Source of the DNA: Manduca sexta
Lineage: Eukaryota > Arthropoda > Insecta > Lepidoptera > Sphingidae
Reading direction: 5' to 3'
DNA length: 64,000 nucleotides
Assembly (NCBI RefSeq): GCF_014839805.1
Contig: NC_051142.1
Span: forward strand, 16,090,589 to 16,154,588
A program made the translations under genes and the position numbers. The notes below the pieces were generated by a model, which was not told the origin of the DNA, ran no database searches, and saw nothing but the letters and a program-made list of their open reading frames with translations. Shown here in pieces: positions 1 to 64,000 of this stretch (positions are counted from its first letter, which is position 1; every line of letters begins with the position of its first letter).

Positions 1-168
1 CTTCCCATGATGTGATAGGGGACGAGCCTATCTCCATATCGAGGACAAATTCCAGACTGCAGGCTGATACTGAGCAGAAAAATTAAATATTTCTTTTCCC
101 GATCGAGGATTTGAACCCGGGACCTTACAGCTAAATCGTACCGCGTACGCAATACACCACCGCGGCAG
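1..168 (-). repeat. tRNA-headed SINE, family C, truncated by window edge
   Basis: Read on the minus strand, this has a tRNA-like head with a B-box-like segment (reverse of 'gatttgaacccgggacc', about 109-125), followed by a body that also occurs at 27097-27270, 42408-42660 and 44085-44330. Its 3' part lies before base 1. It is a retroposon and not a tRNA gene, because the tRNA-like part has no acceptor stem and continues straight into the SINE body. Confidence 0.7.
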
Positions 169-1175
169 ACATAATGAGACTCACAGGTAAATGACTACGT
201 CGGTAGACTTATTGTATTGCGTGAGCGGTACAATCAAAAGTTTGAATTTTTGTATGTGTTTGGTAAAGAAACAAGTGTCTTTAGTCTGTATTATGTGGTT
301 AATGATACGCAGAGATGACACGACTGCGCTGATATTTTCAACATAGAGACGAATGAAGCGATAAAAACTCAATATTATTCATGTAATTTACTAACCCAGA
401 TATTTATTGAGTTAATGCCTGTTTTGAATCCACATTTAAGTATTAAGTTTTTAGATTATTTCATTCACGAAGGCGCGTCCCACTTCGATTTGAAGGGAGG
501 TGTTATAGGGTAAGAGAACTGATCCCATCACTTTACCCGACTTTATCCATCGTAGTATGCGTGCACTTATGCTGTTCACGCACATTGCAAGCAATTAGGA
601 AAAGTAGCGGAATGATAGCATACGTCTCCCGTTTATACAACTTCAAATTATTTACGTCTTCATAGCATATTATAAAGATATTGGTGGGAAGGCTGGTGAT
701 CAGTGGTGCGAACTTTGTGTGTAATACAAACAACTCAATTACGACAGGTGAAGGTCGCGCTCGCACGTACACTGAACAAATGCAAAAAATGTTGACGTAA
801 TATATCATGACGTAACGGATTATACACACTTTTTATCGGTTTATTGGGGTCTTACCACTTTATTCTAATGACTAATTAACCCCATAATTAGCTTATGTGT
901 CTCTCAGTCTCAAATTAGGTACTTAACGTAAATTAGAAAGTGGTAAAACAGTATGAAATTAAAACCTGAGTAGTAAAAACGAACTATAAAGCATAATCTA
1001 GAAGGATTTTATGTAAGAAGTCATCTGGCCGGAGCAAAAAATAAACTATCTGATTTTAACGTGCGAGGCCTCTGTAAGGCTTATTCTAGGGTAGAGAAAT
1101 ATCAGTAAGTTCCTAGTCCCTAGTTTTAACAGTTCCTTCAGTAAGATCTAAAAAAAGGTCTTGCAAGGCACAGTA
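169..1175. other. Intergenic, no gene seen
   Basis: AT-rich sequence. The ORFs here are short (63 and 98 codons) with no recognisable domain, no signal peptide and no convincing splice context. I see nothing else. Confidence 0.6.
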
Positions 1176-1206
1176 ACACACACACACACACACATACACA
1201 CACACA
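1176..1206. repeat. (AC)n microsatellite
   Basis: Dinucleotide AC run with one interrupting T, about 30 bp. Confidence 0.95.
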
Positions 1207-1243
1207 TAAATAGTAGAAACACCATCCAACACCTTGAATTATA

Positions 1244-1420
1244 AAGTATTGTTTGGTATTCTATTGCGCTTGCCATCCTGGAACATGAGATGTATGTCCA
1301 ATAGTTACACTAGCGAAAACGTTCTTCAAACCGGACACAACAGTGACTACACACTGCTGCTTTTCGGCAGAAATAGACATTGCGGTGGTACCTACCCAGG
1401 CCTTCTCTGTTCTGCTCGCA
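1244..1420 (+). repeat. Dispersed repeat REP-2, fragment
   Basis: This segment (gene-like at first sight because a 101-codon ORF crosses it) recurs in diverged form at 45290-45540 and 47425-47640, with smaller pieces at 13235-13280 and 40040-40345. Shared words include the pattern 'cttcaaaccggacacaacag'. It is an unclassified dispersed repeat, so the ORF is not called. Confidence 0.5.
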
Positions 1421-2233
1421 AACAGCGCTTAGACGAAAATTTACTAGTCACTACCCATTACGACAAAATCCAGTGTAGAGACTTTCGTATAAATACTGAT
1501 TTTCCGCATAACCATCCAGGTTTAGTCTGGTTTAGTTAGCACGGATTACGTAACGTTTCCCAACAGCCACAACACAAGTACTAACGCGAGCGAGTCTAGA
1601 AAGTACATTTTGAAATGATCTTACAAAACCTTCGTAATTTGGGTTATCCTTAAATCTCTTTGCTCTGGTTCATAATTATTAGTATAGTTGAAGTGTGCTT
1701 AAGCTGTATGCAGTTCTGAGTTTGATATTCAAGTTGGGCAAATTAAATAGAGTCTTACAAATTTAAAAAATATGCGGCTCGGCTTTTGTCATCGGAATTC
1801 TGCAGTTGATATAGACAAATTCGTTACCTATTACTAAACAAATGGTGACTGCACTAATTCTATCTCATCCTGCTGTCAAGACGACCATGCCGAATAGTTT
1901 TCCGTTAAAGCAATATCTATTTTTTTAAATCCGAAGACGAGCTAAGACACTACCTAACGGTAAGTTCCCTTCGCCCGTGGACCATGGCGTAGCAATGGTT
2001 GTAGAACAATCAAGCCGCTGCCTACCATAAGAAAATAATGCATATTGTGTAATACTTGAAGTTAGTTTAATGATTTTTCACGTCACTATAAATCAAGACA
2101 AGGACGAATGACAAGAAGCGACGTGATGGAAGAATACAACAAACACAAGATTCCATGTTTTGATTGATAAATATTACACCGAGTATATTACTCTTATATA
2201 CCAATATAATAACCCCTATACAGTATTATAATT
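1421..2233. other. Intergenic, no gene seen
   Basis: AT-rich. A short piece at about 1965-2040 resembles part of the repeat at 40052-40250 ('gccgctgcctaccataagaaaataat'-like). No coding exon is supported. Confidence 0.5.
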
Positions 2234-2450
2234 GTGAATTTATCGTTCGCTTTAACGGTGAAGCAAAACATCGTGAGGAAACCTGCACATCTGAGAAGTT
2301 CTCTATAGGAATTTCGAAGGTGTGTGAAGTCTACCAATCCGCACTAGGCCAGCGTGGTGGACTAAGGCCTAATCCCTCTCAGTAGTAGAGGAGGCCCGTG
2401 CACAGCAGTGGCCAAGTATATAATACAGGGCTGACATTATATAGTATTAT
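2234..2450 (+). repeat. SINE family A, 5'-truncated copy
   Basis: Matches the body and 3' end of the full copies at 40667-40994 and 63735-64000: 'gtgaatttatcgttcgcttt' through 'gaggcccgtg', then a 'gggctgacattat' tail. The tRNA-like head is missing. Confidence 0.85.
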
Positions 2451-2689
2451 AATTCTACAATAGAAACAAAAACGAATTTGCCTTTTTCTAAGTATAATCA
2501 TAGAGCTGTCGCTTTTTGCATCACTCTTGCGTCTGATGCAGTATTATTCCTTTAATATTAGTACTTATTCACATAATTACCCTGCATACGCCACGATACT
2601 AAATAAGTATGTATAGTTCACACCTCACGATAATAATAGCTTTAGTTATTACATTAAGGATCACCAGATACGAATTTTTTAAACGGGCA
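2451..2689. other. Intergenic spacer, no gene seen
   Basis: AT-rich sequence between two repeats. No exon is supported. Confidence 0.5.
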
Positions 2690-2868
2690 CATCAAAGAGA
2701 TCCCACTGCACCTGATGGTAAGTGGAGTGGGGTCCAATAGAATGTTGACTAATGCGATATGATTACCCCTCGACAATCGATACAATTATGCCGGCCACTA
2801 CTGCGGGTTTTAATACCTCGAGTTCGGTCGGCGCTATCCTGACGGATATAAAATATATTTTACCATTA
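2690..2868 (+). repeat. Dispersed repeat REP-1, plus orientation
   Basis: Contains 'cacctgatggtaagtggagt' and 'gattacccctcgacaatcga', both shared with 19577-19690 and 56016-56255 (same strand) and with 3437-3685 and 12651-13170 (opposite strand). It is an unclassified interspersed family with no coding capacity. Confidence 0.7.
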
Positions 2869-3436
2869 GCATTATGGTACATAAATGCATCTAATTTACT
2901 TAATAAATCACTAAACAAGAGTTACGTCACTCATACAAGCGCTCGGACCTTTTCGTATTCGAAACATTTGTTGCATTTTACAAACGCGCAGGCGCCGTTA
3001 TGCGTGCCACGGAAGACACTACACAGAATGATTCACTATTAATAGAAATACAAAATAATTCCGATTAACTACACATAATGTAATATTTTTTGTTTTGAAA
3101 ACTCTGTACACTGTGTACAACCAGTTTTGTGAACCTAATAAAAAAAAAATAAAAAAAAAAACTTATTATTGATACACAAACGACCTGCTTAAAAAATGTT
3201 AAATCTCGTCTATATGTTTATCACATGCCAGTAAGAATATAATATTTTTTACTAATATGTTTAAATTCCTCGTACCTATTACATAACCTTCACTTTAATC
3301 AATGTGCGAATTCAATTATATATTTTTTATTCTTTTTTTATTATTGCTTTTGCAATACTCAACACATGTTTTTCCGTATTTTATTATTCATATATTATAT
3401 TATAGGTACTTAAATATTAAAGTCTATTTGTTACGT

Positions 3437-3685
3437 ATGCTGGTGGTAGGATATATTTTATATCCGGATAGCGACCACCGTACACAAGTTGTTAAAACCC
3501 GCCATAGTGGCTCATCTAAGTGTGTCGCGTTCCGGGATCAACTTGTGTATATTCGGTTCTAACAGGCCGGCATAATTGTGTCGACCGCCGAGGGGTAATC
3601 ATCTCTTGTCAATGGACTTTTTATTGGACCCCACTCCACTTACTATCAGGTGCAGTGGTAGGTCTCTTTCATCATCTTTGTCTGC
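3437..3685 (-). repeat. Dispersed repeat REP-1, minus orientation
   Basis: Reverse-oriented copy of the REP-1 family: 'ggtggtaggatatattttat' at the left and 'accccactccacttactatc' at the right. It faces the copy at 2690-2868 about 570 bp away. Two short ORFs here (86 and 62 codons) belong to the repeat and are not genes. Confidence 0.7.
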
Positions 3686-4814
3686 TGTGTAAAATCTGTA
3701 AGGAATGAATAATAACTGGCTTTGTCGTGTCTGAGACCAGCTTAGCCGTGGAATCAATGTGAAACAAAGCCATCTGACTAACTAAATTGCAACTTCGGTG
3801 ATGAATCAATAGGGTTTGAGAGTTCGTCAATATTTTCATAAATCAGGCTAAGTTACATTCAGATAAATATTTTAACTGATAATATAGGATACCCACTAAT
3901 AAGGATTGAAGGTACAGTCAGCCACAAACGTCGCTGAACAAACAATTTCAAATCGAATTTAAAATTTTATGTCCTTATTAAAAATCGTTTTTTCTTCACT
4001 AAAACAAACTTCAAAGAGTTTGCTTCAATTTAAATAAAAAAAAAAATATATTGCGTATGAGGTAAATGGGTAGAAGAGTTTTAAAGTTTTGAATTTATTC
4101 CACTACTTTTGCGACTGACAAGGGCGATCATGAGAAATTGAGTAACAAAAGAAAACTATTCGAGGTGAGAAATAATGGAAATGCAGTAGAATTATGTTTA
4201 CGAAGTTATGTAAATTACGTAATATTTCACACGCGTATGATATTTTTTCATATCGAATGACGTCAAAATACACTAAGGCAAACATGTCACTTATATTATG
4301 AGTGTCATATAGAATAATTGGCTAGTTATTATTAAAAGGTGCTAGATATTTTTTACGTGTATTAATATTGAATAAAGATCACAATAAAATGTATAATAAA
4401 GACAATGGCAGGTATGTAAGCTAATGGTGAACAACAGACCCTAAAGCACTATATAACAAAGACAATACGTAGGTAGGTGGGATGATAGCAAGCGTCCTTA
4501 AGCACCCTACTAAAATATATTTACCCTTATCACACGCCAATGTGGGATCATTAAAATTTGTCACGCATGATGCAGCAAAGACTATAGACGTAAGAGTTCC
4601 AGGCAGATCGTGTTACAATAATCCACATAGTATTACGCAACCTGGGAGTCTAACCAATGACCTCTCAGTCCGCACCTAATATACGCAACCACTAAGCGCA
4701 AACGGCCTAACAAAAGACCAGCGCTGGCTTCACTGTCAGTATATTACTGAGTTGGAGCTCTTTTTGTAACAAACATAGTTAAAGTGCTTTTTTCTGATTC
4801 GTTTGTCTGTTATA
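3686..4814. other. Intergenic, no gene seen
   Basis: AT-rich spacer between REP-1 and the mariner element. Only short, uninformative ORFs occur. Nothing else was recognised. Confidence 0.5.
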
Positions 4815-4816
4815 TA

Positions 4817-6123
4817 CCTAGTCTTGCCATAAATATTGTAATAAAGAAAAAAGAAAATTGTTAACTGCAAATAACATTTATTACTTTTACAGTGTGTCAG
4901 TTTAATACATAAATATAAAACAATTAAAAATATAAAAAGCTTATTCGAAGTGGTCTCCATTGGCTGCAATACAGTCCTTTAAACGATGAGGCCAGTTATC
5001 AATAGAAGCACGCACTCTTTCCATGGGAAAATTCTTCACTGCCAATCGTATAGATTGTTTTAGGGACTCCAAATTATCATGGCGTTTAGAGCAAGCTGTA
5101 CTCTCTAAAACTGACCACAAATCATAATCCAGCGGATTAAGATCGGGACTAGACGACGGCCAGTCTTCAGCTCTGATGAAGTCCGAAACGTTCGATTCCA
5201 ACCAAGACTGCGTGGACCGAGCTTTATGACCCGGCGCCGAGTCTTGCTGGAAGGACCATACTTGGTTATTGAACATGGTGATGTTAAGGGGCTTAACTAC
5301 CTTCTCAAGAATGGTATCTTGATACACTTGTGCCGATGTTTTGATACCTTTTTCACAAAAATATGGCTCAGTCACTCCTTCATAGCTAACACCCCACCAA
5401 ACCATCACTGAAGTCGGATAATGTCCACGTTGCACTCTGTCGACTAATTGGGAAGCTTCCTTAGAGCTTTGAGCATAAATACGGTCATTTTGTTTGTTAA
5501 AATGTTGCTCAATTGTAAAAATTTTCTCATCCGTAAACAAAATTTTTCTGTGACCTCCCTTTGCGTACCGCTTCAGTAGTTGTTTCGATTTTACCACCCT
5601 ATTCTTCTTTAAATTATCAGTTAAGAAATGGCCAGTGCGTCTCTTATAGGCTGCAAGTCCTAAGTCATCTTTTAAAATACGCGACATGGTTCTAGGTGCT
5701 ATCTTCATTTCCCGAGATAAAATCTTTTGCTTTCGGACAGGATTTCTTCGAATTCTTTCCCTTACTGCTTTGACCACCTTTTTCGTACGAACACTACGTG
5801 GACGGCCAGATCTTTTTCTGTCACAAACAGAGGAGGTCTCATTGTACCTATTAATAGCCCGGTACACAAACATTTTACTAATACCAAGTGTATGGAGAGT
5901 TTTAAAAATTGCATTTGGCTCCATACCTACTTTGTGTAATGCTATCACAGCGATTCGGTTCTCTTTATCACCCCACACCATTTTAATATCGCAAAATATT
6001 TTACAATGTATTGGCGCCAAAATGAGAAAACACAATGAACAATCGTATAAAAATGACAGATTCGAAATTCAAATGTAATATTTTTTTATAATTAAGTGTA
6101 ACAGTATTTATGGCCAGACTAAG
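4817..6123 (-). mobile_element. Complete mariner-type transposon (maT / DD37D group)
   Basis: The 1307-bp element is bounded by imperfect terminal inverted repeats. The left end starts cctagtcttgccataaatat (4817) and the right end read in reverse starts cttagtctggccataaatac (from 6123), about 3 mismatches in 23. TA dinucleotides flank both ends (4815-4816 and 6124-6125), the target-site duplication expected of Tc1/mariner elements. It contains a single uninterrupted transposase ORF on the minus strand. Length and layout are those of an intact mariner, so it is probably young. Confidence 0.9.
4941..5981 (-). CDS. mariner (maT-like) transposase, intact
   Basis: Cut-and-paste transposase of the mariner element that surrounds it. 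I start at the Met of MVWGDKEN (codon 5979-5981), giving 346 residues, the usual mariner length. An upstream in-frame Met at 6033-6035 would add 18 residues and is less likely. The N-terminal half looks like paired helix-turn-helix domains joined by a GRPRSVRT linker (GRPR-type motif, residues about 60-67), which bind the inverted repeats. The catalytic residues are D151 (in LFTDEKIF), D247 (in FQQDSAPGH) and D285 (in SPDLNPLDYDLW). The 37-residue gap between the last two makes it DD37D, the maT signature known from silkworm and other moths. No stop or frameshift breaks it, so it could encode active enzyme. Frequent TTATTT/AATAAA-like sequence lies just past the stop (TAA, 4941-4943). Confidence 0.9.
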   Translation of the reverse strand: MVWGDKENRIAVIALHKVGMEPNAIFKTLHTLGISKMFVYRAINRYNETSSVCDRKRSGRPRSVRTKKVVKAVRERIRRNPVRKQKILSREMKIAPRTMSRILKDDLGLAAYKRRTGHFLTDNLKKNRVVKSKQLLKRYAKGGHRKILFTDEKIFTIEQHFNKQNDRIYAQSSKEASQLVDRVQRGHYPTSVMVWWGVSYEGVTEPYFCEKGIKTSAQVYQDTILEKVVKPLNITMFNNQVWSFQQDSAPGHKARSTQSWLESNVSDFIRAEDWPSSSPDLNPLDYDLWSVLESTACSKRHDNLESLKQSIRLAVKNFPMERVRASIDNWPHRLKDCIAANGDHFE

Positions 6124-6125
6124 TA

Positions 6126-6529
6126 TATGTAGTATCTTATGATTGTTGCAAAATAATTTTCTTTTCTTCTTCTTAAAGGTGAAATAATCATAATCACTCA
6201 CAATTCCAAAATAGACTGTCAAAGTTGTTAGTTCCCTTAATTTTGGTACTCAATGATACCGTCACAATCTCACTAATGATGTAGTCAAAGCCTCAAATAC
6301 GCTCCGACCACTTACAGAAATTTCCTCATCCAAAATTTTGAAATTGGTGTGCAATAATCAACTGCTCCATCTAAGTTGTTGTTTTTGGGTCACATTTGAT
6401 CTTGACCCAGAATATGCTTATGATAGGCCAGACTTTCTTAGTTGTTACCATAGTTATTAATTAATGTTTTTTTTTTTATATTTACGCTTCAAATACAAAT
6501 ACGCTACGAATTTTTGACATTAAAATTAA
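6126..6529. other. Intergenic, no gene seen
   Basis: AT-rich spacer. At about 6424-6434 'gataggccagact' recalls the mariner inverted-repeat end, but no partner end is seen, so no element is called. Confidence 0.4.
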
Positions 6530-6625
6530 ACTATTTTTCGGATTTTATCGCGGTTTTAATTATTTTAGTTTTCTCCCGACATTTCGAAGACTTTGCAGCC
6601 TTCATGGTCACGGAGGGGACTGAAG
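6530..6625 (+). repeat. Dispersed repeat REP-3, fragment
   Basis: 'ttctcccgacatttcgaaga' followed by 'catggtcacggaggggact' recurs in reverse orientation at 57196-57270. It is part of an unclassified dispersed element. Confidence 0.5.
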
Positions 6626-7356
6626 TTTTGTTGTTCAGTCAAAGTTAAAATAACTTTGACTTTGCGTATGATCTTCTCCATCATGCAAAATCATTAAAAA
6701 TGTTTGTCAGAATTGTCCTTCAAATTTTGACATGACATCTTGTAACTATGATAATTCAATACTTATCACAAAATCTACTCACGTTTTATATTGTTCTCAG
6801 CGGTATCATCACAACAATAAAAACAAAAAATATATAACTATGACTAATCTAAACCTATTAAATTTTGTACGTAGACTTATGTTGTAAAAAACAAAATCCT
6901 TATCCTTAAAAACCAAAATTCATATCCATCCAGGAGTCGAACCTGTACTTCACTCAGCATCCACGTGAGATAAAATAATAAAAAAAAAATCACTTACTGA
7001 TTGAAACACACGACTACGCAAAACTAAGCAGTGTTAGCAACTGGCGAGTGTTGCGCGACGAAGCCAACGTCGCAACCGCTTGTGAAACACTTTTTGTGGG
7101 TTATACAACTAGTTCTATTCTAACTACGTTTAGGATTTTAACTTAACTATAGTTATTGTAGCAATTTTAGTAATAATTAGCCCAAGGGCGCCGTCAGCTT
7201 AGCAACTATACGATTAGATGATCTAGTAGATGATGATAGATGTTCCTGCGCAAGAGTTCGTCTGGAAGGATGTCTGACCATTTCTACCGCCAGCAATGTG
7301 TAACTGGTATTATTGTGTTGTGGTTAAAAGGAGATTGTAGTCAGTATTATTATAAA
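6626..7356. other. Intergenic, no gene seen
   Basis: Non-coding sequence. At about 6925-6975 there is a tRNA-head-like stretch ('ccaggagtcgaacctg'), probably a degraded SINE remnant. Nothing else was recognised. Confidence 0.4.
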
Positions 7357-7515
7357 CCATCGTGAGGAAATCTGCATACCTGAGAAATTTTCTATAGGTA
7401 TTTTGAGGGTGTGTGAAGTCTATCAATCCGCACTAGGCCAGCGTGGGGACTAAGGCCTAATCCCTCTCACTTGTAGAAGAGGCCCGTGCCTAGCAGTGTT
7501 ACATATATTATTATA
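7357..7515 (+). repeat. SINE family A, short degraded copy
   Basis: 'catcgtgaggaaatctgcat' through 'aagaggcccgtgcctagcag' matches the 3' half of SINE A with scattered changes and a missing base in 'gcgtggggact'. Confidence 0.8.
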
Positions 7516-9195
7516 AACATCTCACATTATATGAGGAAAAGAGCAATGCAGTACCATTCAATACGTTATAGTTCTAAGTTTTGGATGGAGGCTACTTTTG
7601 TAAATACTGATTCCTGTAAGTAATTTTCTAAGACAATTAATGCTAATGATAATAGTTATTGTGTCCATTGGGTTAAAATCCGTGACCTACACTACTACGT
7701 AAATCTTTGATGTCATCATACACTTGATTACTTTATGCGAGCAAATCATAGGGAAACAAGTTGGTGGGTACTTTGATAGTTATGATTTCTACCACCCATA
7801 TAGCCAGAGGAATAGAGTGCATTATTGATCTTTAAGGAGAAAAATGGGATATCCCAAGCCTCAAGTAGTTTGTAATAACGTTTTACAATATGTCCATAAA
7901 CTCAGCAATCTCTGACCCATACAAATATGCTATTTCCTCACGCTTATTTGCGGATTGTTCACAACGTACTAAACGCACAAGGCTATTGTCCTAGAAGGGT
8001 TGTCACCGATTGTAAATTTTATGTATAATTGTTTTATAAGGCGCCGCGTGGATGCTGTAAGTTTGTACCAAATACACGTTACCGAATGGCAGCAATAGCC
8101 TGTTCATAAAACTTTAAAAAAACACTATGAAACTAATATTTGTTTGATCTATATTGCTGAAAAGGTTCAGGGTTTTGGACATCAACGGACGCCGTTTTAA
8201 CGGTCTTCCAGATTGTCTGTACGGTGGAACGAAGAGATCATGTATGATATTAAAGTCGCTGGGTGCAAGTAGGTTCCCGCAGATTGGTATGGTATAGGAT
8301 TATTGATCCTAATATGGTGGATCCGTCGGTTATTAAGTCAGAATCATAATGAACTTTGATGCTGGCTATGAACAGATTCTAAAGAACAATCTCTCTCTCC
8401 CTATTCGAAGATAATGTCGTGATGTTATGTAGCAACCCTACATCTCAGTGACACGTTAAGATCCATACCTTTGTCCCACTATACGACGCAACGCACATAC
8501 ACGCAACCAACCAAAGAATTACTTCTTACGAAACAATTACTATCTACATTATGTTTAAATTATCCTAATTATAAAGATTAGTTTTCTTAATTATTAATGT
8601 AACGGGATATGTAGGAATTTTTGTTAATTATTTAACATATTAATATATGTTTTTATAAAATTTTTCTACATTTCGACACCGTTTCTGTCTGTTTAACAAT
8701 TTTGGTTGGATAGAATATATCAGTTATAGTCAGGAGTAGCTAATTAATAATATAAAAAAAATAGATATAATTAAATATAGTACCTAATTAACTATTTACT
8801 TTGGAATATAGTAGTTGGTGATCAGTACAATAAAGTCCTAAATAAATTTTGTAATAAGTCCATAATTACGAAGATACAATTATTGTACCGTAATGGGTAT
8901 CAAAATCACACGATAAAATTGTCACCCATCCAAATATTACGGTTTAGAGGAGGATTTCTCAAGGCGCGGTAGTGTACGCTTATCTCTAGGGGTTCACCAT
9001 TCGACGGTAGCTGTGGCGCTCGACTATGTATTTCCCGTCGGGAGGGGGAATAGGGTGGTTGGTTAGTTAGTTAAAGGGTTCGCTGTCATCTGGAAACTTT
9101 TACAGAGGTTCATGGAGCCAAAAGTTTGAGAAACCCTGGTTCAGAGGATCAAAGTTAGTATGCCATGAGAGTAAGTGCTTAAATATATTTATTAA
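7516..9195. other. Intergenic, no gene seen
   Basis: AT-rich, with no ORF of note and no recognised repeat head. Nothing can be supported here. Confidence 0.5.
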
Positions 9196-9510
9196 GCATT
9201 TTGTTGCTCGCGGCTTTGCCCGCGTAATAAACCTTTCTACAAAGGTGCCTAAACCACTGTAGTGATTTATATGGCCTACCTGGTGACGCCAGAGTCATTA
9301 AAGGCAGACTATTAAAAGGCAGATAAAAATTCCAAATAAAAAGTAAATTAGTATTAAGCATATTATTAGCCTCCGGTTTAATCCCGGACCATGACCATGA
9401 CCATAAACCATAGTCTATCCGAGAGCCAAATTTCTATTTCTAGGTAAACTTCATCAAAATCCGTTCAGCTATTTCTGCGTTTTCTTGTAACAAACATTAT
9501 GAGAACCTTT
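9196..9510 (+). repeat. Dispersed lepidopteran repeat REP-D, degraded
   Basis: Has the common 'gctcgcggctttgcccgcg' start and 'aaaatccgttcagctatttc' interior seen in other REP-D copies, best preserved at 31228-31866. The class (non-autonomous LINE- or Helitron-derived) cannot be settled from sequence alone. Confidence 0.6.
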
Positions 9511-10555
9511 TTCCTTCATAATAATAGTTACATTATAAACAGTAAGTACCTGTCTGCATGCTTCCAAACATTAAATACCTAGGTATAAAGAAACTTTATC
9601 GTCAACAAGCCTCAAACAAAACTTGAGGACGTGAAAACTTAAAACTAAGAGTTGTTTAGGTTTAAAGGATGTTACAGAGAAATGTATATAATGTATTCTA
9701 TATATGGTATTATAAGACTAAAATGATGTCCGATGACCGTAGTTCTATCAGCCACGCTTTGTAATTTATATAGATCTGGGAGGTATTATAACTATATATA
9801 CCCTTCTGGCTTGCTTCTAATTAAAAACCGACTATTAGGCGGAACTGCGCCGATGGTTGCGCTTTACTAGGCATTTTTCAGAAGACCTCAACGCTGTTTC
9901 TAATGCCCCGAATACCTATTCGGGGATGGACCTACATCGCGGGGTTTTTATTGGGATGACCGCGTAGGATGTAGGTATATAATATAAGGGACTCGATCTA
10001 GCGATCAATGTATACCATCTATCGGCTAGCTTAAAGATGGTTGGTGAGACCAGTAAGCCGAAAAATATCTGAGTCTGGAGAGGCATAAATGCATTTTTCC
10101 GGAGAAATAAAAATAAATATTAATATAAGTGAATGTTAGCTCGACTCGTCGTTACGTTTGAATATTAAAAAAAGAAGTCCTTGCTTACTTGGCATAAATA
10201 TAATGAATGTTAAATAGACTTCCGTATAAGTAACCTAACATTTATAATATACATATATATCAAACCTGTACGTACATTAATGTTGTAATTAATTTGCATT
10301 AAGTAAGCGGTCACTGAACTCAAAAATAAGTACGTTGTTTTTCTTTTTTCGGGGTTTTGACAGGACTTTCACTGTCTGAAACATAATCTTGCTTACATAA
10401 ATGATATTATTATTTATCTAATTAATCTGATCTTTGCAAGTCTAGTGGCTGACCATTAAGACTGCGAATAGGGAAGTTCTATATCTAGTTAGGCAACAAA
10501 AATTTGGTTAATTTATCTATATCACGACTAAAGGACTTTTGGTAGTAAAAAAAAA
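9511..10555. other. Intergenic, no gene seen
   Basis: Mostly AT-rich. A GC-richer patch at about 9835-9975 ('ggcggaactgcgccgatggt', 'gaatacctattcggggatgg') looks like a repeat fragment but has no second copy in the window. Confidence 0.4.
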
Positions 10556-10935
10556 ATTACTTGTCCCGACGCATACCAAAGGAAGGCAGATACTTCGGCG
10601 AACCGAGCATGGACCGGTTGCGCCTATCTGCCTTCTACTCACAAGTGTCGTTTATTCGTTCATTTAATTGAGGTAATTGAGGCCTCGACCATTTGCTGGC
10701 GTTCACCATTCCTCCCATCCTAAGAGGGTTCCTTCTCGTTCGCCTACGCTTTCTTCCCCAGATATCCCCTCCCCACTTTCTTCCAGGACCCTGTAGTCGC
10801 AAAGCCGGGGAATTCCAGTATCCCATTCGCAGGTTTCCCCCGGTGTATAATGCGGGATCCGAACCAAAAAAAAGTACGCCACCAAGGCTGTCAGTCAGTC
10901 AGCAAGGCAGGCTGGTGAAATCGGTGTAGTTTTTT
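10556..10935. repeat. GC-rich putative repeat fragment
   Basis: GC content is well above the surroundings. An imperfect inverted repeat is formed by 'ggaaggcagata' (about 10581) and 'tatctgccttc' (about 10626). ORFs are open on both strands (up to 78 codons) with no recognisable domain, which is typical of GC-rich non-coding repeat sequence. The family is unknown. Confidence 0.4.
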
Positions 10936-12650
10936 TTTTGCTCCCGCCACCTGCCTCTACAGTAAATTCCTAACCACGGCAATTATGGCAGAATTACGGG
11001 AAGTACTATAGACAGAGGCCTACTTACTAAACTTCTGATCGAGCACCGCAGTGGGTCAAGGCGCGTTAGGTAACCATTGAGTAACGTTTAGAGCTCGTAT
11101 ATCAAAACGAATTTGAAGAGTAATTATGTAATACTCTGTAATTTTTGTACCTATTTGCAGTTTGAACTGATCTGATGCAAGGAGCCCGCCAACTAAAGGT
11201 AAAATTTATGCAACATTTTTTTTTGTTTGACTGCCTTGCTGGCGTAGTATAAGTAACTGCCATATCATGCTGAGTTTTCTGGTTCAATTTCATGGGACGC
11301 CAAAAAATGGTCTAAGCATTTTATTTTTTAGGAGATGATAGGAAAAAAAGATTTAACAACATTGTTAAACGAATTTCAATTATTGCTTAATGCCGACTTC
11401 GAGCTCGAAGAATAGACTTCAATGTGGAAGAATTTACTGTAACGTATCTTATTGTATCTTTAAGGATCAGAATGTAAGGAAACGCTGCAGCGAATACTTA
11501 ACCACACTCGTCGAGTCCACCCATTCATGCTGAATATATATTATCTAGGTATATTCTGAGTATGTCATTTTAGCCTATGATAGTTTTGTAATGCAGATTT
11601 AATTCAGAAGTATCTACCTACGCCTTGAAGAATGTTCTACTGACCTCTGGACCTATTTGCATATAATTCAATTTTAAAGTAACAATTAGGATTAGACAGG
11701 TCAAAACGAATGTTGATCGTGATAAGACAGTATAAAATTCCGATAGATTTATCGATTGTTAGATGTGAAATATGTATATCGCCTGAAAATATTTGCTTTT
11801 GTATCCAAGAGAACGGATGATCAATATTTTAGAAAATCCATGGTTTAAATTTTCTTATGGATAAATGAAAACAAATATATTTATGTATACATTTTTAGTA
11901 TGTACAACGTTAAAAAATTACAAGATTAGAAAAAATCCTTTTAAAATAACCCCTATTACTTTTTCTTTTATGTTCTTAATTACTTTCTCTCACAAAATCC
12001 CAAATATAGTCATCCATCACCATTCTGTTTTATCCCCTATATATTTTCGATGTATTGTGCTTAAAGTATATAATATAATCTTAGTGAAAATGTTCTCCAT
12101 GTTCTTCTGAGTAAGCTTCCATGTTGTTTTCAAATTTATCGTATTATTATGTAGTACCTACTTTTAAAGCCATAGTTTTAAAGTATTAATTATTAGGATG
12201 TTTCAAGTAGCTCTCAGTAATTTTGAACTTTGTTATTTCCTGAGAATCCAGAAATGACTCCTTTAAAACTTTTTTGTTCAACCTTACTAAGTAATTTAGG
12301 AAATTCTTCACTGGCAAAAAGATTTTTGAATTGTGGATCAACAAATTTCGAGGCTCAACCTTTGTATCTAACATAGGAAAAAAAATATTAAAAACGTATT
12401 TCCACAAAAGGAAACATTTTAAGGAATAGGTCCTTTATTTTAGAGCGTAATAGAAAAATCAAAAAAGTAAATTTTACTACAATTTTTTTGGTTTTACAGT
12501 TGTGTTATCAGTCAATGTCGGTACGTAAAAACGGCAAGATATGTTACAATGTAAACAACTGATCAGCGGAGAGCAATTTGCTAAACTTTTCAGCGCTGCT
12601 AAACAAACAATTGCAACACGATCTAAAATTATGAATTACTAAGAACTGTT
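10936..12650. other. Intergenic, no gene seen
   Basis: AT-rich with short uninformative ORFs only (at most 81 codons, all Lys/Asn/Ile/Phe-rich translations of AT-rich DNA). Confidence 0.5.
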
Positions 12651-13170
12651 TGCTGGTGGTAGGATATATTTTATATCCGCCCGCATAGCGACCACCATAC
12701 ACAAACCCCCTTATTCATGGACGTTATTTATTTAAGGACGGAGCATTACTGTGATAACAAGTCTGTTTCTCAGCTTTGTTTACCTGACAGCGTGCTTTTT
12801 GTTTAGCTTTGTTTATCTGACAGCCAACTAGATTTAAGTCGTATCTCAATATTAGCCAATCACAACGGCCCTATGTCTACGCACTGCAAAGGCTGCCATG
12901 CTGTCAGCACTGAGAAACAGACTTGTTATCACAGCAATGCTCCGTCCTTCGATAAATAACGTTTATGAATAAGGGGGAAAGTGTTAAAACACGTCATAGT
13001 AGCTAACATAAGTGTGTCGCGATCCAGGATCAGCCTGTGTATATTTGGTTGGATCCAACAGACCGCCATACTTGTGTCGAATGCCGTGGAGTAATCATCT
13101 GTCGTCAGTCGACATTTTATTGGACTACTTATCATCTGTTGAAGTGGAGTCACTTTGCCGTGCTCACCCT
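12651..13170 (-). repeat. Dispersed repeat REP-1 (minus) interrupted by a MITE
   Basis: The left part (12651-12705, 'ggtggtaggatatattttat') and the right part (12978-13170, 'gtgttaaaacacgtcatagt' onward) together match the continuous copy at 3437-3685. The MITE at 12706-12977 sits exactly between them. Confidence 0.75.
12706..12977. mobile_element. MITE with about 68-bp terminal inverted repeats
   Basis: The 272-bp element starts ccccctta and ends its mirror taaggggg. The left arm (12706 to about 12774, ending tctgtttctcag) and the right arm (about 12909-12977, starting ctgagaaacaga) are near-perfect reverse complements over about 68 bp. It interrupts REP-1 and has no coding capacity. A target duplication is unclear: 'aaa' flanks both sides, but the left host sequence has A's anyway. 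It was presumably mobilised by a DNA transposase encoded elsewhere; the superfamily is not determined. Confidence 0.85.
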
Positions 13171-13831
13171 GATACATACGAAATTATTACAATAGCTAGA
13201 ATATTCTAAAATAGGACATATTGGTGTTTGCCGTATTATTGCTTGACGGCATAAATAGACAAAGCAGCGGTACCTACAGTCAGATTCTGGCATACAACTG
13301 ATTATACCGTAAGTACTTTAGAATTCATATTATTAATTTTTCCTCAGAACAAACCATTTTTATTAAACAGTGCCCTATTATTTTGATCTCAATTATTATA
13401 ATTCCCAAAATAAATAAAACAAAATTCACTATATGTAGTATATTTATTATTCTTCATGACTCAGGCCTTCGTTTACATCATCACAATGATGAATGTCTGA
13501 TCCAAAATATCTGGACTGAGGGATCCAAATACAGAAACCCCTTAACTCCCAGAATCGTCTTTCAAGGTTTCGTCTCCGAGGTCACTGTCTCTTCGTTCCA
13601 CACGAACGGCTCTAATCTCTTGTCTTCTGGTAACAGATTGTTTAACTCCTCTATGTCTTGCAATGTCTGTAAGGAATGTCATTTTTAAGGAAGTGTAGTT
13701 GAGTTATGTGCCGATAGATGTCGCATTATTAAATTCCTTTTTATTTGTAATTATATCTTACCTAGAACTAATTCTACAGGTTCAATAAGCACCGTAATTT
13801 TTGATACGTTAATGGAAATAGTAGCACTACT
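13171..13831. other. Spacer downstream of BORCS5, no gene seen
   Basis: Contains a small REP-2 fragment (about 13235-13280). A 101-codon plus-strand ORF at 13383-13688 has no recognisable domain. The sequence next to 13831 is the 3' flank of the minus-strand BORCS5 gene. Confidence 0.4.
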
Positions 13832-15619
13832 CTACTCCAATTTAGTTACCTGTTCCAGTAAAGAGCGCGAGCGCGACAAATGATGCGCAAGCTGGTGCGC
13901 ACGCGCAAGTCTTTCAGCGTGTCGAGCGTTGTTCCGCTGTCGTTCAACTAGTGCCGAATGTATGCGCCACGCTTCAGTCTCCGTCTGAAAAAAAAAAAAT
14001 TAATCATTGTCCAGTGCCCATCTTTGTGAGAAATACAATATTTAACACAATGACAAAAAATTACATTCATTACCTCTTTAATTTTGGCAGCAAGGCTGAG
14101 TTCCTCCGCGGCCAAAGGATGTGCGCACGCAGCAAGATGGGCTTGCAGGCGCGTGGTCAGTCGCACCCAAGGCTTGTAGTCAAGACCTAGTAAACAAAAT
14201 ATTAACAATTTAGTTATTGCTGATGTTGGTTGTCCGTAGACTCTTGCCTGTGTAGACTTTTACTTCCAATTCAAGATCCTTTACAATACCTTCTAATACT
14301 TCTGGGTCTCTGGCACCTGGCAGGCCGAGTGTTCCACGCATTATGGGCAGAAAGGTGGGAATTTCCTGTAGAAACATAATTTGTATATGATAAATCCGAA
14401 AAACATAAAATAACCAAATCATAGTCATTATCAACTAACTCACTCGCGTCAGTATGTCTTCCTCACCTGCAACCTCCTGATATCCTCATCAAGCTGTTCG
14501 TCGGCAGCTTTTTTCACCACCACAATATCTCTAACTCGCCGCCCGCGACGTTGCGGCGCCGAGCCCGCGCTCGTGTGGCGACGCTGGAGGGACTTCTTGT
14601 CGACTGCGCGGGCGCTTTTCGACAAGGTTTTTGGCGAATCTGATTGAAATAAATATTAAGCAAGAAGTGGAGGCTAATAGCTCATTTTAATACAATGCCA
14701 TGTAACTGCATTTTATGTAGATAGATCTTTATGACCTTACTTCTTATAAATTAATATTTGTCTAAAAATCCACATGTAGAAATATAAATAATTCACTATA
14801 TTAAAATTTTCTTTTTTTTTTCAATTAGAATTTAAAGTCACATTACCAGTCACATAAAAATAAACTATCTATTGATCTAATTCGTACTCACCACCTATAG
14901 GTCTGTCTACAGTGTAAGAGATGTACGGCAATTCCGAGTCAGAGCACACACTCGCACCCGGCGAGTTGTTACCGCTAGTCGTCGTGTCACTTTTAGAACC
15001 ATCTGGTGATCAAAATATTTGTTGAACAGAAGAATATCAAATTATTTAATGATACAGTTTACAAATATAAACAAAGTTCTGATATGTTATTATACAAATA
15101 TTGAATGCACTTGAAGTATCGACAAAGCATTGCTATCCAGCTGTAAAGAGCATGTATTTGATATTTTTAATTAATGAATTTCAGTATCTATGTTAAGGAC
15201 AATAACATTTTAGTTGTAATGTATATTGTATTTATTGAATATTTATTGCCAGGGATTATGGTAATGATATAAAACTCTGTGATGGAGTGTTCCAAATGAT
15301 TTACTATGAAGTGACATACTCCCGCATCACATTGACTGCACAGGTATTGTCTGGTATACTTTTAGTGGAGCAATACAAGTGAGACAGTTTTTAAGCCAAC
15401 CTTACAATTGTGGCTAGCCGCAGGCACAAGGTGGCAAAAATAAAATGGTAATGGTAGCTGTAGACATTTTAATTCCCAATTCCTTTGGAAATATAGCCTT
15501 AACATAAAATAGTATGTCTCACCTTGTACATTAGACACTGCTATAGTGTGTCCTCGACGCACAAGAGGTGCTCTCTGTGACTGCTTCTTCGGAGGCACTG
15601 ATGACTGCTCCGAGCCCAT
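13832..15619 (-). CDS. BORCS5: BORCS5 (myrlysin), BLOC-one-related complex subunit 5
   Basis: Six exons in transcription order: 15523-15619, 14892-15002, 14467-14639, 14290-14365, 14074-14186 and 13832-13984. All have GT-AG borders and the phases join cleanly into 241 codons including the stop (240 residues). The protein begins MGSEQSS, matching the N-myristoylation start (Gly2) of human BORCS5. Exon 3 ends in RDIVVVKKAAD and exon 4 continues EIPTFLPIMRG, matching the conserved 'DIVVV...QEIPTF' block of the family. Exons 5-6 form the helical part (RLQAHLAACAHPLAAEEL and onward). In other animals BORCS5 anchors the BORC complex to the lysosome membrane and recruits Arl8, so lysosomes move along microtubules via kinesin. 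The protein is about 40 residues longer than the human one, mostly in the basic, low-complexity linker of exons 2-3. It is head to head with Ufc1, 2 kb apart. Confidence 0.92.
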
Positions 15620-17628
15620 CGTGCAACTCAAATATACATCAAAATTATGCAAATTATTAATGTTTTACGAATAGATAATATTCACAATATCTATTATATC
15701 TGATGAAACATGATATTTGTTTGAAGGTGATAGCTTCTATCCTTATGAATAATAACATTACTCAAAAGTTTAAATACTCAATGGCACTACACCCTATGCT
15801 AATTATCTTGTAGACCCACATACAGAATCATTTCAACATTGCATTACACATACTTTGTAAAAGTAACCCTTTACAATAAATTTGTTGAACTGTAGATGTA
15901 AAAAATTGAAAAAGTTTTGAACAAAATAAATACCAATAAAAAGTAATTTTAATTTTAGACATCATTATGCCATTACTACAACTTTAATAGAATTTGTTAC
16001 ATTGGCAACATACTTTCAAAAAAAAAAAACTTATTTTTAAAATACAACCACACTCACCATATTCACACTAAAATACAAAAATACCAAAACAATCAGAAAA
16101 CTCCAACTGGGATTTTTTAAAAAAATATTTGTTATTCGATGCCATTTGGCAGAATGTTAGCGGGGGTAAAGAAGGGTGTGTGGTTTAATTTCTTAATGCA
16201 ATGTCAAATTGACCCTGTATATTATTCATAGTCACACTTAGAAATCTCTAGTAAGAAATAACAAAAGTAATAGTGAACAAACATTTTTAAAAATAGAATA
16301 GAAAAATCTCATTACTTACTGGTAAAGACCATTCGATAGTCTTTATTTAGTGCGATTAGTGATGATATTATTGCACAATTAATTACGATATATGCATAAA
16401 TTGAACTTAATAAAAATAAAAATAGATATGGATGTGTCAATAAATAATAATATTGTGATGCTGAGTCGCATATTGATTAGAAAACTCACCAATTTATTTA
16501 TTTAGCTTAATTTATTAATCTCATTTATTGATGACTAGTATAGTTCCATATTGCATATTGAATACTTCACGACAAGGTTTTTGGATAAAGCTTAAAATAA
16601 TAATTATTAATACTATTCTATTTGTTTTCCCTAATCTTCACTCCCAAATCCCAATCAAATTCAATCAATGATTGTCACAGAGTTGCCAACTCCCAAAAAA
16701 TATTTGCGTCTAACCCTAAGTGAAAAAAATCATAAATCTCAAAGTTTGGAAAAACGCCTCAAATATAAATAATATAAATTTTATGGATGTTGCTCCATTT
16801 CAAGACAATCAAACAAGAACCAACGTATTGTCAATGAATAATCTTAGCTGAAGCTAATTAGTCACCGCAAAGTGTAGTAGACAATAAGTCCTATTTCTAA
16901 ACTAAAATGAGTTATATTTGCTTATCTCGTTCTTGGTAATAAGGAATTATACTAGAAATCTCTAGTTCAACAAATATATATGCTTGCAAAATAAAATATA
17001 ATGTGAATGCAAAACGCCCCCGTTTAAAATAAATACCCTAAAAAAACCCCCATCTCACTAATTCTCCCCCTAACTTTTTGGAAACTGCCTAAGTTAGAAA
17101 CCCTCAAATCAATGTAAATTTTTTTAAAATATTGTTATTATTAATGGCAAAGGTTTATTATATTGGACAGCTATATTATACATGTCACAATCGTGCCAAA
17201 TACACAATTCTCATTTGTATTATTCTTATCATTGAAAGTTGCGAATCGCTAATAGAGTTTATTACTTCAGTCTCTTTTTAATTTATATCTGCTATTAAAT
17301 AAACAGTGACATCCATAATATAAAAGAATAAGAAGAAAGTGTATCAGAGAGAAAAACAGAGATATTACTTTCGCATTTATAATATTATAATTATGGATAC
17401 ATCGTACTATTTACATTAACTTTGATCGTACATAATATATACATATTAATATTATATTATACTTACATAGTTCGTTACTTTATTCCTTTAACATCAGTTT
17501 TTTTTCTGTGTCTGACACGTCGACTGTCAAATGTCAATTTGACATTTAATGTACACATTGTACACAAAAGATTTCTATTACGTGTTTTCTCGTATATTTA
17601 AATAAATAGAATGAAATAAAATACGACA
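15620..17628. promoter_or_regulatory. Intergenic region between divergent BORCS5 and Ufc1
   Basis: About 2 kb, very AT-rich. It should hold the promoters, and perhaps non-coding first exons, of both genes. No TATA box at a convincing distance from either start was identified. Confidence 0.4.
17529..17547. promoter_or_regulatory. 19-nt perfect inverted repeat upstream of Ufc1
   Basis: AAATGTCAATTTGACATTT: two 9-nt arms around one T, ending 81 bp before the Ufc1 start codon. A further TGTCAAA lies immediately upstream (17526). The position and symmetry suggest a binding site for a dimeric factor in the Ufc1 promoter. This is an inference. Confidence 0.4.
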
Positions 17629-20089
17629 ATGGTAGACGAAGGTACACGAAAGACTTTGAGCAGTATTCCACTGCTGCAAACAAAAGCTGGACCGAGAGAT
17701 AAGGAATTATGGGTAAATAGGTTAAAAGAAGAATACCAGGCCCTGATCAAGGTAAATCTAGTATTTCATTATCAGTATTAACTTTAAAGAAAGTACAAAT
17801 TTCTATTAAAAATATAATTTACAGCATATCTTCAGTTCTTATACTTAGTTTAAATTTCGAAACTCGTCGTCAATAAATATTTCAGTTTGGCTTTGTTACA
17901 TCGTAGTTCCTGATGTTTGTTATACAAAACCGTAGTTAATTGCATAAATAATTCATCGACTGTATGGACTATAGTTTCATTAATTATGTAAAAGGCAAAA
18001 AGTTTGTAAGTTCCGAATAACCTATACAACTTTCTCTTGATTTAATGTTTGTAATAAATTATACAGTAATACGATTTCGTTTTTATCCTAAAATTATATG
18101 ATGGTATAATATCAAATATAGAATATTTTTAAACTAGACAATATTTATTTTAAAAATATTTTAAATCTTATGTAAACCATATAATATGCTCTTGACATGT
18201 TTTAAATCATATTAAAACAAGCAGTTATGTACTGAGGTTCTTATACTCCTTTATAATAATTCTCATAGTCATAAGTCTCTTTACACCCTGCGGGACCTCT
18301 TATACTACTATTTTAAACTATCTAAATGTAATAAAATTAAAAAAAAAATCTGTTTTTCTGAATAGAAAATAGAAAAAATAATTTAATTTTAATGTCCAAT
18401 ATTCTAGCAAAATTATGAAATTATTATACAAATATCTATGTTCACAGTACGTCCAAAACAATAAGGAAGCTGACAATGACTGGTTCCGGCTAGAGTCAGA
18501 CAAGACAGGCACCCGGTGGTTCGGCAAGTGCTGGTACATACATAACCTGCTCAAGTATGAGTTTGATTTGGAGTTTGATGTGAGTATTCTTAAAAAAACA
18601 TTGTGGTCAGTTGATTTTCAGATGGCTCAAAAAAGGGATTGATAGCATTCACTTTTCACTTGGGGAAGCTTGTATGTCCAACAATGGGTCGAAAAAAAAT
18701 ATATATAAAACCATGATATAAATTCGAAAACTAGTTTTATTTCTTAATAGATGGTGATAGGCTTAACCTTGTATTGTTAAAAAATAATTTTATAAAGTAT
18801 GATATACCTAAATCCGAAAACTAGTTTTATTTCTTTGTCTAATATTCATGAATCATTAGGGTAATTGAGTCATTCCTAATTAATCAAGCTCAATAGAATT
18901 TATATGTGAGCTATAATTTACAAATTACAGCATACATATATTAATTTAAGCAAATCTTTAACCAATTGTAATTGTAATTTGTATTAAAATAAGCTGTTTG
19001 AAGCTATTGGCAGCAGTCGAGTTTGTATCAACTTTATTTTGTTACATGGCTAAAATTAAAGTCTCCTTATTTTAATTGTAGCATATTGTTATATTATGGA
19101 AGATTCAAGATATGAATATTAGGCTAGGTAAATTTTGTGACAGTTTTTCTGACACTTTTATTTGAAAGAGATTGGATCCACAAAAGGAGTTGACATGATG
19201 CTGGTGGCCAATCAAAACAACATGCTTGAAAATCTAGTCCTTACTTATCTAAGCCTTTTTTAATCAAACTGTCTTTCATTTTGCATCAAAATAGAGCACA
19301 CTGACTTATTACATCTCCTTACATACTGAATATTGATATATCTTTCAGATTCCAATAACATACCCCACCACAGCGCCAGAGATAGCCCTTCCAAGTCTTG
19401 ATGGGAAGACAGCTAAGATGTACAGAGGAGGCAAGATCTGCCTCACGGACCACTTCAAGCCTCTGTGGGCGAGGAATGTTCCCAAATTCGGTATAGCGCA
19501 TGCCATGGCTTTAGGGGTGAGTTCATAAAGTGCATAATAGCCCAGATAATCCTAACATATTTTTTTTTTTAGACACTATTTTTTTTACGGACCCCACTGC
19601 ATTTGATGGTAAGTGAAGTGGGTTCCAATAGAATGTCAACTGACGACAGATTATTACCACAAGTTGACACAATTATGCTGAACTGTTAAAACTGGACATG
19701 CACAGGCTATGTTTTTTAGCTATGTTTCAAAAGGTTGTAGTTCTAAGTATTACTTAGTAAGTAACATATTTTCATTCCTAAACCTGCTATAACACTATGT
19801 GTAAGTGTTTGGTGTAGGACCAGAAAATCTTTGTCCACTGTCTCTTTTTTCGAAATAAAAAAAAGGGGCTAACATTTCAGGGAACTTGATCAACCCCTTT
19901 ACTTTACAAAACTTCATTGAATATTTTTCCTGCATATAAATATAAATCCACATAATATTGCAACATTTTTATTCCTTTGCTAAATAGCATGTCTTTTATT
20001 TCCAGCTTGGTCCTTGGCTGGCGGTGGAGATTCCAGAAATGATACAGAAGGGGGTGGTCACGTACAAAGAGAAAACAGAAGAACAATAA
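17629..20089 (+). CDS. Ufc1: UFM1-conjugating enzyme 1 (UFC1), E2 of UFMylation
   Basis: Four exons: 17629-17751, 18448-18579, 19349-19516 and 20006-20089. All introns are phase 0 and the total is 168 residues (human 167). UFC1 takes the ubiquitin-like protein UFM1 from the E1 UBA5 as a thioester and passes it to targets with the E3 UFL1, mainly at the ER and ribosome. The catalytic cysteine is Cys116 in [14 protein letters not shown], the same number as in human. The T106-A107-K108 motif that replaces the HPN motif of classical E2s is also present ([10 protein letters not shown]). The other family landmarks are [20 protein letters not shown] in exon 2 and the C-terminal [12 protein letters not shown] in exon 4. 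The start is the first Met and agrees with family N-termini. Intron 3 carries a REP-1 insertion. The transcript probably ends just past 20089, where AATATA-type variants occur at about 20112. Confidence 0.97.
19577..19690 (+). repeat. REP-1 fragment in Ufc1 intron 3
   Basis: 'ggaccccactgcatttgatg' and 'gggttccaatagaatgtcaa' match REP-1 copies at 2690-2868 and 56016-56255. Confidence 0.65.
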
Positions 20090-20589
20090 TACTGAATGTT
20101 ATGTACAGATTATAAATATATTGTGTACGTTTTTATAACTTCTTTTTATTTTTATTTTAATGGCAGTACCTATTTGTCATAACAGTTCTTTTGGCTGTTT
20201 CTGCGTCTCATTTGCCACATGTGCTATAAAAATATAAACATTTAGTTCAACGTTGAATTTGCAATCGTAAAACATATTTTTGCGCAATATCGCAATTTTA
20301 TTGTTTTCAGTAACTCAAACGCCAACACGTCGCTTATTTTTAAGGTAAACAAAATTTATATAGTCACATACTCTTTCCTATAATAAACAGAATAACTAAA
20401 CGAGTAGGCGAATCACTTACTTGATAATAAAATTAAAACTAAAAACGCCGAAACCTTTAATTACGAAGTACTGTTAAATTGCATGGAATTACTAACCTTA
20501 TAATAGGTAGGTATATTTAGTCTCAGGCCAAGTAAATGTAGGTACTGGCAACAATTTTCTTTGATGACAGAAATAAAATATGTATAAAC
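20090..20589. other. Spacer after Ufc1, no gene seen
   Basis: AT-rich 3' flank. No further exon is supported. Confidence 0.5.
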
Positions 20590-21240
20590 TCGGTGGTACA
20601 CTTACGAACTTGAGCGAAGGTAGGATTTTTTACCGGGGAATCCTTTTACTGATTTCTGCCGGACTTGCCGGTATAAAGCGTCCTACCGACTAAAACCCCG
20701 CCATTCGACTCTACTTAATATCGAAAGTCGCGGTGTGCGCAAGTGCATGTAACCGCTACCCTCGCAGGAGTCGGCTCTAGGGCAGAGCCTTCCAAGGAAT
20801 GAGACCTTGGTAAAATCATACGCGTGCATCTAATACAGCACGCCACCCTCTTGAGCATCAGTTACCCGATAACGGGCCACCCGTCCGCCACCGAAAGGAC
20901 GGCTTTGAGAGGTCGGTCGTGTCTCCGACGTCTGCTGCGAAGGCGAAGTCCTTTAGACCGTTCCCTTTCTCTCTTTTTGACATGACACATCATCATTCTT
21001 GACCATGGCTGCCACAACTGTCGTAAGCGATAAGTTGTTGCCTATAGTCGTGAGTAATTTTGGCGCGGTGAATCCCATGCGCGACATAAAGAAACAATTA
21101 GGAAAGGCATAGAGGAAGTTGCTCCTCCGAAAGTCTCGCTCACCATAAGAATCAGGAGCTAACCGTTAAATCATGGTAGTTTATTGTGATAGTAGAGCCT
21201 GGTGCTGTAGACAAATATATCTACCGCAAGCATCTATTCT
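20590..21240. repeat. GC-rich putative repeat upstream of the micro-exon gene
   Basis: About 650 bp, distinctly GC-richer than both flanks ('gataacgggccacccgtccg', 'ccaaggaatgagaccttgg'). No ORF has a domain and there is no second copy in the window. It could be an old retroelement fragment; the identity is unknown. Confidence 0.35.
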
Positions 21241-21282
21241 TATCAAATAAGTATATGTTATTTTAATTCCAGAGTTTCCAAT

Positions 21283-24200
21283 ATGTTGAAATGTGTGTTA
21301 TACATTATCTTCGCTGCATCATCTCTTGTTGAAATTCATTCAAAGGTAGGTAAATATAAGTGTTAAACAAATAATATATTTCAATGTACAAATGGGAACA
21401 GAAAATGGGTATGTCTTGAGATCCTTATGACGATTTTTTTTATTCTTGATTTAGGGAGCTTGGCCATTATTTCACGACTATGTCGCTCCGTATGTCCGCT
21501 TTTACCGGTGCCTACTCACTTTTCATGATATCATCAGATGAACAAACGAAAAATTACGTTTTTTTTATTTAAACTTATGTAAAATATTTTTATTTTTGCA
21601 GCCGGTAAGTTTTCCTCGAGTCTTGCATCGATGTTTAATTATACATTTAATTTAAATTAAGATATTCTTTTGTTACTTAGACAATCTAAACATTAGTACC
21701 TATAGTCGTGACTTTCAGTCGGTTTGTTTATTTGTTCCGTATATCCTACCTTTAAAACGGCTGGACTGATTTTTTGGGACTTTTACTAACAGGTAGCAGA
21801 CATTTTAAGAGTAAGTTGGCAACTTTTGCTTCTGAAATATTTAGGGTTGCGAGAAAAAGAACTCTATTCGTAACTGGCGGGTAGTTCGATTTGGAATAAT
21901 GCTTCATGACCTTTTTATTATACAAAAAAATTAACAGTTGTGGATCTCGTACTTAATACGTGAAAAGAATTTAACGCGAGCGTAGCTGCTAGTAAAAAGT
22001 AATAATATATTCTTACATAATATTATAAAAGAAAGTCCCCTGACATATCTGTCTATCTATCTGAACGCAAAAACTCAATACCTAACTACTGCATTGATTC
22101 AGATGAAATTTGGTATGGAAATAGTTTGTGACTGTTCAGTTGGATGGACATAGGCTATTTTTAACCTGAAAAATATATAGCGGGGCTTATCTCCCGGAAA
22201 AACTTTATCACGCAAGCGAAGCTGCGAGCCAAAAATAATAATGATTAATAGATAAAATCATAACTTCATCATTACTAATATTTACAGTAAGTAACAAACT
22301 TCACTAAGCGGGCCTACTATACTTTGATAGATGAACACAGATTGCCTCAGATAAGCCGTTCGAAATACCTTTCGATTGTTTTTCATTTGAACGATCACTA
22401 TTCAGTCTGGTACTCTAACACCAACAAAAACTGAATCGCATAATCTAGAAACCTTATATATCCTGTGAATGTATGGATTATAGGAAGAAACGACTTCTGA
22501 GGCGGCGGCAGAATCACCTAGCGCAGACGTTGGTGCAGCCGACACAACCACTGCTGCGGCAGGACAGGATAAAACCGATGGTGAATCAGTAAGTATCGTG
22601 GTTATGGGCAGCCCTGTATCTAGGAGCATCAGCCAGGGCCCATGCCCCGGGCGGCGAATTTAGACGACGGCAAATTCAAACTTGACAGACGAATATACAA
22701 CTCATTATTAACGCAACTTTGACTACTAAGACATCCAGTATATTACACACATAAATTATTTCCCGCGCGGCGCGAAATGATGATGATGATGGCAAAAGTA
22801 AAATATAAGTGGTCATCATCAAATATTCAAGATCCGGGGCTGGTTATATGGCTGGCTGGTCTGTGTGGAAAAATTTAAATAAGCATTCACTATATATATG
22901 TAAAAAACTGTAAAAAAATATAATGTACTATTGATTGTTATCCCTAATAAATGAAAAAAAAACAAGCTCGTGGCCTATTCGTTGGGCCTTAGACCCTTTT
23001 CTTTTTTATAATTAAAAAGATGATAAGTAGTAAGCATTTTTCATACGACAAACAATATAAACATGGTTGCTTTGCCGCCTTTTGAAATGGAAATCGTATT
23101 TTAAGAACCAAAAGCAGTAGGTAATCCTATCAGATAATGTGTTTTTGTTAGTAAGAACTGTACCTAAGTACGTATGACAGAAAATGCAAATGTCTGAAAG
23201 ATAGGGACATACATTTTTACTATGATCAACTTTTTTTATGTTACAGACAACCGTGGTAAGTTTTTATAAAATTATCAAACCATTTAGTCTTGCCGTGGTC
23301 TGGACTTTACATGGCTGTGAACCCAAAATATAATCAATAACTCTAATTTGTAAAATTTATGTTAGGGCATCCACCGATTATCTATCGATGATTTTGCTAA
23401 TGTCGAGTAATAATAGCACATACAAAACAATAAATACGAATTTCCAGAATTCAAATGTCATCCCCTACATGTAGGAGTTTCTTATGGCCATAAGGCCATT
23501 GGCCATTTTACACTAGGTAAAACTTTTTTTCCTATAAAATCTCCGTAGGATCGCTTGTATGACAATAATGGCTTGCCAAAAAAAAATTAAATATACAGGG
23601 TATGACAAAATAACTACTACTCCTTAAACATTTTGTTTTTCAGGCAAGTACTGACGCAGTAAGTAGCACTTGTATGGAGACGATTAAAAATAAAATTCAA
23701 TATTGGAATAACTGGAACAAGTGAAATTAATATTTTTCCATTTTACGATGTTCCACTTTATATTTATAGGGCAGTGACAATACTACTACGGTATGTATGA
23801 AATTAAACTAAATTATTTTTAAGTTAAAAACTAATATAGGATACCAACTAGTGGCGAATGATAAAATTCCCGTAAGAGATACCGATACATCTTGTATGTA
23901 CTAATATGCATAAATGGGGTCTGGAAATCGTTCCTATGGTAATTAGATTTTACATAAATTACGAAAGGGAAGCCGGTAGTAATCGGCTTTATATGGACCC
24001 GTCGCCACTGGTACCAACTTATTTTCTTTTATTAATGTGGACCCTGATTGGTGGTAAAGCGACACTAGAAAGAACGTCTGCTCGGTCTAGTGTCACGATG
24101 CCTTCCTACCTACATTCTACAATTTATTTTTATAATCAAAGTGCTGGCTAATGATAGAACTAATTTGGTATCTGATTTTCATTGGATTTCGATTTTATTT

Positions 24201-27200
24201 TCAGTTAGAGCAAGCATTTGTAAGTACTTTATAATGATGTATATTCGGCTTAGCTATGATAGATTGATTGAATAGTAAAGAATACAAGTGCGTAAACAGA
24301 TTATACTTGAGTAGTTGACAACCTTTTTTAATACATTTATCAAAAATATATGGAATACAAAATCTAATGGAAAAATAATTTTTAAAATAATAAAAAAATA
24401 TATATGGCTTAGAAATTTGTTGGAATAGGTAGTTGTCGAATGACAGATGTAGCAAATTGCTTCACCATGCTCCCACATTTGCTCTTAACAATTTGTAATT
24501 ATGAATAACTGCTTTCACAGAAGAATTTCATTACCGTGTTAGTTTTTATTAAATCTATACTAATATTATAAAGCTTGTTTGTATTAAAGCGCTAATCTCG
24601 CGCTTACGGAACCGATTTTGATTTTTTTTTTCACTATTAGGAAGCTATATTACTCCTTACTGCTATATGGTACTTTTTATCTTGAGAAAATATAAAGCAG
24701 GACTTTTATCACGCGAGCGCTGCTGTGAGCAAAAGCTAGTATTAAATAACTCACAAAATCAAATTTAGAAAAATACCCTACCCATAGTAATTTTATGCAT
24801 AAACTATTTGCCAAGTTATTCGACGAATTACTGACATAAGACAGCCGTACCGGCCAGATAAAAATATGAATTCGGTCTTAACAACAAAGTGTTGCTTATT
24901 TCAGCAACCGTGTTTAAATACCATTCTTATCTACTTATTACTTCTGTTTTTAGCTAACAGTAAGTAATTCCTAATAAATTAAGATTAATATTCAAAATCT
25001 CTTGTGATGGGAATATGTCCGATATACGCTTCCATAAGAACAGACAGCATCCAAACAAAAGCACACCATATTGATTCATTCGGAAGAGTCGTTTTCGTAG
25101 AACAGCCGACGTTAATTTGACGTCTGCCTAGGGATGCTATGGATCCTGGTGGTCCTCCACTTGGACGGATCTATAGACGCTCACTATCAGCAGTAATCAA
25201 AATACTGAGCTATTCATTATTAAAATAAAGTAAAAAGTGAATGACCCAATTACCTTGGGGAAATACAAATAAAGTTTGATAATGCGTAGGTACTTCCGAG
25301 CAACCTTGCAAGGTATCCTTTTTATTTATATGAATACAAAAATAAATGTATTTTTTATACAATCAATTTCTTCATTTACAGCTCGGTGTAAGTGTTCAGA
25401 TATTTAAAATGAAAACAATTTATTGTTATGGTGATACAAAAAGTTTATACAAATTAGTTACGAAAATTTATTTTTAGCCCAATGATGTAAGTATTTAACG
25501 GACAAAGGTGAAAAGGTTAAGAATTTAATTAAAAATAAAATGAATAATATATCGGTTTCAGACTGCCGTAAGTATATTGTATTCATTAATTTTTACAGAC
25601 AGCGACAATGCCAAATAACTGATAATTTATATCCGTATTATATAACGCTGAAGAGTTTGTTTGTTTGTTTGAACGCGCTAATCTCAGGAACTACTGTTTC
25701 GGATTGAAAAAATATTTTAGTGTTGGATAGTTCTTTGTTCGTGGAAGGCTATAGTCTATATCATCAGGGTACGACCAATAGAAGCGGAGCATCAATAAAA
25801 AATGTTGCAAAATTTGTCCCGTACAAATGTATTCCTCTTGAGATCTTCCGATGCGTGCGCTCCGTAAACAGTTAAAGTCGCTATCCCGGGAAAACTTTTT
25901 CATGCGGGCCGAGCCGCAGGCAAAATCTAGTTATAATATATAAGTAAATAGGGCGCCATACATACGACGTACTTCATGGCGCCGATGCGTTGTCGACATT
26001 TTGTTGTCATACAATTACTGTAATTCGTCGACAGCCGTATTATTAATAATGAACCTTTATATTTTTTACCTTCGTAAAACCGATAGTTTCTTCAACAAAC
26101 TACTGAAATATTCAACTGCTCTACGGGATAATGGCATTGCCGGTTAGCCAGCAGAGTGCATGTAAGGTTGACTTGAATTTTAAAAGCATCAGAAACAGCG
26201 TTTTTAATAAAATAAAAAATATTACTTTCAGCCTGAGGTAAATAATAAAGAACTACCTTAACGATTATAAGATAAAATTACATCGTTATGTCACATCTTG
26301 TGTACAGAGATCCGGACGTATATCAGCAACATATCGTCGTATCGAATCATAAGCTCGGCGAATCGTAGATCCGTCTTAATAAATCAAATTCACCTTTGGG
26401 TAGGGTAGCTTATCAGCTAAGACGCTCTCAAATTAAACTCAATATCTTATAATGCGATATCTCGCATTTTAGACGGAAACTGGGTTGCATTTATAAACAC
26501 TTCCCTTAAATACATACTTGAATCAATAATTTTATGTATATCACTGTAAATAAAAAATATTTCTTTTTTAAATTAATTGCAGAATGTGGTACGTAAAGAA
26601 TTAATGTTTGGTTTAGTATAAATTTAAATAAAAATTAGGACAATGACATAAATAGTTCAATAGATAAAATGAATATTAATTTAAAGGTTATTTTTGTAGG
26701 TAACGGTAAGTTAAAATAATTTGAACTGTTTTTCTTTAACATTTTGAGGATAGCGTTATGGTTTACAGAGTTATTATTCATTGTATTAACATGTATTGTA
26801 TTTGATTTAATACATATTGTGTAACTGTTTGTTGTCTTAAGATTAATAAATTATAATCATGATATAAAATAAATTAAGTACATTTATCGAAACTTTAGCA
26901 AAATAATAAAATCAATTATCATTTGCAGGATCGTTACGTAAGATGTTTATTTTGATTTGTTTTTAATTATGTGCTTTTTTATATGCGATCTCTTTATAAT
27001 TAAAAATAATGTTATTTAATATTTTTCTGTTTTTTTCATGTTACTTGCTGTCAACATTGATGGTAAGATAGTACATATTTTGCATTACAATAATGATTGC
27101 CACGATGGCGTAGTTGTATTACGGTTTGAAAGTGCCGGGGCCCCGGGTTCAATCCCCGGGACGAAAAATACATGGCGAAAGGTGGGTGCACCAGTTGCGC

Positions 27201-30200
27201 TTCCACCTATCTCTTCGGAGACAAAAGATTCTCTCTCTGAGATATATTATGTCTCATATCGAACAGAGTCATTCACACTGGTGCGTCCTTTTATAATATT
27301 ACTTGATTGAATATGTAAATTTACCATGGCCAAATATGTATTTTCAGATAAAGGGGGTAAGTTTGACTCTACCATGAGTTTTGAAAGATAAAAAAAATAT
27401 CAGCCAATAAGAAATACCGTCGGCTATAATTAAACGCATTTTATTAACCAAGGTTTACCGTTTGTTGTGTAAAACCTTGTACACCTAGAACTTTAAGGGC
27501 AAGATGCCCCACTGGTCTAAAACCTTTCAAAAAGGTGTGAGATCCATAGACTTGTGAGACTCGGTACGTTACATGTCACGTTTTAAATGAGACTATAAAT
27601 ATTCCGATTACGAATATTAAGATAAAAATGAGCCGGGATACAAAATAATGATCATAATTTTATATTCGCAGCAACCTGTAAGTATTATATTTGTATTATT
27701 TTATACAATTGCATCTCGAGACAAGCAGAACGCTCAACTACCCTTAAACTCTGCAAATGGCATCAAAAACTTTCATCGTCATCGCTGCATGCTTCTATAA
27801 TAGTCTTATCATAATGATACTCAATCAGTCTCACTTCACACCCACGTCTCACTTCTCTGCCGAACGTAGACCTCCCCAAGTAAGCGCCAACCATACCGGT
27901 CTTAACCATTCGCTACCTACCCCCTTTTTTAATTCGTCGGTTCATTATGTAGCGGGTACCACAGATGTAAATGTCTTGACCAGCTATGACGCTCTCTAAT
28001 GTTTAGATAACAGCTATAATATTAAAAATCATGGATTTTGTGAGTGTAGAACTGTAAGATTGAGCAATGATTTGAGCAGTTAGTGCAGTAAAACATTAGC
28101 AAAATTAACTATGTTTGCCAGTGTAAAAGCCTGACTTTTTTCAAAAGCTAACCCCAGGCAATAAAAATTGCCGTAATTCACATATCGCGGCCAACTTAAT
28201 AGAAAACAAAAACTTAGACAAAAGTACCTAAATAAACCTAAAAGGGAAGCCGGTAGGAATCGGGTTGTTTGGACGCTTCGCCACTGATGCTTGTTATCGT
28301 CCATCGTAGGCTGTATACATCGTTTATACTTAGAACATTATAACCTAATAATGGAAATCTGGGAAACGACAAAGCATGAAACGTAACCACGCTGGTAACA
28401 AAAGACATCTTCAGAGGTAATCTGTAACCAGCTAGAAAGATCTGTGGTGTTAAAAAAGAGGTGTGTATTTAAATAAATCCTCCGTATATCCAAAGTGCAC
28501 CGCAAAGCGCTTGAAAACATAAAACATAAATAAATTATTTTGCCGGTTGATTAGATTTTATCTGATAGTATGAGTTAAGTGAGAACACTGATGAATATGG
28601 CTATTTTATGTACTGTTTTCGTTCCAGCTCAGTGTAAGTTTCCTATTTTTTTACTGCAGTCAAATAATTTCAAGTAACAGTTAAGCTTCTCAAAAAATAA
28701 TAAAATCTAAATATATCAAATTATTATACTTATCAATTGATGTATTTATTAAATATTATTTTCCTGTTATTTCAGACAAGTGTAAGTGAAACGTGTAATT
28801 ATAAAGTTAAATTAATCATAGATAATATTCACAAACATATTATTGTAAAGTAACTTATAAATGCTAGTCAAACCAAATTGTTAGAAAAACCAGTTTCCAT
28901 GTTTTTTTTCTTCAGTAAAATGCATGAATATCCTTAAATACATTATAAATAACAATCTTTTTATTTATTTATATTATGTTTTTTTTCTGTATAGGAAGTC
29001 GTAAGTACCGCATTTATAATATAATTATGATTTCATCATAATTAAGTATTTTACAATATTAATTTAGTTTGGCTACTTTTGCAGTTGAACGTACGTACTT
29101 ACCTATATTTTAATTTCAATTACAATGTCTTTTTTTTAATATTATGTTGCTTTAATTTTTATTATATTTTTACAGTTTACTGTAAGTTTTTAGTCATTTG
29201 TTATTTCTACCTGCGTCATTGCTTCTATAAATATTATACCATGAATTAGCAAAATTTTTATTTGTCTAATTTTATTTTTAGCTCCAGGTAACATTTTACG
29301 TAACATTATGCTCACAAATATAAAAACAATACAAATATCTATAAAACAATAGAAAACAAATAACAAAACGATTAAAATTATTATTTTCTAGAAAGGTGGA
29401 GTAAGTCTTATTACATTTTTTAATATTATGTTTTCTTTTAACTAATATATTAATTGTTGACATTTAATTTTATTTTTCAGGGCTTGGTGAGCTCATACTT
29501 TTTATTGAAATAATTACGCCTTATCATGTAAGATACGGAACTATTAGATCTAAAAAAAGAAAAAGAAAATTAAAATAAATACTGTTTATTTTCAGCAAGT
29601 TGTAGTAAGTTTTATTATTATATAAAAAAATATTTGTCAGTCGCTGAATTTTTATTTTCGACTATTTAAAATAAATAGTAATATATTTTATACTTCCTTA
29701 ATTTCAGACCGAGGTAATAAATATGAAATAATAGTATATCTAAGTTTTTTATTTTATATACCCTATGTACAGACGTATTGAAAACAATTTTATTTTTTCT
29801 AGCAATGGGTAATTAATTATTCTGAAAGTAACTATAAGTGTTTCTTGAATAAAATATTTGTACAAATGAAATTAAAATTATTTTTTATTCATTTCAGTGG
29901 ACGGTAAGAATGTTTTTACTATTGAGTTATGTTTGTGCCACAAGAATAGATATTAATTTGTTTTTATTTATTTTCTACAGTTCTATGTAAGTTGTCTATT
30001 ACTATTTAAATTTATTTGTGTATTTTAATAAATTTACTAAGTAATCACTCCTTTTTGTTACAGACTCGAGTAAGTACATATTTTTTTTTTATTAAAAAAA
30101 AATTACACCATGATCCCTTAACTGTTTTTCTCTGTTCTTTTTTTTAATAATGCGGTAATAATTAATGTTTCAGCCTGCAACAGTAAGTATATTAAACATA

Positions 30201-31149
30201 ATAAGTACAAAATAAAACACCGATATTAACATATTTATAGCAGAAAAATAAGCAAGTAAACTTTATTATAAGTCCGGTCTTTTGGAATCACATCCGGAAG
30301 GCTGATTTCAATTTAGAAATGGAATTTGGAATCCCATTCCAGAAAGCTTAAAATTAAGTCTGCATCGATCTCACACATATTATAAATTTTAATATAACTC
30401 AAAGATAAAATAAATAAGATATAAACAATTTTTTTTTGTTACAGAAAGTAAGTATTGTTATTTCTAATTACAATTTCATGGATTACTTACCATTTAGGCC
30501 AAACTTTATTCAGTAAATTTTCAAAACAAATGTTAATGTTAAGTACAGATGTTTTGTTGTCAATTTATATATTATTTATATTTTTTTACAGCCTGGAGTA
30601 AGTAAAAAAGAATGCAACTGATGGAATAATATTATATTCTTTTTCATATATTTTACAAAATAATGCCGCGGTTTTTTATTTTCCTGGCGTGGCTATATTA
30701 AAGATTTTAACGCAAGAATCATCGCGTTATCTCATTTCTATATATTAAATTTAGAAATATATTAAAAATGTTTACCACTCCTGCCTACTGCAAACAAACC
30801 TACTACACCAATAATTTATGTTTCAGTGCATCTGCCTGACTAGAGGTCCTTTGCCGAAATTCAAATTGATTGGAAACATACACTTTCCTAAAATCAAGGT
30901 AATGTTATCAGACTTCTATCTTCAAAAAGTCCAAATACTACAAAACAAACCCCATTGCTATTAATGAAGAAGCTGGCAGTTACTATAGAAAAACAGCAAT
31001 TGGAACCTCAGAACTGGAACAGTAAAGACGATTGGATGTTTCAGGTGACGCCTGGACGGTACGTGACGGTGCCCACAGAAGCAACGTCTACTCTGTGCCC
31101 ACCCTGCGACTGCAGCAGTTGCCCGCCACATCCCATGTACGAGCCATAG
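21283..31149 (+). CDS. Micro-exon gene: predicted secreted 194-residue protein from 36 symmetric exons
   Basis: No family was recognised. I infer 36 coding exons, each bounded by AG and GT, all multiples of 3 nt, all in phase 0 and free of stops, totalling 585 nt. Exon 1 (21283-21345) encodes a signal peptide starting MLKCVLYIIFAASS. Exon 3 (22484-22588) encodes 35 Ala/Thr/Glu/Asp-rich residues. The middle is built from exons of 3, 6, 9, 15 and 21 nt. Exon 35 (30827-30898) is Lys-rich and starts CICL. Exon 36 (31045-31149, stop TAG) ends with a Cys/Pro cluster, LCPPCDCSSCPP. The donor is exactly GTAAGT in 23 of 35 introns, and acceptors have strong pyrimidine tracts. The product is probably secreted; its role is unknown. 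The layout recalls schistosome micro-exon genes and aphid bicycle genes, which encode variable secreted proteins. That is an analogy of architecture, not shown homology. An acceptor-like site just before the ATG (ag at 21271-21272) suggests an upstream non-coding exon. Any single exon could be skipped without a frameshift. Confidence 0.88.
21705..21995 (-). repeat. REP-D fragment in micro-exon gene intron 2
   Basis: 'cggctggactgattttttgg' followed by 'taacgcgagcgtagctgcta' is the reverse-oriented REP-D pattern. Confidence 0.55.
22035..22240 (-). repeat. REP-D fragment in micro-exon gene intron 2
   Basis: 'gaacgcaaaaactcaatacc', 'agatgaaatttggtatggaa' and 'tcacgcaagcgaagctgcga' match the complement of the copy at 31228-31866. 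Confidence 0.65.
24565..24745 (-). repeat. REP-D fragment in micro-exon gene intron 7
   Basis: 'gtttgtattaaagcgctaatctcgcgctta' type start and 'cacgcgagcgctgctgtgag' end, in reverse orientation. Confidence 0.65.
25650..25935 (-). repeat. REP-D copy in micro-exon gene intron 11
   Basis: 'gaagagtttgtttgtttgtt', 'cgcgctaatctcaggaacta' and 'gccgagccgcaggcaaaatc': a fairly complete reverse-oriented copy of the element at 31228-31866. Confidence 0.75.
27097..27270 (+). repeat. SINE family C in micro-exon gene intron 15
   Basis: tRNA-like head 'tgccacgatggcgtagttgt' and B-box 'gggttcaatccccgggacg', then 'gtgcaccagttgcgcttcca' shared with 42408-42660 and 44085-44330. A 90-codon ORF crosses it by chance. 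Confidence 0.75.
30827..31149 (+). other. Micro-exon gene, 3' module: exons 35-36
   Basis: Exon 35 (30827-30898, 72 nt) encodes 24 basic residues (137-160) starting CICLTRGPLPKF. Exon 36 (31045 to stop at 31147-31149) encodes 34 residues (161-194) including PGRYVTVP and four closely spaced cysteines in a Pro-rich setting. With the two cysteines of exon 35 these could form disulfides. The intron between them is 146 bp with donor GTAATG and acceptor TTTCAG; read-through of that intron would hit a stop. Confidence 0.85.
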
Positions 31150-31166
31150 AAGACATTGGACTATAA

Positions 31167-31172
31167 AATAAA
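31167..31172 (+). terminator. Polyadenylation signal of the micro-exon gene
   Basis: AATAAA 18 bp after the stop codon, a short 3' UTR. It fits the end of the transcript and supports the assignment of the terminal exon. Confidence 0.7.
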
Positions 31173-31227
31173 TATTAACCTGCCTATATTTTTGGAGTAT
31201 GCTTAAATTCATACAATCTTTATTAAT

Positions 31228-31866
31228 AACTAGCTTTTGCCCGCGGCTCCGCCCGCGTTATAAAGTTTTTCAGGCTAAAGTTTTCCGTTATAAAAGTAGT
31301 AGTTTCCCGGGAGCCTATGTTCTTCCCAGGGTCTCAGACTGTCTCCATACCAAATTTCATCTTAATACGTTGGGTAGTTTTTGAGTTTAACACGTTCAGG
31401 CAGACAGATGCAGCGGGGGATTTTGTTTTATAATATATTTTTTAGAACTTTTTAAGTGGAACAATTCCGTCATACATCATTGTTGCATAACTTTAACCGT
31501 TTACGCAGCGAAGGCAACGGAAGCTCTCAAAACTAATAATGTTCCCCGTTTTTGCAACATGTTTCATTACTGCTCCGCTCCTATTGGGTATAGCGTGATG
31601 ATATATAGCCTATAGCACTCCACGAACCAAGTACTATCCAACGCAAAAAGAATTTTTCAGTTTGGACCGGTAGTTCCTGAGATTAGCCATTACTGCTCCG
31701 CTCCTATTGGGTATAGCGTGATGATATATAGCCTATAGCACTCCACGAACAAAGGGCTATCCAATGCAAAAAGAATTTTTCGGATTGGACCGGTAGTTCT
31801 TGAGATTAGCGCGTTCAAACAAACAAACAAACAAACAAACTCTTCAGCTGTATATAATAGTATAGA
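31228..31866 (+). repeat. REP-D, best-preserved copy, with internal tandem duplication
   Basis: Starts 'aactagcttttgcccgcggc' and ends 'caaacaaacaaacaaactct' then 'gtatataatagtatagata', a pattern very common in moth and butterfly genomes. Inside it, about 123 bp is repeated in tandem (31565-31687 and 31688-31810, both starting cattactgctccgctcctat). The class is unresolved, and I see no coding capacity. Confidence 0.75.
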
Positions 31867-32136
31867 TAAAATGTAAAGCGAGATATTTATTTTACTATTT
31901 TAAAAAACCCATTGGTATCCTGTAAGTGCTCGTGGATGAACTCATGACATCATAAGAAGCATCATAAATTCTGTAGATACAATGCTTAGTGGTCGGCAAA
32001 TATTTATACGATCCACAAATAGTTTCGAATGTGCAGGGCTCAAATTATAATTGTATCTTACTGCGGCGACAGGATTAAAGTGTTTTTTGGAACATATTAC
32101 TGTCTACGATTAAAAATAAATTAACTATAAATAAAC

Positions 32137-32142
32137 TTTATT
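32137..32142 (-). terminator. Polyadenylation signal of the minus-strand membrane-protein gene
   Basis: TTTATT on the plus strand (AATAAA on minus), 25 bp past the stop codon of the gene at 32167-34484. Confidence 0.6.
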
Positions 32143-32166
32143 AAAATAAAAACTACGTCTAAAATA

Positions 32167-34484
32167 TTACAGCGAAGTTCTGGAATCCTTCTTCTTCATG
32201 TCTTTAGAACCATTGCTAGATGTGAATTCCGAAGCACACGACATATGGATCAGTTCCAAATCTAGACCTTCTTTTGACCTCTGTCTCCTGGGAATCGAAC
32301 AGGGTCTGGATCTCCTCGATAATAAGGATATTACATTCTTCAAAACATTGTTCTTTGAGGTTTTACTAGATATGGAAGACTTAGTAACCGATGAGGATTC
32401 AAAGGTGTTTTCATCTGCTAAGAAGATTACCCCTCTCTCTGATAAAAAGTCATCAATTGAGTCATTGGAAAATTGCGCCTGCGCTCCTTTTTCTGTAGAA
32501 TTTGATGCGTCTTTTTTCTGGTCAAAGACATTAGTTTTTCCAGTACTTCGGAAGTTGTATGTATGGCATTTGATCTCCTTCTCTGATAAATCGCATTGAA
32601 CTTCGTGTGTGTTATCTCTGACTTTCGCATCCTTATCTCTGAGTTTCGTTTCTCTTACAACCGCCTCCCTGATCGTTGTATCTCTAACTTTGGTCCCTCT
32701 GATCTCATCTTCGAAATTAACTTTACCGTATTCACCTATTTTAGTTTCATTATATTCTGGAATCGTATCAGATTTAGGTACTCTGTCCCACTTGCGTCGG
32801 TTTAAACATTTAGTAAGAATATCATCAGAAAGACTGTATTTTGCGTGATCTTTTTGACATGCTTTGTAACATTTAATTCTTTTATCTATATTCGAAGAGT
32901 CACTTGTGAAATTAGCTTCCGTGGTCTCCGTATCTATATTACTGGTGTAAATCAGAGGCGTAGTAACAGAAGCATCTTGTCTGTAATTAAAATAAGTACT
33001 TACAACCTTCTTATTGCTGCAGCAACCACATTTTGTGAGACAATATACCATCATGCAGATTAGACCACATTGCATTAAGACAATTAGGCATAACACTATC
33101 AAGGTGTACTTGTTATTCATTAAGTATTTCATTAAATTCTCTTTTGTCAACTTCTTACATTTAGCCATCGCTTTCTCAGCTGGTGTTACATGCAGTTTCT
33201 TAGTTTCTGGGTAGAAACTGCTGTCGTAAGCCGTAACGTTATATACTTCTGTTGTTGGTCGACTATTTTTGATGATCAATACATCTTTAGCCCTTCTTTC
33301 GTTCTCTCTTAAAGACTTAATAAATTCAATGTCGTCTTTCGATATAGTTTCTTCTTTGACACATTTATTCGTCTCTGGGTTGTAAACTATCATATCTCCA
33401 TCAGAATCGGTTACACAACTGGGTACAGTAGTACACCGTTTCCTGCGTTTATCAAAATACGACTTTTGACCGTTATAATAAGAGTCACAGTTGACTGGGC
33501 TGCAGTCGTTAAAAGGGTCTTCGTCGAATCCTTGGCATGGCTTGACATCGTTAGGTATAAGCATTGTCTGCTTTTTGTTAGTCAGCCGCGTGTCAAAGTT
33601 TATTTTGATAACGTCACGCGTATTCGCTCTGGATCTGTCTGTAGGGCGTGAGTCGAGATAGAAGGAGCAGTGACCATTTCTTTCATAGGGATCGATGAGC
33701 GGAGCTATCAGTTTCATTGTCTTTTTGGTGCCTGTAATGTTGAAAAGTATTGTTAAGAATATATAAGAAATATTCACAAGAAACTGTGTTCTGACTCATA
33801 TAGCAAATTATTGACTAATGAACGAGGCAGTTTGCGAGTGACTACCGCTACCTGCTGTTATACACAATAAGCCATATACCATTACAAGTTTAATACTTAA
33901 AAGATCTATATCATATACTATGGGTGGACTAAAAATATTGTGTATCAGAAAGAAATCAAATCCTGAATAGTCGAATCTCATTAATTTCATTAGTCAAGTA
34001 CCAGTGAACGTATGAAGCAATTGAAAACGTTTTTCATACCTAATTTTTATAAGTTACGATAGCAGTACCGTATTTCTTTAATGAACTTAAATTTAATAAA
34101 CCTTTAAAACTGACGGCAAAGTTTTGCGTCTGCCATTTTCTCAGTTAATTCACTCGACTTTAAACACAAACACGGTTTTACATTCTCATAAAGAGAACAT
34201 CAGTCAACCTTTCATCACGTGATTATCTATTACTCCTTACCTTTCGGGATGACGTGATAGCATCCGCCAACAACCCTCATGACGTCACAGTCCACTCCAT
34301 CATCCAACACCAGGCAGCACGCATTAGGAGTTACTTCTACAAGCAAGTCTTCGGAACTCCCTACTTCCAAAGCGAACTGAAGGCCCACAGAAATCGGGTT
34401 CACACGCTCTAAATACACCTTTGAAGTTATCTTCTTCTCACATAAGCATAACGTTAAGTAAATAAATAAAATATATAAAAACAT
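32167..34484 (-). CDS. Predicted single-pass membrane protein, function unknown
   Basis: Two exons, 34241-34484 and 32167-33731, joined in phase 1 (PK-G-TKKTM) to give 602 residues. It starts with a hydrophobic signal peptide (MFLYILFIYLTLCLC). The ectodomain is about 275 residues, with about ten cysteines (for example CQGFDEDPFNDCSPVNCDSY and the following CTTVPSC and NKC) and sequons NVT and NPET-like sites. One transmembrane helix lies at about residues 290-313 (YTLIVLCLIVLMQCGLICMM), followed by a Cys cluster (TKCGCC) that could be palmitoylated. The tail is about 290 residues, charged and Ser/Thr-rich, with a degenerate repeat around RDTTIREAVVRETKLRD. I do not recognise the family. The topology suggests a type I surface receptor or adhesion protein. 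Splice sites are good (donor GTAAGG, acceptor ATTACAG). Confidence 0.85.
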
Positions 34485-34639
34485 CTGTATGTTCTGACAT
34501 GATCATGACAGTGTCAAAGAGAATATAATCACTATGACAGTGTCATTGTCTTTTTCTATCACACTTTTCTTTAGGTTAGGACAAAGAGCATTAAGTATGT
34601 AGATACGAAAAGGTAAGATAATATTAATTATTATCTATA
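34485..34639. promoter_or_regulatory. Upstream region of the membrane-protein gene
   Basis: Short region containing direct 'atgacagtgtca' words at 34504 and 34533. It is probably 5' UTR and promoter of the minus-strand gene; no core element was recognised. Confidence 0.3.
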
Positions 34640-34800
34640 CTTTATTACCTGCGTAGGATATTGTAGAGTCCCGAGTGTCGACTTTGGTCCGTAAGACCAG
34701 GAAACCAAAATAATAGTTCCCCAAGTGATGGTAGCGATAAAGCGTTTTTGCCCACGAAAAGAATAATAATATTGAGTGCCATTTGTCGAGTGCTGGCCAA
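34640..34800 (-). repeat. Dispersed repeat REP-4
   Basis: 'cccgagtgtcgactttggtc', 'ccgtaagaccaggaaaccaa' and 'gatggtagcgataaagcg' match the copy at 57385-57660 with substitutions. The 65-codon ORF across it is part of the repeat. Confidence 0.6.
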
Positions 34801-35106
34801 TTACAATTCTATTTATTGCTGACTTCATTAACCATTCGTTTAATACTTTTACGGCGAATGAGTTACGGGCGAGAATATATAAAGAATTACCAAAAATAGG
34901 ATTAAAAAATATTTTAGGTGTTTTTGAAAATTTTAAAGTACCAAAATGTTTCTTATTAATTTGTCTATGAAATGTGTTGGTTGAAAATTAAAATTATTTG
35001 TACTTTAGAAGGAGATGCACAGAATAATCAATTTTAGCGGCATTTTCATTATTAATGAGTTAGCATTGACATTATAAAAAAATGTAAAAAACCAAAGTAA
35101 CAATAA
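34801..35106. other. Intergenic spacer, no gene seen
   Basis: AT-rich spacer between REP-4 and a hairpin. Only one short ORF occurs, with no recognisable domain. Confidence 0.5.
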
Positions 35107-35154
35107 CATATGGGAATATAATGCTTTTTTATTAAAGCATTATATTCCTATATG
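35107..35154. repeat. AT-rich hairpin
   Basis: 'catatgggaatataatgctt' and its near-complement 'aagcattatattcctatatg' form about 21-bp arms around a 6-nt loop. It directly abuts the SINE that begins at about 35158. Confidence 0.8.
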
Positions 35155-35157
35155 TTT

Positions 35158-35474
35158 TTGTACCTAGTTGGATGTGGAACGGACTGCCAAGACGAATGTC
35201 CGCAGTTTCAAATCCCAAGGGCACACACCTCTGACTTTTCTAAAAAATCATTTGTGTATTCTTTGTGAATTTATCGTTCGCTTTAACGATGAAGGAAAAC
35301 ATCGTGAGGAGACCTGCACATCTGAGAAGTTCTCTATAGGAATTTAGAAGGTGTGTGAAGTCTACCAATCCGCACTAGGCCAGCGTGGTGGACTAAGGCT
35401 TAATCCCTCTCAGTAGTAGAAGAGGTCCGTGCTCAGCAGTGGGCAAGTTTATATAGGTCTGATATTATTATTAT
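35158..35474 (+). repeat. SINE family A, nearly full-length
   Basis: tRNA-like head ('cctagttggatgtggaacgg', B-box 'gtttcaaatccc'), full body and 'ctgatattattattat' tail. The first few head bases are lost. Confidence 0.9.
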
Positions 35475-37069
35475 GTTGTATCTTTCTTGCGGGAAATCAC
35501 GGCATAAAGGCCGGTCCTTTTGGAAGGCTTGCGTGGGGACATGGATCCAACACGCAGAGGCCCCTTTAAGATACATTACTCTAGTTGGGGTTTATACACC
35601 TTGCGAGTACTCTCTCTGTCTGTACTTATGGAGGAAATACAGCCAAAGACAGCCCTTGCAAGGTGCAGGGACTATTGCAGAAAAGATAGGAATTATACTG
35701 GGTCTATGGATGGGATCTAGCTGGACTGGTTGCTGGGCTATTGATTGAGACACGGGACGCCTGTGTGATTCCTTTACATAGATTACATGTAAATGCATCT
35801 TTACGTTTTTTGGCAATCATTTATTAACACAAAGTTCAAAATACAGTCGTATGACCCTTTTATTTGCATACAATTTAAATACTCTGTTCCGTGAACATCG
35901 TACGAATTACATTTTGTTTAATTCTAATTTAATTAATTAATTTTGTTGTCTATGTATTGATTACCAATACGCTGACGTTTGCAAATTTTTACACATGAAG
36001 CTGTTATTTAGACATTTATTTGTTTATAAAGTATTTTGCAGCATTGTGCATAAGGAAATAATTCCAAAACACGTCGCGTGGGCACAGGCTTTGTCACAGA
36101 TAAATACATAACAGGACTTTATCACGATAAAATTCTTACACGCGGAAAAGCCGCAAGAAAAAATTTGCAAACTCAATAAAATACTTTTCGCTGTCTCTGA
36201 CGTAAGTAAATTCAATTTCCGTGATAAAATTGACCCTCAGGAATCTGTATCTCTGAGTTATTCCTGATAGGGTAGTACCTAAATTTTTTGACATTGCCTA
36301 CATGGGCGAAAATAGGTGCATTTACTTTTAACAAATCAATCAATTATTAGGCTTTGTAATATAACTGCTAACTTCTAATATTAAATAAACAATAAGAAAA
36401 AAAATTACATTTTAGGAAATTAACGCCAGCGTATGTCGGTAAGAATAAGGAGACAAATGGGAAATGAAAAAAAATATATATAATATATTTTATCGAACAC
36501 CTATGATTGTGCTATAGATACATAACCAATATAAAAAGTATGATCTTTTCAGAAGTGGACGAAATTAATAAATGTATTGACAACGGTCTCCACACTCATC
36601 AAGACTGTATCGTTGGATCCCAAAATGACGGTGAATAGGGAATTTTGCATCGGGGTCGTGATAAAAGCGCGTTTAAAAAAACAACAACTTCAGCAATTTA
36701 TTAGTATAGTATCAAAGACCTTAAGCAGTATACATATAGTACGAATGGCGATATGAAACAAATATGAAGTATTTTACATTGGTGTTTTACCATTTAACGG
36801 TAGAATGAATAACCATTGCTGAGCGTATTTTGTATGACAATCTAAGACCTCTTTTATAGTCTCTTCTTGCGTCGTTTTTCTCAATATAGAGCGTTGTGAT
36901 CTGTCTCCTGTATCACATTCTCTCAATATCGAGGGTCATCACTATCCTTCTGACTCACATTCTCTTGAACGAGCTTTCTCCTATGTTTCTGTCTCCGACG
37001 GTGTGGAGGGCGTTGTAAACTGTACAGTCAAGAGTGGTACGGATCTGGGCAGACATTGGTCAACGTCGA
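35475..37069. other. Intergenic, no gene seen
   Basis: Includes a GC-richer patch (35475-35760) that looks like a decayed mobile-element piece, and a short REP-D remnant (about 36095-36165). No exon is supported. From about 36870 the sequence may be degraded LINE sequence leading into the next feature. Confidence 0.45.
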
Positions 37070-39050
37070 TGAGGACCCGTCTATTTTGCCGGTCATGATG
37101 AACTTTTCTGGTCCTACATTTCCAATAAAAAGTGTAAAGTTAATTTTCCTGCTACTATGTACTACGGAAATACTTCCTCCAGCGACCCCAAAGTCATTTG
37201 TAATTTATTTTCTAATTTTTTTTGTTCAGTTTACGAGCCGTCTTCTTTCGATCCTGAAATATGGCAACCATCTGGCACTTATTCTGCTAACTCTACCTCT
37301 TTATCAAATATTTATCTCTCAAAACCTATAATACTAAGAGAAATTAAATCTCTGGATTCAACTAAAGGGGCCGGCCCTGATGGTATACCACCAACTTTTT
37401 TTAAAAATATATCTGATAGCATTTATTCTCCCCTGTATATAATTTTTAATAAATGCCTGTGTGAAGGAGTGTTTCCCGACGTATGGAAGAGAGCCTACAT
37501 TATCCCAATTTATAAAAACGGTGACAAGGCCTGCATAACGAATTACCGGCCAATCTCTATCTTGTCCACTCTGTCTAAGCTTTTTGAGAGACTCGTGCAC
37601 GCTGTGTTGTATCCCCACTTCCACCATCTCATCATACCTGAACAACATGGTTTCGTTAAAAGACGTTCCACTTCAACGAATCTCATGTTATACACGGATT
37701 ATCTTTTTGAAAATATGGATCGTAGAATTCAGGTAGATTCCGTCTATACGGATTTTCAGAAAGCCTTCGACAAGGTGGATCACAAACTACTTATGGAAAA
37801 GATTGCCTTCAATGGGATCCGTGGCAATTTACTTCGTTGGTTTGTCTCGTATATTTTCAACAGAACTCAAAAAGTTGTCCTTAACGGTCTGGAATCCGAA
37901 CAAATTATAGTCAAGTCAGGAGTCCCTCAAGGATCTATTTTAGGTCCTTTTCTATTTAATATATATGTAAACGACATAAAAAAATGTTTTATATCTTCGA
38001 AATTTTTAATGTATGCTGATGATGTAAAAATATATAAAGCTTGTAAAACTATACAAGACTGCTTACTTCTTCAAGAAGATCTCAATTTATTTAACAATTA
38101 CTGCCGTGACAACAAACTTTTTCTTAGTCTTCCCAAATGTTATTCCATATCCTTTACTAAAAATAAAAATAAAATCCATTTCAGCTACTCCTTAAATGGT
38201 ATACTCTTAAATAAAGTAGACTCTGTTCGTGATTTAGGAATTACGCTGGACTCCTCTTTGCACTTTGATAAACACATTGACATTATTGTAAGTAATGCTT
38301 TTAAGATGTTTGGTTTTGTTATGCGATCCTCGCGTGATTTCGTTCGTCCCTCTACTTTTCTATGGCTATATAAAACGTTAATAAGATCACAACTAGAATA
38401 TGCTGTACCGATCTGGAATCCCATCTACGACAAGTATAATGATAGATTAGAAATAGTCCAGAAAAAATTTATGCGCGCTATTAATTATAAATGCTTCCGA
38501 TCAAATGTCCCGTATGAGCAGCTATTAATTCAACACAAGATGCTTACTCTACAATCCAGACGTTTGCTTATTACTGCAATGATGCTACATGGTATATGCA
38601 ATAACAGATTTGACTGTATAGATTTAACAAATAAGTTATGTTATATAGTACCTAGGACTGTTATGCGACGGGAGGTGCGCGTGCCGAGGCTGTTCCACAT
38701 GGACGCATGCAGGACCAATGCCGGGGTTCGTGCGCCTACCCGTCGAATCGTCGAAATTTATAATACGCATTTCCACAGTGTTGATATTTTCTCATTTACA
38801 AAGAAAAAATTTAAAAAATCTATTTATAACTTACTTTTTACTAATGTATTTTAAACTGAATATCGCAGGCTTGAGCTTTTCTCATACTTATGACTTATAG
38901 ACGTCTGTTGCTTCTTTGTAAAGTTTTCTGTTAAACTGTGAACAGTGTTGTTGGTTACATGTTTATTAATGCAGTACATGTGTAATTTTACCCTTTACTT
39001 ATTTAATGTGTAACTGTTTTCTGTTCCTTTTGAATAAAATAAAATGATGA
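37070..39050 (+). mobile_element. jockey-type non-LTR retrotransposon, 5'-truncated
   Basis: Contains the reverse transcriptase ORF, a short 3' UTR and an 'aataaaataaaatgatga' end near 39050. No endonuclease domain was recognised upstream, so the element is truncated or its 5' part has decayed; weakly related sequence may reach back to about 36870. In-frame coding similarity begins before the first Met (HDELFWSYISNKK at about 37094). Confidence 0.8.
37157..38854 (+). CDS. LINE reverse transcriptase (jockey clade), truncated ORF2
   Basis: 565 residues from the first Met, with in-frame sequence extending further upstream. Reverse transcriptase landmarks in order: GAGPDGIPPTFFKN, YRPISILSTLSKLFERLV, EQHGFVKRRSTSTNL, catalytic DFQKAFDKVDH, SGVPQGSILGPFLFNIYVND, and the active-site YADD in FLMYADDVKIY. 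After it comes the usual thumb and a basic C-terminal region with WNP. The reading frame is unbroken over the whole RT, so the insertion is probably not very old. It would copy its own RNA by target-primed reverse transcription, but without an endonuclease domain this copy could not insert by itself. Confidence 0.9.
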   Translation: MYYGNTSSSDPKVICNLFSNFFCSVYEPSSFDPEIWQPSGTYSANSTSLSNIYLSKPIILREIKSLDSTKGAGPDGIPPTFFKNISDSIYSPLYIIFNKCLCEGVFPDVWKRAYIIPIYKNGDKACITNYRPISILSTLSKLFERLVHAVLYPHFHHLIIPEQHGFVKRRSTSTNLMLYTDYLFENMDRRIQVDSVYTDFQKAFDKVDHKLLMEKIAFNGIRGNLLRWFVSYIFNRTQKVVLNGLESEQIIVKSGVPQGSILGPFLFNIYVNDIKKCFISSKFLMYADDVKIYKACKTIQDCLLLQEDLNLFNNYCRDNKLFLSLPKCYSISFTKNKNKIHFSYSLNGILLNKVDSVRDLGITLDSSLHFDKHIDIIVSNAFKMFGFVMRSSRDFVRPSTFLWLYKTLIRSQLEYAVPIWNPIYDKYNDRLEIVQKKFMRAINYKCFRSNVPYEQLLIQHKMLTLQSRRLLITAMMLHGICNNRFDCIDLTNKLCYIVPRTVMRREVRVPRLFHMDACRTNAGVRAPTRRIVEIYNTHFHSVDIFSFTKKKFKKSIYNLLFTNVF

Positions 39051-40039
39051 GCTTCATGAGGTTGTCACCGTTACGGTTGAATATGTATATATTGTTGTAT
39101 ATATCGCTAGCTGTGAAAGACAAACGATGTAATTATACATAAATAGGTGCAAACATGCGCTGTAATTGTAATGTACTGACATGCCAGTTAATGCGACCAC
39201 TCATGTAAAACCTGCTTTCAATAGCTCCATGCAAAAACTAAACGGATTTCCTTTCATTGCGATTACTTTTCTGGTGTTTTAAACACAAGTGGCATTTTCT
39301 TCTTGACCTGGTAAGTTCATTTCGTATAATATAACTCTAGTAATTACATTCTCTTGTAGATTTTAATAATAACGGGTCTTCTCATTCAAGAATTTTTAAA
39401 ATATGAGCTATAGTTTCGAGTACTATAACGATAAATCAAGCGTAAATTTAGCCTTAGTGTCCGTTCAGGTTACGTTTTATATCTAAGTTGTGTTCATTAT
39501 AATTTCACTTTAAATACGAGAAATGTTCTGCTCAATTTATTTTATCTACTTACCTAATATTTTTAATTAAAATTTCAGTAGCCGCATTCTCAGTTATTAT
39601 TCAATTATTTATTTTAAGATGGCATACACACAGCAGTTCACGTATTGTATCCCAAAGTAATAAAAACACATAGTCACGATTAAATATCACTTTCACAAAT
39701 GAGTCACTTATCACATCATATAGAAATCCGAATTGTCATAGATAATTTACTAATTAAAAATATAATATCAATTTGAATTAGGTCAGATAATCAGGAAGTA
39801 GTTACTTAATTGCCTACTGACGATAAATGATCACTATAATTTATAACACCCGTTAAGTTCTATAATGACAACGGATTTATGCGCATATCCCTTTGTTTAT
39901 AAAATATATGCGGAACTTACGCGGGGACTGTTAAGTTAAATTTAATGTTTTCCTGTCACTTAGTAAGGCGCATTGGGCTAAGATCGGATAATGGGTAACA
40001 TCGTATAACGTAACAATACGACGAAACTATGGTATTTTT
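39051..40039. other. Intergenic, no gene seen
   Basis: AT-rich with no informative ORF and no repeat recognised. Confidence 0.5.
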
Positions 40040-40345
40040 AGTTTAACCTACATTTTTTTTATTGCATTAGTAGGCAAACGAGTACTTGCGGTCCGCCTGA
40101 TAGTAAGCAGCTTCCGCCACCTATGGTCTAAAGCAATGCCAGAGGCACAGTCAAGCCGTTGCCTACCAGAAAATAATAAATGGTGTATATTATAATAAGT
40201 AGTGTGGTACATAAATGGTGATGCCGATTCTTTTTGTTCCGCCCTGTATACCGCAGCTGATGCTACGACCAAGAGCATAATATTATGTGCTGTGTGCAGT
40301 GAAACAAAAAAGGTGGATTTCGCTCGTCTGACCAATAATCGGGAC
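40040..40345 (-). repeat. Dispersed repeat REP-2 or related element
   Basis: 'ttgcggtccgcctgatagta', 'cagtcaagccgttgcctacc' and 'atgatgccgattctttttgt'-like words recur in weaker form at about 1965-2040 and 45310-45380. Antisense ORFs of 95 and 74 codons are artefacts of this repeat. Confidence 0.45.
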
Positions 40346-40666
40346 TTTTACTTGGTTTAGTGGGCCTTATCATGCCAGCTTCAGAAGCGTTGTTAGGACG
40401 AAGGCCGATTTTATTCTGGGAACGTCCAACCATCTCTAAGGATTTTTTTCTGTACAGATATTGTTGCCTAATTTCAAGCTTACACAAAGAGAATTGAAGG
40501 ATACTAGCATGTAAAAAAAAATAAATCTTTATTCGAGACTTTTTTCAAGATATCGAAAAACCGAAATTAGCCGAGTGCATTAAAAAGTCATTCCGATTTA
40601 TTCCACTGAGAAAACAAACAGTAAACTTTATACAAAATAAATATTCGAAAGCACTGTAATTGTATA

Positions 40667-40994
40667 GCGACGATAGCCTAGTTGGGTATGGAACGGTCTG
40701 CCGAGACGAATGTCCGCAGGTTCAAATCCCAAGGGCACACACCTCTGACTTTTCTAAAAAAACATGTGTGTATTCTTTGTGAATTTATCGTTCGCTTTAA
40801 CGGTGAAGGAAAACATCGCGAGGAAACCTGCACATCTGAGAAGTTCCTCTAGAGGAATTTCGAAGGTGTGTGAAGTCTACCAATCCGCACTAGGCCAGCG
40901 TGGTGGACTAAGGCCTAATCCCTCTCAGTAGTAGAGGAGGCCCGTGCCCAGCAGTGGGCAAGTATATAATACAGGGCTGATATTATTATTATTA
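40667..40994 (+). repeat. SINE family A, full-length copy
   Basis: 328 bp: 'gcgacgatagcctagttggg' head, B-box 'ggttcaaatccc', conserved body, 'gcagtgggcaagtatataat' and a (TAT)n tail. This is the best reference copy in the window. Confidence 0.93.
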
Positions 40995-42404
40995 CTGTAA
41001 TTGTCTACAATGGACTGACGAAAACAAATAAAATAAAATTGTCATTAAATCGCGGCGTTTTTCCGTGAATGTAAAAGATCCCTAACTCATTATTGATATG
41101 CAAGTGATTCAGTTTTCAGCGGCACACGCACTCGCCAACGACTCGTCGCTGCAATCAACGCTTCCAGCATATCAAGTCGTATTCACCATTGAAATTAGTG
41201 GAATATCAGGTATTTTTATTTATTTATAGTCCGTCGTTTCCGCTTTTGATTACTAAAAGTTTAAATTATTTTTTTAAGTATGAAACAATTTGGAAAATTC
41301 ATGTGAACAAATAGGAATTTCTATTGGATAATAAATAATTTATTTTATTAGTTATTTAAAAAATCAGAGTCATATTGAGGTAATGGTGATCAATGACATT
41401 TATTGTTAAATAAGAGGCCACGGTTAATTTCACATTCAAAATTAAATTCAATATAGCATTATACTGTAACTAACAGCGTACATAGAATTAAGAATTTCAT
41501 GAACAAATCTATATTATTTAGGTCTTTATGACAAAATTTTAAAGATGAAAATATTTCTAACTTTAAATGTTAAATAGAAGGAATCAACGATTTTTATGAA
41601 TTTTCATTTTAAAATAACTGAAACAATATCCACTAAGATAAAAAAAAACAACTAAAGATAACACATTGTAGAAATATATTTAATTTTTATTTCTATATGT
41701 AGTATAAAGTTCGAGTAATAGCTTCTAAAAATACGTTGCTTACAGTGATTTGTTATATTGATGGATAAGGCCTAAAACCCGCAGGTTTTTAGGCTATACA
41801 ATAAAACGCGATTACGGAACCTACTTGACGGATATCAACACACTTGCGACATTACCGTCACAAAAAAAATAACAAGGTTTTATACACCGGCCTACGTTTT
41901 TTTATACGATTGCGTTGATTCCCAATTCAAGCGTGACTGCTTTTTGTAATCGATGTTAAATATACTAATCGATGTCATCCATGAGAGAAATAAGTAGCAA
42001 TGTATCGATTACAGATATGCTCAGAGATATGCGACCCTTTTGTGTATTCGTGTTTCAATTTTGTTGAGTGCTTTTGAAAGAAGAATTTTAATTTGTTTGC
42101 TAGCTCTGTAATTGAAAGAAATTATACATTAAAAGAAAAAAATGGTTTCAGTCTTTTAAAGATGTTTACACATAAAAAATAAAACACGAAGACAGATAAT
42201 TTTATATTGGCAGATTAATTACTTATGTGTGGTTATTATATAAAATTAGGATCACTTTGGATTTCATCCCATCTTTAATATGATTGATTGTTAACACTGT
42301 TTTCTAGACGTCACCTATCATTATTATTAACAAAAAAAAATTTTATTTATTTAAAACCTATTTTGAAATTATTATTTTTTTAAAACTACTTTTAAATGAA
42401 ATAT
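40995..42404. other. Intergenic, no gene seen
   Basis: Very AT-rich. ATCGAT or TCGATG words cluster at 41950-42013, and no coding exon is supported. Confidence 0.5.
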
Positions 42405-42660
42405 ATTTGCCTCATGCGCCTCAGTAGCGTAGCTGTATTTCGGTACGACTGCACTGCTCAGGTCTGGGCTTCAATCCTTTCATCAAGCGAAGTGATATTG
42501 GGCTTTTTCTACTTAATATCACCCCGGAGCCTGGAATTCATGCCTGATATGGCGATATGCTCGCCTCTACCAACATGGAACGAAATACACACAGAGGAAA
42601 ATTAGGTGCACCAATTGCGCCTCTGCCTACATAGAAGGCATGAGTGTGTGTGTGTACATT
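42405..42660 (+). repeat. SINE family C
   Basis: Head 'cctcagtagcgtagctgtat' and B-box-like 'gggcttcaatcc', then 'ggtgcaccaattgcgcctct' and a terminal (GT)n run at 42641-42654. Confidence 0.7.
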
Positions 42661-43524
42661 TGCGTAAATAAACATGTAAATATCAGTGCCTTTCGATTTC
42701 AGTAGGATATAACAAGCTCCGCACAGTTCGTTAGTCCGCAGTCCGCGGTGCATATTTATTATTCCAGGGTTCACGGCCGGAGAAATTTGCGCCCTCCATT
42801 GTTCACTGAATTATATAATATAACTCAATACCGCTGCAACGACTGTCATATCCTGTTAATTGTAAATCGGTAATTATAATTGGACACAAGTATTTTAAAG
42901 AATGGTAAGAAATTTGTTCGCTTAGGTCAGGGTAATAATTACTGTTTAATTCTGTTAAAGCGAAAGATTGTTGATATTTCAATCTTTGAAGGAATCAGTT
43001 CTGGATTTGTAAATAGATCGTATAGGGCGCGACCTATGGGCGGCAGATTTTAGAGGACGCTCACTCGATTTAATTAATCATTCGTTTATTTCACTGTAGT
43101 GCCTTCCATAATACAAACAAATAGAAAATTATTGAGTATTTTAGAAATCTACACAGTACATACATACATAAACCTACCTACATGGGACGGCGGAAATAAA
43201 GTGGCCTACACTCATAGAAAATATAAATCCGGCACTGGAAGTAGTAGCTGACTTCTATCGCTATAAACGGAATAAACTAGGTGATTTTGTAAAAGCCAAA
43301 ACATGTTTTATTAATTATATTTGCTTCGTACATACACACTACATACATGCACTTGATATACACTACTACATACTTCGTACAAAATAAAAACCTTCCGAAG
43401 AACCAAACCTGTACCCTGCGTGTAAACCAATCTGTGGAACAAAACGATCGCCCATATCAAAGTCATTCATATAATTCATATATCAATTGCGTTGATTGGT
43501 GAAGCATGTGTCGCTGTTCAACAC
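42661..43524. other. Upstream flank of the FAR gene, no exon seen
   Basis: Mostly AT-rich. A 'catacatacataaacctacc' simple-sequence patch lies near 43160, with a similar one near 43330. Confidence 0.4.
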
Positions 43525-43582
43525 TCAGTATTCGCGTGGAGTGTGGACGCGTCAGGATATTTGCAGCGCTCGCGTGCAAGCG
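43525..43582 (+). promoter_or_regulatory. Probable FAR initiator and non-coding first exon
   Basis: TCAGT (43525-43529) matches the arthropod initiator. A GGATA at about +29 resembles a downstream promoter element. A short GC-rich exon ending AAGCG and donor GTAAAT (43583) would splice to the acceptor GTGCAG before 43778, which carries the FAR start codon. This is an inference from motifs only. Confidence 0.4.
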
Positions 43583-43786
43583 GTAAATTAATAATTATAG
43601 ACTAGTCATCGATCGAATGTAATTTCTTTAAATTTTCATCAAAGTATGGATTAGAAATCACAGGATAGGATTTACTGTAAAGTCCCTGTGCTGTAACTGG
43701 CACCACTACTATCTACCCGGCGCGTTATCGCTCTAGATAAAAAGCGAAAATATAATTTTTTATTCTAATTCGTGCAGGAGCTGAAC

Positions 43787-46700
43787 ATGGCGCAGTCAGT
43801 ACCAGATTTCTACAAGGGGAAGAATGTTTTTATTACTGGAGGTACTGGTTTTGTGGGGAAGGTAATCGTATTTTTTTTATAATAAATTCACTTATTGTTA
43901 TCGAATTGGGACTTATTTTTTTTATTGATTTGCTATTACAGTCGCTCGTTGAGAAGCTTCTCCGCAGTTGTCCAGAAGTGAACAGCATCTACCTACTGCT
44001 AAGACAGAAGAAGGGGCTCAGCACTGAGGAACGGCTCCGTGAGCTATGCAACAATAAGGTAAACTCACTTTTCGGAGACAATCACACACACTCTTTTTAT
44101 TCCCGAAGGGGTAGATAGAGGCGCAACCGGCGCATCCACTTTTAACCGTGAATTTTTCCCATTGATGTGATTGGGGGCGAGCCTATTGCCATATCGGGTA
44201 CATATTCCAAACTTCACACATCAGTCTGTATCAACTGAGTAAAAAACCCCGATATCACTTTACCTGCCCGGAGATCGAACCCGAGAGGTCAGCAGAGGCT
44301 CAAGTCGAACCATAACACAACTACATCCAGGAAAACTGGTGGGAGTAAACAACAATTAACGTCTCATTTCTGTTGATTTCTAAGACTTATCTAATTATTT
44401 TAACAAATTAAAAACACTTACCCATGCTAGGATGAAAAAATAACCCATGCTTTTATTGCTTAGTCTTAAAAACTTTCTACTGCTCCAGTTGTTCGACCTA
44501 CTCCGCCAGCAGAACCCAGAGTTCTGCAAGAAGTTGCGCCTGGTCGCTGGTGACATTACAATGGATGGGCTCGGCTTATCAGACAAGGATCGGGAGGAGC
44601 TCAGTGAAAAATGTCACATCGTATTTCACAGCGCTGCCTGCGTGAGGTGGGTAGTCAATGAACACTTTAAAATATTTCATGGGAGAATGTTGGATATAAT
44701 TTGCTTCTATAAAATAAAATAGTTTATTTATCACGTAGGCGAATAAAACATTTATGATACATCAAAACAATTTATAAGAATAATTATTGTTATTTCTGAA
44801 TAACACTTAAGATCACTTGTATTAACTACGGACATTTAAATTCTGTCTAAATAGTAGCCACTTCAGTGGAAAATCCACCACAATGGTTTGTACCGGTAAG
44901 CGATTTGTGATATCAGCTGGTGTACTTGCAGTAATCACCATCATACCTAGCGTAAAAATCGCTCTTTAGAAACCCTCATCTTCTTGCAAAACACATCATT
45001 TGAGTGACGTTTCTAGACTTTACTTGACATTCTCTGATTAATCATTCCAATAATCTAATAAAAATAATCAGGTTCGATCAGAAGCTGAAGGATGCTCTCA
45101 TCATGAACACTACAGGCACGCTGCGAGTGCTGACCTTGGCAGAGACCATGAAAAATTTGGAGGTGCATAATTTTTTTTATCAATAAGGGTGTGAATTTGT
45201 AACTATTCTTTATCTTAACGTGAGTAGAGGAGTCTTGTCACAGTAACATCATGGTGGATAATATACAGGGCTTTAAATACATACCTAATTGTATTATATG
45301 AACACTTTTTCATTGCAATTGAATGAGGTGATGAGCATGCCGCTCGCCTCATGATAAGCGAAACGACCGCACATACACAAAGGAAACATCCAGAACTTCG
45401 AAACAAAATAGATACTCTATGGCACTCGAGTGCCGTCATCATCCTGAAACATAAGATGTTAAGTGTCATTATACCACGTAATTTACTGGCTACAATGTCC
45501 TTCAAACTGGAACACAATAGTGCTAGCACATGGATAATTTGGTCCATATTTAGGGCGTTAAAGAGATAAGAAGCTTCTATTTAATTGACACAGAAGTAAA
45601 GGTATTGGGGACCCTTATGTTTCCAGGTGTTTGTGCATGTGTCGACTGCGTACTGCCGGTGCGATTTGCCGCAGCTATGTGAACGACTGTACCCCGCCGT
45701 GCACTCGCCGCGTCGCCTACTGCAACTGCTGGAGTGGATGGATGATGATACCCTCGCTTACCTAGAGCCTAAGTCATTGCTTTCATATAAATTATAGAGC
45801 TGCCTAATGCCTATACAATTTCTTTATCATGTCAAAAACCTAAAGAAAAGACTTTTATTTTTCTATCAAGCGAAACTAACTTATAAGTATAGATTAATCT
45901 GGGTTATGTGGCATGCAGCACCTTACTAGGTGAGAAGTTGTTAAAGGGTTACTTCTATCGACCTGCGCCATTTAACATTAGATAAGAAACCTTTTTCATA
46001 TGTCGTAAAAAATATTTAGAGTCATTCTTAATTTTTTAACTTCCCTCTTTCCTCTGCCACAGACTGATCGCGTCGGAGCCCAACACGTACTCCTATACGA
46101 AGGCAGTGACCGAGGATCTGGTGGATGAGTTCAGCAGCAAGTTCCCTATCGCCATCGCACGACCTTCCATAGGTAAGTATAAAAAGAAAATGAAAGGAGC
46201 TCCCTTAAAAAATTCTATATTATTTGAAAGTTATAATACAATGCTCATGGTTTGAGCGTTTCATATAAGTATCCAACCCAAAAACAGATTTTTTTTTCTG
46301 AAATTGTACCAGCTTTGATGAATCAGGTATGTCTGACTTTATATGGGCTACTATGAAGATATTAACAAATAAACTAATTGGGAATATATTTTTACTTATG
46401 CAGTGACGGCAGCATGGAAAGAGCCCATTCCAGGCTGGGTGGATAACCTGAATGGACCTACGGGACTCCTCATTGGCAGTGGAAAGGGTAGATAATATTT
46501 TCAATATAGCTTATCATAGCAATAAGTGAAACAAACCCTACTAAGAGTAGAAAGTATGGTTGTCTTGAAGTTTGCGGGTTAGGTTCTTACATCAGGGCTT
46601 TGTCCGATATCTCTATGCTCTGGATTAACTTACTATCAGAGACACATTTTCCTCTAGTAAAGATACGCAATTGCCGCTATCGTGTCTGCCAAGGCCAGAC

Positions 46701-49700
46701 TTGAGAATATTCTGATCACCTTGGAATATTGACTTCTGCTCCAAACAAAGTGTTCACCTAATAGAGCCAAGGTTTCAATAAGGATGTACTAGCACTGAAT
46801 TTTAATGGATTAGATTAAGAGTCAAACCTCATATGTCATAGGTTTGTAGCCTTACCAGGTAAATAAAAAAGGTCACCATGCTGTGGTGAAAAACGGAAAA
46901 TAATATAATATCAGCCCTGTATTATAATTACAGCCCCACTGCTGGGCATGGACCTCCACTACTGCTCAGAGGGATGGTGGACCTTAGTCCACCACGCTAG
47001 CCTAGCGCTGATTGGTAGACTTCACATACTTTCGAAATTCCCATAGAAAACTTATCAGGTATGCAGGTTTCCTCGCGATGTTTGCATTCACCGTTAAAGC
47101 AAGCGATAATTCACAAAGAATACACACATAATTTTAGAAAAGTCAGAGGTGTGTGCCCTTTGGATTTGAACCTGTGGACATTCGTATCGCCGCGTGAACG
47201 GAATGTTATCTGTAAATGAAAAAGTGGCGCCCCGAAAGTGTTTCCGTTTTTCTGGCCAATGTACAAGCGTATGGAATAATTTGTTTTTTTTCCAGGTGTT
47301 ATTCGCACGATGCACTGCGAACCATCTTACACTGCGGACGCAGTGGCGGTCGACGTAGTTGCAAACGCGTGTATCCTCATCGCATACGTCACAGCACAAG
47401 ACAAGTCAATTATCTTTTTTATTAAGTTGGCAAGATCAGTGTGCCGCTAGCCTGATGGTAATCAATTAAGACCGCCCATAAACAGTAGCAAGACTGTACT
47501 GAACTTTGAATTAAAGTACTGTACTGTAAGATGTTAAATCTCATAATGCCCATACGGCTATAAGGTCTTTCAAACCAGAACAACGTTGCATACACACTAC
47601 TGTTTGGCGATAGAAATAGATATTCCTCGCATACAAGAGACCTTCCGCCAGTCAAATATTACTGTCGAATCAACCCTAGAGATTTGCAAAAAATTACGTG
47701 GGCTACATTCATTAATTTTCAAAATAAAGGTGATAACTTTGCTATTATTGTGTGGTAGAATCACATTGTAGTATTTTTTTGCGTGGTCAGTTCAACCATG
47801 GTAAAACCACTGTCTCACAGAAAATAATTGACCTAGCTTTGTTATTGCACTTTTGGCCGTTAATTGTACTTAGGAGTAAAAATCTGGTCGGTAGAAAAAG
47901 CGTACCTATCTACGATAAAAAATGAACAGCATCAAAGCGCTGACGTCAGTTATGATGATACAATTTTTTTTTTTTAATTTTCAGGCCCAAGGAAACGCAG
48001 TTTTATAACTTGACGCTGTCTAAAGTGATAAAGATATCTTGGGATCAGATTATTAAATTAGGTAGGAATATTTAAAATGATTTGATTTCAGAATAGTGCC
48101 ATCTGTCAACAAGTAGTCCAAATCACACGAGTGTTCTTATAATCTATTTTAATCCATAATTTTCCTAATAATTCTGAAATTGCACAATTTATATTTTATG
48201 AATTTTTTATAAAAAAATATAATAGTGTACATTAAACAACGCGCTTACAGGCAAGCATTTGAGCAAGTACAGAGAATGGGTTTTATCTCAATGGTGATAG
48301 GTTTGCATGATCGTATTGTTATAACATGGGGTAAATATTGTTAGGAATAATTGTACTCCTAACAATATTTCCTGTATACTAACCATAGAGTATACAGGAA
48401 ATCATAGTAATATTATTTTTTGTCGCAATAAAAGAATCTATAACTATAGAAAATATTGACGTTGGTATCATTATTAATTTCTTCCCATTATGAGTAAGGC
48501 TAAAATTAGGTACTTCTAGTAGGCACGTAAGTGAATCCTTCCTAGTCGAATTTCAAGTAAGGCAGCCAACCTCAACGGATATTAGCCAGGTACGCAGAAG
48601 ATATTACAGAGCACAAGTGTGTGCGCAATACACAGGTCCACTCTCTGTTCCTTCACTCTCATAGGCCGGTGAGACTGCTATTCGACATGACCAGAGAGAG
48701 ATCAGGTGCAGGACCAAAGGTTTTACATGGTTTCCGAGGCACGGAGGTATCACACCGCTACTTCCCTGACTCCGAGCTGCGATTGAGTAATGTTTAAGAT
48801 GGAAAAACCCAGTCACAACTATTTTTGGCCTGACCTGGGGATCGAATCCAGAGCCTCAGCCCGGTAGTTGTACTCGTACCGCGTACCCTTTGCAACTATG
48901 CCAACGAGGCAGTCAAAATAAGTAGGTACCACTAATATTGCATTATTTTTTTCTACAGGTGAGAAATGGGTAAACGAGTATCCCTACTCAATGGTGCTGT
49001 GGTATCCAGGCGGGACTATCAAGTCGTACTGGGTGTCCCACCAGCTTTGTCTCTTGCTAACGCATCTTCTGCCAGCGTATCTCGTCGATTCGCTGCTGTT
49101 CCTGCTAGGGAAGAAGACATTGTGAGTAGGCTGTGTTGTATCAGTTTATTTCAGCATTGTTTTACATTGTTTCACTGTTGTTCCTTCTAAAGAGGGGAAC
49201 CGCTATCACTCTGGTCTATTACGTTTATCTTGGCACAGGAAAATGATTTTATTGAGCCTAATGGTACGTGCGGTAATGTCCTTATTATTATAATTATTGA
49301 CCAACAAGACGTTTGTCAATAATTAGTATAACAGTCGCCGGATTATAAAAGTACCTACGAACTAGTTACAGAGGCAAGATTTTATCTTGTGTACAGTATT
49401 TGCAATGTAGGGAGAAACAAAAAATATAGGAACCTCTCCACCAGTTATTACTGTGCTCGTCTAATCTGTACTTCCTTAAGCGTTTTTATTCATTAAATAG
49501 CAATTTATTCTCCAGCATGGTGAACCTCCAAAAGCGGATCAGCCACGGGCTCGGCATCCTGCAGTACTATACCACCAAGGAGTGGCACTTCCGAAACGAG
49601 AACTATCGCTCGCTCCAGCAACGCGTCAGCAAGGAAGACAACGAGACATTCTACACAGACATGTCAACGCTCGACCCTGACGAATATCTCAAGTACTACG

Positions 49701-50130
49701 TGCTGGGGACCAGAGAGTTCGTGTGCAAGGAGTCTCCGGATACTCTACCCAGAGCAAGAAGACTGCACAGGATGTAAGTAAAGATGGAAGACACAATTTT
49801 ATCTATCTTCGTCATCGACTGAATTATACTAGCCTCACAAAATCACAAACGGCAGTTGCATTTCTTGTAATTAGGAAGATTAAAACCTCAAACTCTTTAT
49901 TATTATTAAAGGACTGAGAATTAACAATATGTATTATATTATAAATAATATTAAAATATATTGCTTCCAGACGCTTCTTCGCTGACAGAATCGTGAAGTT
50001 TCTATTCCTGCTGCTGGTCTTCTGGTTCCTGTACTCCTATCGGGATGTATTCTCCTCATCAGTGGGGATGCTGGACTCTGCTCTTAAGAGTCTACCGCCT
50101 CTCACTAGTGTCAGGGCAGAAGATTCTTGA
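43787..50130 (+). CDS. FAR: Fatty acyl-CoA reductase (alcohol-forming), complete
   Basis: Twelve coding exons: 43787-43861, 43942-44058, 44489-44646, 45072-45162, 45627-45772, 46063-46172, 46404-46487, 47296-47404, 47985-48061, 48959-49121, 49516-49773 and 49971-50130, giving 515 residues. The enzyme reduces fatty acyl-CoA to fatty alcohol with NADPH, for waxes, cuticular lipids or, in moths, pheromone precursors. The N-terminal Rossmann motif is TGGTGFVG (residues 17-24) and the active-site YxxxK is Y205-SYT-K209 ([13 protein letters not shown]). Other family blocks are [36 protein letters not shown] and, in the C-terminal FAR domain, [19 protein letters not shown]-terminal hydrophobic helix (about 470-487) probably anchors it in the ER or peroxisome membrane. 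Introns 5 and 8 use weak donors (GTCATT, GTCAAT). Several introns hold SINEs. The first Met is used. Confidence 0.97.
44085..44330 (-). repeat. SINE family C in FAR intron 2
   Basis: Reverse-oriented: 'gtagatagaggcgcaaccgg' at the left and tRNA-like head with 'ggagatcgaacccgag' at the right. Confidence 0.75.
45290..45540. repeat. REP-2 copy in FAR intron 4
   Basis: 'gcatgccgctcgcctcatga' and 'aatgtccttcaaactggaac' are shared with 1244-1420 and 47425-47640. ORFs on both strands here are incidental. Confidence 0.5.
46900..47200 (-). repeat. SINE family A in FAR intron 7, reverse orientation
   Basis: 'atatcagccctgtattataa', 'ttagtccaccacgctagcct' and 'aaaagtcagaggtgtgtgcc' are complements of the full copy at 40667-40994. 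The head end is diverged. Confidence 0.88.
47425..47640. repeat. REP-2 copy in FAR intron 8
   Basis: 'gtgccgctagcctgatggta' and 'tctttcaaaccagaacaacg' with 'ggcgatagaaatagatattc' match the other REP-2 segments. Confidence 0.5.
48333..48401. repeat. Two abutting perfect hairpins in FAR intron 9
   Basis: Hairpin 1: arms 48333-48346 (aaatattgttagga) and 48357-48370. Hairpin 2: arms 48368-48380 (tttcctgtatact) and 48389-48401. Both have perfect arms (14 and 13 bp), and they share three T's. Confidence 0.85.
48577..48914 (-). repeat. SINE family B in FAR intron 9
   Basis: On the minus strand: A-box-like 'ctcgttggcatagttgcaa' and B-box 'ggattcgatcccc', then a body shared with 60250-60495 and in part with 56690-56860 ('gcacaagtgtgtgcgcaata' on the plus strand). 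It is a second tRNA-derived family, distinct from A and C. Confidence 0.8.
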
Positions 50131-50946
50131 AACAAAGCTTAAGCATATCGTGCAATTTCGACGGGGAGTGGAGACGGGGGTAAATAGTGCGTGGTCCGCA
50201 CTCAACCTAAAATGCACGTGCTACGTAGCACAAACCTTCCGGAATATTAATCTCCAATAATTTTAATCTCCACACAAAATAGGAGTTGGAGAATTCATCA
50301 CTGGTTTTGGTTCAGGTGCGAGAGATAAACCACCCTGGCTGGGTCTCTGCTGCCGTCGCCCTTGCGCCCGCGCATCGCCTACGTTTAGACTTCCGTAATC
50401 CATGGCGAATATAACTTTTTAAGGATAACGAATAATTAATTGAGTTGTATTGATATGTGTAAGGGTTTCCATTGTGTTAAGTTTTCGTAGCTATATGTAC
50501 ACTTAGATGTAGAGAATGGACTATGTATATCTAGCTGATTAGTGAATACTTGCAAAAAAGTGCGAGGGTGACAAATGACAAAGCCATCGTGCGGCCATAG
50601 ATATATAGAATTTCTACGCCATAGACCTACAAATAAGACAGGTAATGGCCGCACAATTACTTTGTCTCTTTCTAAAAGGTGGTCGTTGTTGCGTTTAGGT
50701 GATGAGAGAGGAAATCGTGTGGATATTCATGCAAAATTTACTTTGCCAGAATGTATTTTTTTGTTTTTCTAAAAGTACGTGGCCAGTCTTATTTGATGGT
50801 ACGGATATTGCACGATGAGGACTCAGTATAATATTGTGTATATTTATTATTAACATTGGTAGGTATATAATAATAATTGTAAGCAATTACACTTTTTAAA
50901 AACAATATTATTTTAATTTAATGTAAGTCATCTAGAATACAATAAA
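50131..50946 (+). other. Probable FAR 3' UTR
   Basis: No coding exon is seen. The first clear AATAAA is at 50941-50946, which would give an 810-nt 3' UTR. Shorter ends with variant signals cannot be excluded. Confidence 0.4.
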
Positions 50947-52310
50947 AACAACGAAAACAATTCAGACTTTTATTATGTTGTGAATGTTTGATTTTACAGC
51001 AGAAGTATTGACAATCGAATGGGGCTCACTTTGCCGAAAAAAATAATATCAATAAGCTTGTTACAGCAGAAGTCACAATCCTAAATAGATAGAGACTTCA
51101 TAAACATGACTTTCCGAATATTTATTCTATGTTTCCAAATATTATGGCCGACGATATCGATATAGCTGTTGTTATTATTAAATTAGAAATTTGCGAGAGT
51201 TTCTTAGGACCAAATTACTTTTGTCAATAATTTTTATAATGTATGTAATGCGAATGTATTTCCAGAATCGCTCTAGTTATTCTGCACCATTGTTTTTAAA
51301 AAAATACGTTATTTTCTAGATTAAGTTATTAATTCGTTAAGAGATGGCGCTGACCAATTTTAGATCGCGCTATAGTTTACAGACGGGCGAAATATAAGTA
51401 AAGTCCTAAGCTCTGATACTGACAATACATTCGGTTTTTTTTAAATTATTAGTTTCCCAACGTCGTGTCGTAAACGTACCATATACTCTGTCCTCATTTA
51501 ATACTGATTCCAAATTCCGATTCCAGAATTTCTTCCTTTTGCACGAGGACAATAAAGTTTATAATATTTAAAATAGATTTAGAGTGTTTTATAGATTTGT
51601 CGAAAATGGTTTTCAGTTATCATTCTCACATATTATTATGTTGAATGTTATATTAGTACGTAATAAAGCTTTACATCGAAGGCGAAATAGTGAAACCTAT
51701 ATTACTGTTGCGACCATAAAATGACGCCAGAAAAGGGCATAAAATAATTTTGGCCTTGTTGCCTGGATACATAAGGCTGGCTCTTTGTTAATTCTGGAAT
51801 GTAAATGTATTTAAAGTAATTGCAAATTCTTGGGTATTTGTTTTAAACAGTCGGTGGCGTCCTACTATGCAGCAGGGATTTATTTACTATTAATTAAGTA
51901 TGTTTTGTTATCTATTCCTTATATCTGTCAGATATTAACACCGATATTGGTAAAAATCATTTGTTGAAACGCAACGACCAAAGGTGAGCTGAGAAGGTAA
52001 GTTACAATATAACGTTTTCAATTTCCCGCCAACACTCTAACTTAAACCAACCAACAATTACATTACACCAATCACATAGAATTTTAGTATCAATAACAAG
52101 TTTTTAGGCCAATAGCGTTCTAAGAATCGTAATTATTTACTAATTAGACTAAAGTCCAAGTTTCTAGATGGTGCTGGGAACAAACTAATTATTGCATCAG
52201 AAAAAGGGATCAGAAGGACGTTGCCTACGTGACTTGTAAAATTATAATTAATAAATCGATTATGGATACTTAGATAAAAAAAATAAGACATAAGTATTCA
52301 AATCGATTAT
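50947..52310. other. Intergenic, no gene seen
   Basis: AT-rich spacer between FAR and the PPP1R15-like gene. No repeat was recognised. Confidence 0.5.
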
Positions 52311-52338
52311 TATATAAAATGGAATGACTTGTGCAGTG
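52311..52338 (+). promoter_or_regulatory. Possible TATA-type core promoter of the PPP1R15-like gene
   Basis: TATATAAAA at 52311-52319 followed by GCAGTG at 52333-52338. The spacing is a little short. If real, the leader would be about 690 nt with several upstream ATGs. Confidence 0.25.
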
Positions 52339-52637
52339 TGTGTTTGCCATCAGCACACCACAAAAGCTTTTACACTAAACATAATAATATTATTATAATA
52401 TTATGTTACTTAGGTTTTAGTAGGTACCTATATAATATCCTGCTTTGGGATTTTAAAATTGATGTTTCACGAAACACAGTGGTGCTAGATATTGTCTGCT
52501 ATGTAATAACCCAGTGTAGAGAGAGCAAGTTTTGTACTTATAATTTCTTTTATGTTGTGGTGACGTCTGATGAAGAAACATAGAAAGGAGACCAAGTCGG
52601 CAGTTTTTTGGAACAAAAATATATTTAATAAACATTA

Positions 52638-52659
52638 TATCGATTATATGTGTAATCGA
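52638..52659. promoter_or_regulatory. ATCGATTA inverted repeat
   Basis: ATCGATTA and TAATCGAT face each other across 6 nt. ATCGAT-type sites are bound by Cut or DREF-like factors in insects, so it may be regulatory for the gene downstream. This is an inference. Confidence 0.25.
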
Positions 52660-52762
52660 TTAATATTATATCGTCTCAGCACAACACTAGTCTGCCACAA
52701 TATTTATCTGCAAATGTCATCGCGTCACATTATTTTCTACAAAATGGCCGAGCTGTAAAGAC

Positions 52763-53008
52763 GTGTATTGTACTAATATTCTTGCCATAATGGAGCCCAA
52801 CAGTGTTTTGTACGACAAATCAAGCAAATCTATGAGTTATTCAGTGTTTACAACCTGTGTTTGTGTATCAAAGTGCGGTACAGTGAGAGACGCGTTGTGT
52901 GGACACCCACATTGGAACGATTTGGGATTCCCGACAACAAATAGATTGAGAAAGTCCAAGTTTACTCACAGGCCGTCGCCTGACATTACAAACTTTTGTA
53001 CAGCGTGA
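52763..53008 (+). other. Upstream ORF in the PPP1R15 leader
   Basis: 81-codon ORF (or 72 codons from the Met at 52790) ending 18 nt before the main start and in the same frame. Two in-frame stops (TGA at 53006, TAG at 53012) separate it from the main ORF. Vertebrate GADD34 and CReP are controlled by upstream ORFs bypassed in stress, so this one may act similarly. It might also be simply non-coding. Confidence 0.35.
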
Positions 53009-53026
53009 GTGTAGAAAGGCAGCAGA

Positions 53027-54541
53027 ATGAATTTCCAAGGGGACTGGAACACTCGGCGGTCCCCATTTGCTCCCATGCAGTACCCGATTGGGAACTTCTA
53101 CACGGACGCGCAGAAGACGGAAATGAAGGACACGTTCGGTGAGAACCTCTTCCACAACCTCCATCTTATCCCCGAGCCGCTGAAGAAAAACCTAGCGGAC
53201 ACTTTGCCGACCAATCAGAAGGAGAGTATTTTTGAGGGTTCACAGCAGCGACCCAGCATGGGTGCCGAGTACTCTCGCCTGTCAGGCATCGCGAGCTTCT
53301 TCACCGGTATGATGTCGGCACTGTCAGGCGCGGTGTTCCGACGCGCGCGCTCCCCGGAGGCCGGAGACGTCGCCTGGCAACACGCCAACGGCGATTACAA
53401 AAATGTACTCGACCCAGCGAGCGAGGCAAATGTGGCCATGTCGGAGTGTAAGACAGCGGCCGTCGCCTGCGAGGACAAGCTCAACAAGGTCCGCCAACTC
53501 CTCACCAACAAAACCACCAATCGGTACATCAGCCGGAGACCCAGGAGAGTGTTTGTAGATCCAACATCTGTGGAGGAGCAGTTTGAAGATGCCTTTGCGC
53601 CTGAAGACTTTATTGGGGTTGCCAATGACACCATTATTGAGTATTTCAGTCCATTACAATATCAGGAACAAGAGTATTATGAAGTTGATGCACCAATTAT
53701 TCGGCTGCAGACAGCACCAGCATCTGAACAGGTTCCACCCACAGCACCTAAAATTGTTACAGAACAAGAGCAACCTGCAACAAAGGAAAACAACCCAGCA
53801 CAAGTAGTGTCATCATGTGAAGACAAACTGTCCAAATTGAAAGCATTGTTACAAAACAAAAGAAATGCCAGAACAAAGGAGCTTGTCCCTGAGACACCTG
53901 TTGAAGTTCTTCCCACAAGACCAACAAAGTCAATCCCTATTGTAAAACCAAAGGATAAGAAATACAAGAACCCTCACCGTCTGTATGCAGACAAGCGTCA
54001 GAAAACAAGAATTAAGCAAGACATTCAAGAGGATATGTTGTTCGCCGAAGAGGTCAACCTGGACGAGTCCAGCGTTGACAACTCACCGTCTTTCCACTCA
54101 CTGGAAAAAACTTCCGAGCCATCATTCGACACTCCGCAAGAGTATTTCGACGAAATCACCGGTCGTTTCCGGAGCACGTCGGCGTCCAGCGACGATTCCT
54201 ACCAGATTGTCTTCACCGACATCCCGCAACGAGTCCGAAGCACATCGGAATGTGACTCCGAGGACTCCTTCATTGTGTTTGAAGACTCTCCTGACAGTTG
54301 TTACACGTCCAACGATGTGTTTGGAGATAGTAGTGACTCTTCGGACAGTGAATCTGACTCTGGGTGTGATAATATGAGGATGCCACAGTGTCTATCCAGG
54401 ACTGTTAGTAATTTAGCGGATGCTAGTCTCTACGATGAGGTGGACGGTTCCCAGATTGTGTCAGAAGTGAGCGAGATTAACACAGGCCTGCTGCTGGATG
54501 AGAGGAGGAAGGCTTTGAAGAAAAACCTTCCTGCTAAGAAG
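53027..54541 (+). CDS. PPP1R15: Probable PPP1R15 (eIF2alpha phosphatase regulatory subunit), large first coding exon
   Basis: 505 codons, then donor GTAATG right after LPAKK; intron read-through stops 9 codons later (TAA at 54569). PPP1R15 proteins bring protein phosphatase 1 to eIF2alpha and end the integrated stress response. The assignment rests on layout. A hydrophobic/amphipathic N-terminal patch (GIASFFTGMMSALSGAVF, about residues 87-104) could bind membranes. A long disordered middle contains twin CEDKLxKxxxLL motifs (about 148 and 265). An acidic Ser/Asp-rich stretch carries DDSYQIVFTD and EDSFIVFEDSPDS. It ends in a Lys-rich segment exactly where the PP1-docking K-V-x-F and the conserved core are expected, so those should be in the next exon. 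No such exon was found to the end of the window. Confidence is good that this is a real exon and moderate for the name. Confidence 0.72.
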
Positions 54542-55549
54542 GTAATGTCATTTGCTTGTTATTTTTCTTAAGTCCATAAGTTAATTATGGGTAATCTTGT
54601 AATATAGAATTCATTTATGTTATTCCAGCTCCTGTAAATATTACAGAATTGCTCAAGCTTTGGTTTCAACAATCAGATTTAGTCAAACTTTATTATTCTA
54701 TTTGAGAATTGATCCTATGTTCACCCAAAAAGCGCCACAGTACAACCGTTGCCACTAGTCCAATAAAGCATAAATTTTATCTTGCAATTTATAGCTTATG
54801 TAGCAACAGCTGTATTGTAATATATACCCACATAGTATGTACTGATACCGCAGATGTAGTAAACATGATTTGTTATCTCAAATGTTCAAACCACTTGTGT
54901 ACGAGCCACTGTAGGAAACAAAACCTGTTTATTAACTAACCACAGACTTTCCTGTTTAGTTTAGTAGCAAGTCTGCTTGCACAGGTGTAATATAATATAC
55001 ATTTATATATTTTGTCTGTGTCTCAACTGGGGTGAAAAAGTTTTTCTAAAACAAAATGTAGCCTATAGCATTCAGGAGAAATGTTGCTTTCTATTTGTGA
55101 AGATAAATCTAAATCAGTAATAGTCCTGAGATTAGTGCGTTCAAACAAAGTCTTTAGCTTTATTATATTCATATAATACATTCTTTTGTATTATAACCTT
55201 TTATATATCCAGGTAGTTAGCGTTGAAGCTAATGAGACTTTTGTTAAATGTATTATGTGACAAGGCTGATCTTATTCATGTATTTTTCCAAATGACTTCA
55301 AAACATACAATGATAATATGTTATTGTTTATATAGTAATGGCTTTTATAATGAAATTACCTATTTTATGGTCTTGAATAATTCGCTTTTGGAATTTGAAT
55401 TCTTCCATATAGTTTATGATATAGAACCATATAGGTTTTTATAAATCACTACTGCACACATCCTGTGCTGCATTAAGGGAAGAAAACTATATGTAAACAA
55501 TAATTATCTACTCACATTTCAACAGAAACTCTCAAAAGGAACAAACATT
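54542..55549. other. Putative PPP1R15 intron 1 (start) or downstream flank
   Basis: AT-rich. Contains a REP-D fragment at about 55060-55150 ('gcctatagcattcaggagaa', 'cctgagattagtgcgttcaa'). No coding exon continuing the PPP1R15 frame was found. Confidence 0.45.
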
Positions 55550-55720
55550 CTCATTTTTGCAACATTTATCGTTGATGATCCGCTCCTATTGATCATAGCG
55601 TGAAGTTATATAGCCTATAGCCTCCTGGAGAAATGGGCTATCCAACACTAAAAGAATTTTACAATTTGAACCAGTTGTTTCAGGTTTCGGGGATAAAAGA
55701 GTGAGTGTCTGTGTAATTAA
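55550..55720 (+). repeat. REP-D fragment
   Basis: 'gatccgctcctattgatcat', 'agcgtgaagttatatagcct' and 'gggctatccaacactaaaag' match the duplicated interior of the copy at 31228-31866. Confidence 0.7.
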
Positions 55721-56015
55721 AATATAAAATGTCGTTGGTCCTTTGGTTATAAGTAGGTAAATAAATTAAAAAAAACATAATTCTAGAAATATTGTATTTA
55801 TCAAATGCGACAATATTAGGCAATTATATCATCAAAAAGAGGAATGTAATACTTATCTTTATGTTTATTGTGTATGTCATATTATATCTTATTAAAGAGT
55901 GTAGTATCTTGCAAGACTCACTTTAGAATCAGCATTCAAGGTCAAATAAAACAAGTTATTGATATTAAATTATGCGCGCTGCCGTGTGTTGCTGTTTAAA
56001 TTAAAAAGTATTTTT
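55721..56015. other. Spacer between repeats, no gene seen
   Basis: AT-rich, with no exon supported. Confidence 0.45.
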
Positions 56016-56255
56016 TTTGTACGGGCACAGCCAAATGACTGGGCTCTGATGGTAAGTAGAGTGGGATCCTATAGAGGGTTGACTGACGTGAGATGATTAC
56101 CCCTCGACAGTCGAAATAATTACGTCGGTTTGTTGGAACCGGATATATACAGGCTGAACCCGGTACGCGACACTCACGTGGGCCACTATGGCGGGTTTTA
56201 ACACCTTGTGTACGGTGTTCGCTTTCTTAACGTATATAAAATATATCCTACCTCA
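56016..56255 (+). repeat. Dispersed repeat REP-1
   Basis: 'gatggtaagtagagtgggat', 'gattacccctcgacagtcga' and 'ggcgggttttaacaccttgt': a long plus-oriented copy. Confidence 0.75.
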
Positions 56256-56689
56256 CCAGATATATACAGACGCATACATAATCCTCTTACAAAAAAAGAT
56301 ACGAGTCTTATCAAGTTATCATGAGGGGTTTTAAGAGGCTCAGATTCGAGACAATTTCGGATCATTCAAAAGTTTGTCACAGTTATCGAACGCGCGTCCT
56401 TTAGTTTAACAGCCTGCCACCTGCTATGCTACAGAAGCCATAAAACTTTCGCCCAAATACCCTACTTCAATTCTAGACGCATATTCAATAAATCAATAGA
56501 GGAATAATACACGTTTTAAGACGTAATTAAATTTGCGAAATAAACAGTACTTGGCACTAAATATTACACTTCGACCTTTAAAAACAAAATCAGAAAATTT
56601 GCGACAATACGACATATATTTGACCAAATCGAAGCAATAGGAATTAGAAGACCAATGTCTAAAACCAATAATATTGAATCTCTCTTAGC
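56256..56689. other. Spacer, no gene seen
   Basis: AT-rich, with no exon or repeat head recognised. Confidence 0.45.
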
Positions 56690-56860
56690 CAAATTTGGGC
56701 ACGGTGGCCAATCTTAACTGAGATCGGCCGGGCAAGCAGGATATATAGTTTACAAGTGTGTGCGTAATACACAGTTGCACTCTTCGTTCCTAAACTCAGT
56801 TCATTGAGCCAGCGATTCGATATGACCGAAGAGATAAGAAATAATCTCCTATTGAGGCCA
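56690..56860 (-). repeat. SINE family B, partial
   Basis: 'acaagtgtgtgcgtaataca' and 'gttgcactcttcgttcctaa' match 48577-48914 and 60250-60495. The tRNA-like head is missing. Confidence 0.65.
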
Positions 56861-57195
56861 AAAATATTCACTCGATTATTGTATCTCTTTTGGTCGAGTT
56901 TCGATTTGATACATCGATTAACGTAGTTATATTGTTTATAAGTATAAACTTTGTCCAGCGCCATAGTCCTCAGCAGAACTTTATAAACAAGATATGTTAG
57001 TGAAAGTAGCCCTGAGTGCACTCGTCGTCCCCCGCCCCGCTGTAACCCACAATATTAATAATTTTCACTCTGGTATCAGTTTCACGAAAGCCGACCTTAT
57101 CGCGTCGGTAATTATTTGATATGAAACAAATTAAATTCGCATTGAAACGCATTTTCGTGCGATAATGTTATCGGTGTTGATTATTTGCTACAACC

Positions 57196-57270
57196 TAGTA
57201 GTCCCCCCGTGACCATGAATTATGTAGTCTTCGAAACATCGAGAGAAAATTATAATATAAAAAAGCGCTA
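57196..57270 (-). repeat. Dispersed repeat REP-3, fragment
   Basis: Reverse-oriented match to 6530-6625 ('ccccccgtgaccatgaatta', 'tagtcttcgaaacatcgaga'). Confidence 0.5.
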
Positions 57271-57384
57271 ATTCGCAAAATCGTTTTAATTCAATGTCTA
57301 ACATTTGCGAAGATAAGAAATCATTATGACTTGAATTTAGATGATTTGACAGAGTATTATAAATGTAAAAAATATGCTAACTAC

Positions 57385-57660
57385 CCTTGATTGAGTTTCT
57401 TTGTGGTTCTAAGAGCAGTGGGCCGTCCCGTAGGCGCCGAAGCAGGCCACTCCGGATTTGGTTGGCATGCTGATGTAGGGTTAGGGACTCTGTCCAATGC
57501 TCGGTCGGATGATGCTTTAGTCCCAAGTGTCGACATTGGACCGTAAGACCGGTGAAACCAATATGACCGTTACACTGGTGGTAGCAACGAGTTTTTTCCC
57601 GCGAAAAAAACTTGGGCGTAGACCGTTCAACAACCCACCGCCCGAAATAAAGTTTGTTCA
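57385..57660 (-). repeat. Dispersed repeat REP-4, longer copy
   Basis: GC-rich block matching 34640-34800 at its right half ('cccaagtgtcgacattggac', 'gtaagaccggtgaaaccaat'). A 94-codon minus-strand ORF runs through it, with no domain. Confidence 0.6.
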
Positions 57661-59849
57661 ACTAACAACTGATTGGTTATAGAATTTTCAAGATTGCCAA
57701 CCTTGTTATTTTTTTCAAATGAATGTCATTTAGTGCACATTCTTGTTGTTTTATTATATTTATTGAACCAGATCCTCCCAGATGCTAAAACCTGTCTACA
57801 TCCGTACTAGTGAGGCTATCTACTGTGATTATAATATTCAAAGCGATGTTTAGATTTGCAAAAAAACTTGCAGAAGTTATCAGTCGCAATCTATTTTTAC
57901 CGAGTTTTGGCATGCTGTTGTCTGCAAATTTTCACACTTGCAGAACTTGCTGCGAGTTGCGGGATATAGAATTATTGAAATATTGCTACTAGTGCAAATT
58001 ACAGTCCGAGCTATTATAATCGGTCGATTTATCTGTTCTTCTGGATCAGTTGTATTTGAAATATAGATGGTGTACACACGTTTTGCGTCAGTTTGGGACA
58101 AATTTATCTTTTTATGACTTGATAACGCAAATATCGGTAATTCATACATTAGCTTACTTCTAAAATTCACACCAAATATACAAACTCATTAGAGTGTTTT
58201 TTTCTTAACAGTTAGAACAAAAAGATTTGCGATTTATAGAAATTAACATGTTTGTGTAATTTTTAACATAAGTATGCAGTGCGAGGCAAAGGAAATTCAA
58301 ATTTGTGAAATATGATTAATTACCTCTGGTGGAATATTTTTGGGGAAAAATTAAAATGTTTGTTTACATCAGCTGCAAGTTATATTGCAAAGGTGCTTTA
58401 AATTGTCTTCCCTCTATAGAAAACAAAATTTTAGTTAAAGCCCTCATTAGCTTCATTTTCGAGACAGTCTGCAACCAAATAGGTAAATAGAGATAAACAC
58501 GGCATATTACATTCATTACTAAAATACAAAAACAATTTAAATACCATTTTAGTATCGGAATTTCTCGAAACTCATTGTTCTATTTTCAAATGAATTAGCA
58601 AAGGACACGATCGTACAGCCTTACAGTGCCAGTTCCATGACATGTCAACACGCTAAGGTCTTCAGGTCATTCAGCCTTGACTTTACGAAACCGCCGGAAT
58701 CGGTCTTACTGTTCTTAAAACCAATTGTTACTGTTCCCACTCTAGCATATGGTGTGCACATGAGACAACGAATATTCGTTTCCTCGTACGTTTAGTATGC
58801 GAGCCACGTTGCGGCAAGGTCACGTTATTTTTTATGCGTGTTTAGACCTTGCAGCATGGCGTTAACGACGATATTGCAATGCCACTTATACATGTACTAG
58901 GTTATATCGAAGACGTATTGTTTTATATCGTTGTTCTAAAATACTAATTTTTGGTTGTGTACGAATTTGAGCAAAGGCTAATTTTATCTTGGTTTCCGAC
59001 TTCTCAGCAATACCACTAAGTATGAAACGCAACAACAAAAAATCAGTGCTGCCAAACAGTAGGTCTTCAGTAGTAGAACAGCAAATTAACCCAGTTATAT
59101 CGTAGAATGTAAACAAAACTATCAGCACGGTTTCACCACGTAAGAACTTAAGGTCATGCCCTTATTAATACAATCAAATAATTACAATAATTTCGTCATT
59201 CTGTTCTGTCCTGAAAGTTCTGGAGTGACATTATATCAAGGGGGAGCCCCGGGCGTTTATATTATATACAATGATTTGCTTTCAAATTCCCAACAAGGTC
59301 CCAAAGAGAACCCTACATAATGATAGCGTTGATGTTTTAAATTCTTATGATATTTGAAAATTTTGTAGGTTATATGATAAGAAGTGTATATACGTTGTTT
59401 GTCTTGCAAATAGTCGGCTGTAACTAAAGTAACACTACACTAAACACACTTTTTCTAATTATACTGTGGCAAGTCGTTGGTTCACTATTACCAGGTTCTG
59501 ATATTTTTTTTTTGCATAAATTGAGGTATATTTTATAGCGAAATGCATAATAATCCCGAAAGATGAATAGAGGAAAAGGAAACGAACCATGAATTAATTT
59601 TGTTGTGAATTTTAAGAACACGAAAATATATTCTATTTGTCCAACATAAATAAAAATTACATAGGGCAAATAATGAGCGAGCGAAGTTTTTTTTAAGCTG
59701 GGTAATAAGTATATTATAAAAAAAAATTACATCACAGTGTAATGTCAGACTGCATGACGCGACTTTGCGACATGTCCTGTCTCTTTCCGTTGCAAACACC
59801 TCAGGAAATATTGAATTGAAGTCCATCAAAATTTGTTTTTTTTTGTTAG
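57661..59849. other. Non-coding stretch, no gene seen
   Basis: AT-rich with short ORFs only. Nothing recognisable on either strand. Confidence 0.5.
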
Positions 59850-59924
59850 ATAATAATAAGATCAGCCCTTTATGATATACCGCCTACTGTTGAGCACAGG
59901 CCTCTTCTACCACTTAGAAGGGAT

Positions 59925-60249
59925 TTTTTTTTTTTTTTTGGGAACTGCCGTGGTTATCACCTGGGGTACCCTGCTAATGGTGTATAAGCGATCCCCCGGC
60001 TTAGCAACCACGGCAGCCCCATGATGAGTTGGTGGGCCCTACCGCTATCACTGGAGGCTCGGCAGCCTCCAGCTAGACGGTCTTAGGGCCCGGGAGGAAG
60101 AAGGGAGGGGATAAAGGGAAGGAAGAGAAGAGGAAGGAATAGGAGTTCTTAGGGTGGTTGGAAGGAAGGGAAGGGAAATGTTCACGAACCCTTAGAAAGA
60201 CCTCAATGTGAATTTAGAAACCAAGAGGCATACGCACGAGCTGTGTGCC
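59925..60249 (-). mobile_element. PolyA-tailed retroposon of unknown family, inside SINE A
   Basis: Starts with a T16 run on the plus strand (a polyA tail on the minus strand), then a GC-rich body ('actgccgtggttatcacctg', 'cagctagacggtcttagggc') and a purine-rich stretch ('gaagggaggggataaaggga'). This is the signature of a retrotransposed insertion. Confidence 0.5.
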
Positions 60250-60495
60250 TAGGGTCGTAGCAAATGTGCCGCAGGTCATTATAGAGCACAAGTGTGTGCG
60301 CAATACACAGTTGCACTCTCTGTTCCATCACTGTCATAGTCCGGTAAGACGGTAATCGACATGACCGGAGAGTGATCAGGCGCAGGACCAATGACTTTAA
60401 CTGCTTTCCTAACCACAGGGGCACCACACCACCAACTTCCTGGCTCCGAGCTGCGACTGAGTAATTTTTTAAGATGGAAAACCCCAGGCACATTT
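60250..60495 (-). repeat. SINE family B, partial, inside the split SINE A
   Basis: Close match to 48577-48914 ('gcacaagtgtgtgcgcaata', 'ctccgagctgcgactgagta'). Confidence 0.75.
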
Positions 60496-60715
60496 ATTTT
60501 GCTATTGGGATTGGCAGACTTCATATACCCTCGAAATTTCTATGAAGAATTCTGTACGTAGATTTCCTTGCGATGTTTTCCTTCCCTAACAAACGAATAT
60601 ATCTTAAACATAATACACACGTACCTTCGAAAACTCAGAGGTTTTTGAGTGAACCTTGGGTTTTTAACCTGCGGATATTTGTATCCAGAGATCTTTCTAT
60701 TACCAACTAGCTTAT

Positions 60716-63700
60716 TGCTACCAAGATTTTAGGCAATGTGATCAGAATACATGAAATGCCATTATGATAAAAGATAGCATCGAAATAAGGTTACTCAAAC
60801 ATGTCGAATATATGTTTAAAGTCGCAATATAGTGCACAATGCGCTTTGTTCGCTGGTCTTTGTTTGTGCAGCGGTGTTATTGTTTTTGTTTGGTGTTTGA
60901 ACATTCGTTCCCGGTTTCGGACACAGTTATTTTGTTTTAAGATTAGAAAATAAATGACTTGTTTCGTTGGCATATTGTGAGACCAAAGGCGCTGTGTTCA
61001 ATATCCGGGGTAAATAATTAACTTCTATAAGTTTTTCGGACAGACCACACCTCATTTCATCATAAGTAACAGTTAAACAAGAACCTAGAAATAATAACTA
61101 ATTTTCTCGTTCAACGTCTACATCTGCAACTCACGTAACGTGAAGTTCTTTCAAAGGAAAGCCATAGTAATGACAAAAAAGAACTGTTCAGCAGTGGTCA
61201 TAATTTTTTCCATGTATTTACATGAATCATTCACCGATTTGCACAAGCGTTGTTATATCTTGTAGAGTGATTCAGCGCATGCCCGCTGACACTGTCTACG
61301 TGTCCAGACCTATCACACGGGGCAATGGATGCCTTTATCAGCTATGTTCAAGAACTGTCACTTATCTTAGTGTCGATATTGTTTTGTGTTCCAATTCTGT
61401 CATTTTTGGACTTGATGTTCATCCATAGGTCGTTATATTTACCCCACAAGTTGTCCTAACCTCAAACAAAGATACCAATGTATCGTAGATATCAATTATG
61501 GACTACAATAACGGAAACAAATGTTCTTTATGGACTTCACAATAAAGCAGTTATCTCTTTGAAATTTTCATAACGGTACGTGTTCAATCGCATTGCGTTA
61601 TTGTGGTGAAAGAAATACCACGATAACCGACTACTAAGTACATGCAGGTGTTGATAATTGATATATAAGTAGGAAATATATTAAATTTATTTAATTTTGT
61701 ACATAGCGTTTGTGACAGCACAAAGCAAAACTATTGAAACAGATTAAATTATTTACTAGTTGGTAGATCATTACTAGGTGATCCGAGTGTCGGGGAGTAC
61801 GTTTCTACTCAGGCAAGCTAGTTGTGAGGTGGGACTGCTTTAACTCCGCCTTCAATGTTGAAGTATTAAGGCTTGGATTACGGAAACAAGGACGATTTGG
61901 TGAAGCATCTTAGGTTCTGCCAAGATGGAAAGCGACTGGAGATGCCACCACGAGTCGAGGAGCCATTTAATAATGCTCTTTATAGTCACGCGTGCGTGTC
62001 CGTGTTATGCGAATGTTTAGTCGCCGGTATGACGAGCTTTTGAAGAAGGTGACCCGACTGTAGATTCCATCGATTTCTCTGTTTCTCTTCAGCAACAGTT
62101 TGCAGTATGATTTTTCGATGTAAAATGCATTGTAGCCAATGTAATGACTGGATCACAATTAATATCTAATGTACTAAAATAGTTAGCCCCGTGCAGTCCA
62201 TGTCTCATTGCCTTTAGTCGCAATAGCCCAATTTCGGCGATACTCTGCAGTCATTACGTCTTTGTTGTGTACACAATGCGCTGGCTCTTGCCCAAATGGA
62301 CGCCACACTTTCTATTTTAAATACCAGCGCCATTACCAGAGCATTATTGTCATTATTCACCCGTACGTGTCCACTTATTGGCTATACAACTATTTTAATT
62401 GGGTAATTAGTGCAAAGACCTATTCATACCTACCAACTTATTTTAATTTATCACCAGCATACGAATATGCATTTCTGGCGTTGTTCTATTGACAATTGAC
62501 ATCATCAGAACACAAGCTAACTTCAGCTGTGTCAGAATCCTTCTGGCGAATAGACCATGTTACTTATGAACGTTTTATATAAGCCCATCATCGCCAATAC
62601 CAATAGGCGAATAAGGTAGCTTATAAACTTGCTCATGAGACGAGGGAAGAAGTATTGTAATGCTGTTGTATCAACTTTGTCGTTGTTTTGTTAACGGCCA
62701 ACGTTATAGCCGAAGACTAGACAATTCCTTCTCTCAAAACTCGATTTAATACTTTCTGTACTCTGAGTTCAGTTCATATTCACAAATCTTCTGACATTGT
62801 AAAGCGAGGGATGATCTTTTACTAGTTGTTCTCATGCTTGTCTGTAAAAGGTTCGGCGATGTCGAAATTAGCTGTTGCAATAATAGTTTTAATGGTGGTA
62901 GCAGGCTGGTGACGAGGTTGGTGTACACGACCGTGACATACAGTGACGTGGCGTGACGTGTCACAAAATACATTAACTATTGTGACATAAAATATGCCTT
63001 ATTCACCGGGCTTTGGGGATATTTTATATTTTAGGGCAGATAACGGCAACGCATCGATGATCACTTTGGCATTGGGATGTTTATTGTTTATACGCGACAG
63101 TAATCACGTACCCTAAGATGACCCATTTATTGTTTGTTTACTCCCTTTTGTATAAAAATTGTTGACTAGTTAGAATTCTCTTTAATTATCGTCTTCAGGG
63201 AAATAATAACCAACAAAAACAGAGATAAACAAAATAAGTATAGTAAATATCGAATACAAAATAATTAAAAGTAATTAGTATGGAATATTGTGGCCTTTTC
63301 TGGCAAAACATACCGTGTAAACAATAATTGTAGAAGGGAGTGTGACGTCACTGAAGAAACCATAAAATAGCTTGCAACACAACGTGACGGGACATTATAA
63401 AACATTGAAATAAATGACGAAATGATGACGTCACGTCGTGTTGTTGCTTGAGTCATGATGTTTTGCTTTGTTTTTCCCACGGATTAATAAGGTAATGATA
63501 CTTTGTACTCTTAGATATATTTGTACACAATATGTGTCATACTGTTAGTATAACTGCACGCACTGTTATCTTTACAGTAAAATACAATACTTTGCAATGT
63601 TTGTCACGCATTGATACAATACCCATATGACAGTGGTATAATTGGCTTTAGAATATAAACGACTAGCTTAGGCTTCGTAGAGACTTCCGCCCACACACCC

Positions 63701-63734
63701 ACTACTACAAGTTACAACCCTTGTAAGACAGAAA
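60716..63734. other. Non-coding stretch, no gene seen
   Basis: About 3 kb with ORFs of at most 94 codons and no recognisable domain. It was searched by eye for a PPP1R15 C-terminal exon (V-x-F then a Trp/Arg-rich core) without success. Confidence 0.45.
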
Positions 63735-64000
63735 GCGGCGATAGCCTAGTTGGGTGTGGAACGGACTGCCAAGACGAACACTCGCAGGTTCAAATCCCAA
63801 GGGCACACACCTCTTGACGTGAATGTATCGTTCGCTTTAACGGTGAAGGAAAACATCGTGAGGAAACCTGCACATCTGAGAAGTTCTCTATAGGAATTTC
63901 GAAGGTGTGTGAAGCCTACCAATCCGCACTAGGCCAGCGTGGTGGACTAAGGCCTAAGGGATTATATCCCTCTCATAGTAGAGGAGGCCCGTGCTCAGCA
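63735..64000 (+). repeat. SINE family A, cut by the window end
   Basis: 'gcggcgatagcctagttggg' head, B-box 'ggttcaaatccc', body with a small deletion in the 'ctctgacttttctaaaaa' part, running to the last base. Confidence 0.92.

Follow-up and report, generated by a model that had tools for sequence, protein, structure and literature searches.

The locus at positions 21283–31149 of the 64,000-nucleotide Manduca sexta sequence analyzed here (the window) raises the question of whether a secreted protein can be encoded, for much of its length, by exons of only two or three codons. On the + strand, 36 exon-like units join to form an open frame of 585 nt, encoding 194 amino acids, with no internal stop codon. 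The original prediction described these AG-exon-GT units in order on one strand, and all are present at the place and on the strand claimed; it also described exon lengths in multiples of three, phase-0 junctions and a stop-free frame, and on recheck 36/36 lengths are divisible by three and every junction is in phase 0. Units of 3 to 9 nt number 29 of the 36, the same count as before, and the commonest exon is 6 nt long. Units of 21 nt or less number 32/36 and hold 240 of the 585 coding nucleotides (41%). As predicted, the frame runs from a signal-peptide-like start to a TAG, followed by an AATAAA poly(A) signal that starts 18 nt past the stop codon (31167–31172, + strand). The N terminus is hydrophobic, as judged by eye, both in the window protein and in the homologs P0001 and P0002 described below.

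Splice signals accompany every unit, with GT-AG pairs at 35/35 introns, GTAAGT at 23 of the 35 donors, and CAG (26/35) or TAG (9/35) at the acceptors. The introns span 75–950 nt (median 144), and the 12 that lie between exons 20 and 32 are 77–109 nt each. Unlike the exon lengths, intron lengths are evenly distributed modulo 3 (11, 12, 12). We infer splicing in the source species from these units, their frame, their excess over chance and their colinear homologs. The locus is very probably a protein-coding gene for a predicted secreted product of 194 residues, and all 36 exons are likely spliced constitutively into a single main mRNA.

The evidence that carries this reading comes from two unbroken proteins. 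The spliced window protein matches P0001 (283 amino acids) with an E value of 6.9e-28 and 42% identity over 85%, and a profile search recovered P0002 (205 amino acids; E 4.5e-37), which is encoded on a 694-nt contig and therefore one too short to hold introns like those of the locus. From their continuity and length, P0001 and P0002 appear to stem from mRNA rather than from intronless copies. Exons 8–34, 27 consecutive exons of 3–9 nt coding for 59 amino acids, are colinear with both proteins, with no insertion in either and one or two short gaps only: P0001 is missing a residue around exon 23, and exon 16 differs from both homologs by two residues. This part scores 103 against P0001 and 129 against P0002, compared with maxima of 56 and 59 in 2000 permutations of exon order and of 47 and 48 in 2000 residue shuffles. 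We have found no reading other than a micro-exon gene that explains two homologous unbroken proteins colinear with 27 consecutive exons of this size, and these comparisons support it.

The evidence for individual exons, all on the + strand, varies along the gene. Exon 1 (63 nt; 21283–21345) carries the start codon and the signal-peptide-like sequence MLKCVLYIIFAASSLVEIHSK and ends at a GTAGGT donor. Exon 2 (3 nt, P; 21602–21604) is placed by frame and splice signals only, and exon 3 (105 nt, EETTSEAAAESP...; 22484–22588), rich in E, A, T and D, follows a weak acceptor with 5/13 pyrimidines. Because homology is weak in this region, exon 2 and exons 4–7 are placed mainly by splice signals and frame. 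We removed exons 4–34 one by one and scored the remainder against P0001 and P0002. Exon 4 (9 nt, TTV; 23247–23255) belongs to the exon model and gains no support from this drop-out test, its removal raising the P0001 score by 6. Loss of exon 5 (15 nt, ASTDA; 23644–23658) or exon 21 (6 nt, LN; 29085–29090) leaves the P0001 score the same, and loss of exon 17 (6 nt, QP; 27672–27677) raises it by 3; for all three, the score falls against P0002 only. For exon 16 (27348–27356) two lengths are possible, one of 9 nt that codes for IKG and one of 3 nt that codes for G (27354–27356). The homologs, both of which contain only the G, suggest the shorter form, whereas the acceptor scores are 0.8 for the G-only site and 11.7 for the IKG site. 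P0001 is one residue shorter in the vicinity of exon 23 (6 nt, LQ; 29282–29287), and the single residue of exon 33 (3 nt, K; 30445–30447) is conserved in both homologs.

The remaining internal exons were placed by the exon model together with homolog comparison. They comprise exon 6 (21 nt, GSDNTTT; 23770–23790) and exon 7 (15 nt, LEQAF; 24205–24219); the 6-nt exons 8 (LT; 24954–24959), 9 (LG; 25382–25387), 11 (TA; 25562–25567), 12 (PE; 26232–26237), 13 (NV; 26583–26588), 14 (VT; 26700–26705), 18 (LS; 28628–28633), 19 (TS; 28776–28781), 20 (EV; 28995–29000), 22 (FT; 29176–29181), 25 (GL; 29481–29486), 27 (TE; 29708–29713), 28 (QW; 29803–29808), 29 (WT; 29898–29903), 30 (FY; 29981–29986), 31 (TR; 30064–30069) and 34 (PG; 30592–30597); and the 9-nt exons 10 (PND; 25478–25486), 15 (DRY; 26929–26937), 24 (KGG; 29392–29400), 26 (QVV; 29596–29604) and 32 (PAT; 30174–30182). 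At the 3′ end, exon 35 (72 nt, CICLTRGPLPKFKLIGNIHFPKIK; 30827–30898) is conserved in P0001, P0002 and a Chilo suppressalis protein, P0003, and exon 36 (105 nt, VTPGRYV...STLCPPCDCSSCPPHPMYEP plus TAG; 31045–31149) was placed by a homolog comparison that includes P0003. Six cysteines encoded by exons 35 and 36 occur without change in P0001, P0002 and the window protein.

Protein identity shows the micro-exon part to be conserved between homologs, and more so than the ordinary exon 3. Within exons 8–34, 25 of 56 aligned residues are identical in P0001 (45%) and 27 of 57 in P0002 (47%), compared with 19% and 31% for exon 3 in the alignment. The best ungapped placements of exon 3 give 10/35 and 8/35 identical residues, and 397/1000 and 176/1000 residue shuffles reach the observed scores, so that exon 3 shows no excess over shuffles against either homolog; P0001 carries EETTSE near its N terminus, comparable to exon 3. 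This pattern bears on the possibility that the locus, like schistosome micro-exon genes (MEGs), is a generator of diversity in which skipping of micro-exons yields many variants, perhaps of a secreted effector. The MEG architecture permits such a device (PMC4350168); the protein has its signal-peptide-like start, and 595 of 595 contiguous internal exon skips would leave the frame open. However, P0001 and P0002 retain the residues of nearly every micro-exon without insertions, the relative conservation of the micro-exon part is the opposite of that of a variable region, and a second copy was not found. We consider a generator of this kind improbable.

The third relative, the Chilo suppressalis hypothetical protein evm_004711 (P0003), is 79% identical over 28% of the query, which agrees with the lepidopteran setting originally proposed. 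With P0001 and P0002 it makes up the full set of three relatives found among 5.8 billion proteins searched, and a scan of viral_contigs with P0003 returned none. Its exon 35–36 product is closely similar, and it is therefore probably an ortholog. By eye, the annotated protein matches the product of exons 34–36 only, and the residues of exons 1–33 are absent. This absence, together with a frame that survives skipping, would suit a main mRNA that omits the micro-exons by joining exon 3 or exon 7 to exon 35, the included form being minor. Yet both unbroken homologs contain the micro-exon residues, and P0003 itself begins with MPGC, lacks a signal peptide and continues into residues unlike the family, as a faulty gene model would. 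On its sequence, the published form of P0003 thus looks like such a model, and an mRNA that mainly omits the micro-exons is quite unlikely. The expectation that standard gene finders would miss a gene of this kind is borne out in this one case, in which the Chilo model lacks exons 1–33.

The gene could also be a decaying relic, with the conserved protein ancestral and once working and the locus intact by luck. Exon 16 and the weak acceptor of exon 3 do look imperfect, but 36/36 frames, 35/35 GT-AG pairs and all six cysteines have been kept, and we regard decay as very unlikely.

The units are also in clear excess over chance. We defined a strong unit as one of 1–30 nt with at least 9/13 pyrimidines and a donor score of at least 3.7. 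The + strand of the locus has 16, with all 16 divisible by three, compared with none on the − strand and six on both strands of the remaining 54 kb. At a middle threshold the locus has 24 units, 21 of them divisible by three, whereas 200 dinucleotide shuffles give a mean of 3.4 and a maximum of 10; for units of 3, 6 or 9 nt the count is 17, against a shuffle mean of 0.34 and a maximum of 2. Relaxing the criteria to the loosest threshold gives 36 units in the locus, including 10 whose lengths are not multiples of three. When units divisible by three were counted per 5 kb across 264 kb of the contig, the largest cluster (12 units) was at the locus, and none elsewhere exceeded three; one that lies 52 kb upstream and counted three units turned out to be a single acceptor paired with two donors, together with a 3-nt unit. 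In line with the original argument that chance is an improbable source, strong units cluster here to a degree unmatched in the rest of the 264 kb. Loosest-threshold units do occur throughout the window, at 5–16 per 10 kb when the + strand of the locus is set aside, but the idea that AT-rich DNA offered splice-like sites by chance, and that a reader strung them together for their frame, is contradicted by the shuffles, the strand control, the 264-kb control and, above all, the colinear homologs, and we count it as already refuted.

For the protein itself, known domains give little purchase. Neither the window protein nor P0001 has a Pfam match at an E value of 1, P0002 has one far below the cut-off, and a search of PDB sequences gave no match at an E value of 1. 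The structure model of P0002 is poor (mean pLDDT 47, pTM 0.25), with a helix at residues 2–22 and, at low confidence, strands at 92–96, 118–126 and 132–140; a Foldseek search of the PDB with this model gave 319 matches at E ≤ 10 and none at E ≤ 0.001, and was disregarded. The protein is predicted to be exported from the cell. The micro-exon run would form one small conserved domain, possibly β-rich, and exons 35 and 36 a predicted disulphide-bonded cysteine tail (C-x-C ... C-x2-C-x-C-x2-C). The predicted extracellular role is most likely that of a matrix or binding protein rather than a hypervariable effector.

The gene invites comparison with known micro-exon systems. Schistosome MEGs (PMC4350168) have runs of very small symmetric exons and a predicted secreted product, as does the window gene, but are defined by having most of the coding region in such exons, compared with the 41% found here in exons of up to 21 nt. 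MEGs are restricted to platyhelminths, and the window gene is not from one, its sole named relative being from the moth Chilo suppressalis; its commonest exon is 6 nt, a second copy was not found, and its micro-exon residues are conserved between species.

The bicycle genes of aphids, phylloxerans and coccids are closer in being insect genes with many micro-exons of nearly a single phase and predicted secreted products. Internal exons of bicycle genes are almost all in phase 2, with about 17 exons on average (PMC9168663); those of the window gene are in phase 0, and it has 36. The CYC motif is absent from the 194 residues of the window protein, as it is from some bicycle homologs. Bicycle folds are saposin-like (PMC13041983); the weak P0002 model shows strands at low confidence. 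Bicycle genes form a large multigene family, with at least 476 in one aphid, compared with one locus found here in 470 Mb. The parallel with MEGs and bicycle genes thus holds for the small-exon, secreted design and not for the fast evolution that was part of it, the micro-exon part being conserved in protein identity. To the extent that protein sequence can tell, likening this gene's product to the hypervariable proteins of MEGs or bicycle genes would be unwarranted. In Drosophila, homothorax shares a 3-nt exon in an insect, but that micro-exon is isolated and alternatively spliced (PMC7392893), whereas here 27 exons of 3–9 nt are consecutive.

The description of the locus as an unreported insect case agrees with the literature matches listed (in part the best 25 of 12,274 and 15 of 86), among which there is no lepidopteran precedent and no such insect micro-exon gene. 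Two candidates were rejected, PMC4007636, where microexon occurs in a reference title only, and PMC6405961, where "very short exons" is merely part of a seroin naming rule. As a micro-exon gene, the window gene is new and extreme, with every junction in phase 0, and with it Lepidoptera joins the few lineages that have such genes. It may be among the animal genes most densely packed with tiny exons.

An exon of 6 nt probably has too little room for U1 and the U2 factors simultaneously, so the short introns of this gene are likely to be recognized as introns. The introns would be taken out one after another, aided by near-consensus sites, and the likely rhythm of splicing is one in which much of the protein is assembled two or three amino acids per exon. 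The gene thus offers a test bed for recognition of 6-nt exons where both sets of splice-site factors probably cannot fit. We lean toward a reading in which a secreted lepidopteran protein has a conserved folded domain that the spliceosome reads two or three codons per exon, through 27 consecutive obligatory exons of 3–9 nt, the tiny-exon layout being itself the conserved trait and unconnected with hypervariability or parasitism. This would uncouple the layout from the effector and antigenic-variation account given for flukes and aphids. If true, obligatory and conserved tiny exons would break the view of such exons as alternative or antigenic-variation devices, and one 10-kb gene would become a natural assay of how small an exon can be and still be recognized.

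A search of 470 Mb, at the protein level with exons 35–36 and at the DNA level with 2561 bases from the locus, found no second copy, although strongly diverged relatives would escape it. No zero-length ratchet sites (YAG then GTRAG) occur within the locus. An introner or duplicated-intron origin was rejected after comparison of the 35 introns all against all, which gave only short, weak matches, the highest-scoring one pairing two long introns across 47 nt. Introns 2 and 11 contain pieces of repeats that recur at 31331–31859 and 55106–55679. One published model retains just the final exons of a conserved protein, which suggests that further genes of this kind lie hidden. For 6-nt unit patterns genome-wide, about 100 of 325 and about 100 of 112 places were listed. 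A second locus bearing micro-exons, elsewhere in this genome on a different contig, also points to hidden genes.

The window lies within contig C28 of a 470 Mb genome and contains, at 21283–31149 on the + strand, what is very likely a gene of 36 exon-like units, each preceded by YAG and followed by GT. Unit 1 opens at ATG and unit 36 closes at TAG, with an AATAAA downstream (31167–31172, + strand), and the joined frame of 585 nt (194 codons plus TAG) has no internal stops. All 35 introns are GT-AG, 23 with a GTAAGT donor; they span 75–950 nt (median 144) and their lengths modulo 3 (counts 11, 12, and 12) are unbiased, unlike those of the exons, all 36 of which are divisible by three. The ordered, phase-0, single-strand array of the original prediction is thus borne out, as is its open frame running from a candidate signal peptide to TAG and AATAAA, the N terminus, MLKCVLYIIFAASSLVEIHSK, being signal-peptide-like by eye. 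This start is followed by a stretch rich in E, A, T, and D (exon 3), by exons 4–7, by a micro-exon run of 27 exons of 3–9 nt coding 59 residues (exons 8–34), and by exons 35–36, which are of ordinary size and carry six cysteines.

The claim that chance strings would not all keep frame was examined by counting units of strong acceptor, 1–30 nt, and strong donor, frame ignored. Strict thresholds leave 16 units on the + strand of the locus, 16/16 divisible by three, compared with 0 on its − strand and 6 on both strands of the remaining 54 kb. A middle threshold gives 24 units (21 divisible by three) against a mean of 3.4 and a maximum of 10 in 200 dinucleotide shuffles, and the loosest gives 36 (26/36 divisible by three). 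When the count was extended into 200 kb of flanking sequence (264 kb of C28 in all), the best 5-kb cluster of units ≤21 nt and divisible by three has 12 members in the locus versus at most 3 elsewhere; the rival cluster of 3 consists of one acceptor with two donors and one 3-nt unit. These counts argue for the claim. On the − strand of the same 264 kb, 56 splice-like units show remainder 2 modulo 3 in 27 cases, versus 15 and 14.

The inferred protein was compared with 5.8 billion proteins. The spliced product has a single match, P0001 (283 aa; E 6.9e-28, 42% identity over 85%), encoded on a 1219-nt contig of source “lgn,” presumably Logan, a set of assemblies made from public reads. Profiling the two proteins together brought in P0002 (205 aa, 694-nt ENA contig; E 4.5e-37), and a third search, run with the trimmed family, added P0003, an NCBI hypothetical protein of Chilo suppressalis. 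With 205 residues encoded in 694 nt, the P0002 contig cannot accommodate these introns; we therefore infer that P0002, and probably P0001, derives from spliced RNA. The two may instead be products of intronless copies. Across the whole Manduca sexta genome, this locus is the sole match to the exon 35–36 protein, and a DNA query of 2561 bases from the locus matches only itself and one 40-nt intron stretch, searches that strongly diverged relatives would escape.

Whether from spliced RNA or not, both homologs follow the exon order. Exons 8–34 alone score 103 against P0001 and 129 against P0002, versus maxima of 56 and 59 for exon-order permutations and 47 and 48 for residue shuffles (n = 2000 each), and the alignment has no insertions within them in either homolog. 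When exons 4–34 were scored with one exon removed, both scores fell on loss of any of exons 6–16, 18–20, and 22–34. The P0001 score rose without exon 4 (+6) or exon 17 (+3) and was unchanged without exon 5 or 21; removal of exon 4 lowered the P0002 score by only 1. Exon 16 codes IKG here, at a place where both homologs have a lone G, and substituting G adds 12 to each score. The acceptor giving G alone scores 0.8 and the upstream CAG 11.7, on a matrix trained on the gene's own 35 acceptors; either the Manduca sexta protein is longer by two residues at this point or splicing uses a poor acceptor.

Aligned identity to P0001 and P0002 is 6/32 and 10/32 for exon 3, 3/20 and 4/20 for exons 4–7, 25/56 and 27/57 for exons 8–34, and 30/58 and 33/51 for exons 35–36; these figures thus place the micro-exon run in the conserved core. 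Exon 3 placed freely and ungapped reaches 10/35 and 8/35, equaled by 397/1000 and 176/1000 residue shuffles, respectively, and its EETTSE also occurs near the P0001 start. Cysteines 137, 139, 178, 181, 183, and 186 are invariant in the three proteins. Structure prediction for P0002 gave a poor model (mean pLDDT 47), its best part beyond an N-terminal helix being residues 91–140 (block means 67–76), modeled with strands and mostly within the micro-exon-coded part. The protein is predicted, and likely, to be secreted and disulfide-bonded, with a putative extracellular function, either structural or in binding.

Strong, near-consensus sites flank most of the tiny exons and the introns are short, and factors for both splice sites are unlikely to fit together on 6 nt; for these reasons intron definition, with introns removed one after another, would be the expected mechanism. 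The micro-exons would be included constitutively, since the homologs are full-length. All contiguous internal skips (595/595) keep frame, and therefore nonsense-mediated decay would not clear mis-spliced RNA; accuracy would have to come from the splice sites.

P0003 starts MPGCQCVTRGPL and by eye contains the exon 34–36 product and then unrelated residues, without signal peptide or exon 1–33 residues. Its NCBI gene model, evm_004711, presumably an automatic EVidenceModeler call given its name, thus holds only the last exons of a probable ortholog plus unrelated residues, one case in keeping with the expectation that gene finders would miss such a gene.

The original prediction likened the gene to schistosome micro-exon genes (MEGs) and aphid-type bicycle genes. 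The likeness holds for layout, as set out in PMC4350168 and in PMC9168663 and PMC13041983, respectively; the gene belongs to neither group, because it departs from them in lineage, phase, motif, copy number, and conservation. No lepidopteran micro-exon gene appeared in the literature searched (few subscription journals; in part the best 25 of 12,274 and best 15 of 86), which agrees with an unrelated or unreported insect case.

Genome-wide, TTNCAG-6-GTAAGT has 161 + 164 = 325 matches, versus 132 + 119 = 251 for the reversed pattern, a modest excess hinting at additional 6-nt exons elsewhere. Among the matches listed, at least four lie together on contig C1, in a second micro-exon-bearing locus (3680886–3698759, − strand) with 13 phase-0 units, each 6 or 9 nt long (TIT, WK, GSM, NTK, RT, LYL, TRS, LH, KW, MF, KM, MT, and HP). 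These lack stops and are interspersed with possible ordinary exons, some resembling immunoglobulin-type domain halves by eye; none of seven exon peptides has a Pfam match over cut-off. In the 50 kb around this locus, at one threshold, units of 1–12 nt are divisible by three in 11/11 cases on the − strand and 0/1 on the + strand. On contig C14, two near-identical unit pairs (2757146 and 2765498, + strand, 8.3 kb apart) each consist of a 6-nt unit, CGGTGC or CGGTTC, and a following 8-nt unit, GTATCCAC; they perhaps mark two tandem genes that contain micro-exons.

Elsewhere in the window, an Rfam mir-2834 match (5128–5190, + strand) falls inside an opposite-strand open frame that is mariner-like by eye (4941–6035), and the miRNA family may therefore be a fragment of a transposon. 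A convergent 536-aa frame 1 kb downstream of the micro-exon gene (32167–33777, − strand) has a cysteine-rich part, a hydrophobic stretch, and no Pfam family over cut-off. A 565-aa reverse-transcriptase-like frame (37157–38854, + strand; YADD by eye) is probably a non-LTR retroelement.
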